The notes below the pieces were generated by a model. It did no database searches, was not told the origin of the DNA, and saw nothing but the letters and a program-made list of their open reading frames with translations. This document shows, one piece after another, positions 1 to 55,663 of a stretch of DNA of 55,663 nucleotides. The translations under genes and the position numbers were made by a program. Numbering within the stretch: the stretch's first letter is position 1; every line of letters begins with the position of its first letter. Source of the stretch: Beijerinckiaceae bacterium (lineage in GTDB: Bacteria > Pseudomonadota > Alphaproteobacteria > Rhizobiales > Beijerinckiaceae); the NCBI GenBank assembly GCA_947498445.1, contig CANMLK010000002.1:1-55663 (forward strand), in the 5' to 3' direction.

Positions 1-541
1 AGGCGTCGGGATGCGGCTTGGGCAAAAGGTTCGCCGCGACGATGTCGAACACATCCTCGAACAGGTGAGCAAAGCCCAGCCGTTCGCAGGTGCGCAGCGC
101 GTGGTCGCGTGAGCCGTTGGTGAGAATGAGCCTGCGGCCCGGCAGCGCGGCGATGGCGCCGGCCAGCGTCAGATTGGGCTCGATATTCGAGCGGTCGATG
201 TCGTGCACGAATTCAAGAAAGGCGTGCGGATCAATGCCGTAATCGTCGATGAGGCCGCGCAGCGTGGTGCCGTGGCGCTGATAATAATATTTTTGCAGCG
301 CGCGCGTGGAGAGCCCATCCAGCCCAAAGAGATGACACATGAAAATAGTCATGCGGTCATCAATCTTCGGCCACAGGTCGCTGTGGGGCGGATAGAGCGT
401 GTTGTCGAGGTCGAAGACCCACGTGTCCACGTGAGCAAAGCGCGCGCGGGGATTGCCAGCGCCGGTCTTCAGAGCGTCCGGCGTTGCAGCGAGATGTTCG
501 CTCAACGCCGGGGGCTTTGGCGCTGCGGGACGCTTGCTCAT
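1..541 (-). CDS. Pyrimidine 5'-nucleotidase, HAD superfamily (3' end missing)
   Basis: Translating the minus strand from the ATG at 541 gives 180 codons running off the left edge. A HAD motif I, VFDLDNTLY, lies near residues 42-50, and the second HAD motif (ILTNGS) near residue 140. The spacing and the helical cap sequence between them match the SDT1-like pyrimidine 5'-nucleotidases, soluble enzymes that dephosphorylate UMP/CMP-type nucleotides. The start overlaps the argB stop by one base (TGATG), so it is probably translated together with argB; a gene of this type next to argB is common in Hyphomicrobiales. The C-terminal catalytic Lys/Asp motifs are mostly outside the window. Another small-molecule HAD phosphatase is possible. 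Confidence 0.85.
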   Translation of the reverse strand, partial: MSKRPAAPKPPALSEHLAATPDALKTGAGNPRARFAHVDTWVFDLDNTLYPPHSDLWPKIDDRMTIFMCHLFGLDGLSTRALQKYYYQRHGTTLRGLIDDYGIDPHAFLEFVHDIDRSNIEPNLTLAGAIAALPGRRLILTNGSRDHALRTCERLGFAHLFEDVFDIVAANLLPKPHPDA

Positions 542-1437
542 CAGCGCGTGATGAGCGTGCCCGCACCGTGATCGGTGAGCAGCTCCACGAGAACCGCGTG
601 GGGCGTCTTGCCGTCGAGAATGACGACGCCTTCCACACCCTGCTCCAGCGCGTAGATGCACGTCTCGACCTTCGGGATCATGCCGCCGGTGATGGTGCCG
701 TCGGCGATGAGGTCGCGGATTTGCCCGACAGACAGCTCCTTGATGAGCTGCTTGTTCTTGTCGAGCACGCCGGGCACATCGGTGAGGAACAGAAGGCGCT
801 TGGCCTTCAGCGCGCCCGCAATAGCGCCAGCGAATGTGTCGGCGTTGACGTTATAGGTCTCGCCGTCCGCGCCCTGCGCAATAGGCGCGAGTACAGGAAT
901 AAGTTCGCGACCCAGCACCTGGTCGAGCACGGTCGTGTCCACAGTCTTCGGCTCGCCGACAAACCCCAGATCGACAATGCGTTCAATACGGGAATCGGGG
1001 TCCATGATGGAGCGCGTCACCTTTTCGGCGGTGACCATGTTGCCATCCTTGCCGCACAGACCGATGGCGCGGCCGCCTTCATTGTTGATGAAGCCGACGA
1101 TCTGCTTGTTGATGGAGCCGGCGAGGACCATTTCGACGATCTCGACCGTCGCCTTGTCGGTGATGCGCAGGCCAGCCGCGAACTCAGACTTGATGCCGAG
1201 CTTGGCCAGCATGGCGCCAATCTGCGGCCCGCCGCCGTGCACGACGACCGGGTTCACGCCGGACTGCTCAAGCAGCACCATGTCACGGGCAAAGTTGCGG
1301 GCCACCTTGTCGTCGCCCATGGCATGTCCGCCGTATTTCACCACAACGATGGCCTCGTCGTAGCGCAGCATGTGCGGCAGCGCCTGCATGAGGACGGCGG
1401 CCTGCTCCTGCGGGGAAATGTTGGGCGCTTCGGTCAT
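541..1437 (-). CDS. argB: Acetylglutamate kinase
   Basis: Phosphorylates N-acetyl-L-glutamate, the second step of arginine synthesis, in the cytoplasm. The product is 298 residues, usual for ArgB. The amino-acid-kinase fold shows the N-terminal KYGGHAMG nucleotide-binding segment (about residues 34-41), the [11 protein letters not shown] loop just after it, and the C-terminal DGRI-like segment [15 protein letters not shown] that closes the family. The reading frame is open further upstream to 1569, but that part is Arg-rich and overlaps engB; the ATG at 1437 begins the family's usual N-terminus. It lies 70 bases after engB and overlaps the nucleotidase start by one base, so all are probably one transcript. 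Confidence 0.95.
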
Positions 1438-1507
1438 GGCGTTTTCCGGCGTTCGGATGCTGCGATGGTGCGCGTTTGTAGTGCGAGCGCGACGGCGGCG
1501 CAATCGC

Positions 1508-2194
1508 TCACGCGGTCGCGGTTTTCTCGGCCAGCAGCCTGGCGATGGCGGAGCGCAGGTCCGGCACACACTCGCCGGTGCGCGATGATGTGAAGATCGT
1601 GTGCGGATAGGCGGCGGGGCGGCGCTTCAGCGCCTCCAGCGCATCGTCGATGCGCGCCTCGACTTCCGATTTCTTCACTTCGTCGCGCTTGGTGAGCACG
1701 ACCTGATACGAGACTGCCGATTTGTCCAGCAGATCGAACATCTGCTTGTCGACGTCCTTCACCCCGTGCCGACCGTCAACGAGAACGAAAACGCGTGCGA
1801 GGGTTGAGCGTCCCCGCAGATAATCCTTCATCAGCTTTGTCCAGGACGCGATCTTGTCCTTGGAGGCGGACGCATAGCCATAGCCAGGCATGTCGACCAG
1901 ACGCATGGTTTCAGCGCCGGGCGCGCCGCCCAGCGCGAAAAAGTTGAGCTGCTGCGTGCGGCCGGGCGTGTGCGACGTGCGGGCCAGCGCATTGCGGCCT
2001 GTGAGCGCGTTCAACAGCGAGGACTTGCCCACATTGGAGCGACCGGCGAAGGCGATCTCGGGCGCACCGAGCGGCGGCAAATTGTCGGACTTGGCTGCTG
2101 CCCAGATGAAATCGCACGGACCAGCGAACAGAAGCCGGCCCGCTTCAAGGAAGGGGCCGGCGTCATCGTCTGATTGATTGGCTGCGTCGTTCAC
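1508..2194 (-). CDS. engB: Ribosome biogenesis GTPase EngB/YsxC
   Basis: Essential small GTPase that assists assembly of the large ribosomal subunit. All G motifs are visible: G1 GRSNVGKSS (about residues 51-59), G2 TPGRTQQ, G3 DMPGYGYA, G4 TKRD and G5 SSRTGE. I chose the GTG at 2194 because a good ribosome-binding site, GGAGG, lies six bases upstream; this gives 228 residues. The frame is open to 2290, but that longer version overlaps the end of yidC and adds an unconserved Arg-rich leader. It follows yidC by 44 bases and precedes argB, as in many Hyphomicrobiales. Confidence 0.95.
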
Positions 2195-2238
2195 GAGGCC
2201 TCCGTCGGGACGCCCCGCGCGGGGCCTCGCATGTCTGG

Positions 2239-4122
2239 TTAGCTTGGGGTCGCAGAGTTCCTGCGGAAGAGGCCGGCGAGATTTCCCCAAAGCTCGATTT
2301 TAACGCCTTGCTTGCGCATGATGTAATATTGCTGCGCCAGCGACAGAACGTTGTTCCATGTCCAGTAGATCACGAGACCGGCCGGGAATGCGCCGAGCAT
2401 GAACGTGAAGATAATCGGCATCCAGGCGAACAGCGCCTTCTGGATAGGATCGGTCGGCTCCGGGTTCATCTTCATCTGAACGAACATCGAGATGCCCATC
2501 AGAATCGGCCAGACGCCAACCCACAAGAAGGGGCCGATGACAGGAATAAGGGTCGGGTTGAAAGGCAACAGGCCGAACAGGTTGAACAGGTTCGTGGGAT
2601 CGGGGCCGGACAAATCCTGAATCCAGCCGAAGAACGGCGCATGACGCATTTCGATGGTGATGAAGATGACTTTGTAGAGCGCGAAGAACACCGGGATCTG
2701 CACGACAATGGGCAAGCAGCCCGCGATCGGATTGATCTTCTCGCGTTTGTAGAGCTCCATCAGCTCCTTCTGGAGCGTTTGCTTGTCGTCGGTATATCGC
2801 TCCTGCAGCGCTTTCATCTCGGGCTGCACAGCCTTCATCTTCGCCATCGACACGTAGCTGCGGCTGGCGAGCGGGAAGAACACGAGCTTGATGAGAACCG
2901 TCACGACGAGGATCGCGACGCCGAAATTGCCGACGAACTGATAGATGTAATGGATGAGCCAGAACAGCGGCTTGGTGATGAAGTAGAACCAGCCCCAATC
3001 GATCATCAGGTCGAAGTTCTTGATCTGCAGGGCGGCCTGATATCCATCGATGATCAGGGTTTCCTTGGCACCCGAGAAGATGCGGTGCGTCGCCTCGAGA
3101 CTGGCGCCGGGGGCGACGGTGCGGCCTTCCTCAAGAAAATCTGATTGATAGTTGCGTGCATTGGCGGCGCCCATCGCAGCGAAGCGCGCTTCGAACGCGA
3201 CGTTCTGCTCGGGAATGACAGCCGTCGCCCAGTACTTGTCGGTGATGCCAACCCAGCCGCCCGTTCCCTTGAACAAACGCGTCTGCTTCGGCTCCTTCTC
3301 GACGTTGTCGTAGGTGTATTCCTGCACACGCGATTCGCCGACGACCCCGACAAAGCCTTCATGCAGGACGACGTAGCCTTCGGTCTTCGGCTTGCCGACG
3401 CGCGAGGTGAGCGCATAAGGGAACAGGGTTACAGGCTGCTCAGTCTTGTTCTCCACCACGTTGCGGATGGTGAACATGTAGCTGGCATCCACCGACACGA
3501 TGCGGCGAAAAATCAGGCCCTGCCCGTTGTCCCATGTCAGGGTCACAGGCTTGTTCGCGGTCAGCGTCTGGCTGTCGGCGGTCCAGAGCGTATCAGGACG
3601 CGGCGCGACGACGTTCGTTCCCGGCTGGGCGACGTAGCCCGATTCCACAAAATAGGGGTGGGGTGAGCCGGCCGGGTTCAGCAAGCTGATTGTCGCGCTG
3701 CCAGGCTGGATCGTCTCGCGGAACTGGGTCAACCGCACATCGTCGATGCGGCCGCCGCGCAAGTTGATCGAGCCAGACAGGCTCGGCGTGTCAATGCGCA
3801 CGCGGGGTGCGCCTTCAAGCGCCTGCTCACGGGTGAGGCCAAAAACAGGAACCGGCGCTGGCGAAGGGGTGGTCGGCGCAAGTGTCGGGGCGGGCGCACC
3901 GGGAACCACGGCTTGCGGCGCAGCGACGCCAGGCGCAGCAGTCGAGGGCGCGGGCTGGGTGGCTTGCGGCGGCGTCGCCTGCTGAGGCAGCTGCGCCTGT
4001 TGCTGTGTCTGCTGCTGGCGTTGACGCTGGGCTTCGGGAACGCCGTAAAAGAAGTTCCAGCCAACAATGACCAGAAGGGAGAGGCCCATGGCTATAAATA
4101 GGTTCTTCTGGTCCTCGCGCAT
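2239..4122 (-). CDS. yidC: Membrane protein insertase YidC
   Basis: Inserts and folds inner-membrane proteins, alone or with SecYEG. The N-terminal membrane segment (about residues 6-26) is followed by a Gln/Pro/Ala-rich linker (to about residue 95), the large periplasmic P1 domain, and the conserved C-terminal 60KD_IMP core with five membrane segments starting near residue 365. Length is 627 residues from the ATG at 4122, usual for proteobacterial YidC; a GTG two codons upstream (4128) is an alternative. It lies 75 bases after rnpA. That gap is too short for yidD, which often sits between these two genes in other bacteria. Confidence 0.96.
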   Translation of the reverse strand: MREDQKNLFIAMGLSLLVIVGWNFFYGVPEAQRQRQQQTQQQAQLPQQATPPQATQPAPSTAAPGVAAPQAVVPGAPAPTLAPTTPSPAPVPVFGLTREQALEGAPRVRIDTPSLSGSINLRGGRIDDVRLTQFRETIQPGSATISLLNPAGSPHPYFVESGYVAQPGTNVVAPRPDTLWTADSQTLTANKPVTLTWDNGQGLIFRRIVSVDASYMFTIRNVVENKTEQPVTLFPYALTSRVGKPKTEGYVVLHEGFVGVVGESRVQEYTYDNVEKEPKQTRLFKGTGGWVGITDKYWATAVIPEQNVAFEARFAAMGAANARNYQSDFLEEGRTVAPGASLEATHRIFSGAKETLIIDGYQAALQIKNFDLMIDWGWFYFITKPLFWLIHYIYQFVGNFGVAILVVTVLIKLVFFPLASRSYVSMAKMKAVQPEMKALQERYTDDKQTLQKELMELYKREKINPIAGCLPIVVQIPVFFALYKVIFITIEMRHAPFFGWIQDLSGPDPTNLFNLFGLLPFNPTLIPVIGPFLWVGVWPILMGISMFVQMKMNPEPTDPIQKALFAWMPIIFTFMLGAFPAGLVIYWTWNNVLSLAQQYYIMRKQGVKIELWGNLAGLFRRNSATPS

Positions 4123-4197
4123 TCTCACAAACCCTGTGTCGCAAACTCTATTGGGGCTGCTGAAGCGCCGCCCCGCCGATGGCCAAGAAGTCGTCTG

Positions 4198-4680
4198 TTA
4201 TCTAGATTTGGACGGAGTTTTCCGCCCTTTCGATCGCGCCGGCTTGTCGCCGATGAGGCGCATTGCCCGGCCTAGTTCGCTCACGAGCCGGTCAAACCCG
4301 GTCGCAAGCGCCTCGCGGCGAGCAACAATCACATAATCGAAGCCGGGCTTGGCCTCCAGCGGCGCCGCGCGACGAAGCGCCTCGCGCAGGCGACGGCGCA
4401 TCCGGTTGCGCTCAACCGATCCGCCGGCCTTTTTGGTGACCGTGAAGCCGAAACGGGCCGGGCCCGCACCGTCTTCTTCGCCATGCTCGCGGGCCGTTTC
4501 TTCGCCATCCTGGCGGGCGATGGCCTGAAGGCTGAAGGAGGCTGCATGAAACCGCGCTCCCTTGGCGGCGTTGAGAAATTGCGCACGGTTGCGCAAACCC
4601 TCAGGCCAAGGCGCAGACAAGCAACCGGTTAGGCGGGGTTGAGGCGCGGTCGCTGTGACTGATGCGCCGGAGCCGGTCAT
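4198..4680 (-). CDS. rnpA: Ribonuclease P protein component
   Basis: Protein subunit of RNase P, which removes 5' leaders from tRNA precursors. The RNR signature is clear (ERNRMRRRLREALR, about residues 90-103), preceded by FGFTVTKKAG and followed by DYVIVARREA. Length is 160 residues from the ATG at 4680, longer than the usual ~120: there is a ~20-residue N-terminal extension and an acidic insert (about residues 58-73, rich in Glu and Gly) before the first conserved strand. The upstream frame stays open to 5085 but overlaps rpmH, so the start at 4680, 32 bases after rpmH, is preferred. Confidence 0.92.
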   Translation of the reverse strand: MTGSGASVTATAPQPRLTGCLSAPWPEGLRNRAQFLNAAKGARFHAASFSLQAIARQDGEETAREHGEEDGAGPARFGFTVTKKAGGSVERNRMRRRLREALRRAAPLEAKPGFDYVIVARREALATGFDRLVSELGRAMRLIGDKPARSKGRKTPSKSR

Positions 4681-4712
4681 GGCTGGCTCGCGATAAGAGA
4701 GGCTGGGGGCGT

Positions 4713-4847
4713 TCAGGCGGACAGGCGCTTGCGGCCGCGAGCGCGGCGAGCAGCGATGACCCGACGGCCGCCTACAGTCGCCATACGGGACCGAAAACCA
4801 TGACGGCGCTTGCGCACGATCTTGGAAGGTTGGTACGTCCTTTTCAC
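4713..4847 (-). CDS. rpmH: 50S ribosomal protein L34
   Basis: A 44-residue, very basic protein that matches L34 over its whole length: it begins [19 protein letters not shown] and ends in [10 protein letters not shown]. The start is a GTG at 4847 with GGAGA about eight bases upstream. It is the first gene of the rpmH-rnpA-yidC-engB-argB run and has its own promoter at 4998-5027. The frame continues upstream to 5060 but only as unconserved sequence through the promoter region. Confidence 0.97.
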
Positions 4848-4997
4848 GGGTCTTCTCCGGTTGCTGGAGACCGGCCCGGGCGCGGCGCGTCCGCAGAGCT
4901 GGTCTATTAACGTCAAAAACGCCGCCCCGCCTCCGCTGCTGCGGACATCCCGAGCGAGCGAAAAAGCGACGTCGGCGTCGCCGAAATCGAGTGCGGC

Positions 4998-5027
4998 CAT
5001 ATACGGGAAAGCGGGCGAACAAGTCAA
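4998..5027 (-). promoter_or_regulatory. Probable sigma-70 promoter of rpmH
   Basis: On the minus strand TTGACT (5027-5022) and TATATG (5003-4998) are separated by 18 bases, close to the housekeeping consensus. It lies about 150 bases upstream of the rpmH GTG and directly downstream of the 25-bp tandem repeats. This is a sequence match only. Confidence 0.6.
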
Positions 5028-5039
5028 TTGACGGCAGGA

Positions 5040-5139
5040 CCTTTTCCGCGCACCGCGCAATTAGCCTTTTCCGCGCACCGCGCAATTAGCCTTTTCCGCG
5101 CACCGCGCAAATCGCCTTTTGCGGGCGTCGCGCAAATGT
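5040..5139. repeat. Four-copy 25-bp tandem repeat upstream of rpmH
   Basis: Copies start at 5040, 5065, 5090 and 5115. The first two are identical, the third differs only at its 3' end, and the fourth is diverged (about seven changes). Each unit starts CCTTTTCCGCGCACCGCGCA and ends in an A/T-rich tail. The array ends 13 bases before the -35 box of the rpmH promoter, so it lies where an upstream promoter element or regulator would bind. Confidence 0.9.
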
Positions 5140-5198
5140 GAGGCGCTTCGACGCGCCTGTCCGTGCACGCTTGCGGCCGACAGTCTATGTTGCCGACG

Positions 5199-5999
5199 AT
5201 GACACATCAAACCGACGTTGCCGCCCCCAAGAAGCGAAGTCCATGGCTGCGCCTTGCGCCGCTGATCGTGCTGATTCTTGCGCTCGGCGCGGCACTGGCG
5301 TCGGGCGCGGCGAGCGTTCTCAGTCTTGAAAATCTTCTGGCAAGCCGCGAATCTATGTCGAGCCTCATCGAACGCAACCTGCCGCTGGCGATTGGCCTTT
5401 TCGTGCTGGCCTATGCGGCGATTGTCGCCGCCTCCATTCCCGGCGCGTCGCTTTTCACCTTGTCGGGCGGGCTGCTGTTTGGCGGATGGCTAGGCGGCGC
5501 GGCTGCCGTCGTTGGCGCCACAGCGGGGGCCACGTTGCTGTTTCTGGCCGCACGGACCTCTCTGGGCTCTTTTCTTGCCGAACGCGCGGGCCCAAAGATC
5601 GAGCGGCTTCGCGCCGGCTTCCAGAAGGATGCGGTCTCCTACCTGCTGTTTCTGCGGCTGGTGAGCGTTTTTCCGTTCTGGCTGGTCAATCTGGCTCTGG
5701 CCGTCACGGGCGTGAAGCTGCGGACCTTCGTGTGGACGACCTTTGTCGGCATCATGCCCGCCACGCTGGCTTTTGCACTGGCTGGAGCGGGCCTTGGGTC
5801 GATCGCCGACCAGAAGCAGAAGGCCTATGAGGCCTGCATCGCGGCCAACGGCGCCACCGCCTGCACGCTTGGCATTTCGCCGCAGGACCTCGTGACGCGC
5901 GAAACATTGATCGCCATAACAGCATTGGGAATCATGGCTCTCATCCCCATCATCCTGCGACGCTTCCGATCTGCGAAAGAAGGGCGGTCCAATGGCTGA
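5199..5999 (+). CDS. TVP38/TMEM64 (VTT/DedA-like) membrane protein
   Basis: Integral inner-membrane protein of the SNARE-associated/VTT family, a relative of DedA proteins and probable lipid scramblases. A first membrane segment follows the basic RSPWLR near residue 20; the VTT core includes IPGASLFTLSGGLLFG, the Gly/Ala-rich segment after it, FLRLVSVFPFWLVNLA and a late GIMPATLAFALAGAG. A small Cys-containing soluble loop and a last membrane segment with a basic tail follow. Start is uncertain: ATG at 5199 or 5187, or GTG at 5163; none has a good ribosome-binding site. The stop overlaps the next gene by eight bases, so the two are coupled. VTT proteins and this kind of flavin oxidoreductase often occur side by side; the substrate is unknown. 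Confidence 0.88.
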   Translation: MTHQTDVAAPKKRSPWLRLAPLIVLILALGAALASGAASVLSLENLLASRESMSSLIERNLPLAIGLFVLAYAAIVAASIPGASLFTLSGGLLFGGWLGGAAAVVGATAGATLLFLAARTSLGSFLAERAGPKIERLRAGFQKDAVSYLLFLRLVSVFPFWLVNLALAVTGVKLRTFVWTTFVGIMPATLAFALAGAGLGSIADQKQKAYEACIAANGATACTLGISPQDLVTRETLIAITALGIMALIPIILRRFRSAKEGRSNG

Positions 6000-7416
6000 C
6001 GCGCTGCGCCCGGATCTTTGCGTCATTGGCGCGGGCTCTGGCGGATTATCCGTCGCGGCCGCAGCCGCTGCGATGGGGGTGAGTGTCGTCCTCATCGAAA
6101 AAGGCGAGATGGGCGGCGATTGCCTGAACTATGGCTGCGTGCCCTCAAAGGCGCTGATTGCGGCCGCGCGCACGGCGCAAACCATGCGGGAGGCCGGACG
6201 CTTTGGCGTGCACGCCACAGAGCCGCGCGTCTCCATGGAGGACGTGCGCAAGCATGTGCGCGGCGTCATCGACGGCATCGCGCCCAACGACAGTGAAGAG
6301 CGCTTCAAGGCGATGAACGTGCGCGTCATCCGCGCAGCGGCGAAATTTACCGGCCCCGACAAGCTGGAAGCGGGCGGTTTTGAAATTCGCGCGCGCCGGT
6401 TTGTCATCGCAACCGGATCGGCCCCCGCCGTTCCGCCGATCCCCGGCATTGAGCTGACGCGCTATCTGACCAACGAGACCCTGTTCGATCTTGAAGAACT
6501 GCCGCATCGGCTCGTCATCATTGGCGCCGGGCCCATCGGGCTCGAAATGGCCCAGGCGTTTCGCAGGCTGGGCAGCGAAGTGACCGTGCTGGAAGCAGGC
6601 CGCGCTCTTGCGCGCGAAGACGAGGAACTTGCGCGGCCCGTCATTGACGCGTTGGTGCGCGAAGGCGTCCTCATCCGCGAGGGTGTGAAGATTTTGCGCT
6701 GCGAGGCGACAGCGCGCGGGGCCCGAATCGTCCTGCCTGCGGGCTCGGTGGAAGAATTCATCGACGCCACGCATGTTCTTGTCGCCACGGGCCGCAAGGC
6801 CAACGTGCACAACCTTGGACTGGAGGCCGCCAACGTCCAGTTCGACAACAAGGGTGTGAAGGTCAACGCGGGCCTGCGCACATCGAACAAGCGCATCTAC
6901 GCCATCGGCGACGTTGCGGGCGGCGCGCAGTTTACCCACGCGGCCAATTATCACGCGGGCCTCGTCTTGCGTTCGGCGCTGTTTCGTCTGCCGGTGAAAG
7001 TGAAGCCGGAGCTTATTCCGCGCGTCACCTACACCGATCCGGAAATTGCCGTCGCAGGCCTGAGCGAGGCGCAGGCGCGCGAAAAGCACTCCAAGCTGCA
7101 AATTTTGCGCTGGCCATTTGCCGAAAACGACCGCGCGCGGGCCGAGCGGCGCATTGAAGGACATATCAAGGTGGTCGCGTCTGCTGACGGGCGGATCCTG
7201 GGCGCGGGAATTGTCGGCGCGCATGCGGGCGAATTGATCGCACCCTGGCAATTGGCGCTGACGAAGGGCCTCAAGCTCGCCGATATGGCGAATATCGTAT
7301 TGCCCTACCCGACGCTGTCAGAGGTTTCGCGGCGGGCGGCTTTGCTGCATTATCAACCGAGCTTGCGCCGGCCCGCGCTGAAGCGGCTGCTGGCGTTTAT
7401 GCGCTGGTTCGGTTGA
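5992..7416 (+). CDS. FAD-dependent class-I pyridine nucleotide-disulfide oxidoreductase (mercuric reductase-like)
   Basis: A 474-residue flavoprotein of the lipoamide dehydrogenase/mercuric reductase family. An N-terminal FAD-binding GAGSGG (about residues 13-18) is followed by the redox-active pair GGDCLNYGCVPSK (Cys44 and Cys49), an NAD(P)-binding IIGAGPIGLEMA near residue 180, the FAD motif AIGDVAGG near 305 and the C-terminal dimerisation domain. The catalytic His of the usual HPT-x-x-E motif is Tyr here (PYPTLSE); I recall Tyr at this place in other VTT-linked members. There is no N-terminal metal-binding domain and no C-terminal vicinal Cys pair, so mercuric reductase activity is not supported. 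It overlaps the VTT gene, suggesting electron transfer linked to that membrane protein. The substrate is unknown. Confidence 0.88.
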   Translation: MADALRPDLCVIGAGSGGLSVAAAAAAMGVSVVLIEKGEMGGDCLNYGCVPSKALIAAARTAQTMREAGRFGVHATEPRVSMEDVRKHVRGVIDGIAPNDSEERFKAMNVRVIRAAAKFTGPDKLEAGGFEIRARRFVIATGSAPAVPPIPGIELTRYLTNETLFDLEELPHRLVIIGAGPIGLEMAQAFRRLGSEVTVLEAGRALAREDEELARPVIDALVREGVLIREGVKILRCEATARGARIVLPAGSVEEFIDATHVLVATGRKANVHNLGLEAANVQFDNKGVKVNAGLRTSNKRIYAIGDVAGGAQFTHAANYHAGLVLRSALFRLPVKVKPELIPRVTYTDPEIAVAGLSEAQAREKHSKLQILRWPFAENDRARAERRIEGHIKVVASADGRILGAGIVGAHAGELIAPWQLALTKGLKLADMANIVLPYPTLSEVSRRAALLHYQPSLRRPALKRLLAFMRWFG

Positions 7417-7433
7417 GGAGTTCGCATTCCGCC

Positions 7434-8906
7434 ATGAGCGATGCGCGCAACGACACCAAGAAAGAGGCGACGGGCCGCAGGACAGCGCCGGGCCTCTCGA
7501 CGCGCGTTCTGTTGCTCACCATCGCGTTCGTGATGATTGCGGAAATTGCGATCTACATTCCGTCCATCGCCAACTTCCGCAACAACTGGCTGCGTGACCG
7601 CCTCAGCGCCGGCTACACAGCCGCGCTCGTCCTCGAAGCCGCGCCGGAAGACGCTATCCCCGATCAATTGAAGAGCGACCTTCTGGCCAGCGTCGGCGCC
7701 CAGAGCATTGTGCTGAAGACGCAGGACACACGCACGCTGCTGGCTGTCACCGACATGCCCCCCACCGCCAGCGAGCGGTTCGATCTGCGCACAGCAACGC
7801 CCTGGCAATCGATCAGCGGGGCGTTCGCAACTTTGCTTGCCGACGGGAACCGCACGCTTGTCGCCATCGGGGACGCGCCGCGCGGCGCGGAATTCATCGA
7901 GATTGCGCTCAGCGATGGCCCTTTGCGCGAGGCGATGCGGCGCTATTCCTTCAACATCCTCGTTCTGTCGATCATCATTTCGGCGATTGTCGCGATGCTG
8001 GCGGTTCTCGCGCTGCATCTTCTTGTCTTGCGTCCGGTGCGACGACTAACGTCAAGCCTGATTGCGTTTCGCGACAACCCGGAAGATCCCTCGCGCATTA
8101 TCGAGCCATCTGGCGCGCGGCACGAAATGGGCCGTGCGGAAGACGCGCTGGCGCAGACGCAGAACGCGCTGCTGGGAGAATTGCGCGAGAAAAAGCGGCT
8201 GGCCTCGCTCGGCCTTGCGGTGGCGAAAATCAATCATGATCTGCGCAACATGCTTTCGACTGCGCAATTGCTGTCGGACCGCCTCACCCATTCGCCCGAT
8301 CCGCTCGGTCGCTCGGTGGCGCCCAAGCTCATCAGGACGCTCGACCGCGCCATCGCGTTCTGCCAGTCGACGCTGACCTATGGACGCGCTGCAGAACCCG
8401 CGCCCCGGCTTGCGGCCTTTCGCCTGCGCGACGCCATCGACGAGGCCATCGAAATCGTGGCGCCCGCCGGGACGGGTACGTTGTCGCTGGTTAACGACGC
8501 GCCCGGCGACCTGATTGTCGTCGCCGACCGCGAACAAATGCTGCGCGTGCTGATGAACCTACTTCGCAACGCGCTCGACGCGCTCGGCGCGGCCGGCGCC
8601 CAGCCGGGCCAAGACCCAAAAGTGCTGTTCACTGCCCTGCGCAGCGAGGGGCGCATCGTCATCGAGGTTCACGACACCGGCCCTGGCGTGCCAGAGCGGG
8701 CGCGCAAGACGCTGTTCCAACCGTTTCTGGGCTCGTCGCGACAGGGCGGCACGGGCCTTGGCCTCGCCATAGCCGCCGAACTCGTTGCCGGACATGGCGG
8801 CGACATTCGGCTTCTGGACGCGGGGCAGGCCGGCGGCGCAACCTTCCGGATCGAACTGCCCGAACGCCCCGCACAGCGTCGCGCCATCGCGGCGGGCGAA
8901 GACTGA
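7434..8906 (+). CDS. Orphan sensor histidine kinase
   Basis: Membrane-bound two-component kinase, 490 residues. A first membrane segment (about residues 24-45) is followed by a ~130-residue extracytoplasmic sensor region, a second membrane segment (about 175-200, ending LLVLRPV), HAMP-like sequence, an H-box INHDLRN with phospho-acceptor His268, N-box NLLRNALDA, G1 DTGPGVP and G2 GGTGLGLAI. The ATG at 7434 starts 17 bases after the oxidoreductase stop; a GAGGAG lies 13 bases upstream. No response regulator gene is adjacent. The tight spacing suggests it is transcribed with the VTT protein and oxidoreductase and may report envelope or redox state, which is inference. Confidence 0.92.
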   Translation: MSDARNDTKKEATGRRTAPGLSTRVLLLTIAFVMIAEIAIYIPSIANFRNNWLRDRLSAGYTAALVLEAAPEDAIPDQLKSDLLASVGAQSIVLKTQDTRTLLAVTDMPPTASERFDLRTATPWQSISGAFATLLADGNRTLVAIGDAPRGAEFIEIALSDGPLREAMRRYSFNILVLSIIISAIVAMLAVLALHLLVLRPVRRLTSSLIAFRDNPEDPSRIIEPSGARHEMGRAEDALAQTQNALLGELREKKRLASLGLAVAKINHDLRNMLSTAQLLSDRLTHSPDPLGRSVAPKLIRTLDRAIAFCQSTLTYGRAAEPAPRLAAFRLRDAIDEAIEIVAPAGTGTLSLVNDAPGDLIVVADREQMLRVLMNLLRNALDALGAAGAQPGQDPKVLFTALRSEGRIVIEVHDTGPGVPERARKTLFQPFLGSSRQGGTGLGLAIAAELVAGHGGDIRLLDAGQAGGATFRIELPERPAQRRAIAAGED

Positions 8907-8930
8907 CGCTCATGGCTTTAGCCTGACGCG

Positions 8931-8959
8931 TTGACTTTGACGGCCCCGCCTCGCAAATA
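8931..8959 (+). promoter_or_regulatory. Possible promoter of dapD
   Basis: TTGACT at 8931-8936 is followed after 17 bases by CAAATA at 8954-8959, in the 102-base gap between the sensor kinase and dapD. The -10 match is weak. Confidence 0.3.
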
Positions 8960-9008
8960 GCCCGCACGGCCGCTCGGGCCCACTTATTCCAGCCACCGGG
9001 GACCCTTC

Positions 9009-9857
9009 ATGTCGCTCGAACAGACCATTAACGACGCCTTCGCCCGCGCCAGCGAAATCAATGCCGCCACCACCGGAGATATCCGCGACTCGGTGAACGA
9101 GGCGCTTGCGCTGCTCGACGCCGGCAAGGCGCGCGTCGCCGAAAAGATCGCCGGCGAGAGCGGCCCGCAGAGCTGGAAGGTCAATCAATGGCTCAAGAAG
9201 GCGGTGCTGCTGTCCTTCCGCCTCAACGATATGTCCGCCATTTCGGGCGCGCCGGGCGGCGCGTCATGGTGGGACAAGGTGCCCTCCAAGTTTGACGGAT
9301 GGACGGCCAAGGATCATGGGGCGGCGGGCTTCCGCTCCGTGCCGGGCTGCATCGTGCGCCGCTCCGCGTTCATCGCGCCGGGCGTGGTGCTGATGCCGTC
9401 CTTCGTGAACCTTGGCGCCTATGTCGATTCCGGCACGATGGTCGACACGTGGGCCACCGTCGGCTCGTGCGCGCAGATCGGCAAGAATGTGCATCTGTCG
9501 GGCGGCGTGGGCATCGGCGGCGTGCTGGAGCCCCTGCAGGCCGGCCCGACGATCATCGAAGACAATTGCTTCATCGGCGCGCGCTCTGAAGTCGTCGAAG
9601 GCGTGATCGTCGGCGAAGGCTCGGTACTCTCCATGGGCGTTTTCATCAGCGCCTCCACCAAAATCATCGACCGCGCCACCGGCAAGGTGCACGTGGGCTA
9701 TGTGCCGCCCTATTCGGTCGTCGTGCCTGGCGCCCTGCCCGGCAAGGCCCTGCCCGACGGCTCGCCCGGTCCGTCGCTGTATTGCGCCGTGATCGTGAAG
9801 ACGGTCGACGCGCAGACGCGCTCCAAGACCGCCATCAACGAATTGCTGAGGGACTAG
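9009..9857 (+). CDS. dapD: 2,3,4,5-tetrahydropyridine-2,6-dicarboxylate N-succinyltransferase
   Basis: Transfers succinyl from succinyl-CoA to tetrahydrodipicolinate, the committed step of the succinylase branch of lysine and meso-diaminopimelate synthesis. Length (282 residues) is usual. The N-terminal helical domain is followed by a left-handed beta-helix of hexapeptide repeats (about residues 105-220), with conserved [20 protein letters not shown] and GGVLEPLQA segments. In many Hyphomicrobiales it lies close to the argB/nucleotidase block; here it is separated from it by about 8.5 kb and is on the opposite strand. dapE, commonly nearby, is not present in this window. Confidence 0.97.
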
Positions 9858-9882
9858 CGCGATTTCCGGCCGGAAACCGCGC
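9857..9882 (+). terminator. Hairpin directly after dapD
   Basis: A GC-rich inverted repeat starts on the last base of the dapD stop codon: GCGCG-A-TTTCCGG pairs with CCGGAAA-C-CGCGC with one A/C mismatch and almost no loop. No T-run follows, so it may be a processed or stabilising hairpin, or part of the repeat element at 9896, rather than an intrinsic terminator. Confidence 0.45.
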
Positions 9883-9895
9883 CAGATATTGGATG

Positions 9896-9944
9896 GAGCA
9901 TGATCTTGTCTGAAAACCGGCATCCACTTTTCAGGATCATGCTC
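9896..9944. repeat. Short palindromic interspersed repeat (GAGCATGATC type)
   Basis: GAGCATGATC (9896-9905) and GATCATGCTC (9935-9944) are perfect 10-bp inverted arms around a GAAAACCGG/CCACTTTTC core that also pairs in part. This matches, from memory, a repeat family very widespread in intergenic regions of Hyphomicrobiales. It ends two bases before the ATG of the next gene. Confidence 0.8.
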
Positions 9945-9946
9945 TG

Positions 9947-10423
9947 ATGGCCTCTGTCCTGTCGGGCGAAGGCCTGCGGTTTCTCTACCGCAACGAAGAG
10001 GGCGTCATCGGACGCCGCGTCTGGTGGCTCGGCGTTGCGCCCCTCGCATCCATTCTCTTCGTCCTGACGGCGATCTGGTTCGTGCTCGAACCGTTCGCGA
10101 AACGCGGGCTCGACGAGCGTGCGTTTCTCGATCCACTCACGTTGGCTGCATATATTTATCTCGCGTGTTACGCGTTCGCGGTGATCTTCATCGCGGTGTG
10201 TTTTGTCATGCTGTCGATGAAGCGCCTGCGCGACCGCGGCCGCCCGCCGGGACTTGCGGGCGTCGCGCCGCTGGCCGCGTTGCTGGCGGGAGCTGCAAAC
10301 TGGGTCGAGCCGCAAGTCGGCAGCCCACTGGTGTCAACGATTGCGCTCTTGTCATGGCTCGCGCTCGGCCTCGCGGTGGCGTGGAGCGTTATCGAGATGG
10401 GGCTGCTGAAAGGGCGGAGCTGA
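9947..10423 (+). CDS. DUF805-like membrane protein
   Basis: A 158-residue inner-membrane protein with about four hydrophobic segments (roughly residues 25-45, 60-85, 100-115 and 122-145). The motif MKRLRDRGRPP after the second segment is the signature of DUF805 proteins, whose function is unknown. The first residues, GEGLRFLYRNEEGVIGRRVWWLG, also fit that family (aromatic-rich entry into the first helix). It follows dapD by 89 bases. No ribosome-binding site is possible in the usual place because the palindromic repeat at 9896-9944 ends two bases before the ATG, so either the start is a little downstream or initiation depends on the repeat. Confidence 0.75.
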   Translation: MASVLSGEGLRFLYRNEEGVIGRRVWWLGVAPLASILFVLTAIWFVLEPFAKRGLDERAFLDPLTLAAYIYLACYAFAVIFIAVCFVMLSMKRLRDRGRPPGLAGVAPLAALLAGAANWVEPQVGSPLVSTIALLSWLALGLAVAWSVIEMGLLKGRS

Positions 10424-10427
10424 ACGC

Positions 10428-11732
10428 TCAGCCCGTATCGTCATCGTCGACGGCAATGCGCGTCGCGAGCACCTTGTCGATGCGTCGGCCGTCTAGATCC
10501 ACGACCTCGAAGCGCCAGCCATAAGCGTCGACCTTTTCGCCCGTCACGGGCAGATGCTGCAGCCGGTTGATGACGAGGCCGGCGACGGTTTCGTAATCGC
10601 GCTTCTCGGGCAGGACGACGCCGATTTGTTCGCAGAGGTCGTCCGACGACATCCAGCCTGCGATGAGCCACGATCCATCTTCGCGACGGACAGCGGCGGG
10701 CTCTTCCTCGTCCTCGCCGGTCGGAAAGGCGCCAGCCAGCGCATTGAGAATGTCGGCGGGCGTGATGACGCCATCGAAATGGCCGTACTCGTCATGCACG
10801 AGGGCCATCGGCACGTCCGCGTCTTTCAGCACCTGCAGCGCATCCAGCGCATCCAGCGTATCGGGAACGACGGGCGCCTGGTGCAAATGGCTTTCCAGAT
10901 CGAGCGTCTCGCCTGCGAGCGCGGGGCCGAGAAGTTCGCGCACCTTTACGACGCCGATCACATTCTCGATCTCGCCGCGCGCCACCGGGATCAGTGAATG
11001 GTTACACTCACGCAAGGACGCGATGATGTCTTCAAGGGGCTCGTCAAGATCGAGCCAGACCACGTCGGTGCGCGGCGTCATGATGGAACGCACGGGCCGG
11101 TCGCCCAGCCGCAACACGGCGGAAATCATCCGGCTTTCGTCGTTTTCGATCACGCCCGCCGTCGCCGCTTCGGCCACCAGCGACTTGATCTCCTCTTCCG
11201 TGACCGCCGTCGCCTTGCTCGAATCTCCGCCCAGAAGACGGAACAGCAAGCGCGTGGACGAATCCAGCAGCCAGACGATGGGCGCAGCGACGCGCGAGAG
11301 GAGGTGCATGGGCGGCGCCATCACGCACGCGATCCGCTCCGGGTTACGCAGCGCGAAATGTTTGGGAACGAGCTCGCCGACCACGACCGAGAAATACGTG
11401 ATGAGCCCCACGACGACGGTGTAGCCGATTGTGTTCGCTGCAAAGGGGCTCAGGCCAACCTCACGCAAATAGTCAGACAGCATTTCAGAGAACGCGGCGC
11501 CCGAGAAAACGCCCGCCAGAACGCCCACCAAGGTGATGCCGATCTGGACCGTCGACAGAAAACGGCCAGGGTCGTCAGCAAGCCGCAAGGCAACATGGGC
11601 GCCCGCGCGTGAATCCGCAGCCATCGCTTTAAGACGGGATTTTCGGGACGAAACGATCGCGAGTTCAGACATCGCGAGCACCCCGTTAAGGGCGATCAGA
11701 AAGGCCGCAATGGCAAGCTCTAGCACGACCAC
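10428..11732 (-). CDS. CNNM/CorC-family membrane protein with CBS domains (hemolysin-like)
   Basis: A 434-residue protein with the three-part architecture of the CNNM/CorC family: DUF21 membrane domain (about residues 1-190, with several hydrophobic segments), a CBS pair (about 205-330, including MTPRTDVVWLDLDEPLEDI and DALQVLKDADVPMALVHDEYG) and the C-terminal CorC/HlyC domain (about 345-430, KRDYETVAGLVINRLQHLP). Family members are linked to Mg2+/Co2+ efflux or transport; the hemolysin name is historical. Its stop lies four bases from the end of the convergent DUF805 gene. No partner gene is adjacent. Confidence 0.9.
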   Translation of the reverse strand: MVVLELAIAAFLIALNGVLAMSELAIVSSRKSRLKAMAADSRAGAHVALRLADDPGRFLSTVQIGITLVGVLAGVFSGAAFSEMLSDYLREVGLSPFAANTIGYTVVVGLITYFSVVVGELVPKHFALRNPERIACVMAPPMHLLSRVAAPIVWLLDSSTRLLFRLLGGDSSKATAVTEEEIKSLVAEAATAGVIENDESRMISAVLRLGDRPVRSIMTPRTDVVWLDLDEPLEDIIASLRECNHSLIPVARGEIENVIGVVKVRELLGPALAGETLDLESHLHQAPVVPDTLDALDALQVLKDADVPMALVHDEYGHFDGVITPADILNALAGAFPTGEDEEEPAAVRREDGSWLIAGWMSSDDLCEQIGVVLPEKRDYETVAGLVINRLQHLPVTGEKVDAYGWRFEVVDLDGRRIDKVLATRIAVDDDDTG

Positions 11733-11862
11733 TCAGGCCGGTTCGCCTTGAGCGCGCCGGACCCCTCCTGTTGTTAAACCCGGCAGACCATGGGGCCTCG
11801 CGGTCTCAAGGTCAATGACCGGGACGGGCGCGCCGGGATGAGCCCAACACGCCCGCTCAAGC

Positions 11863-12720
11863 TTATTTCTGCTCTGACGCCTGGATTTTCAGCTCGCCGA
11901 TCTGTGGGCAGGCTGCGGTGACCCAGTCGCCCGGCCGCACGGGCGAGACGCCGTTTGGCGTGCCGGTGAAGAAGTAATCGCCGGGATGCAGCGTGTAGAA
12001 CGAGGAGGCGAATTCGATCAGCTTGCGAATGTCGTAGACGAGATTCGACGTGTTCGATTCCTGCTTGGTCACGCCGTTGACCGTCAGCACGATGGGCAGG
12101 TTATCGGGATCAGCGATTTCGTCGGCGGTTACAATCCAGGGGCCCACCGGCGAATACCCATCGATGGACTTGCGGAAGCTGCGATCTTCCTTGCCGCGCG
12201 TCGTCATGTCGAGGCCCATGCAATAGCCGGCAATGTGATCGAGAGCGTTCTCGCGGCTGATGTTGGTGCCCTTCTTGCCGATGATGATCACGACTTCGAG
12301 TTCGTGCTCATTGAGACGCTCGAGAAAGCGCAGCGGGATCGTGCCCGACGGGCCGACGATGGACGAATTGGCCTTGAGGAAAATGCCCGCAGCGCCAATG
12401 CCGCGATGATTTTCCGGCGCCGTGCCGCTGCGCTCGGCCATTTCGGCGATATGGGCGCGATAATTAGTCGGCGCAGCCATGACCTTCGACGGGCGCGCCA
12501 CGGGCGGCAGCAGCTTTACCTGCGAAAGCGGCTTGCCAGGCGCCTTCTTCGCCATCTCCGCAATCTTGCCGCTCCATTCGGGCAGCGCGGCGATGACAGC
12601 GTCGCCAAACATGTCGTAGCGGGCGGCGCGACGGATCTCGTCCTGCGCCGGAGTGACATCGTGGACCTGATCCCCAATGACAACGCCAAGACGGTCGTCG
12701 TCGTAACGGCAAAGACGCAT
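11863..12720 (-). CDS. Fumarylacetoacetate hydrolase (FAH) family protein
   Basis: A 285-residue metal-dependent FAH-fold enzyme. The conserved metal site is visible: EHELEVVIIIGKKG supplies the Glu pair and GYCMGLDMT the Asp. The C-terminal FTGTPNGVSPVRPGDWV is the family hallmark. Members cleave C-C bonds in acylpyruvates, fumarylacetoacetate or related 2-oxo acids, or decarboxylate oxaloacetate; the substrate cannot be told from sequence. It is transcribed alone, divergently from prmB with a 156-base gap. That gap holds a GC-rich direct repeat (copies at 12784 and 12805) and a GCCCC/GGGGGC hairpin near 12838-12855. Confidence 0.88.
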   Translation of the reverse strand: MRLCRYDDDRLGVVIGDQVHDVTPAQDEIRRAARYDMFGDAVIAALPEWSGKIAEMAKKAPGKPLSQVKLLPPVARPSKVMAAPTNYRAHIAEMAERSGTAPENHRGIGAAGIFLKANSSIVGPSGTIPLRFLERLNEHELEVVIIIGKKGTNISRENALDHIAGYCMGLDMTTRGKEDRSFRKSIDGYSPVGPWIVTADEIADPDNLPIVLTVNGVTKQESNTSNLVYDIRKLIEFASSFYTLHPGDYFFTGTPNGVSPVRPGDWVTAACPQIGELKIQASEQK

Positions 12721-12876
12721 GCTCTATCCTCCCCAGTTTATTGATGGAAGCTTTGTAGCCCCACTGCGCGCGGGCGGCAATCACTTGGCGCCGGTTCGCT
12801 TGCGCTTGGCGCCGGCCCGCTTGTCCGCTCGCCCCCGAGCCCCTAAACGGGGGGCGTTATCGAAAGGACGAGCAAC

Positions 12877-13803
12877 ATGGCAGACCCAACGCGCCCGGAC
12901 CGCAGCGTCGTGACGAGCGAACTCGTCACCGTGCGCGACTATTTGCGTTATGGGGTGAGCCGCTTCGAGGCGGCCGGACTCGTTTATGGTCACGGGGCCG
13001 TGGACGCGCTGGACGAGGCCGCGTTCATGGTCCTGGAAGGCCTGCATCTGCCCATCGACCGGCTCGACCCGTTTCTCGACGCGCGCCTGCTGCCTTTTGA
13101 GCGCGAGCGGCTGGCGGACCTGATCGACGCTCGCGTATCAACCCGCAAGCCCGCGCCGTATCTGCTCAACAAGGCCTACATCAAGGGCGTGCCGTTTTAC
13201 GTCGACGAGCGCGTGATCGTGCCGCGCTCCTTCATCGGCGAGCTTTTGTTCACTGACCTGTTCGCCGGCGGCGAAGGCGGCGTGGTGGAAGACCCGAACG
13301 CGGTCGAGTCTGTGCTCGATCTGTGCACGGGCTCCGGCGCGTTGGCGATTCTCGCCGCGCGGGTGTTTCCCTTCGCGCAGATCGACGCGGTGGAGCTATC
13401 GCCGGACGCGGCGGCTGTGGCGCGCCGCAACATTGACGAGAGCGGCTTTGCCGAGCGCATCGAACTCCTGCAGGGCGATCTTTTCGCGCCCGTTAAAGGG
13501 CGGCGCTACGATATCATCATCACCAACCCGCCCTATGTCGATGCGCAGGGCATGGCGACGCTTCCGCCCGAATATGCCCACGAGCCCGCGATGGCGCTGG
13601 GCGCTGGCGAGGACGGTCTCGACATCGTGAAGCGGATTTTAAGCGAGGCAGGTCAACATCTGACAGACGACGGGGCGATGATCTGCGAAATTGGCCGTTG
13701 CCGTCCGGCGCTCGAAGAAGCTTTGCCTGACCTTCCCTTGCTGTGGCTCGACACCGAGGAAAGTCAGGGCGAAGTCTTCGTCATCCGGGCGCGGGATCTG
13801 TAA
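12877..13803 (+). CDS. prmB: 50S ribosomal protein L3 N5-glutamine methyltransferase
   Basis: SAM-dependent enzyme that methylates a glutamine side chain of ribosomal protein L3. The N-terminal helical domain (residues 1-110) is followed by the class-I methyltransferase fold: motif I DLCTGSGALAI near residues 149-159 and the catalytic NPPY at 217-220. The segment APYLLNKAYIKGVPFYVDERVIVPRSFIGELL is typical of PrmB rather than PrmC, which methylates release factors. Length is 308 residues, as usual. The ATG at 12877 has GAAAGGA upstream. Confidence 0.93.
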   Translation: MADPTRPDRSVVTSELVTVRDYLRYGVSRFEAAGLVYGHGAVDALDEAAFMVLEGLHLPIDRLDPFLDARLLPFERERLADLIDARVSTRKPAPYLLNKAYIKGVPFYVDERVIVPRSFIGELLFTDLFAGGEGGVVEDPNAVESVLDLCTGSGALAILAARVFPFAQIDAVELSPDAAAVARRNIDESGFAERIELLQGDLFAPVKGRRYDIIITNPPYVDAQGMATLPPEYAHEPAMALGAGEDGLDIVKRILSEAGQHLTDDGAMICEIGRCRPALEEALPDLPLLWLDTEESQGEVFVIRARDL

Positions 13804-13821
13804 CGCGCGAGACATTCACGA

Positions 13822-15324
13822 ATGGCATTGCCGCAAAGGCTGAGAGGCGCGCTGGTCGCAGCGCTGCTCTGTGTAACGGTCGTCAGCGCGGCGGCGCAGC
13901 CTCAATCTCCCGTCGACTCGCCGTCGCGTTCGCTCGACCGGCAAGGCGAAGCGTTCATGCGCGAAGGCCAGTACGACGACGCGCTGTCCGCGTTTGGGAA
14001 AGCGCTGGCGCTTGAGCCCAATAACGCGCGCACCCTGTTGCTCAGCGCGCAAGTGAACTGGCTTGCCTCGGGCGCGCAAGCCAAGGCGCCCGCCGTTGAC
14101 CTGTTGCGAATACCGCTGGAGCGTCAGGACTTCTCGCGGATCGTGTTGTCCGGCCTGACGATTACGAATGTCCACGGACCTCGGTCTGATTGGTCGTTGG
14201 CGCGCGTTGAAGGTCTTGATCTGGCCAGCGCGCAATTGTTCGAGGCCGACTTTTCCCGTGCGCGCTTTTTGCGCGTCAACCTCGACGCGGCGGTGCTGGA
14301 TCGCGCCATCTTGCGCGACGCCGCGTTCGACGGCTCCTCCCTCGTGCGGGCGCGGGCGCCGGGGCTATCGGCCGAGCGCGCTTCGTTTCTCAACATTCGA
14401 GCAGTCGGCGCCAACTTTGAGGATGCGAATTTCGCAGGCGCAGACTTCTCCGGCGCCGACTTGCGCGCCAGCCGTTTCGGCCGGGCCAATCTGTCCGGCG
14501 CCAAACTTCTCAACGCCGATCTGCGCGGGGCGGATCTGTCGCGCGCAAATTTGAGCGGCGCATTGCTGAAGGGCGCGCGCGTTGATTGCGGCACACGCTT
14601 CGCCAAGGGCCTCAAAACCGATTCCGCACAACTCATCCCGCTGGACCTGTGCGGCGGGGCCTACGCGCTCGACTTTCGTGGCAAGGATCTGTCGGGCATG
14701 TCGTTCCGCGATCTCGACCTGCGTGGCGCATTCTTCGCCGGCGCCTTGGCGGGAGGCGCGGATTTTGCCGGCGCCAACCTCGATGGCGCAGACTTTGACG
14801 GCGTGAGCGGCTTTGACGCGTCCTTTACGCCAGCTTCCGCCCGCGAGGCTTCGTTTGAAAATATCGCCAGCCCCCTCAACACGCTGGGCCGGAGCGACCT
14901 TCGCAACGCCCGGATTTCAGGGCCTGCAGGCGCAGACGTGGAATTGACCGTGGGACCGTCCGGCCCGCGCATGGAAGGCGCGATCCTGCGCAATGTGTGG
15001 CTTATCCTCGATCATCGCCTCAAGCCGCACGATCCCTCTGCGACGGGATTGGGACTAGCCAGCCTGCTCTTCGCGCGCATCGAAGCCAGCAGCGTCAATT
15101 GCGCGCCTGCTCCCGCCACAAGAGGGCGGCGCGACGAGGCGTCCATGGCCGAGTGGACGACATTTGCAGAAACAATCGACACAGCGCAGCGCGCGGCGCA
15201 GGCCAATCCCGGCGTGACGCTGGGCGAGACATGCCGCAAGGCTGTGCAAACATACCTCGCCGATAATTGCGGGCCCGGTTTCCGCGCGGCGGGGCTTCGA
15301 TATATCTGCCCCACTCGACGCTGA
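13822..15324 (+). CDS. Exported pentapeptide-repeat protein with N-terminal TPR
   Basis: A 500-residue protein with a signal peptide (basic MALPQRLR, hydrophobic ALVAALLCVTVVS, probable cleavage after SAAA or AAAQ). A single TPR-like helix pair (GEAFMREGQYDDALSAFGKALALEPNN, about residues 33-59) comes next. From about residue 120 to 345 there are many A(D/N)LxG-type pentapeptides such as ANFAGADFSGADLRASRF, in two runs separated by a short Cys-containing segment. Pentapeptide repeats form a right-handed quadrilateral beta-helix. The C-terminal ~130 residues contain several Cys and resemble no family I recognise. Pentapeptide proteins that protect DNA gyrase are cytoplasmic, so the signal peptide argues against that role. 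It starts 18 bases after prmB and may share its transcript. Confidence 0.8.
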   Translation: MALPQRLRGALVAALLCVTVVSAAAQPQSPVDSPSRSLDRQGEAFMREGQYDDALSAFGKALALEPNNARTLLLSAQVNWLASGAQAKAPAVDLLRIPLERQDFSRIVLSGLTITNVHGPRSDWSLARVEGLDLASAQLFEADFSRARFLRVNLDAAVLDRAILRDAAFDGSSLVRARAPGLSAERASFLNIRAVGANFEDANFAGADFSGADLRASRFGRANLSGAKLLNADLRGADLSRANLSGALLKGARVDCGTRFAKGLKTDSAQLIPLDLCGGAYALDFRGKDLSGMSFRDLDLRGAFFAGALAGGADFAGANLDGADFDGVSGFDASFTPASAREASFENIASPLNTLGRSDLRNARISGPAGADVELTVGPSGPRMEGAILRNVWLILDHRLKPHDPSATGLGLASLLFARIEASSVNCAPAPATRGRRDEASMAEWTTFAETIDTAQRAAQANPGVTLGETCRKAVQTYLADNCGPGFRAAGLRYICPTRR

Positions 15325-15330
15325 TCGCGA

Positions 15331-16077
15331 TCACGCGTCGGGATAATCAACCTGCGTGAAGCAAAGGCCGGTCGGCGGCGCGACTGTGCCGCAGCAGCGG
15401 CGATCTTTTGCCTCCAGCGCGGCGGCGAGATCCTCTACTTTCCACTTGCCCGAGCCCACATGCTCCAGCGAACCGGCCATCGAGCGCACCTGATGATGCA
15501 GAAACGAGCGCGCGGAGGCATGGATTTCGATGATGTCTCCGGTGCGCACCACATCGAGCCGCTCCAGCGTGCGCATGGGTGAATTGGCCTGACATTCAGA
15601 GGCGCGGAAGGTCGAGAAATCGTGATGGCCGAGAAGCCGCTGGGCTGCCTCATGCATCGCGTCTGCGTTCAGGGCGCGCGCGATGTGCCAGACCCAATTG
15701 CGCTGCAAGGCGCCCGGCGCGCGGCGATTGAGGATGCGATAAATGTAATGGCGGCGAATGGCCGAGAAGCGGGCCTGGAAATCGTTGCTCACGGCTTCCA
15801 CGCTCAGCACGGAGATGGGATGCGGGCGCAGATGAAAGTTCATCGCGTCGCGGATTTCGTCTGTCCGCCAGTTGTAATTGAGATCAACGTGCCCGACCTG
15901 CCCCGTGGCATGAACGCCCGCATCCGTGCGCCCGGCGCCAATGATGGCCGGGGACTCGCCGACGAAGCGCCTCAACGCTGCCTCAAGCGCCTGCTGCACG
16001 GACTGGCCGTTGGTCTGTCGCTGCCAGCCGACAAAGGACGTGCCGTCGTATTCGATGATGAGCTTGTAACGGGGCAT
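15331..16077 (-). CDS. truA: tRNA pseudouridine(38-40) synthase TruA
   Basis: Converts uridines 38-40 of the tRNA anticodon arm to pseudouridine. The catalytic Asp is Asp52 in [14 protein letters not shown]. Other family segments are [12 protein letters not shown] at the N-terminus, [10 protein letters not shown] in the middle and [11 protein letters not shown] in the C-terminal half. Length is 248 residues, usual. It converges on the pentapeptide gene with a six-base gap. fmt and def, which often lie next to truA, are not here. Confidence 0.95.
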
Positions 16078-16191
16078 GGATCGTTCTGAATGAGAAATCT
16101 GGCGTTACATATCGAAGCCAGCGCCGGGTGGCCAGCGGCATGCCGTTGCGCGACGAGAGAGCTGCTCCGCTATGCCGGATTAATTGGGCTG

Positions 16192-17829
16192 CTATTTGAC
16201 TGGGAGCGTCGCCGCGCTGACGTATCCGTCCTCGATGTCCCGGGCGAGAGCCTGCGGGTCGCGGTTGCCGGGATCGCCAAAGCCTCCGCCGCCTGCAGCT
16301 TCCACACGAAAGCGCTCGCCGGGCTTCAACTCGACGCGGCAATTGGCGGGCATTTCTTTTTCATCAGGTCCGCCGGGATTGACGATGAAATGGCTGCGCC
16401 TCCCATCCGCGCCGCGCGCCGCGCCGCGCGCAGGAAAGCGCGCCTTGTCGCCCCGGTAGAGAATGGTCGCAGGTTGATCGACCACATATTCGCGCCGAAA
16501 GCTGAGGCCGCCGCGCCATTGCCCGGCGCCGCCGGAATCGGGAACAAGCTCGAAGCGCGTGACGCGGGTTGGGAACTCGGTCTCGACGATTTCGATGGGC
16601 GTCACGTAAATGTTGGACAGATGCACCGTGGTCCCCGACGCGCCGTCGACGCCTTGTCCGCCGCCATAGGCCGAACCGAAGATCTCATGCTGGTTATGAT
16701 GCGTCGGTCGCTCTCCCGGCCCCCATGTCACAACAATGGAGCCGCCGCTGCCGCCAGCATTGGCCGCTGCGCGCGAAGGACAAAACGGATTGAGCGCGTC
16801 GATCAGCACATCAATCAGCCGCTGGCAGCTTTTCATGTAGCTGGAACAGGGCGCCGGCGACAGCGCGTTCACTGCCGAGCCCGGGGGCGCATTGATGTCG
16901 ACCAGCGCGCGCGCTGAATCTGAATAGCGCAGCGACGGATCAATCAATCCGATAAGCGCATGGAAGCAGCACGCTTCAACCAGCGCAGGGCGCAAGTTGA
17001 TCGGCGTGCGCGTCTGCGGGCTCGTACCTGCAAAATCGAAGGAGACGCGGCCGCTCCTCACGTAGACGCGCACATGCAGGCGCACGGGCTCGCCGCTTTC
17101 AACATCGAGAAAACCTTCCGCTTCGCTCTCGCCATCAGGCAGCGTTGCGAATGCGGCCGCCATCTCGCGGCCCGCAGCGTCGATCATCGCGTCGAGCGCG
17201 TTTACAAGCGTGTGCGGGCCATGTTCGCGCGCCAGCGATTGTATGCGATCGCGCCCCACGCGCACCGCGCCCGCCTGCGCGCGCAGATCGCCCAGCACAA
17301 GGCGCGGCTGGCGGCTGTTGGCTGCGATCAGCCGCTCCATGTCGGCATTAAGAACGCCCGCCTCGTAAAGCCGCATGGGTGGAATGTGCAGGCCTTCCTG
17401 AAAGATTTCGACCGCCTGTCCCCACGATGAACCTGGCACCGTACCGCCGATGTCGGCCTTGTGCGCAATGGCTGCGGAAAACCCCACGAGCACGCCGTCA
17501 TCCATGATCGGCGCCATCAGCGCCATGTCGGGCGCGTGCGGCATGTAGGCTTCATAGGGATGGTTGGCGACAAACATGTCGCCTTCGCGCAGTGTGTCGC
17601 CATAAAGCGCGATGATTTTCTGCGCGAGATAATAATAAGCCGTCGCGTGATAGAACATCGGCGGCGAGACGATGAGCCTGCCCTTCGCGTCCACGATGAC
17701 GCAGGAGAAATCACGCGACTCGCGCACGATGGTCGAATAGCCCGAACGAAAGAAACGGTGCGCCATTTCCTCCATCAAACCGGCAACGCGATTGCGCAAA
17801 ATCTGCACGGTTACAGGATCAATCCTCAT
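16192..17829 (-). CDS. Hydantoinase B / oxoprolinase beta-like subunit
   Basis: A 545-residue HyuB-family protein. It begins RIDPVTVQILRNRVAGLMEEM, usual for the family, and carries the typical IVRESRDFSCVIVDAKGRL, PYEAYMPHAPDM and AIAHKADIGG segments and a late GGGGFGDP near the C-terminus. With HyuA it forms an ATP-dependent amidohydrolase acting on hydantoins, 5-oxoproline or related cyclic amides; the true substrate is unknown. The ATG at 17829 overlaps the hyuA stop in an ATGA arrangement, so the two are translationally coupled. The frame is open to 17862, but the extra residues lie inside hyuA. Confidence 0.9.
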   Translation of the reverse strand: MRIDPVTVQILRNRVAGLMEEMAHRFFRSGYSTIVRESRDFSCVIVDAKGRLIVSPPMFYHATAYYYLAQKIIALYGDTLREGDMFVANHPYEAYMPHAPDMALMAPIMDDGVLVGFSAAIAHKADIGGTVPGSSWGQAVEIFQEGLHIPPMRLYEAGVLNADMERLIAANSRQPRLVLGDLRAQAGAVRVGRDRIQSLAREHGPHTLVNALDAMIDAAGREMAAAFATLPDGESEAEGFLDVESGEPVRLHVRVYVRSGRVSFDFAGTSPQTRTPINLRPALVEACCFHALIGLIDPSLRYSDSARALVDINAPPGSAVNALSPAPCSSYMKSCQRLIDVLIDALNPFCPSRAAANAGGSGGSIVVTWGPGERPTHHNQHEIFGSAYGGGQGVDGASGTTVHLSNIYVTPIEIVETEFPTRVTRFELVPDSGGAGQWRGGLSFRREYVVDQPATILYRGDKARFPARGAARGADGRRSHFIVNPGGPDEKEMPANCRVELKPGERFRVEAAGGGGFGDPGNRDPQALARDIEDGYVSAATLPVK

Positions 17830-19907
17830 GCGGGCGCCCTTTCGAGAATGAGGTTCGACCATTCGTCACAGCGCACACTCCAACCATCGGGCACAAGCGT
17901 GGTTGAATCTTTTTGCTCGATGATGACGGGACCTTGCGCACGCCATCCGGTCTCGATGTCATCGCGGCGCACGATGGCGGCATCAAAGGCGCGATGCGGG
18001 CCCAACGTGACGCGCCGTTCGCCGCGCAGTCGAGGCGCCGTCGCGTTGCCTTGCGGCTGCGGCAGAGGCGCGTATTTTCGCATCTGGACAATGGCGCGCA
18101 AACGATAGCTGACGATCTCGACGTCGGAATCTTCCGCGCAATGGCCATGCACGGCGGCGTGCTGCGCATGAAAGCGTCTTGCGATTGCGCTCAGAGCATC
18201 AGCATCAAGCGGCGCGGCCACGCCTTCCAGCGCGACGCGCAATTCATAGCCCTGCCCCGCATAGCGCAAATCGAGCTCCCGCAAGAAGATTGCGTCGCCA
18301 TCGCCCAGTCCTTCGTGCGCCAACTCGCGGCGCGCCTGATCTTCAAGCGTTTCGAAACAGCTTTCCGCGCGCGCCGGATCGAGCGTTGCAAGACTCGCCA
18401 TTTCCGAGCGCAGATAATCATGCCGCACATCCGAACACAGCAGACCCAGCGCAGAGAACGCTCCGGGATTCCGCGGCACGAGCACGCGCGTGACGCCCAG
18501 ATCTTCAGCGACAAGCGCCGCATGCACAGGTCCCGCGCCGCCAAAGGGCGCAAGCGTATGGCCCGCAAGATCAAGCCCTTTCTTGGCGGCCTCAATGCGG
18601 ATCGCGTCCGAGATATGCGCGTTGACGATGCGCAGCACGCCCGCCGCCGCTTCTTCGATGCTGACGCCCATGGGCTGCGCAAGACGCTCTTCAATCGCGC
18701 GGCGCGCTGCCGCCATATCGAGCTTTGTTTCGCCGCCGAGGAAATATTCGGCGTTCAGCGCGCCGCACACAAGATTGGCGTCTGTCGTCGTCGGCTCCGC
18801 GCCGCCGCGTCCGTAACAGGCGGGGCCCGGCGTGGCGCCCGCGCTGCGTGGGCCAACTTGCGGCATGCCCGCTGCGTCCACGCGCGCAATGGAGCCGCCG
18901 CCCGCAGCCACCGTCGTCACATCAAGCGCGGGCACGCCGATGATGCGTCCATCAATCACGCTTTCGGCTTGCTCCAGCGGCTCGCCAGATTCGATGAAAG
19001 CGATGTCGCAGGACGTGCCGCCGATATCCATCGTGACGATATTGCGCCAGCCTTGAATCGATCCCAGCAAATAACTTGCGCCGCGCACGCCTGCGGCCGG
19101 ACCCGACAGCAGCGTGCGAACGGCATGAATTTCCGCATCCGCGCTCAGCGGCATGACGCCGCCGTTGGATTGCATGAGAAAGCGTTGCTGGGTGAATACC
19201 CCGCGCGCATCAAGGCCTTCGGCAATCTGCGCGCAATATCGCGCCAGCACAGGCGCCAACCATGCGTTGAGCATAGTGGTTGAAAATCGTGGCCATTCGC
19301 GCAGACGCGGCAGAACGGCGCTCGACAATGACACGAACACGCCCGGCGCCTCTTCGCGCACAATCTGCGCGGCGCGGATTTCGTGGGCCGCGTTCATGAA
19401 CGAGAAGAGAAAGCAGACGCCAACAGATTGCACGTCTTGTGCGCGCAGCGCACGCGCCGCTTGCCGCACGGCGGCCTCGTCCAGCGGCTCAATCTCGCGG
19501 CCGCGATAATCCATCCGGCCGACAATTTCATGGATGAGGCGCGGGCGCACAAGCTTTTCGGGTCGCTGGAAAAAGTGATCAAACGGGCTCCAGCCATCGC
19601 GTCCTTGCGATTGCACTTCAAAGACGCCGCTCATGCCTGCATTGATGAGCAGCGCGGTTTTGGCGCCCTTCATTTCTAGCAGGGCGTTCGTCGTCGCCGT
19701 GGTGCCGTGGCTGAAGAATTCGATTTCGTTCGGCGCAACGCCCGACGCAATCAGGCGATCAACGCCCGCCAGCACCGCAATCGCGGGATTATGCGGCGTG
19801 GACGTGACTTTCTCGATCCGGTATGCGCTTCCGTCTCCGTGGGTCAACGCGACGTCTGTGTGCGTGCCGCCGACGTCCACGCCAATACGATACCGGCCCA
19901 AGTGCAC
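17826..19907 (-). CDS. Hydantoinase A / oxoprolinase alpha-like subunit
   Basis: A 693-residue HyuA-family protein with an actin-like ATPase fold. The N-terminal phosphate-binding segment RIGVDVGGTHTDVAL and the HGTTATTNALLE segment begin the protein; the second phosphate loop is VTMDIGGTSCDIAF near residue 295, and the family segment TPGPACYGRGGAEPTTTDANLVCG follows near residue 365. It is the partner of the HyuB-like protein, which it overlaps by four bases. No transporter, racemase or carbamoylase gene is next to the pair, so its pathway cannot be named. Confidence 0.9.
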   Translation of the reverse strand: MHLGRYRIGVDVGGTHTDVALTHGDGSAYRIEKVTSTPHNPAIAVLAGVDRLIASGVAPNEIEFFSHGTTATTNALLEMKGAKTALLINAGMSGVFEVQSQGRDGWSPFDHFFQRPEKLVRPRLIHEIVGRMDYRGREIEPLDEAAVRQAARALRAQDVQSVGVCFLFSFMNAAHEIRAAQIVREEAPGVFVSLSSAVLPRLREWPRFSTTMLNAWLAPVLARYCAQIAEGLDARGVFTQQRFLMQSNGGVMPLSADAEIHAVRTLLSGPAAGVRGASYLLGSIQGWRNIVTMDIGGTSCDIAFIESGEPLEQAESVIDGRIIGVPALDVTTVAAGGGSIARVDAAGMPQVGPRSAGATPGPACYGRGGAEPTTTDANLVCGALNAEYFLGGETKLDMAAARRAIEERLAQPMGVSIEEAAAGVLRIVNAHISDAIRIEAAKKGLDLAGHTLAPFGGAGPVHAALVAEDLGVTRVLVPRNPGAFSALGLLCSDVRHDYLRSEMASLATLDPARAESCFETLEDQARRELAHEGLGDGDAIFLRELDLRYAGQGYELRVALEGVAAPLDADALSAIARRFHAQHAAVHGHCAEDSDVEIVSYRLRAIVQMRKYAPLPQPQGNATAPRLRGERRVTLGPHRAFDAAIVRRDDIETGWRAQGPVIIEQKDSTTLVPDGWSVRCDEWSNLILERAPA

Positions 19908-19987
19908 CCCCGCGCGTTCAATACGCGGGTTTGATGCGGCGCAGGCGATGCAGCTGTCAAGCGGCGCGCGCCCGACCTGTGGCGCGG

Positions 19988-21064
19988 TCAGCGTCTTGAG
20001 AAACCCGCGCGCGAAGGCCTGGCCGAGTTGATGCGCCCGGGATTTGCGAAGCGAGCCGCTTCAGTCGGCCTGCGCCCCTCAATAGAAGGAGGTCTTGTGG
20101 ACGGGGGCTTTCCGCCAGGCGGACGCCAGCCGGGGCCGGGCCGCGGGCGTCGGCCTCCGTGAAGAAACGGCAACACAACGCCTGCTCCCACAATAAAGGG
20201 AACAGGACGCCCGACATAAACGGGTTCGTCGTAAAACTCTTCAACTTGCACAACCCGTGCGGGCCGCGGCGTACGAACAGGCGCACGTGCAACCTTGCGT
20301 GGCGGCGTAGCCCTTGGTTGTTGCGCAACTCTGCGGGTTGGCGCGCCCTGGCGTGGCGGAGGCGCGGCCTGCGCGCGGCGCGTGGGCGATGGCAATTGCG
20401 CGAACTGGGTCACGCCGCACAGGTCCGCCGCGCGGCCCGCGCAGAGACTGCCGAAATCCCAGGGCTTGTCGGCGGGAGCCGTCGGCCCTTCAATATCATT
20501 GTTGGTGACGAGGAGGCTTTGTCCGGGCTCCGTCAACTCTCGGCAGCGCGCGCTGTTGCGCAGGCACACATTGACCGCCCCTTCCTGCAACACAACAAGC
20601 GTGCGCCCAGCCTCCACACGCACGTCATACGTGGTGCCGCGCACGCCGATATGCGCGTGGGGCGTCGTTAACTTGTAGGCATCGGACGGCGACTGGCCGG
20701 ACACGAAGCGAAACGCGCCCTTGGTGGCGGTGACTGCGAGGTTCTTGCCCGCGCCTTGGGGATCGAACACGAAAGTATCCAGTTTGACGCGACTGTCGGG
20801 ACCAAGCGTCATGTTGGTGTCGTCGAGGAAGACAAACTTCGCCATGCTTTCGGTCGCAGTCTGCACACCCTGATTGGCGAACACGCGGTCGCCCAGCGCT
20901 ATGCGCGCGCGCTTGCCCGCGGTGTCGCCGCGCACGTCATTGACCACGACGGACGCGCCGCCAATGGCGGTCTGGGCAAACGCGGTCTGAGCAAACGCGG
21001 TCTGGGCAAGCATGAAAGCCGGCGCAGCGCAGATGATCAGATGCAGCGGAAACAGGCGGGCCAT
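19988..21064 (-). CDS. FecR-domain exported protein with Pro/Arg-rich tail
   Basis: A 358-residue protein. A signal peptide (MARLFPLHLIICAAPAFMLA) is followed by a threefold AQTAF-type repeat at its probable cleavage site. A FecR domain (about residues 40-190) is recognisable from GDRVFANQGVQTATESMAKFVFLD, GAFRFVSGQSP, and TPHAHIGVRGTTYDVRVEAG with LVVLQEGAVNVC. The remaining ~150 residues are rich in Pro, Arg, Ala and Gly. Unlike FecR anti-sigma factors it has no cytoplasmic N-terminal domain, and no FecI-type sigma factor is adjacent, so regulation of a sigma factor is unlikely. The ATG at 21064 has GGAGG about eight bases upstream; the longer open frame to 21337 is unconserved. Confidence 0.82.
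   Translation of the reverse strand: MARLFPLHLIICAAPAFMLAQTAFAQTAFAQTAIGGASVVVNDVRGDTAGKRARIALGDRVFANQGVQTATESMAKFVFLDDTNMTLGPDSRVKLDTFVFDPQGAGKNLAVTATKGAFRFVSGQSPSDAYKLTTPHAHIGVRGTTYDVRVEAGRTLVVLQEGAVNVCLRNSARCRELTEPGQSLLVTNNDIEGPTAPADKPWDFGSLCAGRAADLCGVTQFAQLPSPTRRAQAAPPPRQGAPTRRVAQQPRATPPRKVARAPVRTPRPARVVQVEEFYDEPVYVGRPVPFIVGAGVVLPFLHGGRRPRPGPGWRPPGGKPPSTRPPSIEGRRPTEAARFANPGRINSARPSRAGFSRR
20967..21011. repeat. 15-bp tandem repeat in the FecR-protein signal peptide
   Basis: Three near-identical 15-bp units (20967, 20982, 20997; one to two differences) encode AQTAF, AQTAF and AQT in a row at the signal-peptide cleavage region. Each copy supplies another small-residue cleavage site, so copy number should not abolish export. 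Confidence 0.85.
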
Positions 21065-21090
21065 GGAAGCCTCCACACGACAAGACGTCA

Positions 21091-21119
21091 AGTAAAGGTT
21101 AAGCGCCCGCAAATTGCAA
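21091..21119 (-). promoter_or_regulatory. Possible promoter of the FecR-domain gene
   Basis: On the minus strand TTGCAA (21119-21114) and TTTACT (21096-21091) are 17 bases apart, about 27 bases upstream of the start codon. The -10 box matches four of six consensus positions. Confidence 0.4.
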
Positions 21120-21121
21120 GG

Positions 21122-21139
21122 ATGTGCGCTGGCGCACAT
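21122..21139. promoter_or_regulatory. 18-bp palindrome beside the FecR-gene promoter
   Basis: ATGTGCGC and GCGCACAT form perfect 8-bp inverted arms around a TG centre. The palindrome ends three bases upstream of the candidate -35 box of the FecR gene, the position of an activator site. The binding protein is unknown. Confidence 0.45.
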
Positions 21140-21482
21140 ATCGCGCAGTTGAGCGCAATCCCGCTTACACGGCTGCGGAATGGCTGGGGCGTCACGCCGG
21201 ATCGCTCGTGCAGCGAGGCGCGGACTTTTCGGCGAGCATGGCGAGGCGGCATGTTGCGCGGGGGCTCCGTTGAGGGCGGGAGCGTTCATTTCGGCAGTCG
21301 CGTCGACGCGCGATGGTGACGCGTCGATCAGCGTCAAAATGAATGATCAGGCGACGGCTGCGTAAACTTTAACGTAAGCTTAAGATTGCCCACCTTGTCC
21401 GCAGGCGTAACAATGGCCGCAGAACCCCAAGAGCTGCGGCGGGCGGGGAGCCGGGTCACGTGTCTTGTTCGGAGTTTGCGTC

Positions 21483-22094
21483 ATGTTTTCACAGCTTGTC
21501 CGCTCTTTTGGGCACCTCTGCGCCCTCACCGCTCTCACGATCGGAGCCCTGTGGGTCGTCCCCGCTTCTGCGAAGGTGAACATCAGCGTCAATCTCGCCG
21601 CCCAGCGTATGACCGTGACGACCAGCTCCGGCGAAAGTCACAGCTGGGCGATCTCGTCGGGCCGCATGGGCTATGTGACGCCGCGCGGCGTCTATCGTCC
21701 GCAAAGCCTGCGCCGCATGCATTACTCGAGCAAATACAACAACGCGCCGATGCCCCACTCCATCTTCTTCCACAAGGGCTGGGCGATCCATGGCACCAGC
21801 GCGGTGGGCGCGCTTGGCCGTCCCGCCTCCCACGGCTGCATCCGCCTTGCGCCGGGCAACGCCGCCAAACTTTTCTCGATGGTGCAGCGTGAGGGCGCGG
21901 TCATCGCCATCAACGGCCAGCCGCCACACATGATGAACATCGCCAAGAAGAAGACGAAAATGCAGTTCGCCAAGGCCGGCAAGAAGAAGGTCTATCTGGC
22001 GTCCTCGAAGCGCAAATACAGTGCACCGCTGGCCTACGCGCCCCAGAAGCGGACCCCCGGCGTAAAAGCCTGGCAGCAGCGCCCGGTCCGGTAG
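21483..22094 (+). CDS. L,D-transpeptidase (YkuD domain), exported
   Basis: Periplasmic enzyme that makes 3-3 peptidoglycan cross-links or attaches proteins to peptidoglycan. A signal peptide (about residues 1-30, ending PASA) is followed by the YkuD catalytic domain: the HGTS segment with His103 and the signature SHGCIRL with nucleophile Cys119. The C-terminal ~50 residues are Lys-rich and probably bind the wall. Length is 203 residues from the ATG at 21483, which has GGAG eight bases upstream; six extra upstream codons are open but have no such site. It is transcribed alone, divergently from the FecR gene. Confidence 0.92.
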   Translation: MFSQLVRSFGHLCALTALTIGALWVVPASAKVNISVNLAAQRMTVTTSSGESHSWAISSGRMGYVTPRGVYRPQSLRRMHYSSKYNNAPMPHSIFFHKGWAIHGTSAVGALGRPASHGCIRLAPGNAAKLFSMVQREGAVIAINGQPPHMMNIAKKKTKMQFAKAGKKKVYLASSKRKYSAPLAYAPQKRTPGVKAWQQRPVR

Positions 22095-22104
22095 GGGGGC
22101 GTAA

Positions 22105-22239
22105 CCCCTCACCCGTCAGGCTCCGCCTGCCACCTTCTCCCGCAAGGGGAGAAGGAAGGGCGCCAATCACCAAGTTCGCCTCTTCCTTCTCCCCTTGCGG
22201 GAGAAGGTGGCCTCCGCGAAGCGGAGGTCGGATGAGGGG
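22105..22239. repeat. Inverted pair of ~55-bp palindromic repeats
   Basis: Two copies in opposite orientation: 22105-22157 and 22183-22239. Each runs CCCTCA, a CCGC-rich stem, then CCACCTTCTCCC-GCAA-GGGGAGAAGG. The pair could fold into a long stem. The family is common in Hyphomicrobiales genomes as far as I recall. It lies between the L,D-transpeptidase stop and the stop of the restriction-modification gene, where it could act as a bidirectional terminator. Confidence 0.8.
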
Positions 22240-22241
22240 GG

Positions 22242-25200
22242 CTACTCCCGCGCCGCGCCCTTCATGGCTTCGACGATCTCCATTGTCTCCACGCTCACGC
22301 GGGTGACGCGCGTGAGAAGGTCCACGACCTTCTCCTTATAGTCGGCGAAGCGATAGGTGTTGAACTTCTCGCGGATCGTCGGGTCTTTCGGCGTCTTTTC
22401 CTTGTGCTGGTCGAGAATCCAGTCCAGCGCCGTGCGGTTGCCCAGCCGATAGGTCCATGCGCTTGCAGGCACGGCGGCGAGTTGCGTTTCGCTGTCGAGC
22501 GTGATGATCCCGGTCTCGTGGTCCGAGCGCAGGATTGTCTTTGGTGGCAGGGACGCCTTGCGCGATTTCTCGTCGGGCGCGTCGGTGCGCGTCAGCGGCC
22601 ACGGCTCGACGCTCTCGTAGCTGATGTGCAGGGCCATGAGTTTCTCGCCCCAGTCCGCCCAGCGCCAGAAATCAGGATAGAACGGAATGCGCGGAAACTC
22701 GCGCTTGAGGTTCTGCGCGTATTTCTCGCGATACAGCGGATCGTGCAGCACGGCGTAGACGTAATGGAAGATCGCGTCCTTGCTGATCTCGCGCTTGGGC
22801 GTTGCGCCCTTCTCCCGTTGCGCGGGAGAAGGTGGCCGGAGGCCGGATGAGGGCGTCTGCGCATCCGCAACACTGGCCGCATCAAGCCCCGCCGCCCTCA
22901 TCCGACCCCGCTTCGCGGGGCCACCTTCTCCCGTCGCGACGGGAGAAGGAAGCGCGCCGTACTTTCCGTATTGCGTGATGAACTTGTTCAGCGCCCAGTC
23001 GGTGATGTTGTCTACGTACCTTCCGTTCTCATTCCGCAATCGAGGGGCGAACTGCGTCTTCTCAAGCATGTCGAATGATGGCACACAATCAACAGCGATA
23101 GATTGGAACGCTTTTGCTGATGATAGACCACTGAATCCGATTGCGAGGTTTGACCAGTCACCACAAATTGGAAATATGAGGTCTTGTTGGTATGTTCTGT
23201 GCGTGATAATCGGTACATAATATGTATGTAACTTAACGAAAGGTCTATCTGCCCCACTACGAAGATATTCTTGCGCTAAGGGAATTTTACGGCCAGCATC
23301 AAGATGCGCCTCTAATTCCTCAGTCCACTTTATCTCACGGCTTACAAAATTTCGAATTGCATCCTTGACTGCTTGGCTTCGAAGCGAGCCTTTTGGCTTC
23401 TCAAAAGTCTTCTTGCGTTCACTCGATTGCTTCCAACGCTCTTGCTCAGCGTTAAATATCCCGCAAAAACTCTTCACAGCAGCAAAGACGTGATCCCGCG
23501 AAAATCCTGTTGTCCATTCATCACGCGCACTTACGATTCCGTTCGAAAAAAGCTTGAAGATCGCTCGCTCTTGCGACTTTTGTTTTGCGTCCTTAGTTTG
23601 CTTTGATACGACTGGCAAAAGCGTTTCAAAGTCATTGTCCGTGAGATTAATCCAGTTTGATTTTTCATCTGGCCGAACAGATGCCAGTTCAGTGCTTGCA
23701 AGCTGCGCCTGACCAAGCCACTCCAGCTTTTCCTCCGCCGTCTCCATCTCGGGCCGCCGCACATAGTGAATACGGCACTCGTGCTTCTCATCCTTCTTGC
23801 GCTTGTGCTTGATGAGAAATGAAATGGCCACGCCCGTCTGAATGCCGAACACATTGTTCTTCGTGCCTGACAATTTCGGGTTGGCGCGCACGTCTCCGCC
23901 CAGATCGACCACGTAAACATCCGAGTATTCAGCCGCCACGGCCTTGCGGAATCCGTCCATCGTGCGGCTGTCGATGAAGCTGCGGTTCGTGACGAACGCG
24001 AGAATGCCGTCGTCATGCAGGCGGTCCGACGCCCAGCGGAAGAAGCGCGTGTACATGTCATACGCCTTCGTCTTCTGCGCCGTGCTCTGCTTGATGTAGG
24101 TAGCCTTGATCCGCTCATCGATGCGCGGATAGGTCCGGTTCTTGTTGTTGTCGTTCTCGTTCTGCTGGTTGGCGTTGTAAGGCGGATTGCCGATCACGAC
24201 CGAAATCTTGCGCCGGTTCTGCCGCTTGATGCGCTCGACGTTTTCTTCCGACAGCGCGCCGAACAAATCGTGCTGATGGCCCGAGCGGATGCCAAGCCCC
24301 GCCACATTGTCCAGCGTGTCCACAAAGCACAGGTTCGGATAATCCGCGTATTGCCCCATGATGGCGGCATACGTCGCCTCGATGTTCAGGTTCGCCACAT
24401 AATAAGGAAGGATCGCCACTTCGTTGGCATGCAATTCTTCCTTGTACTTGTGGGCAAGTTTTGTCTTTTGCCCGCGGAAATGCTCCAGCAATTCGCAGAT
24501 GAACGTGCCCGTGCCGGTGGCGGGGTCAAGAATTTCAACATCGCGGTCAATCAGCGCCTTGCCGAAATGTTTCTGGCACAGCCAGTCGGCGCTCTCGATC
24601 ATGAAGCGCACGATCTCCTGCGGCGTGTAGACGACGCCAAGACGATCCGCCGCCTTCTTGTTGTAGACCTTGTAGAAGCCTTCGTAGATGACCTTGAGAA
24701 AGGTCTGCTTCTCGCTGTGGCTCTTGATCTGGTGCGCGGTGGCGCGGATGGCGTTGTAATAGGGCTCCAGCCCTTTCAGAGTGTTCTTTTTCAGCGCGCC
24801 GGTGAAGAACAATTCCTCAAGGGTGTAAAGTTCCTTCGCCACGTTGTTCTGGCGGTGGAAGTCGTCGTTGTCGAAAACCTTGGCGAAAATCTCCTCCGTC
24901 AAAATGTGCTGGATGAGCATTTCGCGCACATCGTCGGCGGTGACGGCGGGGTTGATCGTCTCCTTGGCATGCTTGAGGAATTTGGTCGACGCCTTGCGGA
25001 AGGCGGCGTTGTCGGCGCTCGCCTTGTCGATCATTTCGCGCAGCGCCTTGAGGACGGCGGGCAAGTCTGTCTGGAACTGGACGACGGCGCGGCGGAAGTC
25101 GCGGATTTCCTGCCGCTCGTAGCCGAAGAAAAGATCGAGCAAATGCTCCAGCTTTTCCACGTCCTGCACGGGGGAGCGCGTGACCTCGTTGCCATTCTGG

Positions 25201-25544
25201 AAGAGGACGGCCTTCGTGCTGTCCTCGAAGATGATGTTGTCACGCGGATAGCCGCGCCGGAACTTGGCGGCGATCTCCTTGTCGAGATCGTCCTCCTCGT
25301 CCTTGGCCTCCCAATACCCGAACGGCAGGCGGAGGTCATAGACGAGCGCGCCGTCGACCGTGCGGGGCTTACCGTCCTGCTTGGGCAGGTCGTATTCGGG
25401 GATGAAGATGAGGTCGCGGGTGCGGGCGTAGTCCTTGAGCAGGTCTTTGAACGCCTCGCGGACGACGGATTCCTTGGCCGTTCCGGAGGCGCGCTTCAGG
25501 TCGTCCAGATGGTTGAGATACTTGTCGATCGCCTATCGGCTCAT
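22242..25544 (-). pseudogene. Type ISP/IIG-like restriction-modification enzyme with amber codon 4
   Basis: From the ATG at 25544 the frame encodes 1100 codons with one interruption, TAG at 25535-25533 (codon 4). The natural sequence was probably MSRQAIDKY, with CAG changed to TAG. Domains: PD-(D/E)xK nuclease (about 1-125; Asp64 and Glu79-x-Lys81), a helical coupler (125-300), N6-adenine methyltransferase with motif I DPATGTGTF near 338 and NPPY near 452, then a target-recognition region (about 600-880) and C-terminal domain. No helicase motifs are seen, so architecture is closer to type IIG than classical ISP. No ATG, GTG or TTG occurs in frame before the GTG at 25169, which falls just after the nuclease domain. 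A methylase-only product from there is possible. The recognition region is AT-rich and carries an inserted repeat. Confidence 0.85.
22807..22952. repeat. Inverted palindromic repeat pair inside the restriction-modification gene
   Basis: Same family as 22105-22239, in tail-to-tail order: one copy at about 22807-22856 and the opposite-strand copy at 22895-22952. The element keeps the reading frame, adding roughly 50 Pro/Gly/Arg-rich residues (for example GLRPPSPAQREKG) between the recognition region and the C-terminal domain. Confidence 0.85.
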
Positions 25545-25620
25545 TGTGCCCCGCCCCGCCTGATTCGGCTGACGGTAGCTTGGGCGCCCCGGCTTATCCA
25601 ATCTGGACCTCTACGGCGTC

Positions 25621-25640
25621 ACATAAAGAAATCTTTATGT
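25621..25640. promoter_or_regulatory. Probable methionine-cycle regulator operator (SamR/SahR type) of ahcY
   Basis: ACATAAAG and CTTTATGT form perfect 8-bp arms around AAAT. The site ends five bases before the candidate -35 box of ahcY. From memory it closely resembles the operator of ArsR-type regulators of S-adenosylmethionine metabolism (SamR) in alphaproteobacteria. No such regulator gene is in the window. Confidence 0.7.
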
Positions 25641-25645
25641 CCTTA

Positions 25646-25674
25646 TTGCCTCACCTCGGGCGGCCTGCTATATG
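25646..25674 (+). promoter_or_regulatory. Probable promoter of ahcY
   Basis: TTGCCT (25646-25651) and TATATG (25669-25674) are 17 bases apart. The predicted leader is about 40 bases, too short for a known SAM or SAH riboswitch, so control is more likely by the adjacent operator. Confidence 0.5.
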
Positions 25675-25722
25675 ACTGTCCGGACGAAGAGATCCGACCC
25701 ATTCAGACAGACCGGGACCGAC

Positions 25723-27117
25723 ATGACCGATTACGCCATCGCAGATATCAAGCTCGCCGCCTACGGCCGCAAGGAACTGGACATCGCCGAAGCTGAAATG
25801 CCGGGCCTCATGTCGACGCGCGCCGAATATGGCGCGTCGCAGCCGCTCAAGGGCGCGCGCATCGCCGGCTCGCTGCACATGACCATCCAGACCGGCGTGC
25901 TCATCGAGACGCTGAAGGCGCTGGGCGCCGATGTCCGCTGGGCCTCGTGCAATATCTACTCGACGCAGGACCATGCTGCAGCGGCCATCGCCGTCGCCGG
26001 AACGCCCGTGTTCGCGATCAAGGGCGAGAGCCTCGTTGATTACTGGGAATACACCCACAAGATCTTCGAGTGGCATGACGGCGGAGTGCCGAACATGATC
26101 CTCGACGACGGCGGCGACGCCACCGTACTGATCCACCTTGGCCACCGCGCCGAGAAAGGCGACGTCGCCTTCCTGGAAAAGCCGACCAACGAGGAAGAGG
26201 AAGTTCTCTACGCCTCGATCAAGGGTCGCCTGAAGACCAACCCGGGCTTTTATACAAAGTGCGCGATCGCCATCAAGGGCGTCTCGGAAGAAACGACCAC
26301 GGGCGTGCACCGCCTCTACAACATGCAAAAGGACGGCTCGCTTCTGTGGCCGGCCATCAACGTCAACGACTCGGTCACGAAGTCGAAGTTCGACAACCTC
26401 TACGGCTGCAAGGAATCGCTGGTCGACGGCATCCGCCGCGGCACCGACGCCATGATGGCCGGCAAGGTCGCCATGGTTGCGGGCTTCGGCGATGTCGGCA
26501 AGGGCTCGGCGGCCTCGCTGCGCAACGCCGGTTGCCGCGTGCTGGTTTCTGAAATCGATCCGATCTGCGCCCTGCAGGCGGCGATGGAAGGCTATGAAGT
26601 GACGACGATGGAAGACGCCGCTCCGCGCGCCGACATTTTCGTCACCGCCACCGGCAACGTCGACGTCATCACGCTCGACCACATGCGCCAGATGAAGGAC
26701 CGCGCCATCGTCTGCAACATCGGCCATTTCGACTCGGAGATTCAGGTCGCAAACCTGAAGAACTTCAAGTGGACCAACATCAAGCCGCAGGTCGATGAGA
26801 TCGAGATCGGTCCCGAGCGTCGCATCATCCTTCTGTCGGAAGGCCGCCTCGTGAACCTCGGCAATGCGATGGGCCATCCCTCGTTCGTGATGTCCGCGTC
26901 GTTCACCAACCAGACGCTGGCGCAGATCGAGTTGTGGACCAAGCAGGGCCAGTACGAAAAGAAGGTCTACACGCTGCCCAAACACCTCGACGAGAAGGTC
27001 GCGGCGCTGCATCTGGAAAAGATTGGCGTGAAGTTGACCAAGCTTACCGACCAACAGGCAAATTATCTTGGCCTGTCGCAAACCGGCCCCTACAAGCCCG
27101 AGCATTATCGCTACTGA
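25723..27117 (+). CDS. ahcY: Adenosylhomocysteinase
   Basis: Hydrolyses S-adenosylhomocysteine to adenosine and homocysteine, removing the inhibitor left by methyltransferases. Length is 464 residues, usual for the bacterial enzyme with its insertion. The N-terminal [23 protein letters not shown], the substrate segment [15 protein letters not shown], the NAD-binding [14 protein letters not shown] and the C-terminal KPEHYRY tail are all conserved. The ATG at 25723 starts the family's N-terminus; 17 earlier codons are open but overlap the promoter. It has its own promoter, operator (25621-25640) and terminator (27175-27211). It stands before divL, as commonly in Hyphomicrobiales. Confidence 0.97.
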
Positions 27118-27174
27118 ATCAATATCAGCAGCTTACGCGCAGCGGATAGCTTCGCGCGAATGGGACAAGACGAG

Positions 27175-27211
27175 AACGCCTTCGCGCCAACCAGCGCGGA
27201 GGCGTTTTCTT
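27175..27211 (+). terminator. Intrinsic terminator of ahcY
   Basis: Stem AACGCCT/AGGCGTT continued, after one T/G mismatch, by CGCGC/GCGCG around a CAACCA loop, followed by TTTTCTT. It lies 58 bases after the ahcY stop. Confidence 0.85.
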
Positions 27212-27322
27212 ATGGTTAACGCAATTCTCAATCCTCGCTGGTGAAGTTACATTGAAGTGATTCGGCGGGGGCGAGGCCCAAGGCTCCGCGTCGGACACCC
27301 GGACTGAGACAGGACCCGAAGC

Positions 27323-29887
27323 ATGGATTTGCGGCGTCGCTTTGGCAGCGTTCCGTCCGGAACGCACACGATGACTCACGCCCTTCGACGGCGCACCCTC
27401 CTTGTCTCGTCAGCCCTGTGGCTTGCGCCCAGCGCGGCGATGGCCAATCCGCTATCTCTGGCGCACCTGGATCGCGCGATGGCGTCTCATGGCGCCGCCG
27501 GCGCAACGCTGTTCGCCGCGCTCGCCGCGGTGACATGCGCAGGCGCGCTCGTTCATCTCGCCAGCCGGCGCAAATGGGCTGCGCGCGAACGCCAGCTCGT
27601 CAACGACCTGACGCAGACGCGCGCTGATCTTGATCGCTCAAATTCTTTCCTCGCATCTGAGTCGCAAATCCTGGTTTCGTGGGGGCACGCCGGCGCTGAG
27701 CCCGACGTCGCGGGCGATCTCTCGCTGGCGATGGAACAGCCTGCGCCGCAGCGCGTGCTGGCGTTCGGCGCCTGGTTGCCGCCGTCCTTCGCGAAAGATC
27801 TTGATCGCTGCGTCGAAACGCTGCGCGCGCGGGGCGAAGGCTTTCGCATGCCGCTGGTGACGCTGAGCGGGCGCCATCTGGAAGCGCAAGGCCGGGCCGT
27901 GGGAGGCCGCGCCGTGCTGCGCATCCGCGACGTGTCCGGCGACCGGCTTGAATTGACGCAATTGCGGGAGCGGCATACGCGCGCCATGCTGGAAGCGGAC
28001 GGGCTGCGAGCGCTGCTCGACGCTTTGCCAAGCCCCGTGTGGATGCGCGACTCCAAAGGTGCGCTGGCCTGGGTGAACGGCGCCTACGCCCGCGCCGTTG
28101 AAGCAACCGACCCGCGCGACGCGGTCGCACGCGGAATCGAACTTCTGGAAAAACCCACGCGCGACGCAGCATGTGAGGCGCGCGCTCGTGGCGAAGTGTG
28201 GCGCGGCAACGCCGGCGCCATCGTGGCCGGTCAACGCCATCGTCTCGAAATCACAGAAGCGCCCTCTTCCAGCGGCGCCATCGGCATGGCGATCGACCAA
28301 ACCGAACTTGAAGGCGCGCGCGCCGATCTCAGCCGCCAGATGGAAGCCCACGCCCGCACGCTGGATCAATTGTCCACCGGGGTGGCGATTTTCGATCGCA
28401 CCAAGCGTCTCGTGTTTCACAATACGGCTTATCGCCAGTTCTGGTCGCTCGACGGCGCCTGGCTCGAATCCAGCCCCGGCGATACGGAGATTCTCGACAA
28501 ACTGCGGGCGGAGCGCCGCCTGCCCGAACAGGCAGACTTCCGCGTGTGGAAAGCTGGCCTGATGGACGCCTATCATTCCACCGAGACCAGCGAGCACATC
28601 TGGTATCTGCCAGACAGGCGCACGTTGCGCGTCGTCATCACGCCCAACAATCAGGGCGGCGTGACCTACCTGTTCGACGATGTGACCGACAGCTACCGCT
28701 TGCAGACGCAATATCGCGCGCTCGTGACCGTGCAGGGCGAAACCCTTGATACGCTGCGGGAAGGCGTTGCTGTGTTTGGCGCGGACGGACGCCTGAAGCT
28801 GGCCAATGTCGCCTTCTCCCAGATGTGGTCGCTCGACCACGACGACGTTAAACGCAAGTTGCATGAGGCCGAGGCGATCCGAACCCGTGCGCCGCACGTG
28901 GACGACATCGCCGGCGCCTGCCATCCGCAATGCGCGGACGACGAATTGTGGGACGACCTGCGCAGCGTCATTGCCGGCTTCCACGAGGCCCGCACGGGCT
29001 TTGCGCGGCGCGTGCGCCGGGCGGACCAACGCGTGCTCGATAGCGCAGCAATGCCTTTGCCGGACGGCTCGACGCTGGTGACTTTCTCTGATGTGACGGC
29101 CGCCGCGGATTTCGAACGCGCGCTCACCGAACGCAACGAAGCGCTTCTCACGGCGCAGAAGCTGCGCGAAGATTTCGTGCACCACGTGTCCTACGAGCTG
29201 CGTTCGCCGCTCACCAACATCATCGGCTACATCCATCTGCTCGGCGACAAGGCCGTGGGCAATCTCAACGACAAGCAGCGCGAATATGCGGACCACATCC
29301 TCAATTCGTCCGACGCGCTGCTCGCCATCATCAACGACATTCTTGATCTCGCGACCATCGACGCCGATGCGCTTGAACTGGAACTGGTGGACGTTGTCGC
29401 GATTGAAACGATGCAGGCCGCCGCAGAGGGTGTGCAGGATCGGCTGAAAGAACTCGACATCACACTGAACATCGTTGCGCTGGATGGCGTCGGCCAGTTC
29501 CGCGCCGACGCCAAGCGGGTGCGGCAGATCCTGTTCAATCTTCTCTCGAACGCCATCGGCTTCTCATCACCGGGCCAGACCGTGACGCTCGCAGCCATGC
29601 GACGCGGCGACGACGTGATCTTCAAGGTAACGGATCAGGGCCGCGGCATTCCGCGCGAGGTGCTCGACCGCGTGTTTGAACGCTTCAGCTCCCACACCGT
29701 CGGCACGCGCCATCGCGGCGTCGGGTTGGGCCTGTCCATCGTACGCTCGCTGGTTGAATTGCATGGCGGCCGGGTCCACATCGAGTCTGCGCCCGGCGAG
29801 GGCACGGTCGTGACGTGCATCTTCCCGAACGGCGCGGCGCAGGGCGCGCTGACGCCCGATCTGGAGGCGGCCAAAAATGTCCGGTGA
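27323..29887 (+). CDS. divL: DivL-type PAS sensor kinase with Tyr in place of the catalytic His
   Basis: An 854-residue membrane protein homologous to DivL, a cell-cycle regulator that acts on the CckA-CtrA pathway in alphaproteobacteria. Two N-terminal hydrophobic segments (about residues 24-40 and 58-80) are followed by several PAS-like domains (about 215-600), a dimerisation helix pair and an ATPase domain. The H-box reads VSYELRSPL, so Tyr624 stands where other kinases have the phospho-acceptor His; this is the defining DivL trait. N-box NLLSNA, G1 DQGRGIP and G2 GVGLGLSI are intact. The ATG at 27323 has AGGA about ten bases upstream; an ATG at 27371 is an alternative. Its end overlaps the next gene by 11 bases. 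Confidence 0.9.
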   Translation: MDLRRRFGSVPSGTHTMTHALRRRTLLVSSALWLAPSAAMANPLSLAHLDRAMASHGAAGATLFAALAAVTCAGALVHLASRRKWAARERQLVNDLTQTRADLDRSNSFLASESQILVSWGHAGAEPDVAGDLSLAMEQPAPQRVLAFGAWLPPSFAKDLDRCVETLRARGEGFRMPLVTLSGRHLEAQGRAVGGRAVLRIRDVSGDRLELTQLRERHTRAMLEADGLRALLDALPSPVWMRDSKGALAWVNGAYARAVEATDPRDAVARGIELLEKPTRDAACEARARGEVWRGNAGAIVAGQRHRLEITEAPSSSGAIGMAIDQTELEGARADLSRQMEAHARTLDQLSTGVAIFDRTKRLVFHNTAYRQFWSLDGAWLESSPGDTEILDKLRAERRLPEQADFRVWKAGLMDAYHSTETSEHIWYLPDRRTLRVVITPNNQGGVTYLFDDVTDSYRLQTQYRALVTVQGETLDTLREGVAVFGADGRLKLANVAFSQMWSLDHDDVKRKLHEAEAIRTRAPHVDDIAGACHPQCADDELWDDLRSVIAGFHEARTGFARRVRRADQRVLDSAAMPLPDGSTLVTFSDVTAAADFERALTERNEALLTAQKLREDFVHHVSYELRSPLTNIIGYIHLLGDKAVGNLNDKQREYADHILNSSDALLAIINDILDLATIDADALELELVDVVAIETMQAAAEGVQDRLKELDITLNIVALDGVGQFRADAKRVRQILFNLLSNAIGFSSPGQTVTLAAMRRGDDVIFKVTDQGRGIPREVLDRVFERFSSHTVGTRHRGVGLGLSIVRSLVELHGGRVHIESAPGEGTVVTCIFPNGAAQGALTPDLEAAKNVR

Positions 29888-31430
29888 CGCGTCCGATTCA
29901 GGACATCCTGTCGCGACCTGGCGAATGGAGATCGAGAACGAACGCGAACTGGAAGCCCTGGCAGTCGAAATTGCGGGGCTCGTCAAAGCCGAAGATCTCG
30001 TCACGCTGACGGGCGACCTTGGCGCTGGCAAGACAGCGCTGGCACGCGCGCTGATCCGGCGCTTGTGCAACGACCCGACGCTGGAGGCGCCGAGCCCCAC
30101 CTTCACCCTGATGCAAATATACGAGGGCGCGCATTTCCCCATTGTTCACGCCGACCTCTACCGGGTGAAGTCGCCTGAAGAGCTTGGCGAACTTGGCTGG
30201 GATGAGGCTGCAGACGGCGCGCTTGTGCTTGTGGAATGGGCCGACCGGATGGGCGACGCCCTTTCCAGCGACAGGCTGGATGTTGCGCTGGCGCTGGACG
30301 CGGCGCGCGGGGAGAGCTGGCGTGAAGTCACGCTGACCGGGCATGGCGACTTCGCCGAGCGTCTTGATCGCGCCCGCACCCTCTCGCACTTGCTGCAAAG
30401 CTCCGGCTGGGCGGACGCGACGCGCACATTCATGCTGGGCGACGCCTCCGTGCGCGCCTATGAGCGCCTGCACAAGCCGAACGGCGAACGCGCGATCCTG
30501 ATGATCTCACCACCGCGCCCAGACGGGCCGCCGGTGCGATTCGGCAAGCCCTACAGCGCGATTGCGCGTCTGGCGGAAACCATCGAACCTTTCATCGCCA
30601 TGGCCGAAGCCATTACTGCCAAAGGTGTGACTGCGCCGCGCATCTTCGCCTATGACACCGACGCAGGCCTCGCCATCATCGAGGATCTGGGGACCGAAGG
30701 CGTGCTCGATGATGAGGGCGCGCCAGAGCCCGAACGCTATCGCGTAGCCACGACCATTCTCGCATTTCTGCACGCGACCGACACGCCGCGCACCATTCCC
30801 AGCGTTCACGGCCGCTCGTACTCCATACCGGCCTATGATCTGGACGCGCTGCTGATCGAAGTGGAGCTTCTGGCGGAATGGTATGCGCCGCACGTTGGCG
30901 GCGTGAAACTCTCCTCGGCGGCAAAAGCAATCTTCCTGTCACTCTGGCGCAGCACGTTGAGCGAGCTGGCGAACGCGCGCAGCACATGGGTTCTGCGCGA
31001 TTATCACTCGCCGAACCTGATCTGGCTTCCCGAGCGTGAAGGTCTTGCGCGCGTTGGCGTGATCGACTTTCAGGATTGCGTGCTCGGTCATCCCGCCTAC
31101 GACGTTGCATCCCTGCTGCAGGATGCGCGCGTGAACGTTTCAGATGAACTGGAGCTGCGCCTCCTGTCGCATTACGCAGTCACACGCAGCAAGGCGGACA
31201 CCGATTTCGTGATGTCCGATTTCGCCGCAGCCTATGCAATCCTGGGCGCGCAGCGCGCCACCAAGATTCTTGGCATTTTCACGCGTCTTGACCGGCGTGA
31301 CGGCAAGCCCGCCTATCTGGCGCACATCCCGCGTGTTGAGCGCTATCTGATCAAAAACCTCGAACATCCGGCGCTTGCAGCCATCAAGGGCTGGTATAAG
31401 ACTCATCTGCCGCGACTCATCGCGGAGTGA
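29877..31430 (+). CDS. tsaE: Fusion of TsaE (t6A ATPase) and AmgK-like sugar kinase
   Basis: A 517-residue two-domain protein. Residues ~20-160 are TsaE, the ATPase of the tRNA threonylcarbamoyladenosine (t6A37) complex: P-loop GDLGAGKT (46-53), PSPTFTL and HADLYR, then LVEWADRM. Residues ~175-517 have the aminoglycoside-phosphotransferase fold of AmgK, an anomeric kinase for N-acetylmuramate/N-acetylglucosamine: GDASVRAYERL, the catalytic LRDYHSPNLIWL and metal-binding GVIDFQDCVLGHPAYDVASLL. The following murU encodes the next enzyme of that recycling route, supporting the AmgK call. Such fusions are common in Hyphomicrobiales. It overlaps divL by 11 bases. Confidence 0.9.
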   Translation: MSGDASDSGHPVATWRMEIENERELEALAVEIAGLVKAEDLVTLTGDLGAGKTALARALIRRLCNDPTLEAPSPTFTLMQIYEGAHFPIVHADLYRVKSPEELGELGWDEAADGALVLVEWADRMGDALSSDRLDVALALDAARGESWREVTLTGHGDFAERLDRARTLSHLLQSSGWADATRTFMLGDASVRAYERLHKPNGERAILMISPPRPDGPPVRFGKPYSAIARLAETIEPFIAMAEAITAKGVTAPRIFAYDTDAGLAIIEDLGTEGVLDDEGAPEPERYRVATTILAFLHATDTPRTIPSVHGRSYSIPAYDLDALLIEVELLAEWYAPHVGGVKLSSAAKAIFLSLWRSTLSELANARSTWVLRDYHSPNLIWLPEREGLARVGVIDFQDCVLGHPAYDVASLLQDARVNVSDELELRLLSHYAVTRSKADTDFVMSDFAAAYAILGAQRATKILGIFTRLDRRDGKPAYLAHIPRVERYLIKNLEHPALAAIKGWYKTHLPRLIAE

Positions 31431-31457
31431 CGAGTCGTTTCCCCGGATAACAAGCGC

Positions 31458-32201
31458 ATGACGTTTTCTGTCACCGCAGGGGCGCGCGCGCCCTTGCCAG
31501 CCATGGTCTTCGCGGCGGGTCTTGGCACGCGCATGCGGCCGATCACCCACACATTGCCAAAGCCGCTTGTCAAGGTTGCCGGCCGCGCGTTGATCGATCA
31601 CACGCTGGATCGTCTCGTGGAAGCGGGCGTCGAGACGGCCGTCGTGAATGTTCACTGGCTGCCTGACCTCATCGTCAATCATCTGCAAACACGCACCGCG
31701 CCGAAGATCGTCATTTCCGACGAGCGCGAAAAGCTGCTCGATCAGGGCGGCGGCATCATGAAGGCGATGGATCATCTGGGCCCGGACGCCTTCATCATCT
31801 GCAACACGGACGCCATCTGGCTGGAAGGGCCGCGCTCAAATCTGCGCCGCATGATCGCCGCGTGGGACCCTCAAAAAATGGACATTCTGCTGCTCGTCGC
31901 GACCACCGCCACAAGCGTGGGCGTCGACTGGCCGGGCGACTTCCAGATGCTTGGCGACGGACGCCTCGTGAAACGCGAGGAGCGCACAGTCGCGCCGTTC
32001 GTCTATTCCGGTTTCGGCATCATCAAGGCCGGTCTCTTCGCCAACGAGTCGCGCGATGTTTTTTCGCTCGCACCGTTCTTTTTCGACGCGGCGCAACGCG
32101 GCAAGCTGCACGGCGTGCGGCTTGAAGGACAATGGCTGCATGTGGGCGCGCCCGAGGCTATCGAAGAGGCGGAGCGCACGTTCGTCCGCTCGGCACTTTA
32201 G
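31458..32201 (+). CDS. murU: N-acetylmuramate 1-phosphate uridylyltransferase-like nucleotidyltransferase
   Basis: A 247-residue sugar-1-phosphate nucleotidyltransferase. The N-terminal signature is VFAAGLGTRMRPIT with the catalytic Lys in LPKPLVKVAG; a metal-binding Asp lies in ICNTDAIW. In Pseudomonas MurU activates MurNAc-1-phosphate with UTP, bypassing de novo UDP-MurNAc synthesis and giving intrinsic resistance to fosfomycin. The placement straight after the AmgK domain makes MurU the best call; a mannose-1-phosphate guanylyltransferase is the alternative. It ends two bases before the addB start. Confidence 0.85.
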   Translation: MTFSVTAGARAPLPAMVFAAGLGTRMRPITHTLPKPLVKVAGRALIDHTLDRLVEAGVETAVVNVHWLPDLIVNHLQTRTAPKIVISDEREKLLDQGGGIMKAMDHLGPDAFIICNTDAIWLEGPRSNLRRMIAAWDPQKMDILLLVATTATSVGVDWPGDFQMLGDGRLVKREERTVAPFVYSGFGIIKAGLFANESRDVFSLAPFFFDAAQRGKLHGVRLEGQWLHVGAPEAIEEAERTFVRSAL

Positions 32202-32203
32202 CG

Positions 32204-35200
32204 ATGGTGGAGCGCCGCGCGCCCAACGTCTGCTCCATCGCGCCCGGCGCGCCCTTCCTGGCAACCTTCGCGCGCGCCTTGATGGATGGACGCATTGTCG
32301 AGGGCTTTCCCGACGCGCGTGACCCGACCTCGCTTGCTCAAGCCACTATTTATGTTCCGACCCGCCGCGCGGCGCGTGCGCTCGCCCTTGAGCTGGCGCA
32401 GATCGCCAGCAGCGATGTGATCATCCTGCCGCGCATTGTGCCGCTTGGCGTGATGGAGGGCGTGGAAAACGATCTCCTGTTTGACGCATCGACACCCGAT
32501 AGCGAACTCGCGCGCCTGCTGGGTGAGGACGTGCCGGACGCAGTGCCGGACATGCAACGCAGGCTTACGCTCACGCAACTTGTCCACGCGTGGAGCAAGC
32601 AGGTGCGCAACGCGATCCAGTCGGTTGGGCCTGACGGAAAGATCACCGCGCGTGAGGATGAGCCGATGCTCGTCGCCGTCGCGCCCGCGCATGCGTTTCA
32701 TCTGGCCGGCGACCTCAGCGCGCTGATCGACGAAATGATCATCGAAGACGTCGACTGGTCGCGGCTGAATGATCTGGCGCCCGAAGGCCTAGCGAAATAC
32801 TGGGGCATCACGCTCGAGTTTCTCAAGATCGCCACGAGCGAATGGCCAAAACACCTTGAGGCGCTTGGCCTCACCGACAAGGCTGCGCTTCAGATGGCGC
32901 TTATCCGTCGGCGCGTTGCGCAAATCGAGGCGGGCGCATCTCTCGGCGTCGAGATTGTTGCGGGCTCAACCGGCGCCAACGTCGCCACGGCGCATCTTAT
33001 GGCTGCGATTGCAAGATCGCCGCGCGGCGCAATCGTTTTGCCTGGCCTCGACAAGTCGCTCGATGACGAATCATGGTCGGCCATTGCCGGCGAGCGCAGT
33101 GATCCGGCCTCCGGCCATCCGCAGGGCGCGTTCCGTCGTTTGCTGCCGCTGGTTGGATTAGCCCGCGAAGACGTGAGAGAACTTGGCGCTGCAGCGCAGG
33201 ACATTTCACCTCGCATGACGCTTGTGTGCGAAGCCATGCGCCCGGCCGAAACAACCGAACGCTGGAGCGCATGGCGGCGCGGCAAAAGCGACGCCGCGAT
33301 CAAGGACGCGTTGCATGGCGTGGCTATCATCGAGGCGGCGGACGAACGCGAGGAAGCGCTGGCGATCGCCATTGCGCTGCGCGAAGCGATTGAACAACCC
33401 CATGTGACCGCAGCCCTCATCACGCCGGACCGCAACCTCGCGCGGCGCGTGCGCGGCGAATTGCAACGCTGGAACATTGAACTTGACGATTCCGGCGGCG
33501 ACCCGCTCGCAAATGCATCGCTGGGCGTGCTGGCGCGCCTCGCGCTTGATTGCGCGCAACCTTCATGCGCGTCCGCGCCCATTCTTGCGCTGTTGCGACA
33601 TCCGCTTGTGCGCCTTGGCTTTCCTGCAGCCGTCATCGGGCGCCGCGTCAGCGACGCGGAGCTTGGCCTGCTGCGTGGATCGCAACCCGATCTGAGCGAC
33701 CCCGTAAAGCTGGCGCACGAAACCCACGAGCGCGTGAGCAAAGACTGGCGTGTGCACCCAACGATCAGAGGGCTTACCGAGTCCGATTGGGAAGGCGCGG
33801 GCGAATTGCTTGCGCGACTGCAAAGCGCGCTTCAACCTCTGCGCAGCATCAGCGGGTCAGGGCGCGGCGCACAAGTGCGCGCATGGGTTGAGGCGCATGG
33901 CGCCAGTGTGCGCGCACTGCTGGCGCAAGCGCCGGGTGAAGACTCGAACGCTATCGAAGATCTACCCATTCTGTCGCTGCTTCTTGAAGAGCTGGCGCGC
34001 GCCGGAGACTTTGAAGGCGGGCTTGGCGCGGAGGATTATGCGGTCTTCTTCCAGACCGCCGCGCGGGAAACCACGGTGCGCCGTCAGCGCGCGCATCATC
34101 CACGCATCAAGAGCCTTGGCCTGCTCGAAGCGCGCCTGATGTCCAGCTACATCGTGGTTCTAGCAGGCCTTGACGAAGCAGTGTGGCCGCCAGCGGCGAA
34201 AACAGATTCATTTCTCAGCCGCCCCATGCGCGCGGAACTGGGACTGAGCGCGCCGGAACGCCGCATCGGGCAGACGGCGCACGACTTTGTGCAAGCCTTC
34301 GGGGCAAAACGCGTCTTCCTCACACGCGCAAAGAAGCGCGCGGGCGCGCCCACTACGCCGTCGCGATTTTTGCAACGGCTTGGCGCCGTGGCGGGCGAAC
34401 CCTTAAGCGCGTGCAAGACAGAGGGAGCGCGATATCTTGCTCTGGCGCAGGCACTGGATGCATTGAGCGATCTCAAGCCCGTTTCGCGGCCCGAGCCAAA
34501 GCCGCCCGTTGACCTTCGCCCCAAACAGCTTTCGGTAACGCGGATCGAAACGCTGCGGCGCGATCCCTACGCCATCTACGCCGAGCGCATTTTGAAGCTG
34601 AAGCCGCTTGACGGACTGGATGAAGACGAAACAGCGCAGGGCTTTGGCACGCGCATGCATGAAGCGCTTGCGCGCTTTCAGAAAGACAACCCCAACGGCG
34701 CAGGCGTCAACGCCAGAAAAGATCTGCTCGCCATCGCTGCGGAGGTCTTCGATGATCTGCGCAACGACCCGGAGTTCGAGGCGTTCAAGTGGCCCCGCAT
34801 CGAAGCGATTTGCGAAGCATGGCTTGGCTGGGACGCAAAGCGCCGCCCGGACATTGCGCGCGTTCAAATAGAAGAAAACGCGGCGCTCGACTTAAAGCTT
34901 GCCGACGGAAGCGATTTCACGCTGAGCGCCACGGCTGATCGCATCGAGAAGCTGGCGGACGGCACGTATGTCGTCATCGACTACAAGACGGGAACGCCAC
35001 CCTCCAGGAAAATGGTTGCGGCGGGTTTTGCGCCGCAATTGACGCTCGAAGCCGACATGATCCGGCGGGGCGCGTTTGGCGGGGTCGAAGGCGGCGCGAA
35101 GGTGAGCGACGCGCTGTATGTTAAGCTCGGCGGCGCCGAAGGCGTGGAAGACAAGGACATCATCGACAGGAGCAAAGGCAAGAGCGTGGCGCAGCTTGGC

Positions 35201-35359
35201 GCCGAACACATGGAGGGCCTGCTGCTGCTTCTTGAGCAGTTTCGCGATCCGCAATTTCCCTATGCGCCGCGGCCTTATCCGCAATTTGAAAGCAAGAGCA
35301 CGACCTACGACCACCTGTCACGCTATCGCGAATGGTCCTCTGGCGGAGAGAGCGAATGA
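32204..35359 (+). CDS. addB: Double-strand break repair protein AddB
   Basis: A 1051-residue subunit of the AddAB helicase-nuclease, which resects double-strand ends for RecA loading (the RecBCD counterpart). The N-terminal inactivated-helicase part has YVPTRRAARALALELAQ. The C-terminal PD-(D/E)xK nuclease shows YVVIDYKTGTPPS with APQLTLEADMI after it, and LSVTRIETLRRDPYAIYAERILKL begins the nuclease module near residue 775. The ATG at 32204 starts two bases after murU; an earlier in-frame start at 32132 lies inside murU and is unlikely. It overlaps addA by ATGA. Confidence 0.93.
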   Translation: MVERRAPNVCSIAPGAPFLATFARALMDGRIVEGFPDARDPTSLAQATIYVPTRRAARALALELAQIASSDVIILPRIVPLGVMEGVENDLLFDASTPDSELARLLGEDVPDAVPDMQRRLTLTQLVHAWSKQVRNAIQSVGPDGKITAREDEPMLVAVAPAHAFHLAGDLSALIDEMIIEDVDWSRLNDLAPEGLAKYWGITLEFLKIATSEWPKHLEALGLTDKAALQMALIRRRVAQIEAGASLGVEIVAGSTGANVATAHLMAAIARSPRGAIVLPGLDKSLDDESWSAIAGERSDPASGHPQGAFRRLLPLVGLAREDVRELGAAAQDISPRMTLVCEAMRPAETTERWSAWRRGKSDAAIKDALHGVAIIEAADEREEALAIAIALREAIEQPHVTAALITPDRNLARRVRGELQRWNIELDDSGGDPLANASLGVLARLALDCAQPSCASAPILALLRHPLVRLGFPAAVIGRRVSDAELGLLRGSQPDLSDPVKLAHETHERVSKDWRVHPTIRGLTESDWEGAGELLARLQSALQPLRSISGSGRGAQVRAWVEAHGASVRALLAQAPGEDSNAIEDLPILSLLLEELARAGDFEGGLGAEDYAVFFQTAARETTVRRQRAHHPRIKSLGLLEARLMSSYIVVLAGLDEAVWPPAAKTDSFLSRPMRAELGLSAPERRIGQTAHDFVQAFGAKRVFLTRAKKRAGAPTTPSRFLQRLGAVAGEPLSACKTEGARYLALAQALDALSDLKPVSRPEPKPPVDLRPKQLSVTRIETLRRDPYAIYAERILKLKPLDGLDEDETAQGFGTRMHEALARFQKDNPNGAGVNARKDLLAIAAEVFDDLRNDPEFEAFKWPRIEAICEAWLGWDAKRRPDIARVQIEENAALDLKLADGSDFTLSATADRIEKLADGTYVVIDYKTGTPPSRKMVAAGFAPQLTLEADMIRRGAFGGVEGGAKVSDALYVKLGGAEGVEDKDIIDRSKGKSVAQLGAEHMEGLLLLLEQFRDPQFPYAPRPYPQFESKSTTYDHLSRYREWSSGGESE

Positions 35360-38300
35360 GCGGCTGGGAAATTCCGGCTCATGCGCTGCAGGCGCAGACC
35401 AACGCCGCCAATCCGCAGACGTCCGCGTGGGTTTCCGCGCACGCTGGTTCGGGCAAAACGTATGTGCTCGCGCAGCGCGTCATCCGCCTGATGCTCGACG
35501 GCGTGGCGCCTTCAAAAATACTCTGCCTCACGTTCACCAAAGCGGCGGCCGCAAACATGGCGCTGCGCGTATTTGAAACTCTGGCGAAGTGGACGGCGTT
35601 GACTGACGTTGACCTGCGCGCTGAAATTGCAAAGACCGGTGCTGCTGTGACCGATCTCGCGCAGGCCCGGCGGCTTTTTGCGCGCGCGGTGGAGACGCCG
35701 GGCGGGCTGAAGATCCAGACCATTCACGCCTTCTGCGAGAAAATTCTCCATCTCTTTCCCTTCGAAGCCAACGTCGCGGCGCGCTTTGAAGTGCTGACGG
35801 AAGAGCAGCAGGAAGACCTGATGGGCCGCGCGCGCGAAGGCGTGCTCGGCGAGGCCATGCACGGCGAAGACTTCGTGCTCGCGAACGCGCTGAAGCTCGT
35901 CGCGTCGCTGACAACGGCAGACACGTTCGGCAAGCTTCTGCGACAAGCGCTTGGGCAACGCAGCGCCATCGCCACCGCTGGACGCCGACAGCAGGGCGAG
36001 ATCCGTAAGGCGCTCGCCGCTACCCTTGGCTCCACGGACAGTCGCACCGCCAATGATATTCGCGCGGACATGACCGGCGGCGGTATTGCGCAAAGTGCGT
36101 GGGAAGGCCTGGCGGCGCTGATCGACACGGGCTCGGCCAAGGACAAGACATGCGCTGCGCAAATTCGCCGCGCCATTGCGGCGCCCGATGCAACGAAACT
36201 GGATGCATGGCTGCTCGTCTTTCTCACGAAAGGCAAACCGCGCAAGAATATCGTCACGGGTAAATTCAAGAGCGACGCCATTCTGCTTGAATCGCTGGCG
36301 AACGAACAAGAACGGCTGATTTCAAGCCTCGAATCCCTGCGCGTGGCTGAAGCTGTCGACCGCAGCGAGGCGTTGACTGTTCTCGCCGAACGGATCGTCG
36401 CGCAATACGAACGGCTGAAACAGGCGCGCGGACTGCTTGATTTTGACAATCTCATCGGGCGCACGCTTGCGCTGCTGTCGCGCGGCGACGCTGCGCAATG
36501 GGTGCTTTTCAAACTTGATGCGGGCGTCGACCATGTGCTCGTGGATGAAGCGCAAGATACGTCCAGCGAACAATGGGCGATCCTGCAGCATCTGACCGAA
36601 GAGTTTTTTAGTGGAGCGGGTTCATCAAAGTCCACGCGCACATTTTTTGCGGTGGGTGACGAAAAGCAGTCCATCTTCTCGTTTCAGGGAGCCGACGTCG
36701 ATCTGTTCTCCGACAAACGGCGCGCCTTTCAAACCAAGATCGGCAACGCGGGCGAACGCTTCGAGTTTGTGAATCTCAAACTCTCGTTCCGTTCGGCCAA
36801 GGGGCTGCTGGGCAAAGTCGACGGCGTGTTTGAGGCGCTTGGTCACCATGTTGGCGTTGTCTCGCAGAACGAGCCATGGCTTGGGCATGAAGCCTTGAAG
36901 GACACATTGCCGGGGCTTGTGGAAGTGTGGGCGCCGATCGAGCCTGCGGGCAAGGAAGATCCTGACACGTGGCGATTGCCGCTCGACCGGCAGGACGCCA
37001 GCGCGCCGCCGCAGATTCTCGCCTTGCGCATCGCCGACACAATCGCCGGTTGGTTGAAGCCTGGCTCAACGGAAGCGGTTCACGACAAGAAGGGCAACAA
37101 GCGCCGCGTCCATGCGGGGGACATTCTAATTCTCGTGCGCAAGCGCGGGCCCTTCTTTGAAGCTGTTATTCGCGCCTTGAAGGAAAAGGGCGTGCCCGTT
37201 GCGGGCGCAGACCGGTTGCAGTTGACGTCGCATATTGCGGTGCTTGATCTGATCGCCGCTGGTGAAGTTGCGTTGTTGGCGCGCGACGATCTCACGCTGG
37301 CGTGCGTGCTGAAATCGCCCTTTCTGAATCTCACTGACGATGACCTGCTTGAGCTTGCGCCGCTGCGCAAGGGATCGCTGTGGCGCGCGCTGCGGCAATC
37401 GCAAAAGCCCGAGCATCAACGCGCCGTGGCCCGCATCGTTGAATGGCGCAGGCGCGCGGGCGATACGCCGTTTCAGTTTTATGCGCGCATTCTGGGTGCG
37501 GAAGGCGGACGCGCCGCGCTGCTTGCACGACTGGGGCCGGAAGCGACCGACGCGGCGGATGAATTTTTGCGTCAGGCGCTCGACTCCGAAACAGTGGAAG
37601 CGCCCTCGCTTGTCAATTTTCTGCACGCGATGAAAAATTCCGAGAAGTCGATCAAGCGCGACATGGAGGCCGCTGGCCAGGCCGTGCGCGTGATGACTGT
37701 TCACGCATCCAAGGGGCTGGAAGCGCCCATCGTCTTTTTGCCGGACACATGCTCGCCGCCGTCGGGCGGGCATGATCCCAGCATTGTGCCGCTGAAGGAC
37801 GCCCACGGCGAAGAGATTATCGCGTGGCGCAAGGGAAAAGATTTCGATCCGCACTTGCTGACTGGGCAACTTGAGCAATTGCGTCGTGAGGAAGAACACG
37901 AGCACCGCCGCCTGCTGTATGTCGCGATGACGCGCGCCGAAGAGCGCCTTTATATTTGCGGCTTCAAGGGACGCTTCGCGCTGAAGGACGGCTGCTGGCA
38001 TTCCATGGTGTCGAACGCGCTGACGGGCGGGCTGGAGCAGGCGCCCGCGCCGTGGAATGCGGACGAGATGATTTTGCGCGGCGGCGAGGCGGCGACGCTC
38101 GCAGCGCCCGCCGCGTCGGCGACAGCGGCGCCAGCGCCCGCCCTCCCCGCGTGGCTTCTGGCCCCGGCCCCGCGCGAAAAGCCGCCTGAGCCGCCGATAT
38201 CGCCGTCCTCCGCGCTATCGGCCGCCGACCAGATCACCGAGGCTGGCCTCGATCACGCGGGCGCCGATCCGCTGGCCCAAAACGGCGAGGGCCTGCGCGT

Positions 38301-38814
38301 CGGTTCGCTGACCCACACGTTGCTGCAATATCTGCCCGATACGCCGGCGGACGCCCGGCGCGCCGCAGCGTTGCGCTTTCTGGCGGCGCGGGCGGGCGAT
38401 TACGATGAGACCAGGCGCGAGTCGCTTGCTGATCGCGCGCTGGCCGTCATCGCCGATCCTGCGCTGGCGGCGCTTTTTGGCCCGGGCTCGCGGGCGGAGG
38501 TGAACATCTGCGCGCGGATCAAGGCCTTTCACGCGGAAATTCCGATCGTCGGCCAAATCGACCGGTTGGTGGTGGAGGATGACCGCGTCACCATCGCCGA
38601 CTTCAAAAGCGGAGTCCCGCGCGACGCAAGCGCCACGCCCGCCGCCTACGTCGCGCAGCTTGCGCTCTACAGGGCGGCGGCCACCCAGCTGTGGCCCGGC
38701 AAGTCCGTGCGCGCCGTGCTGGTGTGGACGGCGGGGCCACGGGCCGTGGAGCTGACGCCGGACGCGCTTGACGCCGCGCTGCGGGCCGTCGCGCGACGGT
38801 TCACGCCGGATTGA
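35356..38814 (+). CDS. addA: Double-strand break repair helicase-nuclease AddA
   Basis: A 1152-residue UvrD-like helicase with a C-terminal nuclease, partner of AddB. Walker A is AHAGSGKTY near residues 33-41, the helicase motif II is [13 protein letters not shown] near 395, motif [19 protein letters not shown] near 779 and motif [19 protein letters not shown] near 853. The RecB-type nuclease is at the end: [12 protein letters not shown] followed by [11 protein letters not shown]. The start overlaps the addB stop (ATGA), so the two subunits are coupled. A Pro/Ala-rich linker (about 915-965) separates helicase and nuclease. Confidence 0.95.
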
Positions 38815-38923
38815 CCTGTGGGCGCGTCGCTTGTGCGCCCTGCGCGCCTTGACGGGTCGCGGCGCCGTCCATACGTTTCGCCCGACCCGCGGGAATCATC
38901 CCGCCTCCCCTTTTGAGGTCGCC

Positions 38924-39244
38924 ATGGCCACGGTGAAAGTTTCAGACGCCACGTTTCAAGCCGAAGTAATCGACTCAACGATCCCCGTTGTCGTCGACTT
39001 CTGGGCGGAATGGTGCGGCCCCTGCAAGATGATCGGCCCGTCGTTGGAAGAAATTTCCGACGAGATGGCCGGCAAGGTGAAGATCGTCAAGATCAACGTC
39101 GATGAGAACCCCAACGTTGCGGCAAAGATGGGCATTCGCTCCATCCCCTCGATGTTCCTGTTCACAGGCGGTCAGGTGAAGTCCCAGAAGGTCGGCGCAG
39201 CGCCGAAGGGCGAACTGGTGAAGTGGATCAGCGGCTCGATCTGA
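38924..39244 (+). CDS. trxA: Thioredoxin
   Basis: A 106-residue thioredoxin with the active site WCGPCK (Cys31 and Cys34), the cis-Pro segment RSIPSMFLF and the family's C-terminal GELVKWI. It reduces protein disulfides in the cytoplasm. The ATG at 38924 has GAGG six to nine bases upstream. A 109-base gap separates it from addA; TTGACG at about 38849 may be part of its own promoter. An intrinsic terminator follows. Confidence 0.97.
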
Positions 39245-39267
39245 GCGGCTTGATTTGACGGAATGTG

Positions 39268-39294
39268 AAAAGGTCGCCGAAGGGCGGCCTTTTT
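39268..39294 (+). terminator. Intrinsic terminator of trxA
   Basis: Stem GGTCGCC/GGCGGCC (one G-T pair) around GAAG, preceded by AAAA and followed by TTTTT, 23 bases after the trxA stop. The flanking A and T runs make it possibly active in both directions for the convergent pyrE. Confidence 0.88.
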
Positions 39295-39415
39295 GCATTA
39301 GTGCGAGTAGGCAAGAAGCGCGTGTGCGTTTGGCTGTCGTGGATGGTCGCCTTCTCGTCCATGACGGCCCTCAGCTTTTTGCCAGCAGACTTAATTCCCA
39401 TCTCTCAATTCGTCG

Positions 39416-39433
39416 TGCTGGCTAAGGCCAGCA
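39416..39433. repeat. Short hairpin element in the trxA-pyrE spacer
   Basis: TGCTGGC and GCCAGCA are perfect 7-bp arms around TAAG. With its flanks it resembles the interspersed repeats of the form GTGGATN-GGC-loop-GCC-CACGACG found in alphaproteobacterial intergenic DNA. It may end pyrE transcription. No gene is seen in this 222-base spacer. Confidence 0.45.
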
Positions 39434-39466
39434 TCCACGGCAGGCCAAGTGCGTCAGCACTCGAAG

Positions 39467-40048
39467 CTATCGCGCCAGAAATTCCCTCGCGCGGAAAATG
39501 GTCGCGAAGGGTACGCCCTTTTCCTTGTAGAATTCCTCAGCGCCATCCTCGCGATCGACAATCGTCACGACGAGCTTGAGATTTGCGCCGTCCTCGATGC
39601 AGGCTTGCGCGGCCTTCCAGGCGCTTTCGCCGGTCGTTGTCACGTCTTCCACGATGACGATATCCTTGCCCGCCAGCGTCTCGCCCCTGGGCAGGCCTTC
39701 GACACGCTTCTTGGCGCCGTGGTCTTTCACCTGCTTGCGCACGAAAAAGCCATGCACAGGCGCTCCGGCCTCAAACGAGTGCTGGCAAAGCGCTCCGGTG
39801 ATCGGGACCGCGCCCATTTCCAGCCCGCCGACATGGGTCGCGCCCGACTTGCTCACCTCTTCCAGCACCGCGCGGGCGATGAGCGCCGCGCCTTCGGGGT
39901 GCAGCATGGAGGGCTTCATGTCGAAGTAAAAATCGCTCTCCTTGCCGGAGGCGAGAACCACCTTTCCGCGTCCGAACGAGCGGGTGAAAATGATGTCGGC
40001 GAGGCGGGCGCGCTCATTGGGGGTCAGGGCAGAAGGTGTAGCGGACAT
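39467..40048 (-). CDS. pyrE: Orotate phosphoribosyltransferase
   Basis: Makes orotidine 5'-phosphate from orotate and PRPP in pyrimidine synthesis. The PRPP-binding motif is IVIVEDVTTTGESAW near residue 130; GGLEMGAVPITGAL and the KDHGAKKRVEG loop with catalytic Lys precede it. Length is 193 residues from the ATG at 40048, which has GAGG six bases upstream; ATGs at 40060 and 40081 are alternatives. It is separated from folC by 100 bases and converges on trxA. Confidence 0.94.
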   Translation of the reverse strand: MSATPSALTPNERARLADIIFTRSFGRGKVVLASGKESDFYFDMKPSMLHPEGAALIARAVLEEVSKSGATHVGGLEMGAVPITGALCQHSFEAGAPVHGFFVRKQVKDHGAKKRVEGLPRGETLAGKDIVIVEDVTTTGESAWKAAQACIEDGANLKLVVTIVDREDGAEEFYKEKGVPFATIFRAREFLAR

Positions 40049-40148
40049 TGTCGGCCTCATCGGAAAAAGGGTTGGCTGCAATCAACAGAAGCGGGGCTTC
40101 CGGGTCAATGGCGCGCGCGACGTTCTCAACTTTTATCCCGGATAGCGC

Positions 40149-41465
40149 CTAGTCGGGGAGCGTGCCGTTGGCGCGCAGGACTTCGCCCGCCAGATAAAGC
40201 GAGCCGGCGATGAGGATGCGCGGCGGCGTCGGCCAGTCGCGCGTCGCCAATTCGCGCAGGGCCTGCGGCACGCCGCCCGCCAGCGAGGCGGTGAGGCCCA
40301 TCGCGGTCGCCGCCTGCGCCATGGCCTGTGGCGCGTGGGCGGCGCTGTCGCCGCTCATGGGCACGCAGACGATCTCGTTCGCCAGCCCTGCGAAGGGCTG
40401 CAACAGGCCGCTCATATCCTTGGAGGCGAGCATGGCGCTGATAAGAATCAGCGGGCGCGCGTTTCGCGCTTCCAGCTCCGCCATGGCGGCGGCGATGGCG
40501 GCGCCGCCTGAAGGATTGTGCCCCCCGTCGAGCCAGAGTTCGGCCCCCGCAGGCGACAAATCCACCAGCGCGCCGCGTGTGAGGGCCTGCATGCGCGCCG
40601 GCCAATGGGCCTCGCGCAAACCGGCCTCGATAGCGCGCGAGGCGATATGAGGAAACGCCGTGCGCAGGGCGGCAATCGCCGCCGCTGCGTTGTCGTGCTG
40701 ATGGCGGCCCTGCAAGCGCGGCAGGGGCAAATCGAGCAGCCCGCGCGCGTCGTCATAGACGAGGCGTCCACCCTCCTCGGCAATGTGATAATCGCGCCCC
40801 GCGATGCAAAGCGGCGCGCGCATGCGGGCGGCCTGCCGCTCGATAACGGACAGCGCCTCATCCTCCTGCGGCGCGATGATCGCCGAAACGCCCGCCTTGA
40901 GGATGCCCGCCTTTTCGAACGCAATCTTGCCGAGAGTGTCGCCGAGAAAATCCAGATGGTCCATCGACACCGGCGTGATGACGCTGGCGAGGGGCCGCTC
41001 GATCACGTTGGTGGAATCAAAGCGCCCACCAAGGCCCACTTCAAGCAGCAGCGCGTCGGCGGGCGTTTCACTGAACAGCAGAAACGCCGCTGCCGTGGTG
41101 ATCTCGAAAACGGTGATCGGCTCGCCCGCGTTGGCCACCTCGCACCGCGCGAACGCAGCCGCCAATTGCTCTTCGCTGACGAGCGAGCCCGCAAGGCGGA
41201 TGCGCTCGTGAAAGCGCACGAGGTGCGGCGAGGTGTAAACATGGACGCGCTTGCCATCGGCCTCAAGCATCGCGCGCAAGAAGGCGACGGTCGATCCCTT
41301 GCCATTCGTGCCCGCCACGTGGATAGTCGGCGGCATGCGCTTGTGCGGGTCGCCCAGCGCGGCAAGCAGACGCTCAGTGCGGCCAAGCGAAAGATCGATC
41401 TTCTTTGGATGCAGCGCAAGGAAGCGCGCCATGAAGACGTCGGACGCGCTTGATGAGACGGTCAT
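40149..41465 (-). CDS. folC: Bifunctional dihydrofolate synthase / folylpolyglutamate synthase
   Basis: Adds glutamate to dihydropteroate and to folates, ATP-dependent, cytoplasmic. The Mur-ligase-type P-loop is HVAGTNGKGST near residues 49-59; SPHLVRFHERIR and the Mur-like DGGHNPSGG in the C-terminal half are also family marks. Length is 438 residues, usual. The start at 41465 lies 12 bases after the accD stop, with GAGGCG about ten bases upstream; an in-frame ATG at 41432 would also fit. Confidence 0.94.
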   Translation of the reverse strand: MTVSSSASDVFMARFLALHPKKIDLSLGRTERLLAALGDPHKRMPPTIHVAGTNGKGSTVAFLRAMLEADGKRVHVYTSPHLVRFHERIRLAGSLVSEEQLAAAFARCEVANAGEPITVFEITTAAAFLLFSETPADALLLEVGLGGRFDSTNVIERPLASVITPVSMDHLDFLGDTLGKIAFEKAGILKAGVSAIIAPQEDEALSVIERQAARMRAPLCIAGRDYHIAEEGGRLVYDDARGLLDLPLPRLQGRHQHDNAAAAIAALRTAFPHIASRAIEAGLREAHWPARMQALTRGALVDLSPAGAELWLDGGHNPSGGAAIAAAMAELEARNARPLILISAMLASKDMSGLLQPFAGLANEIVCVPMSGDSAAHAPQAMAQAATAMGLTASLAGGVPQALRELATRDWPTPPRILIAGSLYLAGEVLRANGTLPD

Positions 41466-41477
41466 CGGCGTATCGCC

Positions 41478-42380
41478 TCAGGCGTTCTCGATCGAAATGT
41501 CTTCCGTCGCACTGGCCGCAACGACAGGCGCCTTGCGCGTGTTGGTGAGCAATGAGCACAAGCGGGCCAGCGTTTCGCGCATTTGCGTGCGCGGCACCAC
41601 CATATCCACCATGCCGTGAGCGCGCAGATATTCAGCCCGCTGGAAGCCTTCGGGCAGCTTTTCGCGGATCGTTTGCTCGATCACGCGCGCGCCCGCAAAG
41701 CCGATGACGGCGCCTGGCTCGGCGATGTGAATGTCGCCCAGCATCGCATAGGACGCCGTGACGCCGCCGGTCGTGGGATTGGTGAGCACGACGATATAGG
41801 GCAGGCGCGCGGCGCGCAGGCGGCGAACCGTCACCGTCGTGCGCGGCATCTGCATGAGCGAGAACATGCCTTCTTGCATGCGCGCGCCGCCAGACGCGGT
41901 GAAGATGATGAACGGCGTGCGGCGTGCAACGGCTGCTTCCATGCCGCCGATAATCGCCTCGCCCGCCGCCATGCCGAGCGAGCCGCCGATGAAATCAAAA
42001 TCCTGCACAGCGACGGTGACGTCGAGCGTCTCCAGCTTGCCGCACGCCAGGCGCACGCAATCGGGCCGCTCCGTCTTGGCGCGATATTCCTTCAGCCGCT
42101 CCGTATAGCGCTTCACATCGCGAAATTTCAGCGGATCAAGCGGCACGTCGGGCGTGGCGAGTTCTTCCCATTTGCCGTCGTCAAACAACGACTCGAGCCG
42201 CGCTTGCGCGGGCATGCGCATGTGGAACCCGGAGCCGGGCACGACAAACAGATTGGACTCGATGTCCTTGTGAAATACGAGCTGGCCGCTCTCGGGACAT
42301 TTGACCCAGAGATTCTCCGGCGTCTCGCGCTTCAGGAAAGAGCGAATTTTCGGAGGAAGTGCTTCGGTGATCCAGTTCAT
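41478..42380 (-). CDS. accD: Acetyl-CoA carboxylase carboxyltransferase subunit beta
   Basis: Beta subunit of the carboxyltransferase that makes malonyl-CoA for fatty-acid synthesis; it works with AccA, not in this window. Length is 300 residues. The N-terminal zinc-ribbon region, which in E. coli has four Cys, has just one here ([15 protein letters not shown]), so it probably binds no zinc; I recall this degeneration as normal for many alphaproteobacteria. The crotonase-fold core is intact: [29 protein letters not shown] and [17 protein letters not shown]. It lies between trpA and folC, the usual order. Confidence 0.95.
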
Positions 42381-42422
42381 CTGTCGTCCCCGAACAGCGC
42401 AAAGTCGCGCAAGGATGGAAGA

Positions 42423-43256
42423 TCAGGCGGCGCGACGTGCGCTTTTTACGCCGCTGGCAATCTCACGCACCAGACTCGCCACGGCTTCCACCGTGCCGCT
42501 TGTTGCGCAATTATTCTCGTCGAGTGAGTTCTTCAAGGCGTCGATCAACGCCGTTCCAACGACCACTCCGTCAGCATGCGCGGCGATTTCGGACGCCGAT
42601 AGCGCGTTCTTCACGCCAAAGCCGACAGCGACGGGCAGGCTGGTGTGCTTCTTGATGCGCGAGACCGCGCTGGCGACCTTCGAGTAATCGGGGATGGCGG
42701 CGCCGGTGATGCCGTTGATGGACACATAATACACAAAGCCCGACGTATTGCGAAGCACGGCCGGCAGGCGCTTGTCGTCAGTGGTCGGCGTTGCAAGACG
42801 GATGAAGTTGACGCCAGCCTTGAGCGCAGGCACGCACAATTCCGCATCTTCCTCGGGCGGAAGATCAACAATGATCAATCCGTCAACGCCGGCGGCTTTG
42901 GCGTCCACCAGAAAGCGGTCAACACCATAAACATAAATTGGATTGTAATAGCCCATCAGCACGATGGGCGTATCGGCGTCGCCCTTGCGAAAATCACTCA
43001 CGACCCGCAGCGTATTCCTCATCGACCCGCCGCCTTTCAGCGCGCGCAGGCCGGCGGCCTGAATCGAGGGGCCATCGGCCATCGGATCGGTGAAGGGCAT
43101 GCCGATTTCGAGCACGTCGGCGCCCGCCCCCGGCAGGGCCTTGATGATGGCGAGCGATGTGTCCAGATCCGGATCGCCACACATCACGAACGTGACGAGC
43201 GCGGCGCGGCCCTCGGCGGCGCATTTGGCGAAACGGCGGTCGATACGGGTGGTCAT
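42423..43256 (-). CDS. trpA: Tryptophan synthase alpha subunit
   Basis: Cleaves indole-3-glycerol phosphate to indole, which passes to TrpB. Length is 277 residues. Catalytic Glu is in [16 protein letters not shown] near residue 49 and catalytic Asp in [10 protein letters not shown] near residue 137; the phosphate site GFGVKNA follows near 211. The ATG at 43256 matches the family start [19 protein letters not shown]; the longer open frame to 43292 is unconserved. It is 42 bases before accD. Its usual upstream neighbour trpB is separated from it by the yhaN/yhaO-like pair. Confidence 0.96.
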
Positions 43257-43322
43257 GGCGTCCCTGATGGCTTGAGCCCCGGCAGGTAGCACGCGGCAGG
43301 GCGAATGGGAACAGCCGAGGCC

Positions 43323-46300
43323 TTAAAGGCCAAGGTCCACGACGTCGAGTCGACCGCCGAGGCGGGCGCGGGCGGCGTCCACCACGTGGCCATGATGGGT
43401 GAACAGGATGGTTTGCCGCTGCAAGCCAAATTCAGACATCATTTCAATGGTGTGAGCGGTCCGCTCATCATCAAAACTGGCCAGCAGATCGTCGCCGATG
43501 AAGGGCATGGGATCGGCGCTGCGCTGACCCAGAAGCGCCAGACGCAGGGCGAGGAAAAGCTGGTCGCGGGTTCCCTCGCTCATCGCCTCGGTGGTCAATC
43601 TGGCGCCATCGGGGCGCACGCCCTTGAGAAGCGGCTGGCCATCGTCGTCGAGATCGACAACCACGCCGGAGAACGCCCCACCCGTCGCGTGGGCGAACAA
43701 ACCCGAGGCGGCGGCGATCACAGGGTCCTGATTGCGCCGTCGATGTTGCTCCATCGCGACGCCCGCCAGCTTCGCCGCGCCCATGCGCAAAAGCCAGTCT
43801 CGCGCGATGTCCAGCAACTCGGAGGCCGCCTGTTTCTGCTCCAGAATACGGCTGGGAGCGTCCCGGCCAGCTTCGAGCTCGGCAAGCGCTTTGCGCGCGG
43901 CTTCTGATGCGATTGCCGCGCACTGCAGGTCTTCCAGCACGGCGTTTTTCTGCGCGTCGAGGGCGGCGAGTTCTGCCGGCAGTACGTCAAAATCAATGTC
44001 GCCCTGCTCGGCTTCAAGCTGCTCGGGCGTCAGTCCATCGCCTGAGGCGGCGATGTCGCGGCAGAGAGTCTTGTTGGCCTCCACCAACTCCAGCCGCTCC
44101 GCGATCTGCGCGAGGGCGGCGGAGAGATTTTCTTCGCTCAGGCCAAGCGTGGTTGCGGCGGCGGCGATCACGTCGCGCGACACAGCAAGCTGCTTGCGCA
44201 GGCCGTCCACTTTTTCAGAGGCTTGCTCTCTTTGTCTGGCCAGCAACTCAAGGCTTGTAAAGGCCGCGCGGGCTGCATCGCGTCTCTCAATCAGCACATC
44301 CACGATACGCCATGGCGTCTCGCCTGCGATGTCAGGACATAAGCGCGCGCACATGTCTGCAACGCGCAGTTCGAAAGTTTCAATGTCGCGCCGGATCGCG
44401 GTGACGCGCCGACCATTCTCGCGATAATGACCCAGGTCGCCAATGGCGCCAGCCCAAAGGCGCAAAGCCTCTTCGGCCTCAGCGACGCTGGCGTCTGCGC
44501 CAAGTGCAAGCGTGGCGAGCGCCTCGCGCCAGTCTCGGCTGGCAAGCGCCTCGCGTTCGTCAAGTTCTGTGATTTCCTTTTCCGCTTCCGCCATGTCGTT
44601 TGCAGCGCTGGCCATTTCAGCCTCGCGCTGACGACCGTCGCTCCACGCCTTCTGCACCGCTTCAAGCGCGATGCGCACCTGGTTGTGGAGTTCGGCGACG
44701 GGCGCCTCGCCATCGGCTTGCACGCCTGCGTGTTGCGCAAACAGCCGCAGGCGCGCCACGCGCTCTACGCACTCGGCGCTCGCCGCATTGTAGGCGGCTC
44801 TGGCGCCAGACAAATTATCGTATCGTTCGACAAGCGCGGCGGCCTTCATGCGCCAATCGCGCATCCTGGCTGGCGTCAGCGGGGCAAAACCGCAGCCCGC
44901 CCACAGGGCGCGCCAATCCTCATTAAACACCGCACTTTGCTGTGCGCAAGCTGAGCGCCGTTCAACAAGTGCGGCATTTTCGATTTGCACCTGCGCCAGA
45001 GTGTCGGTGAGTTGTCTTTGGCGCGCAGCGCGATCTGCGCCACTCAGAAGGTTGTCAGCCTGACGATCAGCATCCGAAATAACGCTGCGCAGACCGGCAA
45101 AACGGGTGGCTCGTTCGCGTGGATCTGTTTCGCACTGCACTTCCAGCGCATCGACAGCCGCATCGCGTTGACGACGCGCGTTGCGCATGTCCTCGGGCGA
45201 TGAAATGTCGCCCTGACGCGCCAAATCGCGCATCGCTTGTTCTGTCTCCGCAATGCGTTGCGCAAGGGCTTTTTCGTTGCGCTCAATTTCGCGTTCGCTC
45301 TCGTCAAACGCCGTTGCGCGACGCAGGTGCGCCTCGATGAGAGCAAGGTCTGGAAGCGGCGCGCGCAAGAGATTTTCAAGCTGCATGGACGGCGTCAATC
45401 GTTGCGCCTCTTGTGCGAGTCTTGCGCTTTGTTCCTCCAAATGTGCGCCCTGCTCGCGCAAGCTTTTAACAAGCGCTGAAATGTCGGCGAACGTCGCAAA
45501 CAAATTCAACAGGTGCGTGGGATCATCCGCGCGCTGCCCCCCTGATTGATCGAGCGCGCGCTGTCGCAGAAGCGCCTTTTCAACACGGCCCTTCGCGCTT
45601 TCGCGCGCCGCCTGCAGCGCAATGCGCCGGCGCAACAGCTCACGCACACGGGTGAGAGCAAGGTCATTCGGCATGCTATCTATCAGTGCGTTGGCGTTGG
45701 CGTCGGCGTCGGCGAGGCCCAGCGCGCGCGCGGCTTCTTGCAGCTTTTGCAGCGCAGCGCGAAACGCCTCCTCCCGCTTGGGCAGATCATCGTTCGAACC
45801 TTTGGCTGCGCCACGCGCCTCGAGGAGTTGTCCGATTTCACCTGCTGCAGCCAGCAGGTCACGCGAGGGATCAAGCCCGATCGCCTGATTCTCAAGTTCG
45901 TCGAGTTTCGCCTCCGCTGCAGCAATTTCCTGCACGAGGATGGTTTCACGCTCGCAGGCTTTCGACCACGCGGTGAAGGTCGTCTCGCCGACCTCTGGCA
46001 GAGATGAGAACTCGACGAGACGCGCAAGGGTTTGCGCGCGTTGACGAAGCTTGTCGCGAGTCCGTTGTGCGCGTTCGAGCAGCTTTTTTCGGCGCTCCAT
46101 GTCGCGATGACGCTCGTTTATCTGTAAGCGATGCGTTTCCGCCTCGTCCAGCACATCGCGCGCGCGCTTCAGCGCGTCGCCTGTCACAACAGCGGCGCGA
46201 AAGTCTTTGCCCGCCGTCTGAAAGCGCTCGATCGCGTCGTTGAGCAATTTCTTGCGGCCGCTGGAAAGGTAAAGCGCCGCAGCGTCATCCTGCAATTGGC

Positions 46301-46811
46301 TTCTGACCTTACTCAGCACGGACAGATGCGCAGAACCGGCGGCCAGCGTTTCAGCAAGGCGCCCGCCCGCTGCAAGCAGCGCTTGCTCGCCGTTGCGCAA
46401 CGCCTCTGCGGTGAGGCCGAACTCGTTTTCAAAATCCTTGCGCTCGGGCATGCCAGCAAACTGGCGAAACGTCGCTTCATCGCACTTGTCATTATCGGTG
46501 ACGCCGAGCAGCGTGTTCTGGCGCCCGGCGCGGCGACGAAAACTGAACGTGCGACCGTCCGCATGCAGCATTGTCGCAGCCAGTCGCAAATCGCCGCTCT
46601 TGAAGCGCACAACGCGGCAATCGTCGGATTTGATGCTCGGGGGAAAGCCGCAGATGAGATCGGCAAGCGCGCGCAGCGTCACCGACTTGCCCGCTTCGTT
46701 GCGGCCGAAAACAACATGCAGCGCCGCATCGCTGCGAAAATTCAAAACGCGATTTTCGAAGGGGCCGTACTTTTCAAGCGTCAGCGACGTGAGGCGCACA
46801 GGAGGCGTCAT
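43323..46811 (-). CDS. AAA-family ATPase, YhaN/SbcC-like
   Basis: A 1162-residue SMC/Rad50-like ATPase. The N-terminal half-ATPase has FGRNEAGKS (Walker A, residues 36-43) and LRALADLICGFPPS, typical of YhaN. The middle (about 180-990) is almost wholly Glu/Arg/Ala/Leu-rich coiled coil with a probable hinge. The C-terminal half-ATPase has a signature MSEGTRDQLFLALRLALL and Walker B PFIGDDLLASFDD followed by ILFTHH. It overlaps the yhaO-like gene by ATGA, the hallmark of an SbcCD/Rad50-Mre11-like pair. It probably powers DNA-end processing. The pair lies between trpB and trpA. Confidence 0.9.
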   Translation of the reverse strand: MTPPVRLTSLTLEKYGPFENRVLNFRSDAALHVVFGRNEAGKSVTLRALADLICGFPPSIKSDDCRVVRFKSGDLRLAATMLHADGRTFSFRRRAGRQNTLLGVTDNDKCDEATFRQFAGMPERKDFENEFGLTAEALRNGEQALLAAGGRLAETLAAGSAHLSVLSKVRSQLQDDAAALYLSSGRKKLLNDAIERFQTAGKDFRAAVVTGDALKRARDVLDEAETHRLQINERHRDMERRKKLLERAQRTRDKLRQRAQTLARLVEFSSLPEVGETTFTAWSKACERETILVQEIAAAEAKLDELENQAIGLDPSRDLLAAAGEIGQLLEARGAAKGSNDDLPKREEAFRAALQKLQEAARALGLADADANANALIDSMPNDLALTRVRELLRRRIALQAARESAKGRVEKALLRQRALDQSGGQRADDPTHLLNLFATFADISALVKSLREQGAHLEEQSARLAQEAQRLTPSMQLENLLRAPLPDLALIEAHLRRATAFDESEREIERNEKALAQRIAETEQAMRDLARQGDISSPEDMRNARRQRDAAVDALEVQCETDPRERATRFAGLRSVISDADRQADNLLSGADRAARQRQLTDTLAQVQIENAALVERRSACAQQSAVFNEDWRALWAGCGFAPLTPARMRDWRMKAAALVERYDNLSGARAAYNAASAECVERVARLRLFAQHAGVQADGEAPVAELHNQVRIALEAVQKAWSDGRQREAEMASAANDMAEAEKEITELDEREALASRDWREALATLALGADASVAEAEEALRLWAGAIGDLGHYRENGRRVTAIRRDIETFELRVADMCARLCPDIAGETPWRIVDVLIERRDAARAAFTSLELLARQREQASEKVDGLRKQLAVSRDVIAAAATTLGLSEENLSAALAQIAERLELVEANKTLCRDIAASGDGLTPEQLEAEQGDIDFDVLPAELAALDAQKNAVLEDLQCAAIASEAARKALAELEAGRDAPSRILEQKQAASELLDIARDWLLRMGAAKLAGVAMEQHRRRNQDPVIAAASGLFAHATGGAFSGVVVDLDDDGQPLLKGVRPDGARLTTEAMSEGTRDQLFLALRLALLGQRSADPMPFIGDDLLASFDDERTAHTIEMMSEFGLQRQTILFTHHGHVVDAARARLGGRLDVVDLGL

Positions 46812-48049
46812 GGCTTGGCGCCTTTTTGAAATTCGCCTGCCAGATAGCGGCGAGATGCACTTGGCGAGGCGTCGGGCAAAACTTCCTGATCGAAAACGTC
46901 CTGCAATTCGCGGGGCAATTTCTGGCGTATTTCGCTAGCCAGCGCTTCATATTGCGCCGCAAACTCAGGGTCTGCCGCAGCTTCATCCAGGATTGCATCA
47001 AAGCTGAGAGACTTTGTTTCAAGCCCTGAATCCACGCGGCGCAGAGGCTTCGTGTCGAGCCTGATTTTTTCGATCCAGCATTGTGCGGAAACGCGTTCGG
47101 CCACGCCCAACACCTGATCTTCAAGCGTCGCGCGATCGACCAGCAAACTGTCGTGAAGCGCCGTCTGCCCGCCAATGGTGATGCGCGCGGCAAGCGCCTT
47201 GCCAGCGGCGGCTGCGTAAGCCTGATCAAGTTGATCGTGGACGAGCGCGCACAGCGCGTCGATATCGTCGCAATTGGCGGCGTCGATCTGCACATGCGCC
47301 CAGCGCGCAGCGTCAAGCTCGATAGGCTGCGTGTCGACGATGCGCCCGTCATCCACCGTAACGCGCATGGCGCCTTTTACGCCCGTCTCGCGGATGCTGC
47401 GGCCCTGCAGATTGCCGGGGTAAACAATCCACGGATCGCGCGCCACGATCTCGGCCTGATGCACATGGCCCAGCGCCCAATAATCGTAGCCGAAGTTGCG
47501 CAAGTCGTTGATGGCGGACGGCGCGTAAGGATCGTGGCCGGGCCGTCCGTCGAGCGACGTATGCAGCACGCCGATATTCAGCCAGCCTTCGCGCCGCAGC
47601 GGATAATTTGCGACGAAGCCATCCTCCACCGCGCGGTCTGGAAAGCCGCGCCCGTGCAGAACAGTGCGCAGAGGCTCGATTTCAAAACTGTCAGCTGTGC
47701 GCGTGGAAAACTCACGCACGTTGGTGGGCCATTGCAGACTGCGCGACATGCGGCTGGCGGCGTCATGATTGCCGCGCAGCATGAACACGGGAATGTTTGC
47801 GCGCTCCAGCTTCACAAGCTCGCGCATGAAAAAGAGGCCAGTGGAAACATCCTGCCAATCGCCGTCGAACACATCGCCGGCGATGATCAGAAAGGCCGCG
47901 TTCGAGCCAATCGCCTCATCCACCAGCGCCTGCACGGCGCGGCGGCCCGCCTGCGCAAAGAACGCCGCAGCCTCGGCATTCTTGCGCCCCAGCGCCGCGA
48001 GAGGGCTGTCGATGTGCAGATCAGCAGCGTGAATGAAGGAGAATCGCAT
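46808..48049 (-). CDS. DNA repair exonuclease, YhaO/SbcD-like metallophosphoesterase
   Basis: A 413-residue Mre11/SbcD-type nuclease. The calcineurin-like metal motifs are all present: HAADLHIDSPL (residues 7-17), AGDVFDGDW near 57, LRGNHD near 95 and YWALGHVHQA near 190. The C-terminal part matches the YhaO length rather than the shorter SbcD cap. It lies directly upstream of and overlapping the ATPase gene, so the two are coupled. The yhaON-like pair is probably a second SbcCD-like system; a classical sbcCD is not visible here. Confidence 0.9.
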   Translation of the reverse strand: MRFSFIHAADLHIDSPLAALGRKNAEAAAFFAQAGRRAVQALVDEAIGSNAAFLIIAGDVFDGDWQDVSTGLFFMRELVKLERANIPVFMLRGNHDAASRMSRSLQWPTNVREFSTRTADSFEIEPLRTVLHGRGFPDRAVEDGFVANYPLRREGWLNIGVLHTSLDGRPGHDPYAPSAINDLRNFGYDYWALGHVHQAEIVARDPWIVYPGNLQGRSIRETGVKGAMRVTVDDGRIVDTQPIELDAARWAHVQIDAANCDDIDALCALVHDQLDQAYAAAAGKALAARITIGGQTALHDSLLVDRATLEDQVLGVAERVSAQCWIEKIRLDTKPLRRVDSGLETKSLSFDAILDEAAADPEFAAQYEALASEIRQKLPRELQDVFDQEVLPDASPSASRRYLAGEFQKGAKP

Positions 48050-48074
48050 CGCGCAGTGTGATCCGCGCGCGGTG

Positions 48075-48119
48075 CTTACGTCAAATTGGCTTACGTCAAA
48101 TTGGCTCGCGTCAAATCGG
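48075..48119. repeat. Three-copy 15-bp tandem repeat upstream of the yhaO-like gene
   Basis: Units start at 48075, 48090 and 48105. The first two are identical (CTTACGTCAAATTGG) and the third differs at three bases. The array fills half of the 90-base gap between the trpB stop and the yhaO-like start, about 25 bases upstream of that start. Confidence 0.9.
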
Positions 48120-48139
48120 GCGAACGCTCAGGCACGCCC

Positions 48140-49384
48140 TCACATCCCGCCCAGATGCTCGGCGACGTTGAAGATGTCCTTGTCGCCTCGCCCGCACAGG
48201 TTCATCACCATCAGGTGATCCTGCGGCTTCTGCTGCGCCAGCTCGACCACCTTCGCCAGCGCGTGTGAGGGCTCAAGCGCGGGGATGATGCCTTCGAGCT
48301 TGCAGCAGAGCTGGAACGCTTCGAGCGCTTCCTTGTCGGTTGCCGACAGATACGTCACGCGGCCTGTGTCGCGCAGCCAGGCGTGCTCGGGGCCGATACC
48401 GGGATAATCGAGACCGGCGGATATCGAATGGCCTTCAAGAATCTGGCCGTCTTCGTTCTGCAGCAGATAGGTGCGGTTACCGTGCAGCACGCCGGGCTTG
48501 CCTCCCGCCAGCGAGGCGCAATGGCCGTCCGGCACATCAAGGCCGTGGCCTGCGGCTTCGACCCCATAGATTTCCACATTCTTGTCGTCGAGGAAGGGGT
48601 GGAACAGGCCGATGGCGTTGGAGCCGCCGCCGATGCACGCGATAAGCGAATCGGGCAAGCGGCCTTCCGCAGCCTGCATTTGCGTGCGCACTTCATCGCC
48701 GATAATGCACTGGAAGTCGCGCACCATGGCGGGATAGGGGTGCGGGCCCGCAGCCGTGCCTATGCAATAGAACGTGGTGTCGACGTTGGTCACCCAGTCG
48801 CGCAGCGCTTCGTTCATTGCGTCTTTCAGCGTGCGCGCGCCTGACTGCACGGGCACGACAGTGGCGCCCAGCATCTTCATGCGAAACACGTTGGGCTTCT
48901 GCCGCTCAACGTCGACGGCGCCCATGTAGACGATGCATTCAAGGCCATATTTTGCGCAGGCGGTTGCGGTCGCGACGCCATGCTGGCCAGCGCCCGTTTC
49001 CGCGATGATGCGCTTCTTGCCCATGCGCAGCGCAAGCTGGATCTGGCCCAGCACGTTGTTGATCTTGTGGGCGCCGGTGTGATTGAGCTCATCGCGCTTG
49101 AAATAGATTTTCGCGCCGCCGCTCAGGCCCTGCGCGCGCGCCAGCGCACGGGAGTGCTCGGTCATCCGCTCGGCGTAATAAAGCGGGCTTGGCCGGCCAA
49201 CGTAATGAGTGGCCAGATGCGCCAGTTCGGCCTTGAAAGATGGGTCCGCCTTGGCGGCCTCATAGGCCTGCTCGAGCTCGAGAATGAGCGGCATCAGGGT
49301 CTCGGCGACGAAGCGCCCGCCGAAAATGCCGAAATGGCCCGTCTCGTCTGGCCCGGTGCGGAATGAATTGAGATTGTCGTCCAC
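48140..49384 (-). CDS. trpB: Tryptophan synthase beta subunit
   Basis: PLP enzyme that condenses indole with serine to give tryptophan. Length is 414 residues. [15 protein letters not shown], the PLP-Lys segment [25 protein letters not shown] and the PLP phosphate loop IGGGSNAIG are all present. I chose the GTG at 49384 because AGGAG lies nine bases upstream and [18 protein letters not shown] is the family's N-terminus; the longer open frame to 49537 runs through a hairpin and is unconserved. It lies between ahpF and the yhaO-like gene instead of next to trpF and trpA. Confidence 0.95.
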
Positions 49385-49464
49385 GGATAGCGCTCCTGTT
49401 GGGCGATCTTTTACAGGGTTTTTCCGGTGTGTGGTGCGGTTTTTGAGGCCCGGGACGAAACGAC

Positions 49465-49506
49465 GCCATCCCGGAGCAGCATGTTGCAGCTGTTCCGGGA
49501 CGGCGC
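49465..49506. promoter_or_regulatory. Long hairpin between ahpF and trpB
   Basis: 17-bp arms, CGCCATCCCGGAGCAGC (49465-49481) and its near-perfect complement (49490-49506, two G-T pairs), enclose an 8-base loop. It begins five bases after the ahpF stop on the minus strand. There is no T-run after it in either direction, so it is more likely an RNA-stability or attenuation element than a simple terminator. Confidence 0.6.
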
Positions 49507-49511
49507 GGCGG

Positions 49512-51098
49512 CTAGGCCGCCTGCTTCTCGCTTTCAACCACCGGCTGACGGATCAGGTGATCAAACGCCGAGAGCGCCGCCTTTGATCCCTCACCCATGG
49601 CGATGATGATTTGCTTGTAGGGCACAGTGGTGGCGTCACCCGCCGCGAACACGCCGGGGATCGACGTTTCACCGCGCGCATCCACCTCGATTTCACCGCG
49701 CGGCGACAGTTCCACCACGCCCTTCAGCCATTCGGTGTTCGGAACCAGGCCGATCTGTACAAACACGCCTTCCAGATCGAGGCGATGGATCTCGCCGCTG
49801 TCGCGATCCTTCACGGAGAGAGCAACAACCTTCGCGCCGTCGCCATGCACTTCAGTCGTCTGGCCGGAAGTGATGATCGAGACGTTCTTTAGCGAGCGCA
49901 GCTTGTTCTGAAGCACAGCGTCGGCGCGCAGCGTCTTGTCGAACTCGATCAGCGTGACGTGCGCCACAATGGCTGCCAGATCAATCGCCGCCTCAACGCC
50001 AGAATTGCCGCCGCCGATCACCGCAACGCGCTTGCCCTTGAAGAGCGGGCCGTCGCAATGGGGGCAATAGGCCACGCCCCGGTTGCGATATTCGTCTTCG
50101 CCGGGCGCGTTCATTTGCCGCCAGCGCGCGCCCGTCGACAAAACAAGCGTGCGGGCCTTCAGCGAGGCGCCATTCTCCAGCGTGATTTCATGCAGGCCGC
50201 CGGGTGTGGCTGACGGCTTCAGCGCGACCGCATTTTGCAGGTTCATGATGTCGACGCCGTATTCCTTCACGTGCTGTTCAAGCTGCGCGACGAGCTTGGG
50301 GCCTTCCGTATGCTGGACGGAAATGAAGTTCTCGATGCCCAGGGTGTCGAGCACCTGACCGCCGAAACGCTCGGCGGCGACGCCCGTGCGAATGCCCTTG
50401 CGGGCGGCATAGATCGCGGCTGCCGCGCCAGCAGGCCCGCCGCCGATGACGAGCACGTCGAAGGCTTCCTTCGTCTTGATCTTTTCAGCCGCGCGCGCCA
50501 CGGCGCCGGTGTCGAGTTTCGCGATGATCTGCTCGAGGTTCATGCGGCCGCTGCCGAAGAACTTGCCGTTCAGGAAAATGGCGGGCACGGCCATGATCTG
50601 ACGATCCTCGGCCTCCTTCTGAAACAGCGCGCCGTCGATGGCGACGTGAAGCACACGCGGGTTCACCGCGGCCATGAGGTTCAACGCCTGCACGACGTCA
50701 GGGCAGTTCTGGCAAGACAGGGAGAACCATGTCTCGAAGCGCAACTCGCCTTCAAGCGCGGCGATCTGCTCAAGGGTTTCCTTCGTCTCCTTGGGCGGAT
50801 GGCCGCCGATCTGCAAAAGCGCCAACACGAGCGACGTGAATTCGTGGCCCATGGGCAGACCCGCGAAGGTGGCGGAATGGTCCGTGCCGGTGCGGCGGAT
50901 TTCAAACGATGGCCTGCGCGCATCCGCGCCGTCCTTGCGCAGGCTGATCTTGCCGGCGGACACGGACACGATGTCCTCAAGCAGCGCCGCCGTTTCAGCC
51001 GACTGCTGGCTGGCGTCCAGCGACGCGATCAATTCAACTGGCAGGCGAACGCGTTCGAGATAGGCCTGGAGCTGGGATTTCAAATTGGCGTCGAGCAT
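49512..51098 (-). CDS. ahpF: Alkyl hydroperoxide reductase subunit F
   Basis: NADH-dependent flavoprotein that reduces AhpC. The N-terminal double thioredoxin-fold domain (about residues 1-200) carries the redox pair CQNCPD near 130; the C-terminal thioredoxin-reductase-like part has FAD-binding [17 protein letters not shown] near 217, the redox pair CPHCDG near 345, NAD-binding [11 protein letters not shown] near 365 and the final GVFAAGDAT. Length is 528 residues, close to the usual ~520. It follows ahpC by 132 bases that hold a strong hairpin. It is unusual to find it between trpF and trpB. Confidence 0.96.
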
Positions 51099-51131
51099 GA
51101 AACCGATCCTTGCGCCGCGCGGGTGGCGGGA

Positions 51132-51165
51132 CAGGCTCCGGGCGAGCGACCCCGCCCGGAGCCTG
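51132..51165. promoter_or_regulatory. Strong hairpin between ahpC and ahpF
   Basis: Perfect 13-bp arms CAGGCTCCGGGCG (51132-51144) and CGCCCGGAGCCTG (51153-51165) with an 8-base loop, 65 bases after the ahpC stop and 33 bases before the ahpF start. No T-run follows. Such hairpins often protect the 3' end of an upstream message. Confidence 0.65.
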
Positions 51166-51230
51166 GATAGAAAGTGCGCCGGGGAGGACGGCGCGCTTTC
51201 AACGGGGTAGCGTTCGTTGAGGATGAAGCG

Positions 51231-51794
51231 TCAGATCTTGCCAACGAGGTCGAGCGAGGGCGCCAGCGTCTTCTGGCCCTCTTCCCACTTGGCGGGGCAA
51301 ACTTCGCCGGGGTGGTTGCGGACGTACTGGGCCGCCTTGATCTTGCGGAGCAGTTCGGTTGCGCTGCGACCGACGCCGCCCGCGGTGACTTCAACGATCT
51401 GGATCTTGCCGTCGGGGTCGACAACGAAGCTGCCGCGGTCGGCAAGGCCGTCCTCTTCAATCATCACATCGAAGTTGCGGGTGATCTGGCCGGTTGGGTC
51501 GCCGACCATCGGGAACAGGATCTTGCCGATCGCGGGCGATGTCCCGTGCCAGGCCTTGTGGGCGAAATGCGTGTCGGTGGAGACCGAGTAGATTTCAACG
51601 CCCAGCTTGCTGAAGGCGACGTAATTGTCGGCGAGGTCTTCCAGCTCGGTCGGGCAAACGAAAGTGAAATCGGCCGGGTAGAAGAAGATCACCGACCATT
51701 TGCCCTTCAGGTCGGCGTCGCTGACGTCAACAAACTTGCCGTCGTGGAAAGCCTTGGCCTTGAAGGGTTTGATCTGGGTGTTGATGAGGGACAT
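51231..51794 (-). CDS. ahpC: Alkyl hydroperoxide reductase subunit C (2-Cys peroxiredoxin)
   Basis: Reduces hydrogen peroxide, organic hydroperoxides and peroxynitrite with electrons from AhpF. Length is 187 residues. Peroxidatic Cys47 lies in [14 protein letters not shown] and resolving Cys166 in GEVCPAKW. The N-terminal [20 protein letters not shown] is that of the AhpC1/bacterial type. The ATG at 51794 has GGAGCG six bases upstream; the longer open frame is unconserved. Probable OxyR operator at 51925-51947, about 130 bases upstream. No oxyR gene is in the window. Confidence 0.97.
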
Positions 51795-51924
51795 GTCGCG
51801 CTCCGTAGCTGTTTTCGAGCTGACGGGCCGAAATCCTGTCCTATGACAAAAGTTCGCCGCCGCCGCTGTGCACTGCACAAATAGGCGTTGGCGACGATAG
51901 ATGGAAATCGGAAACCCATGAGTT

Positions 51925-51947
51925 TTTGATAGGCGATGCCTATCAAA
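51925..51947. promoter_or_regulatory. Probable OxyR operator of ahpCF
   Basis: Perfect 10-bp arms TTTGATAGGC and GCCTATCAAA around GAT contain the OxyR half-site pattern ATAG-N7-CTAT exactly. It touches the last base of the trpF stop codon, 131 bases upstream of the ahpC start. A smaller palindrome, TGTGCA-C-TGCACA (51867-51879), lies between it and ahpC. Confidence 0.7.
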
Positions 51948-52625
51948 TCACGCGGCGCGGGTTCGCTGGATGAAGTCGCGGATCATCGCCGCGTCCTTCA
52001 CCCCGGGCGAACTTTCAACGCCCGAGGACACGTCGACGCCGGGGGCGCGCGTGACGGCCAGCGCCTGCGCAACGTTGCCGGGGTTGATGCCGCCCGACAG
52101 CATCCATGGCAGGCCCGTCTGCACGCTCTTGAGGATGGTCCAGTCGAAGGCCGCGCCGTTACCGCCGGGCAGGATGGCGCCTTTTGGCGGGCGGGCATCA
52201 AAGATCAGCCGGTCGGCGGCGTGTTCATAGGCGGCGACCGCGGCCAGATCGTCCGGCCCGCTGACATGGATCGCCTTCATCACGGGCAGGCCAAAGCGGC
52301 GCTTGAGATCGAGCACGCGCTCATGCGTTTCCTTGCCGTGCAGCTGCAGAAGGTCCGGGCGGGCGGCCTCGATCGCCGCGTCCAGAAATGCGTCCGTGGC
52401 GTCCACGGACAGCGCCACTTTAAGCGAGCGGCCCTGCGCCTGCGCGCCCAGCGCCATGGCGTCATCCAGGTTGAGATTTCGCGGGCTCGGCGGGAAGAAG
52501 ACAAACCCCACCATGTCGGCGCCAGCCTCCAGCGCCGCCTCCAGCGTCTCTGGCGTCGAAAGACCGCAAATCTTGATGAGAGTGCGTATAGGCGGGTGCA
52601 TGGGCGGGTACATGGGCGGGTGCAT
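51948..52625 (-). CDS. trpF: Phosphoribosylanthranilate isomerase
   Basis: Isomerises N-(5'-phosphoribosyl)anthranilate in tryptophan synthesis. TIM-barrel protein with the N-terminal KICGLSTPETLEAAL (catalytic Cys), the VGFVFFPPSPRN segment, LLQLHGKET, catalytic Asp in LIFDARPPKG, and the phosphate site LSGGINPGNV followed by GVDVSSGVESSPGVKD. Length is 225 residues from 52625. A 12-bp tandem repeat supplies three in-frame ATGs (52625, 52613, 52601), none with a clear ribosome-binding site; the shortest (217 residues) best fits the family. Confidence 0.93.
   Translation of the reverse strand: MHPPMYPPMHPPIRTLIKICGLSTPETLEAALEAGADMVGFVFFPPSPRNLNLDDAMALGAQAQGRSLKVALSVDATDAFLDAAIEAARPDLLQLHGKETHERVLDLKRRFGLPVMKAIHVSGPDDLAAVAAYEHAADRLIFDARPPKGAILPGGNGAAFDWTILKSVQTGLPWMLSGGINPGNVAQALAVTRAPGVDVSSGVESSPGVKDAAMIRDFIQRTRAA
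52594..52625. repeat. 12-bp tandem repeat at the trpF start
   Basis: Three units on the minus strand, ATGCACCCGCCC, ATGTACCCGCCC and a partial ATGCACCCGCC, encode M-H/Y-P-P blocks and repeat the start codon three times. Confidence 0.88.
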
Positions 52626-52682
52626 AGCAGACCAGACGGCGGCGGGGAAAGGGCGCCCCGCCGCCGTCTCAGAGTTGAACGC

Positions 52683-53540
52683 CTACGCTTTCACAAACTT
52701 GAGCAGAAAGCGGTCGCTCTCCCCTATCGCGGCGTATTTTTCGCGGTCCTGATCCTTGAGGCGGTAGCTGGGCGGCAAAGTCCACACGCCAGCGGGATGG
52801 TCTTTCGTGTCTTTCGGATTGGCTTTCGCCTCTGACGTTCCGGCGAGCTTGAAGCCGGCCTTCTCGATCAGGGCGATGGCGTAATCCTGCCGGATGTAGC
52901 CAGACTTCATCTGCGCGTCCTGGCTCATGTCTGTGCGGCCACGATGGTCCGAAACGCCCAGAACGCCGCCGGGCTTGAGCGCCTTGCGAAAGGCCTCCAG
53001 CGCGCCTTCGATCTGGTCGCGATCGATCCAGTTATGCAGATTGCGGAAGGTGAGCACGAAGTCGGCGGAGGCGTCGGGCGCCGCCACACGTGTAGTGGGA
53101 TTGAAGCGCGTCACTTCGACCTTGCCATAGGTTGCGGGATCGGCTGCGAGTTTGGCCAGCAGGCGGTCATGATCGACGATGTAGGACTCGCGCTTTTCTT
53201 CCTCACCGCGCCCGCCCGCAACGTATTTGCCCTTGTCCTTCAGGTAGGGTGCCAGAATTTCCAGCCAGTAGCCAACGCTGCCGGGCAGAATTTCAACGAC
53301 GGTGTGATTGGGCTGGATGCCGAAGAACGAAAGCGACTCGCGTGGCGCACGCCAGCGGTCGCGGGCGCGATTGTTGGGGCTGCGGTTTGACCCGGCGAGG
53401 GCGGCGCCAAGCGCGTCGGCTGGCGCATCGACTGACAAAGACTGCGCGAAGGCGCCGCCAATGCCCGCGACGGATGCGGCGCCGATCAGCGCCGCGCGGC
53501 GCGAAATTTCAAAAGAGTTCGCTTCTGTCCTGCCAGCCAT
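52683..53540 (-). CDS. Tat-exported class-I SAM-dependent methyltransferase-like protein
   Basis: A 285-residue protein with a twin-arginine-type signal: SRRAALIGAASVAGIGGAFAQ (about residues 13-33). The mature part is a Rossmann-type methyltransferase: VVEILPGSVGYWLEILAPYL (motif I position, about 81-100), a FVLTFRNLHNWID segment near 160 and LKPGGVLGVSDHR near 190, where the family has motif VI-like GG. Motif I has PGSVGY rather than a Gly triplet, so SAM binding is not certain. Periplasmic SAM enzymes are unusual since SAM is cytoplasmic; homologues with the same signal are known to me only as uncharacterised. It lies between lapA and trpF. Start ATG at 53540. Confidence 0.75.
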   Translation of the reverse strand: MAGRTEANSFEISRRAALIGAASVAGIGGAFAQSLSVDAPADALGAALAGSNRSPNNRARDRWRAPRESLSFFGIQPNHTVVEILPGSVGYWLEILAPYLKDKGKYVAGGRGEEEKRESYIVDHDRLLAKLAADPATYGKVEVTRFNPTTRVAAPDASADFVLTFRNLHNWIDRDQIEGALEAFRKALKPGGVLGVSDHRGRTDMSQDAQMKSGYIRQDYAIALIEKAGFKLAGTSEAKANPKDTKDHPAGVWTLPPSYRLKDQDREKYAAIGESDRFLLKFVKA

Positions 53541-53597
53541 GGCCTTCGTCCCCCGTGAGATCGAAAGCCTAATGCAGGACGGCTTACAGCACCAGCG

Positions 53598-53942
53598 TCA
53601 CGCCAGCGTGCTATTGCCGGGTGCCGGCAACGTCGCGAAAGCGTTGACCTGCGAGCGCAACCGGTCGGCCTCGACCCGTTGACGATTGGCCTCCGCCTGC
53701 GCCTGACGCGCCGCGCGCCGGTTGCTGCCATGACGCAACCACGCGCCTGCGCCGCCAATCAGAACGCCGACGATGACGGACACTAGAACCACGAGGAACA
53801 GCGGCGCGGCGAAAGTAAGATTTTCGGACGGTGGCGGAAATGGGTCCACGACAATTGTCACCGGCGCGCGATTGGCGACAGCCAGCATAATGACGACAAG
53901 CGCCACCGGGACAAGGAGAAGCCATTTCAGAAGGGTGGTCAT
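53598..53942 (-). CDS. lapA: LapA-domain (DUF1049) membrane protein
   Basis: A 114-residue inner-membrane protein with two hydrophobic segments (about residues 4-22 and 46-68) and an Arg/Ala/Gln-rich coiled-coil tail. This matches the LapA/DUF1049 family, which in E. coli works with LapB in controlling LpxC and lipopolysaccharide synthesis. No lapB is adjacent. Its position between ihfB and trpF is common in Hyphomicrobiales. The ATG at 53942 has GGAGCG upstream. Confidence 0.82.
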   Translation of the reverse strand: MTTLLKWLLLVPVALVVIMLAVANRAPVTIVVDPFPPPSENLTFAAPLFLVVLVSVIVGVLIGGAGAWLRHGSNRRAARQAQAEANRQRVEADRLRSQVNAFATLPAPGNSTLA

Positions 53943-54000
53943 CGGCGCTCCATTTGTATCTAACGCCGAACGTCAAAAAACGTGGACTCAAAAAGACGCG

Positions 54001-54285
54001 TCAGGCTTTGATGTTCAGCCGTTCGCGCATTTCCTTGCCTGTCTTGAAGAACGGCACGTACTTTTGCTGCACTTCAACGTGCTGACCCGTGCGTGGGTTG
54101 CGTCCGACGCGCGCATCTCGCTGCTTGACGGAAAATGCGCCAAAGCCGCGCAATTCAACACGATCACCGCGCGATAGCGCGTTGGTGATTTCGCCAAGAA
54201 TCGCATTCACGATATTCTCCATGTCCCTTAGATAGAGATTTGGGTTCTTATCAGCGATCCGCTGCACCAGTTCCGATTTGATCAC
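54001..54285 (-). CDS. ihfB: Integration host factor subunit beta
   Basis: A 94-residue DNA-bending protein, partner of IhfA (not in the window). The HU/IHF signature [21 protein letters not shown], with the conserved Pro of the DNA-intercalating arm, and the N-terminal [17 protein letters not shown] are clear. It follows sppA by 50 bases and precedes lapA, the order usual in Hyphomicrobiales. Confidence 0.96.
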
Positions 54286-54335
54286 GATGGCCGCCCCGCA
54301 ATATTGCGCCCCCTATTAAAACCGGGAGCATGAAT

Positions 54336-55304
54336 TCAATCCATAATCAGGCGACCATGCCAAAGCGCTAATAAACCGTCAAGCGATGCGCCCTCCGATC
54401 GCGCTTCGGCCTGCCGGATAATAGCCCCCACCGCCGGCAGGCCGGAGGCGTCCGCAAGGGACGCCAGGTTGAAAATCCCCCAGCGCCCGCCTGAATTTGG
54501 CCGGCGCCAGTCGCGCACAGGCAAATCCTTGCCGATGTTCTTTTCGCTCTCGAGCCACGCGATCGCCTCACGCTCAGTGCCAAGCTGATCGACAAGTTTC
54601 ACGGTGATCGCCTGGCGCCCGGTGAAGACGCGGCCATCGGCGACGATCTTCAGTTCGGCCTCCGTGAGCTTGCGCCGCTCGCGCACCAGGCCACGAAACC
54701 AGTCATAGGAATCAGCGACAAGAGATTCCAGCGCAGCGCGCGCTTCCGGCGTCGCATCCTCGAACGGATTGGGCGACGCCTTGAGGGGCGAAGACTTGAT
54801 CTCCTCCATCTTCACGCCAAGCGTGTTGAGCGCGCGCGAGACGTTGGGATACTGGAACAGAACGCCGATAGAGCCGACAAGCGAATTGCCGTGCACGATA
54901 ATGCGATCTGCGCCCATGGCCGCGATGTAGGCGCCGGACGCGCCTGTTGAATTGATAACGGCGACAACAGGCTTCTTTTCCGCAAGCCGCCGCAGTTCGT
55001 CATAAACTTTTTCCGCGCCGGTCGTTGTCCCGCCGGGGCTTTCGATGGCGATGATCACGCCCGCAGCCTGCGACTTGCCGACCCGCTCGATGAGCTGCAG
55101 CGTCTCGCGGTCGCCCGTGATCAGGCCCGACAAAGAAAGCCGCGCGATGTGCTTGTCGTTGGGCGACACGGACCCGCCAGCGAGCCGCCAGCCAATTGCG
55201 CCGAGCGCGATGATGACGGCAAGAACCGATACGACCCGCCAGAACGAGAGCTTTCTGCGCAAACGGCTGCGGTCGATGATGTGGTCGGCGATAAGATCGG
55301 CCAT
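54336..55304 (-). CDS. sppA: Signal peptide peptidase SppA (short form)
   Basis: A 322-residue membrane-anchored serine protease of the SppA 36K type. A single membrane segment (about residues 22-44) is followed by the ClpP/crotonase-like core: ESPGGTTTGAEKVYDELRRL, the Ser nucleophile in SLVGSIGVLFQYPNV and the catalytic Lys in SSPLKASPNPF. It degrades cleaved signal peptides. The ATG at 55304 matches the family start; an open extension to 55394 is Arg-rich and overlaps the rpsA terminator. rpsA lies upstream and ihfB downstream. Confidence 0.92.
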   Translation of the reverse strand: MADLIADHIIDRSRLRRKLSFWRVVSVLAVIIALGAIGWRLAGGSVSPNDKHIARLSLSGLITGDRETLQLIERVGKSQAAGVIIAIESPGGTTTGAEKVYDELRRLAEKKPVVAVINSTGASGAYIAAMGADRIIVHGNSLVGSIGVLFQYPNVSRALNTLGVKMEEIKSSPLKASPNPFEDATPEARAALESLVADSYDWFRGLVRERRKLTEAELKIVADGRVFTGRQAITVKLVDQLGTEREAIAWLESEKNIGKDLPVRDWRRPNSGGRWGIFNLASLADASGLPAVGAIIRQAEARSEGASLDGLLALWHGRLIMD

Positions 55305-55396
55305 GGCTTTACCTGCTGAACTGTCGCGTGAACGTAAGCCTGCTGCGAGGCGCAGACAAGACGGGCGGTTCGGGAAACGCCGGCGCCGCCGCACTG

Positions 55397-55424
55397 AAAA
55401 AGCCCGCGCTGTGTGGCGCGGGCT
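55397..55424 (-). terminator. Intrinsic terminator of rpsA
   Basis: On the minus strand a perfect 9-bp stem AGCCCGCGC/GCGCGGGCT with a 6-base loop is followed by TTTT, 38 bases after the rpsA stop. Confidence 0.9.
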
Positions 55425-55461
55425 TCATGTTTTTCAGGACGCGCCCGTGTGGGCGATCCGA

Positions 55462-55663
55462 TTACTTCTTTGTTTCGCGAGCCTTGAGGGCTGCGCCAAG
55501 GATGTCGCCCAGCGAAGCGCCGGAGTCGGCGGAGCCGTACTGCGCGATAGCTTCCTTCTCTTCGGCGACTTCCAGCGCCTTGATCGACACAGCGACCTTG
55601 CGGGCCTTGCGATCGAACAGGGTGATGCGGGCGTCAACCTTCTCGCCAACAGCGACGCGCTCG
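55462..55663 (-). CDS. rpsA: 30S ribosomal protein S1 (C-terminal end)
   Basis: The last 66 codons of S1, entering from the right edge. They encode VGEKVDARITLFDRKARKVAVSIKALE, the end of the last S1 domain, and a tail ending in GASLGDILGAALKARETKK, typical of alphaproteobacterial S1. S1 binds mRNA to the small ribosomal subunit. It is followed by its own terminator, so sppA is transcribed separately. Confidence 0.93.
   Translation of the reverse strand, partial: ERVAVGEKVDARITLFDRKARKVAVSIKALEVAEEKEAIAQYGSADSGASLGDILGAALKARETKK

Follow-up and report, generated by a model that had tools for sequence, protein, structure and literature searches.

Probable recent loss of a DrdV-like Type IIG restriction-modification enzyme through a nonsense codon, and a linker of this enzyme family that carries palindromic repeats in several relatives

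The DNA analysed here, which we call the window, is a stretch of 55,663 nucleotides from a Beijerinckiaceae bacterium and carries on its minus strand a long gene that is interrupted almost directly after its start (Table 1). Re-reading of this strand confirmed what an earlier note on the sequence had reported, namely that the codons ATG AGC CGA TAG are followed by GCG ATC GAC AAG and by a frame of 1096 codons without stop (25532-22245), which is closed by a TAG of its own at 22244-22242. Residues are numbered from the first codon past the interrupting TAG throughout. Pfam matches the frame with ISP_coupler, N6_Mtase, Eco57I and Type_ISP_C and with no nuclease family, NCBIfam yields nothing on the gene other than matches far under the cut-off, and PADLOC ranks a Type IIG model first for the frame. 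Among solved structures DrdV is the best match both by sequence (PDB 7lo5; phmmer, E 2e-298) and by fold (Foldseek, E 9e-92), with a whole-chain TM-score of only 0.54, so that the placement of the domains in the model is uncertain. The model itself, generated with AlphaFold for the post-stop frame, has a mean pLDDT of 83.7 and a pTM of 0.56; its longest stretch with pLDDT below 50 comprises residues 862-910, and shorter ones lie at 297-301, 412-425 and 453-465. The three N-terminal residues D60, E75 and K77, which we take to form a PD-(D/E)xK pattern, are invariant across all 57 aligned sequences, as are the methylase motif NPPY (449-452) and, within DPATGTGTF, residues D336, P337, G340, T341, G342 and T343.

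Table 1. Features of the interrupted gene and its surroundings in the window
Feature	Positions	Strand	Basis or remark
Start codon, two sense codons and amber stop	25533..25544	-	sequence, N-termini of relatives
Open frame of 1096 codons with its own TAG, DrdV-like single-chain restriction-modification enzyme	22242..25532	-	
Nuclease region, residues 1-121, with D60, E75 and K77 (presumed PD-(D/E)xK pattern)	25170..25532	-	alignment, model
First in-frame canonical start past the stop, GTG, residue 122	25167..25169	-	codon scan, relatives
ISP_coupler domain (PF22240), residues 153-273	24714..25076	-	Pfam
N6-adenine methylase region (PF02384/PF07669), residues 280-544, with DPATGTGTF and NPPY	23901..24695	-	
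Recognition and C-terminal region (Type_ISP_C, PF18135), residues 657-1072	22317..23564	-	Pfam
In-frame palindromic repeat element, residues 857-914, between two conserved helices	22791..22964	-	
Two further copies of the element directly downstream of the gene	22129-22164, 22182-22242	.	one abuts the stop codon of the gene

Pfam, phmmer and Foldseek thus agree with the note that nuclease, coupler, methylase and recognition parts share one frame, which is interrupted at codon 4, and the stop precedes the whole nuclease. By these sequence and fold comparisons we identify the gene as that of a DrdV-like single-chain Type IIG restriction-modification enzyme, broken at codon 4. A strict Type ISP enzyme was considered and ruled out, because no helicase family is matched in the frame by Pfam; the alignment of the Type ISP enzyme LlaGI to the frame moreover starts only at residue 133. 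Relatives of the gene also occur in a viral collection (three) and in a plasmid collection (seven records at E 1e-100, two of which span at least 80% of the query).

Judged from the alignment of N-termini the ATG is the real start of the family and no chance ATG, because a start codon is aligned at this place in 82 of 87 distinct N-termini of relatives, a count made outside the three copies of the window itself and outside L105, L107 and L069, whose matches begin at residues 17, 31 and 87, respectively (relatives are given by locus, L, or genome, G). All 87 are free of stops over the first ten codons; in L021, a decayed remnant, stops begin at codon 55. The fourth codon specifies Leu in 32 and Gln in 25 of these N-termini, and in the near relatives either Leu (CTC, TTG, CTG) or Gln (CAG). 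The earlier note had explained the amber by a C-to-T change of CAG and had proposed comparing codon 4 in close relatives. Such a change is possible, but since the near relatives have CTC, TTG, CTG or CAG at this codon, an ancestral CAG is not established.

What would such a stop mean for the cell? Ribosomes that start at the ATG would be expected to stop after three residues, and with no canonical start in frame over the next 121 codons there would be no bifunctional enzyme or only traces of it. Because nuclease and methylase are parts of one chain, both activities would probably be lost together, which would provide a safe route to shed restriction. Loss of the full-length product, which the earlier note had listed among its options, is in our judgement the likeliest consequence of the stop, and we regard a recent loss of the full-length Type IIG enzyme through the nonsense codon as a reasonably probable account of this locus.

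The note had also envisaged a methylase lacking its nuclease, which would be made from the GTG at 25169. The codon scan agrees that this is the first in-frame ATG, GTG or TTG after the TAG (codon 126 counted from the ATG), and in the model residue 121 closes the last strand of the nuclease, which places the GTG just past this domain. A product starting here would keep methylation while restriction is lost, and it is favoured by the position of the break between nuclease and coupler, by a Shine-Dalgarno-like pairing near the strength of that at the real start (-6.6 kcal/mol versus -6.8 at the ATG) and by the title of PDB entry 5ffj, which names a nuclease-deletion mutant of LlaGI on DNA and by analogy suggests that such a truncation can fold and bind. 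Then again, initiation deep in the message would be required, and residue 122 is Met in 46 of 69 relatives, where it lies inside a full-length protein for which a second start is unneeded. Val occurs at this residue in 15 relatives and is encoded by GTC in seven, by GTT in three, by GTG in three and by GTA in two. With GTG accounting for only three of the 15 Val codons, a selected internal start at residue 122 is not supported, and the nuclease-less methylase, while conceivable, finds no support in these counts and appears quite improbable to us.

A complete bifunctional enzyme could also arise at low level, either by readthrough of the amber or from a near-cognate start just past it, for which ATC at codon 6 and CTG at codons 13 and 16 are at hand. 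Only three residues precede the stop, and because the first helix of the model starts at residue 2, directly past the stop, either event would be predicted to yield a nearly full-length enzyme; the same suppressor could in principle read the ochre codon of a second, related gene described below. However, the tRNA matches in the genome number 33, and none of the 32 that are typed has a stop anticodon; this list is incomplete, tryptophan, isoleucine and cysteine being among the tRNAs missing, and the one untyped match is a partial one at a contig end. Among the typed tRNAs of this list there is thus no sign of a reassigned or suppressed amber. Moreover, the gene itself terminates in TAG, and the arrangement of a short leader, a stop and an open frame is found in none of the 87 N-termini of relatives. 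Readthrough, which the earlier note had left as a further option, is thus very unlikely in our view, as is the near-cognate start, and we return to the loss of the full-length product.

This reading depends on the stop being present in the organism. The stop is known from one draft assembly of 332 contigs, and a single-base assembly error, for which one base suffices, or the consensus of a strain mixture would leave the gene intact in the organism and would also fit the conservation of the remaining frame. Then again, stops are rare in this assembly, as only one of 84 ABC-transporter domain matches, which served as control, contains an internal stop (at about 140 codons per control match versus about 1100-1280 for the two broken genes), and we rejected a generally stop-rich assembly on this count. 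It also speaks against an error that a second related gene of the same genome bears a lone stop. PF02384 has two matches only in the assembly, one being the gene in the window and the other a gene on contig 68 (L142, about bases 2579-6430), which is distant and Type ISP-like and contains one TAA in its methylase region; at the position of this TAA relatives have Glu (L010), Gln (L011 and L012) or Arg (L197). Finally, like lesions occur in relatives from other assemblies. An assembly error is therefore unlikely; the amber is real in this assembly, and the full-length enzyme has probably been lost recently.

As far as the compared sequences tell, breakage of the DrdV-like gene is not rare, because seven of the 80 relatives that were kept by six peptide patterns from 221 found are broken, a selection in which broken copies may be under-sampled, and because further lesions were seen in an order-wide sample and in the same genus. 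Four of the seven have a lone in-frame stop in an otherwise open frame (L032, L034, L045, L072) and three have frame changes (L089, L099, L108), that of L089 with a stop in the overlap. Three others were flagged and not counted as broken, two for a second overlapping or distant match (L080, L106) and one for a stop at the natural end (L090), and L069, unmatched over residues 1-86, may be broken too. The order-wide sample has the gene matched in 14 of 297 genomes and split between frames in two of them (G287, G179). A member of the same genus (G048, locus L147) has residues 268 to 910 deleted, and the right edge of this deletion at 910 adjoins the insertion linker described below.

How long ago, then, was the enzyme lost? 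There are 222 alignment columns in which at least 95% of 69 full-length relatives agree, and the window gene departs from them at two, one of 113 in the methylase and one of 13 in the recognition part, with none of 24 in the nuclease, none of 28 in the coupler and none of 44 in the C-terminus. In comparison with L143, its nearest relative, dN/dS is about 0.09 for the nuclease, 0.07 for the coupler and 0.12 each for methylase and C-terminus by Nei-Gojobori counts, in which dS is near saturation (1.4-1.5) for nuclease and methylase and which the recognition part of this pair is too diverged to allow. The end branch of the window gene in a quick tree is short (0.055). In relative-rate comparisons over residues 1-640, changes specific to the window and to L143 number 19 and 57 with L144 as outgroup, 14 and 61 with L062, and 30 and 30 with L040; for the nuclease only, the corresponding figures are 10 versus 4 (chi-square 2.6), 2 versus 15, and 11 versus 5 (chi-square 2.3). 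The excess of window-specific changes in the nuclease with L144 and L040 counts against a recent loss, and the deficit with L062 points the other way. Taken together, conserved sites, dN/dS and relative rates give no support for a long-standing relaxation of the nuclease. Because the conserved sites, those of the nuclease included, are intact and purifying selection is apparent, these comparisons indicate that selection maintained the gene and with it the nuclease until recently and that the stop is recent.

The earlier note had called the gene otherwise intact. The frame is indeed open past the stop, but this description overlooked an in-frame palindromic insertion of 58 residues, whose frame is open and whose DNA folds with a z-score of -7.7 relative to shuffled sequence. 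The element yields at least 45 match rows at 32 distinct places in the genome, its own place included, most rows covering one arm only (about 40-75 bases) and 40 of 56 candidates having been scored. It is thus palindromic, present in many copies and open in the frame of its host gene, as are known intragenic repeats; no GTAG or CGTC tag was seen by eye at its stem ends, and Rfam reports no RNA family at the gathering threshold between positions 20000 and 30000 of the window. L143 has a shortened piece at this place that begins with the same residues, YGKYGALPSP, which suggests that the insertion probably predates the split of the window gene and L143 and was carried by a working gene. Next to the element lies the recognition segment (residues 641-856, positions 22965-23612), which is far more diverged between the window gene and L143 than are its flanks: identity amounts to 81% over residues 1-682, 40% over residues 727-869 and 89% over residues 910-1095. 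Such a drop (40% versus 81-89%) would be expected if specificity segments were exchanged.

The linker that holds the element joins the recognition domain to the conserved C-terminal part and carries inserts in other members of the family as well. Of 70 aligned rows, which represent 69 relatives and the window gene, 18 are extended by 12 or more residues in this linker, whereas at any other site such an insertion occurs in at most three rows. A strict set was limited to the 12 rows whose insert consists of repeat DNA that is found again in the same genome, contig or gene. Whole-genome match rows, which include the query itself and both strands, number 41 for L042, 129 for L048, 55 for L035 and 4 for L036; copies outside the gene lie within the fetched locus in L038, L043, L051, L057 and L148, the last two being near-copies of each other that were both kept in the counts. 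In L037 (bases 1896-2016) and L100 (bases 5419-5456) copies of the main-linker inserts lie inside the same gene, in a second loop corresponding to window residues 577-579, and an unlike insertion is found at this second loop in L093. The fold z-scores of the inserts are -9.9 (L038), -9.7 (L035), -7.5 (L148), -6.7 (L057), -6.5 (L048) and -4.0 (L051), lie between -2.3 and -3.0 for L036, L042, L043 and L100 and reach -1.9 for L037. The weaker scores alone prove no palindrome, because six of 80 control stretches (five per gene from 16 genes) fall under -2, the lowest at -2.8.

Other inserts were left out of the strict set. Those of L070, L071 and L075 are not palindromic and remain uncounted as repeats, the short insert of L104 is likewise left uncounted, and L143 and L055 have fold z-scores of -1.7 and -1.8 and no repeat-like copy of the insert in their flanks. 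Among further loci, L185 and L045, which are outside the tree and were judged by fold only, have long linkers with strong folds, and L184, L186-L189 and L199 have no such linker. The linkers of L032, L089 and L069 are short, with that of L072 slightly exceeding them, and a motif is missing from L034, L099, L108, L145-L147, L182, L183, L190 and L198. In a class-wide sample L207 is without insert and L208 repeats that of L071.

On a quick tree from which the recognition segment and the insert were left out, the strict set requires eight changes, seven of them forced by well-supported branches, a count that cannot separate gain from loss. The label is somewhat clustered, as few changes being needed in three of 500 shuffles, which counts against full independence; then again, the sister rows L038 and L048 bear unlike repeats, which counts for it. 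By their record titles, the bearers comprise among others Bosea, Ciceribacter, Hoeflea, a Rhodobacteraceae bin, Alicycliphilus, which we take to belong to the Burkholderiales, and a Synechococcales bin.

But why would repeats be found in this one linker? The simplest cause is tolerance, because in the model the insert is an unstructured loop that connects two helices and the second loop at 577-579 has also been struck. The presence of the L037 and L100 repeats in this second loop favours plain tolerance over a role in exchange. A further idea starts from the fact that the linker borders the variable recognition segment: the linker may be a landing site for genome-specific palindromic repeats, with repeated, independent entries in Alphaproteobacteria, in a Burkholderiales-type genome and in a cyanobacterium, and its role may go beyond that of a tolerant loop, in that shared repeats could aid the exchange of recognition segments. 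We consider this proposal doubtful as a whole, and exchange at the linker border as an additional cause is a conjecture.

The amber alone is an ordinary kind of event, and the insertion hot spot is the more interesting of the two observations. If the stop is real, the genome has lost both of its detected PF02384 genes via single nonsense codons, the locus is a clean and recent example of the shedding of one-chain restriction systems, and the host is predicted to be more open to foreign DNA. The hot spot, in turn, would mean that in unrelated bacteria translated repeats are naturally accepted by one and the same enzyme family, and it offers natural variants with which to distinguish mere tolerance of palindromic repeats in proteins from their use in the reshuffling of DNA recognition.

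Among known systems DrdV (PDB 7lo5 and 7lvv) is the closest, with the same order of domains, a similar length and, in the Foldseek alignment of 1116 columns with gaps counted, 46% identity; the phmmer alignment spans window residues 2-856 and 915-1090. Unlike DrdV, the window gene has the stop at codon 4 and 58 extra residues between DrdV residues 839 and 842, which flank the site in an enzyme that is itself without insert. The Type ISP enzymes LlaGI and LlaBIII (PDB 5ffj and 4xqk) align in their coupler, methylase and recognition domains, but the window frame has no helicase between nuclease and coupler and comprises 1096 residues versus 1406-1578 in the PDB chains. We presume that DrdV-like enzymes are members of Type IIL. 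In that type, characterised by lone-strand modification, methylation of one strand is described as sufficient for protection (PMC3936762). DrdV itself appears among the Type IIG enzymes in PMC6430315, with the motif CATGNAC.

Like the window gene, single-chain Type IIG genes are described as interrupted by premature stops in some strains, as for instance Helicobacter JHP1272 and in Cutibacterium (PMC3936762, PMC8989293). The Helicobacter switch is reported as a homopolymer frameshift, however, whereas the window gene has one nonsense codon, and by eye no repeat is evident at codon 4 in the window sequence. Among the open papers listed, none describes in its title or the opening of its abstract palindromic repeats in frame within restriction-modification enzymes or target recognition domains. 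In-frame palindromic elements are reported from protein genes of Rickettsia (PMC10969869), and REPs, which are sorted by a GTAG or CGTC tag at one end, from inside genes of several species (PMC3733652). In its section 15 the latter source names no restriction enzyme and reports about the same site of insertion only for recB of two Xanthomonas species (PMC3733652). The element described here resembles these Rickettsia elements and intragenic REPs, as far as the two sources portray them, in being a palindromic genome repeat in frame within a protein gene, but it differs in that here various genomes have their own repeats entering the same linker of one enzyme family.
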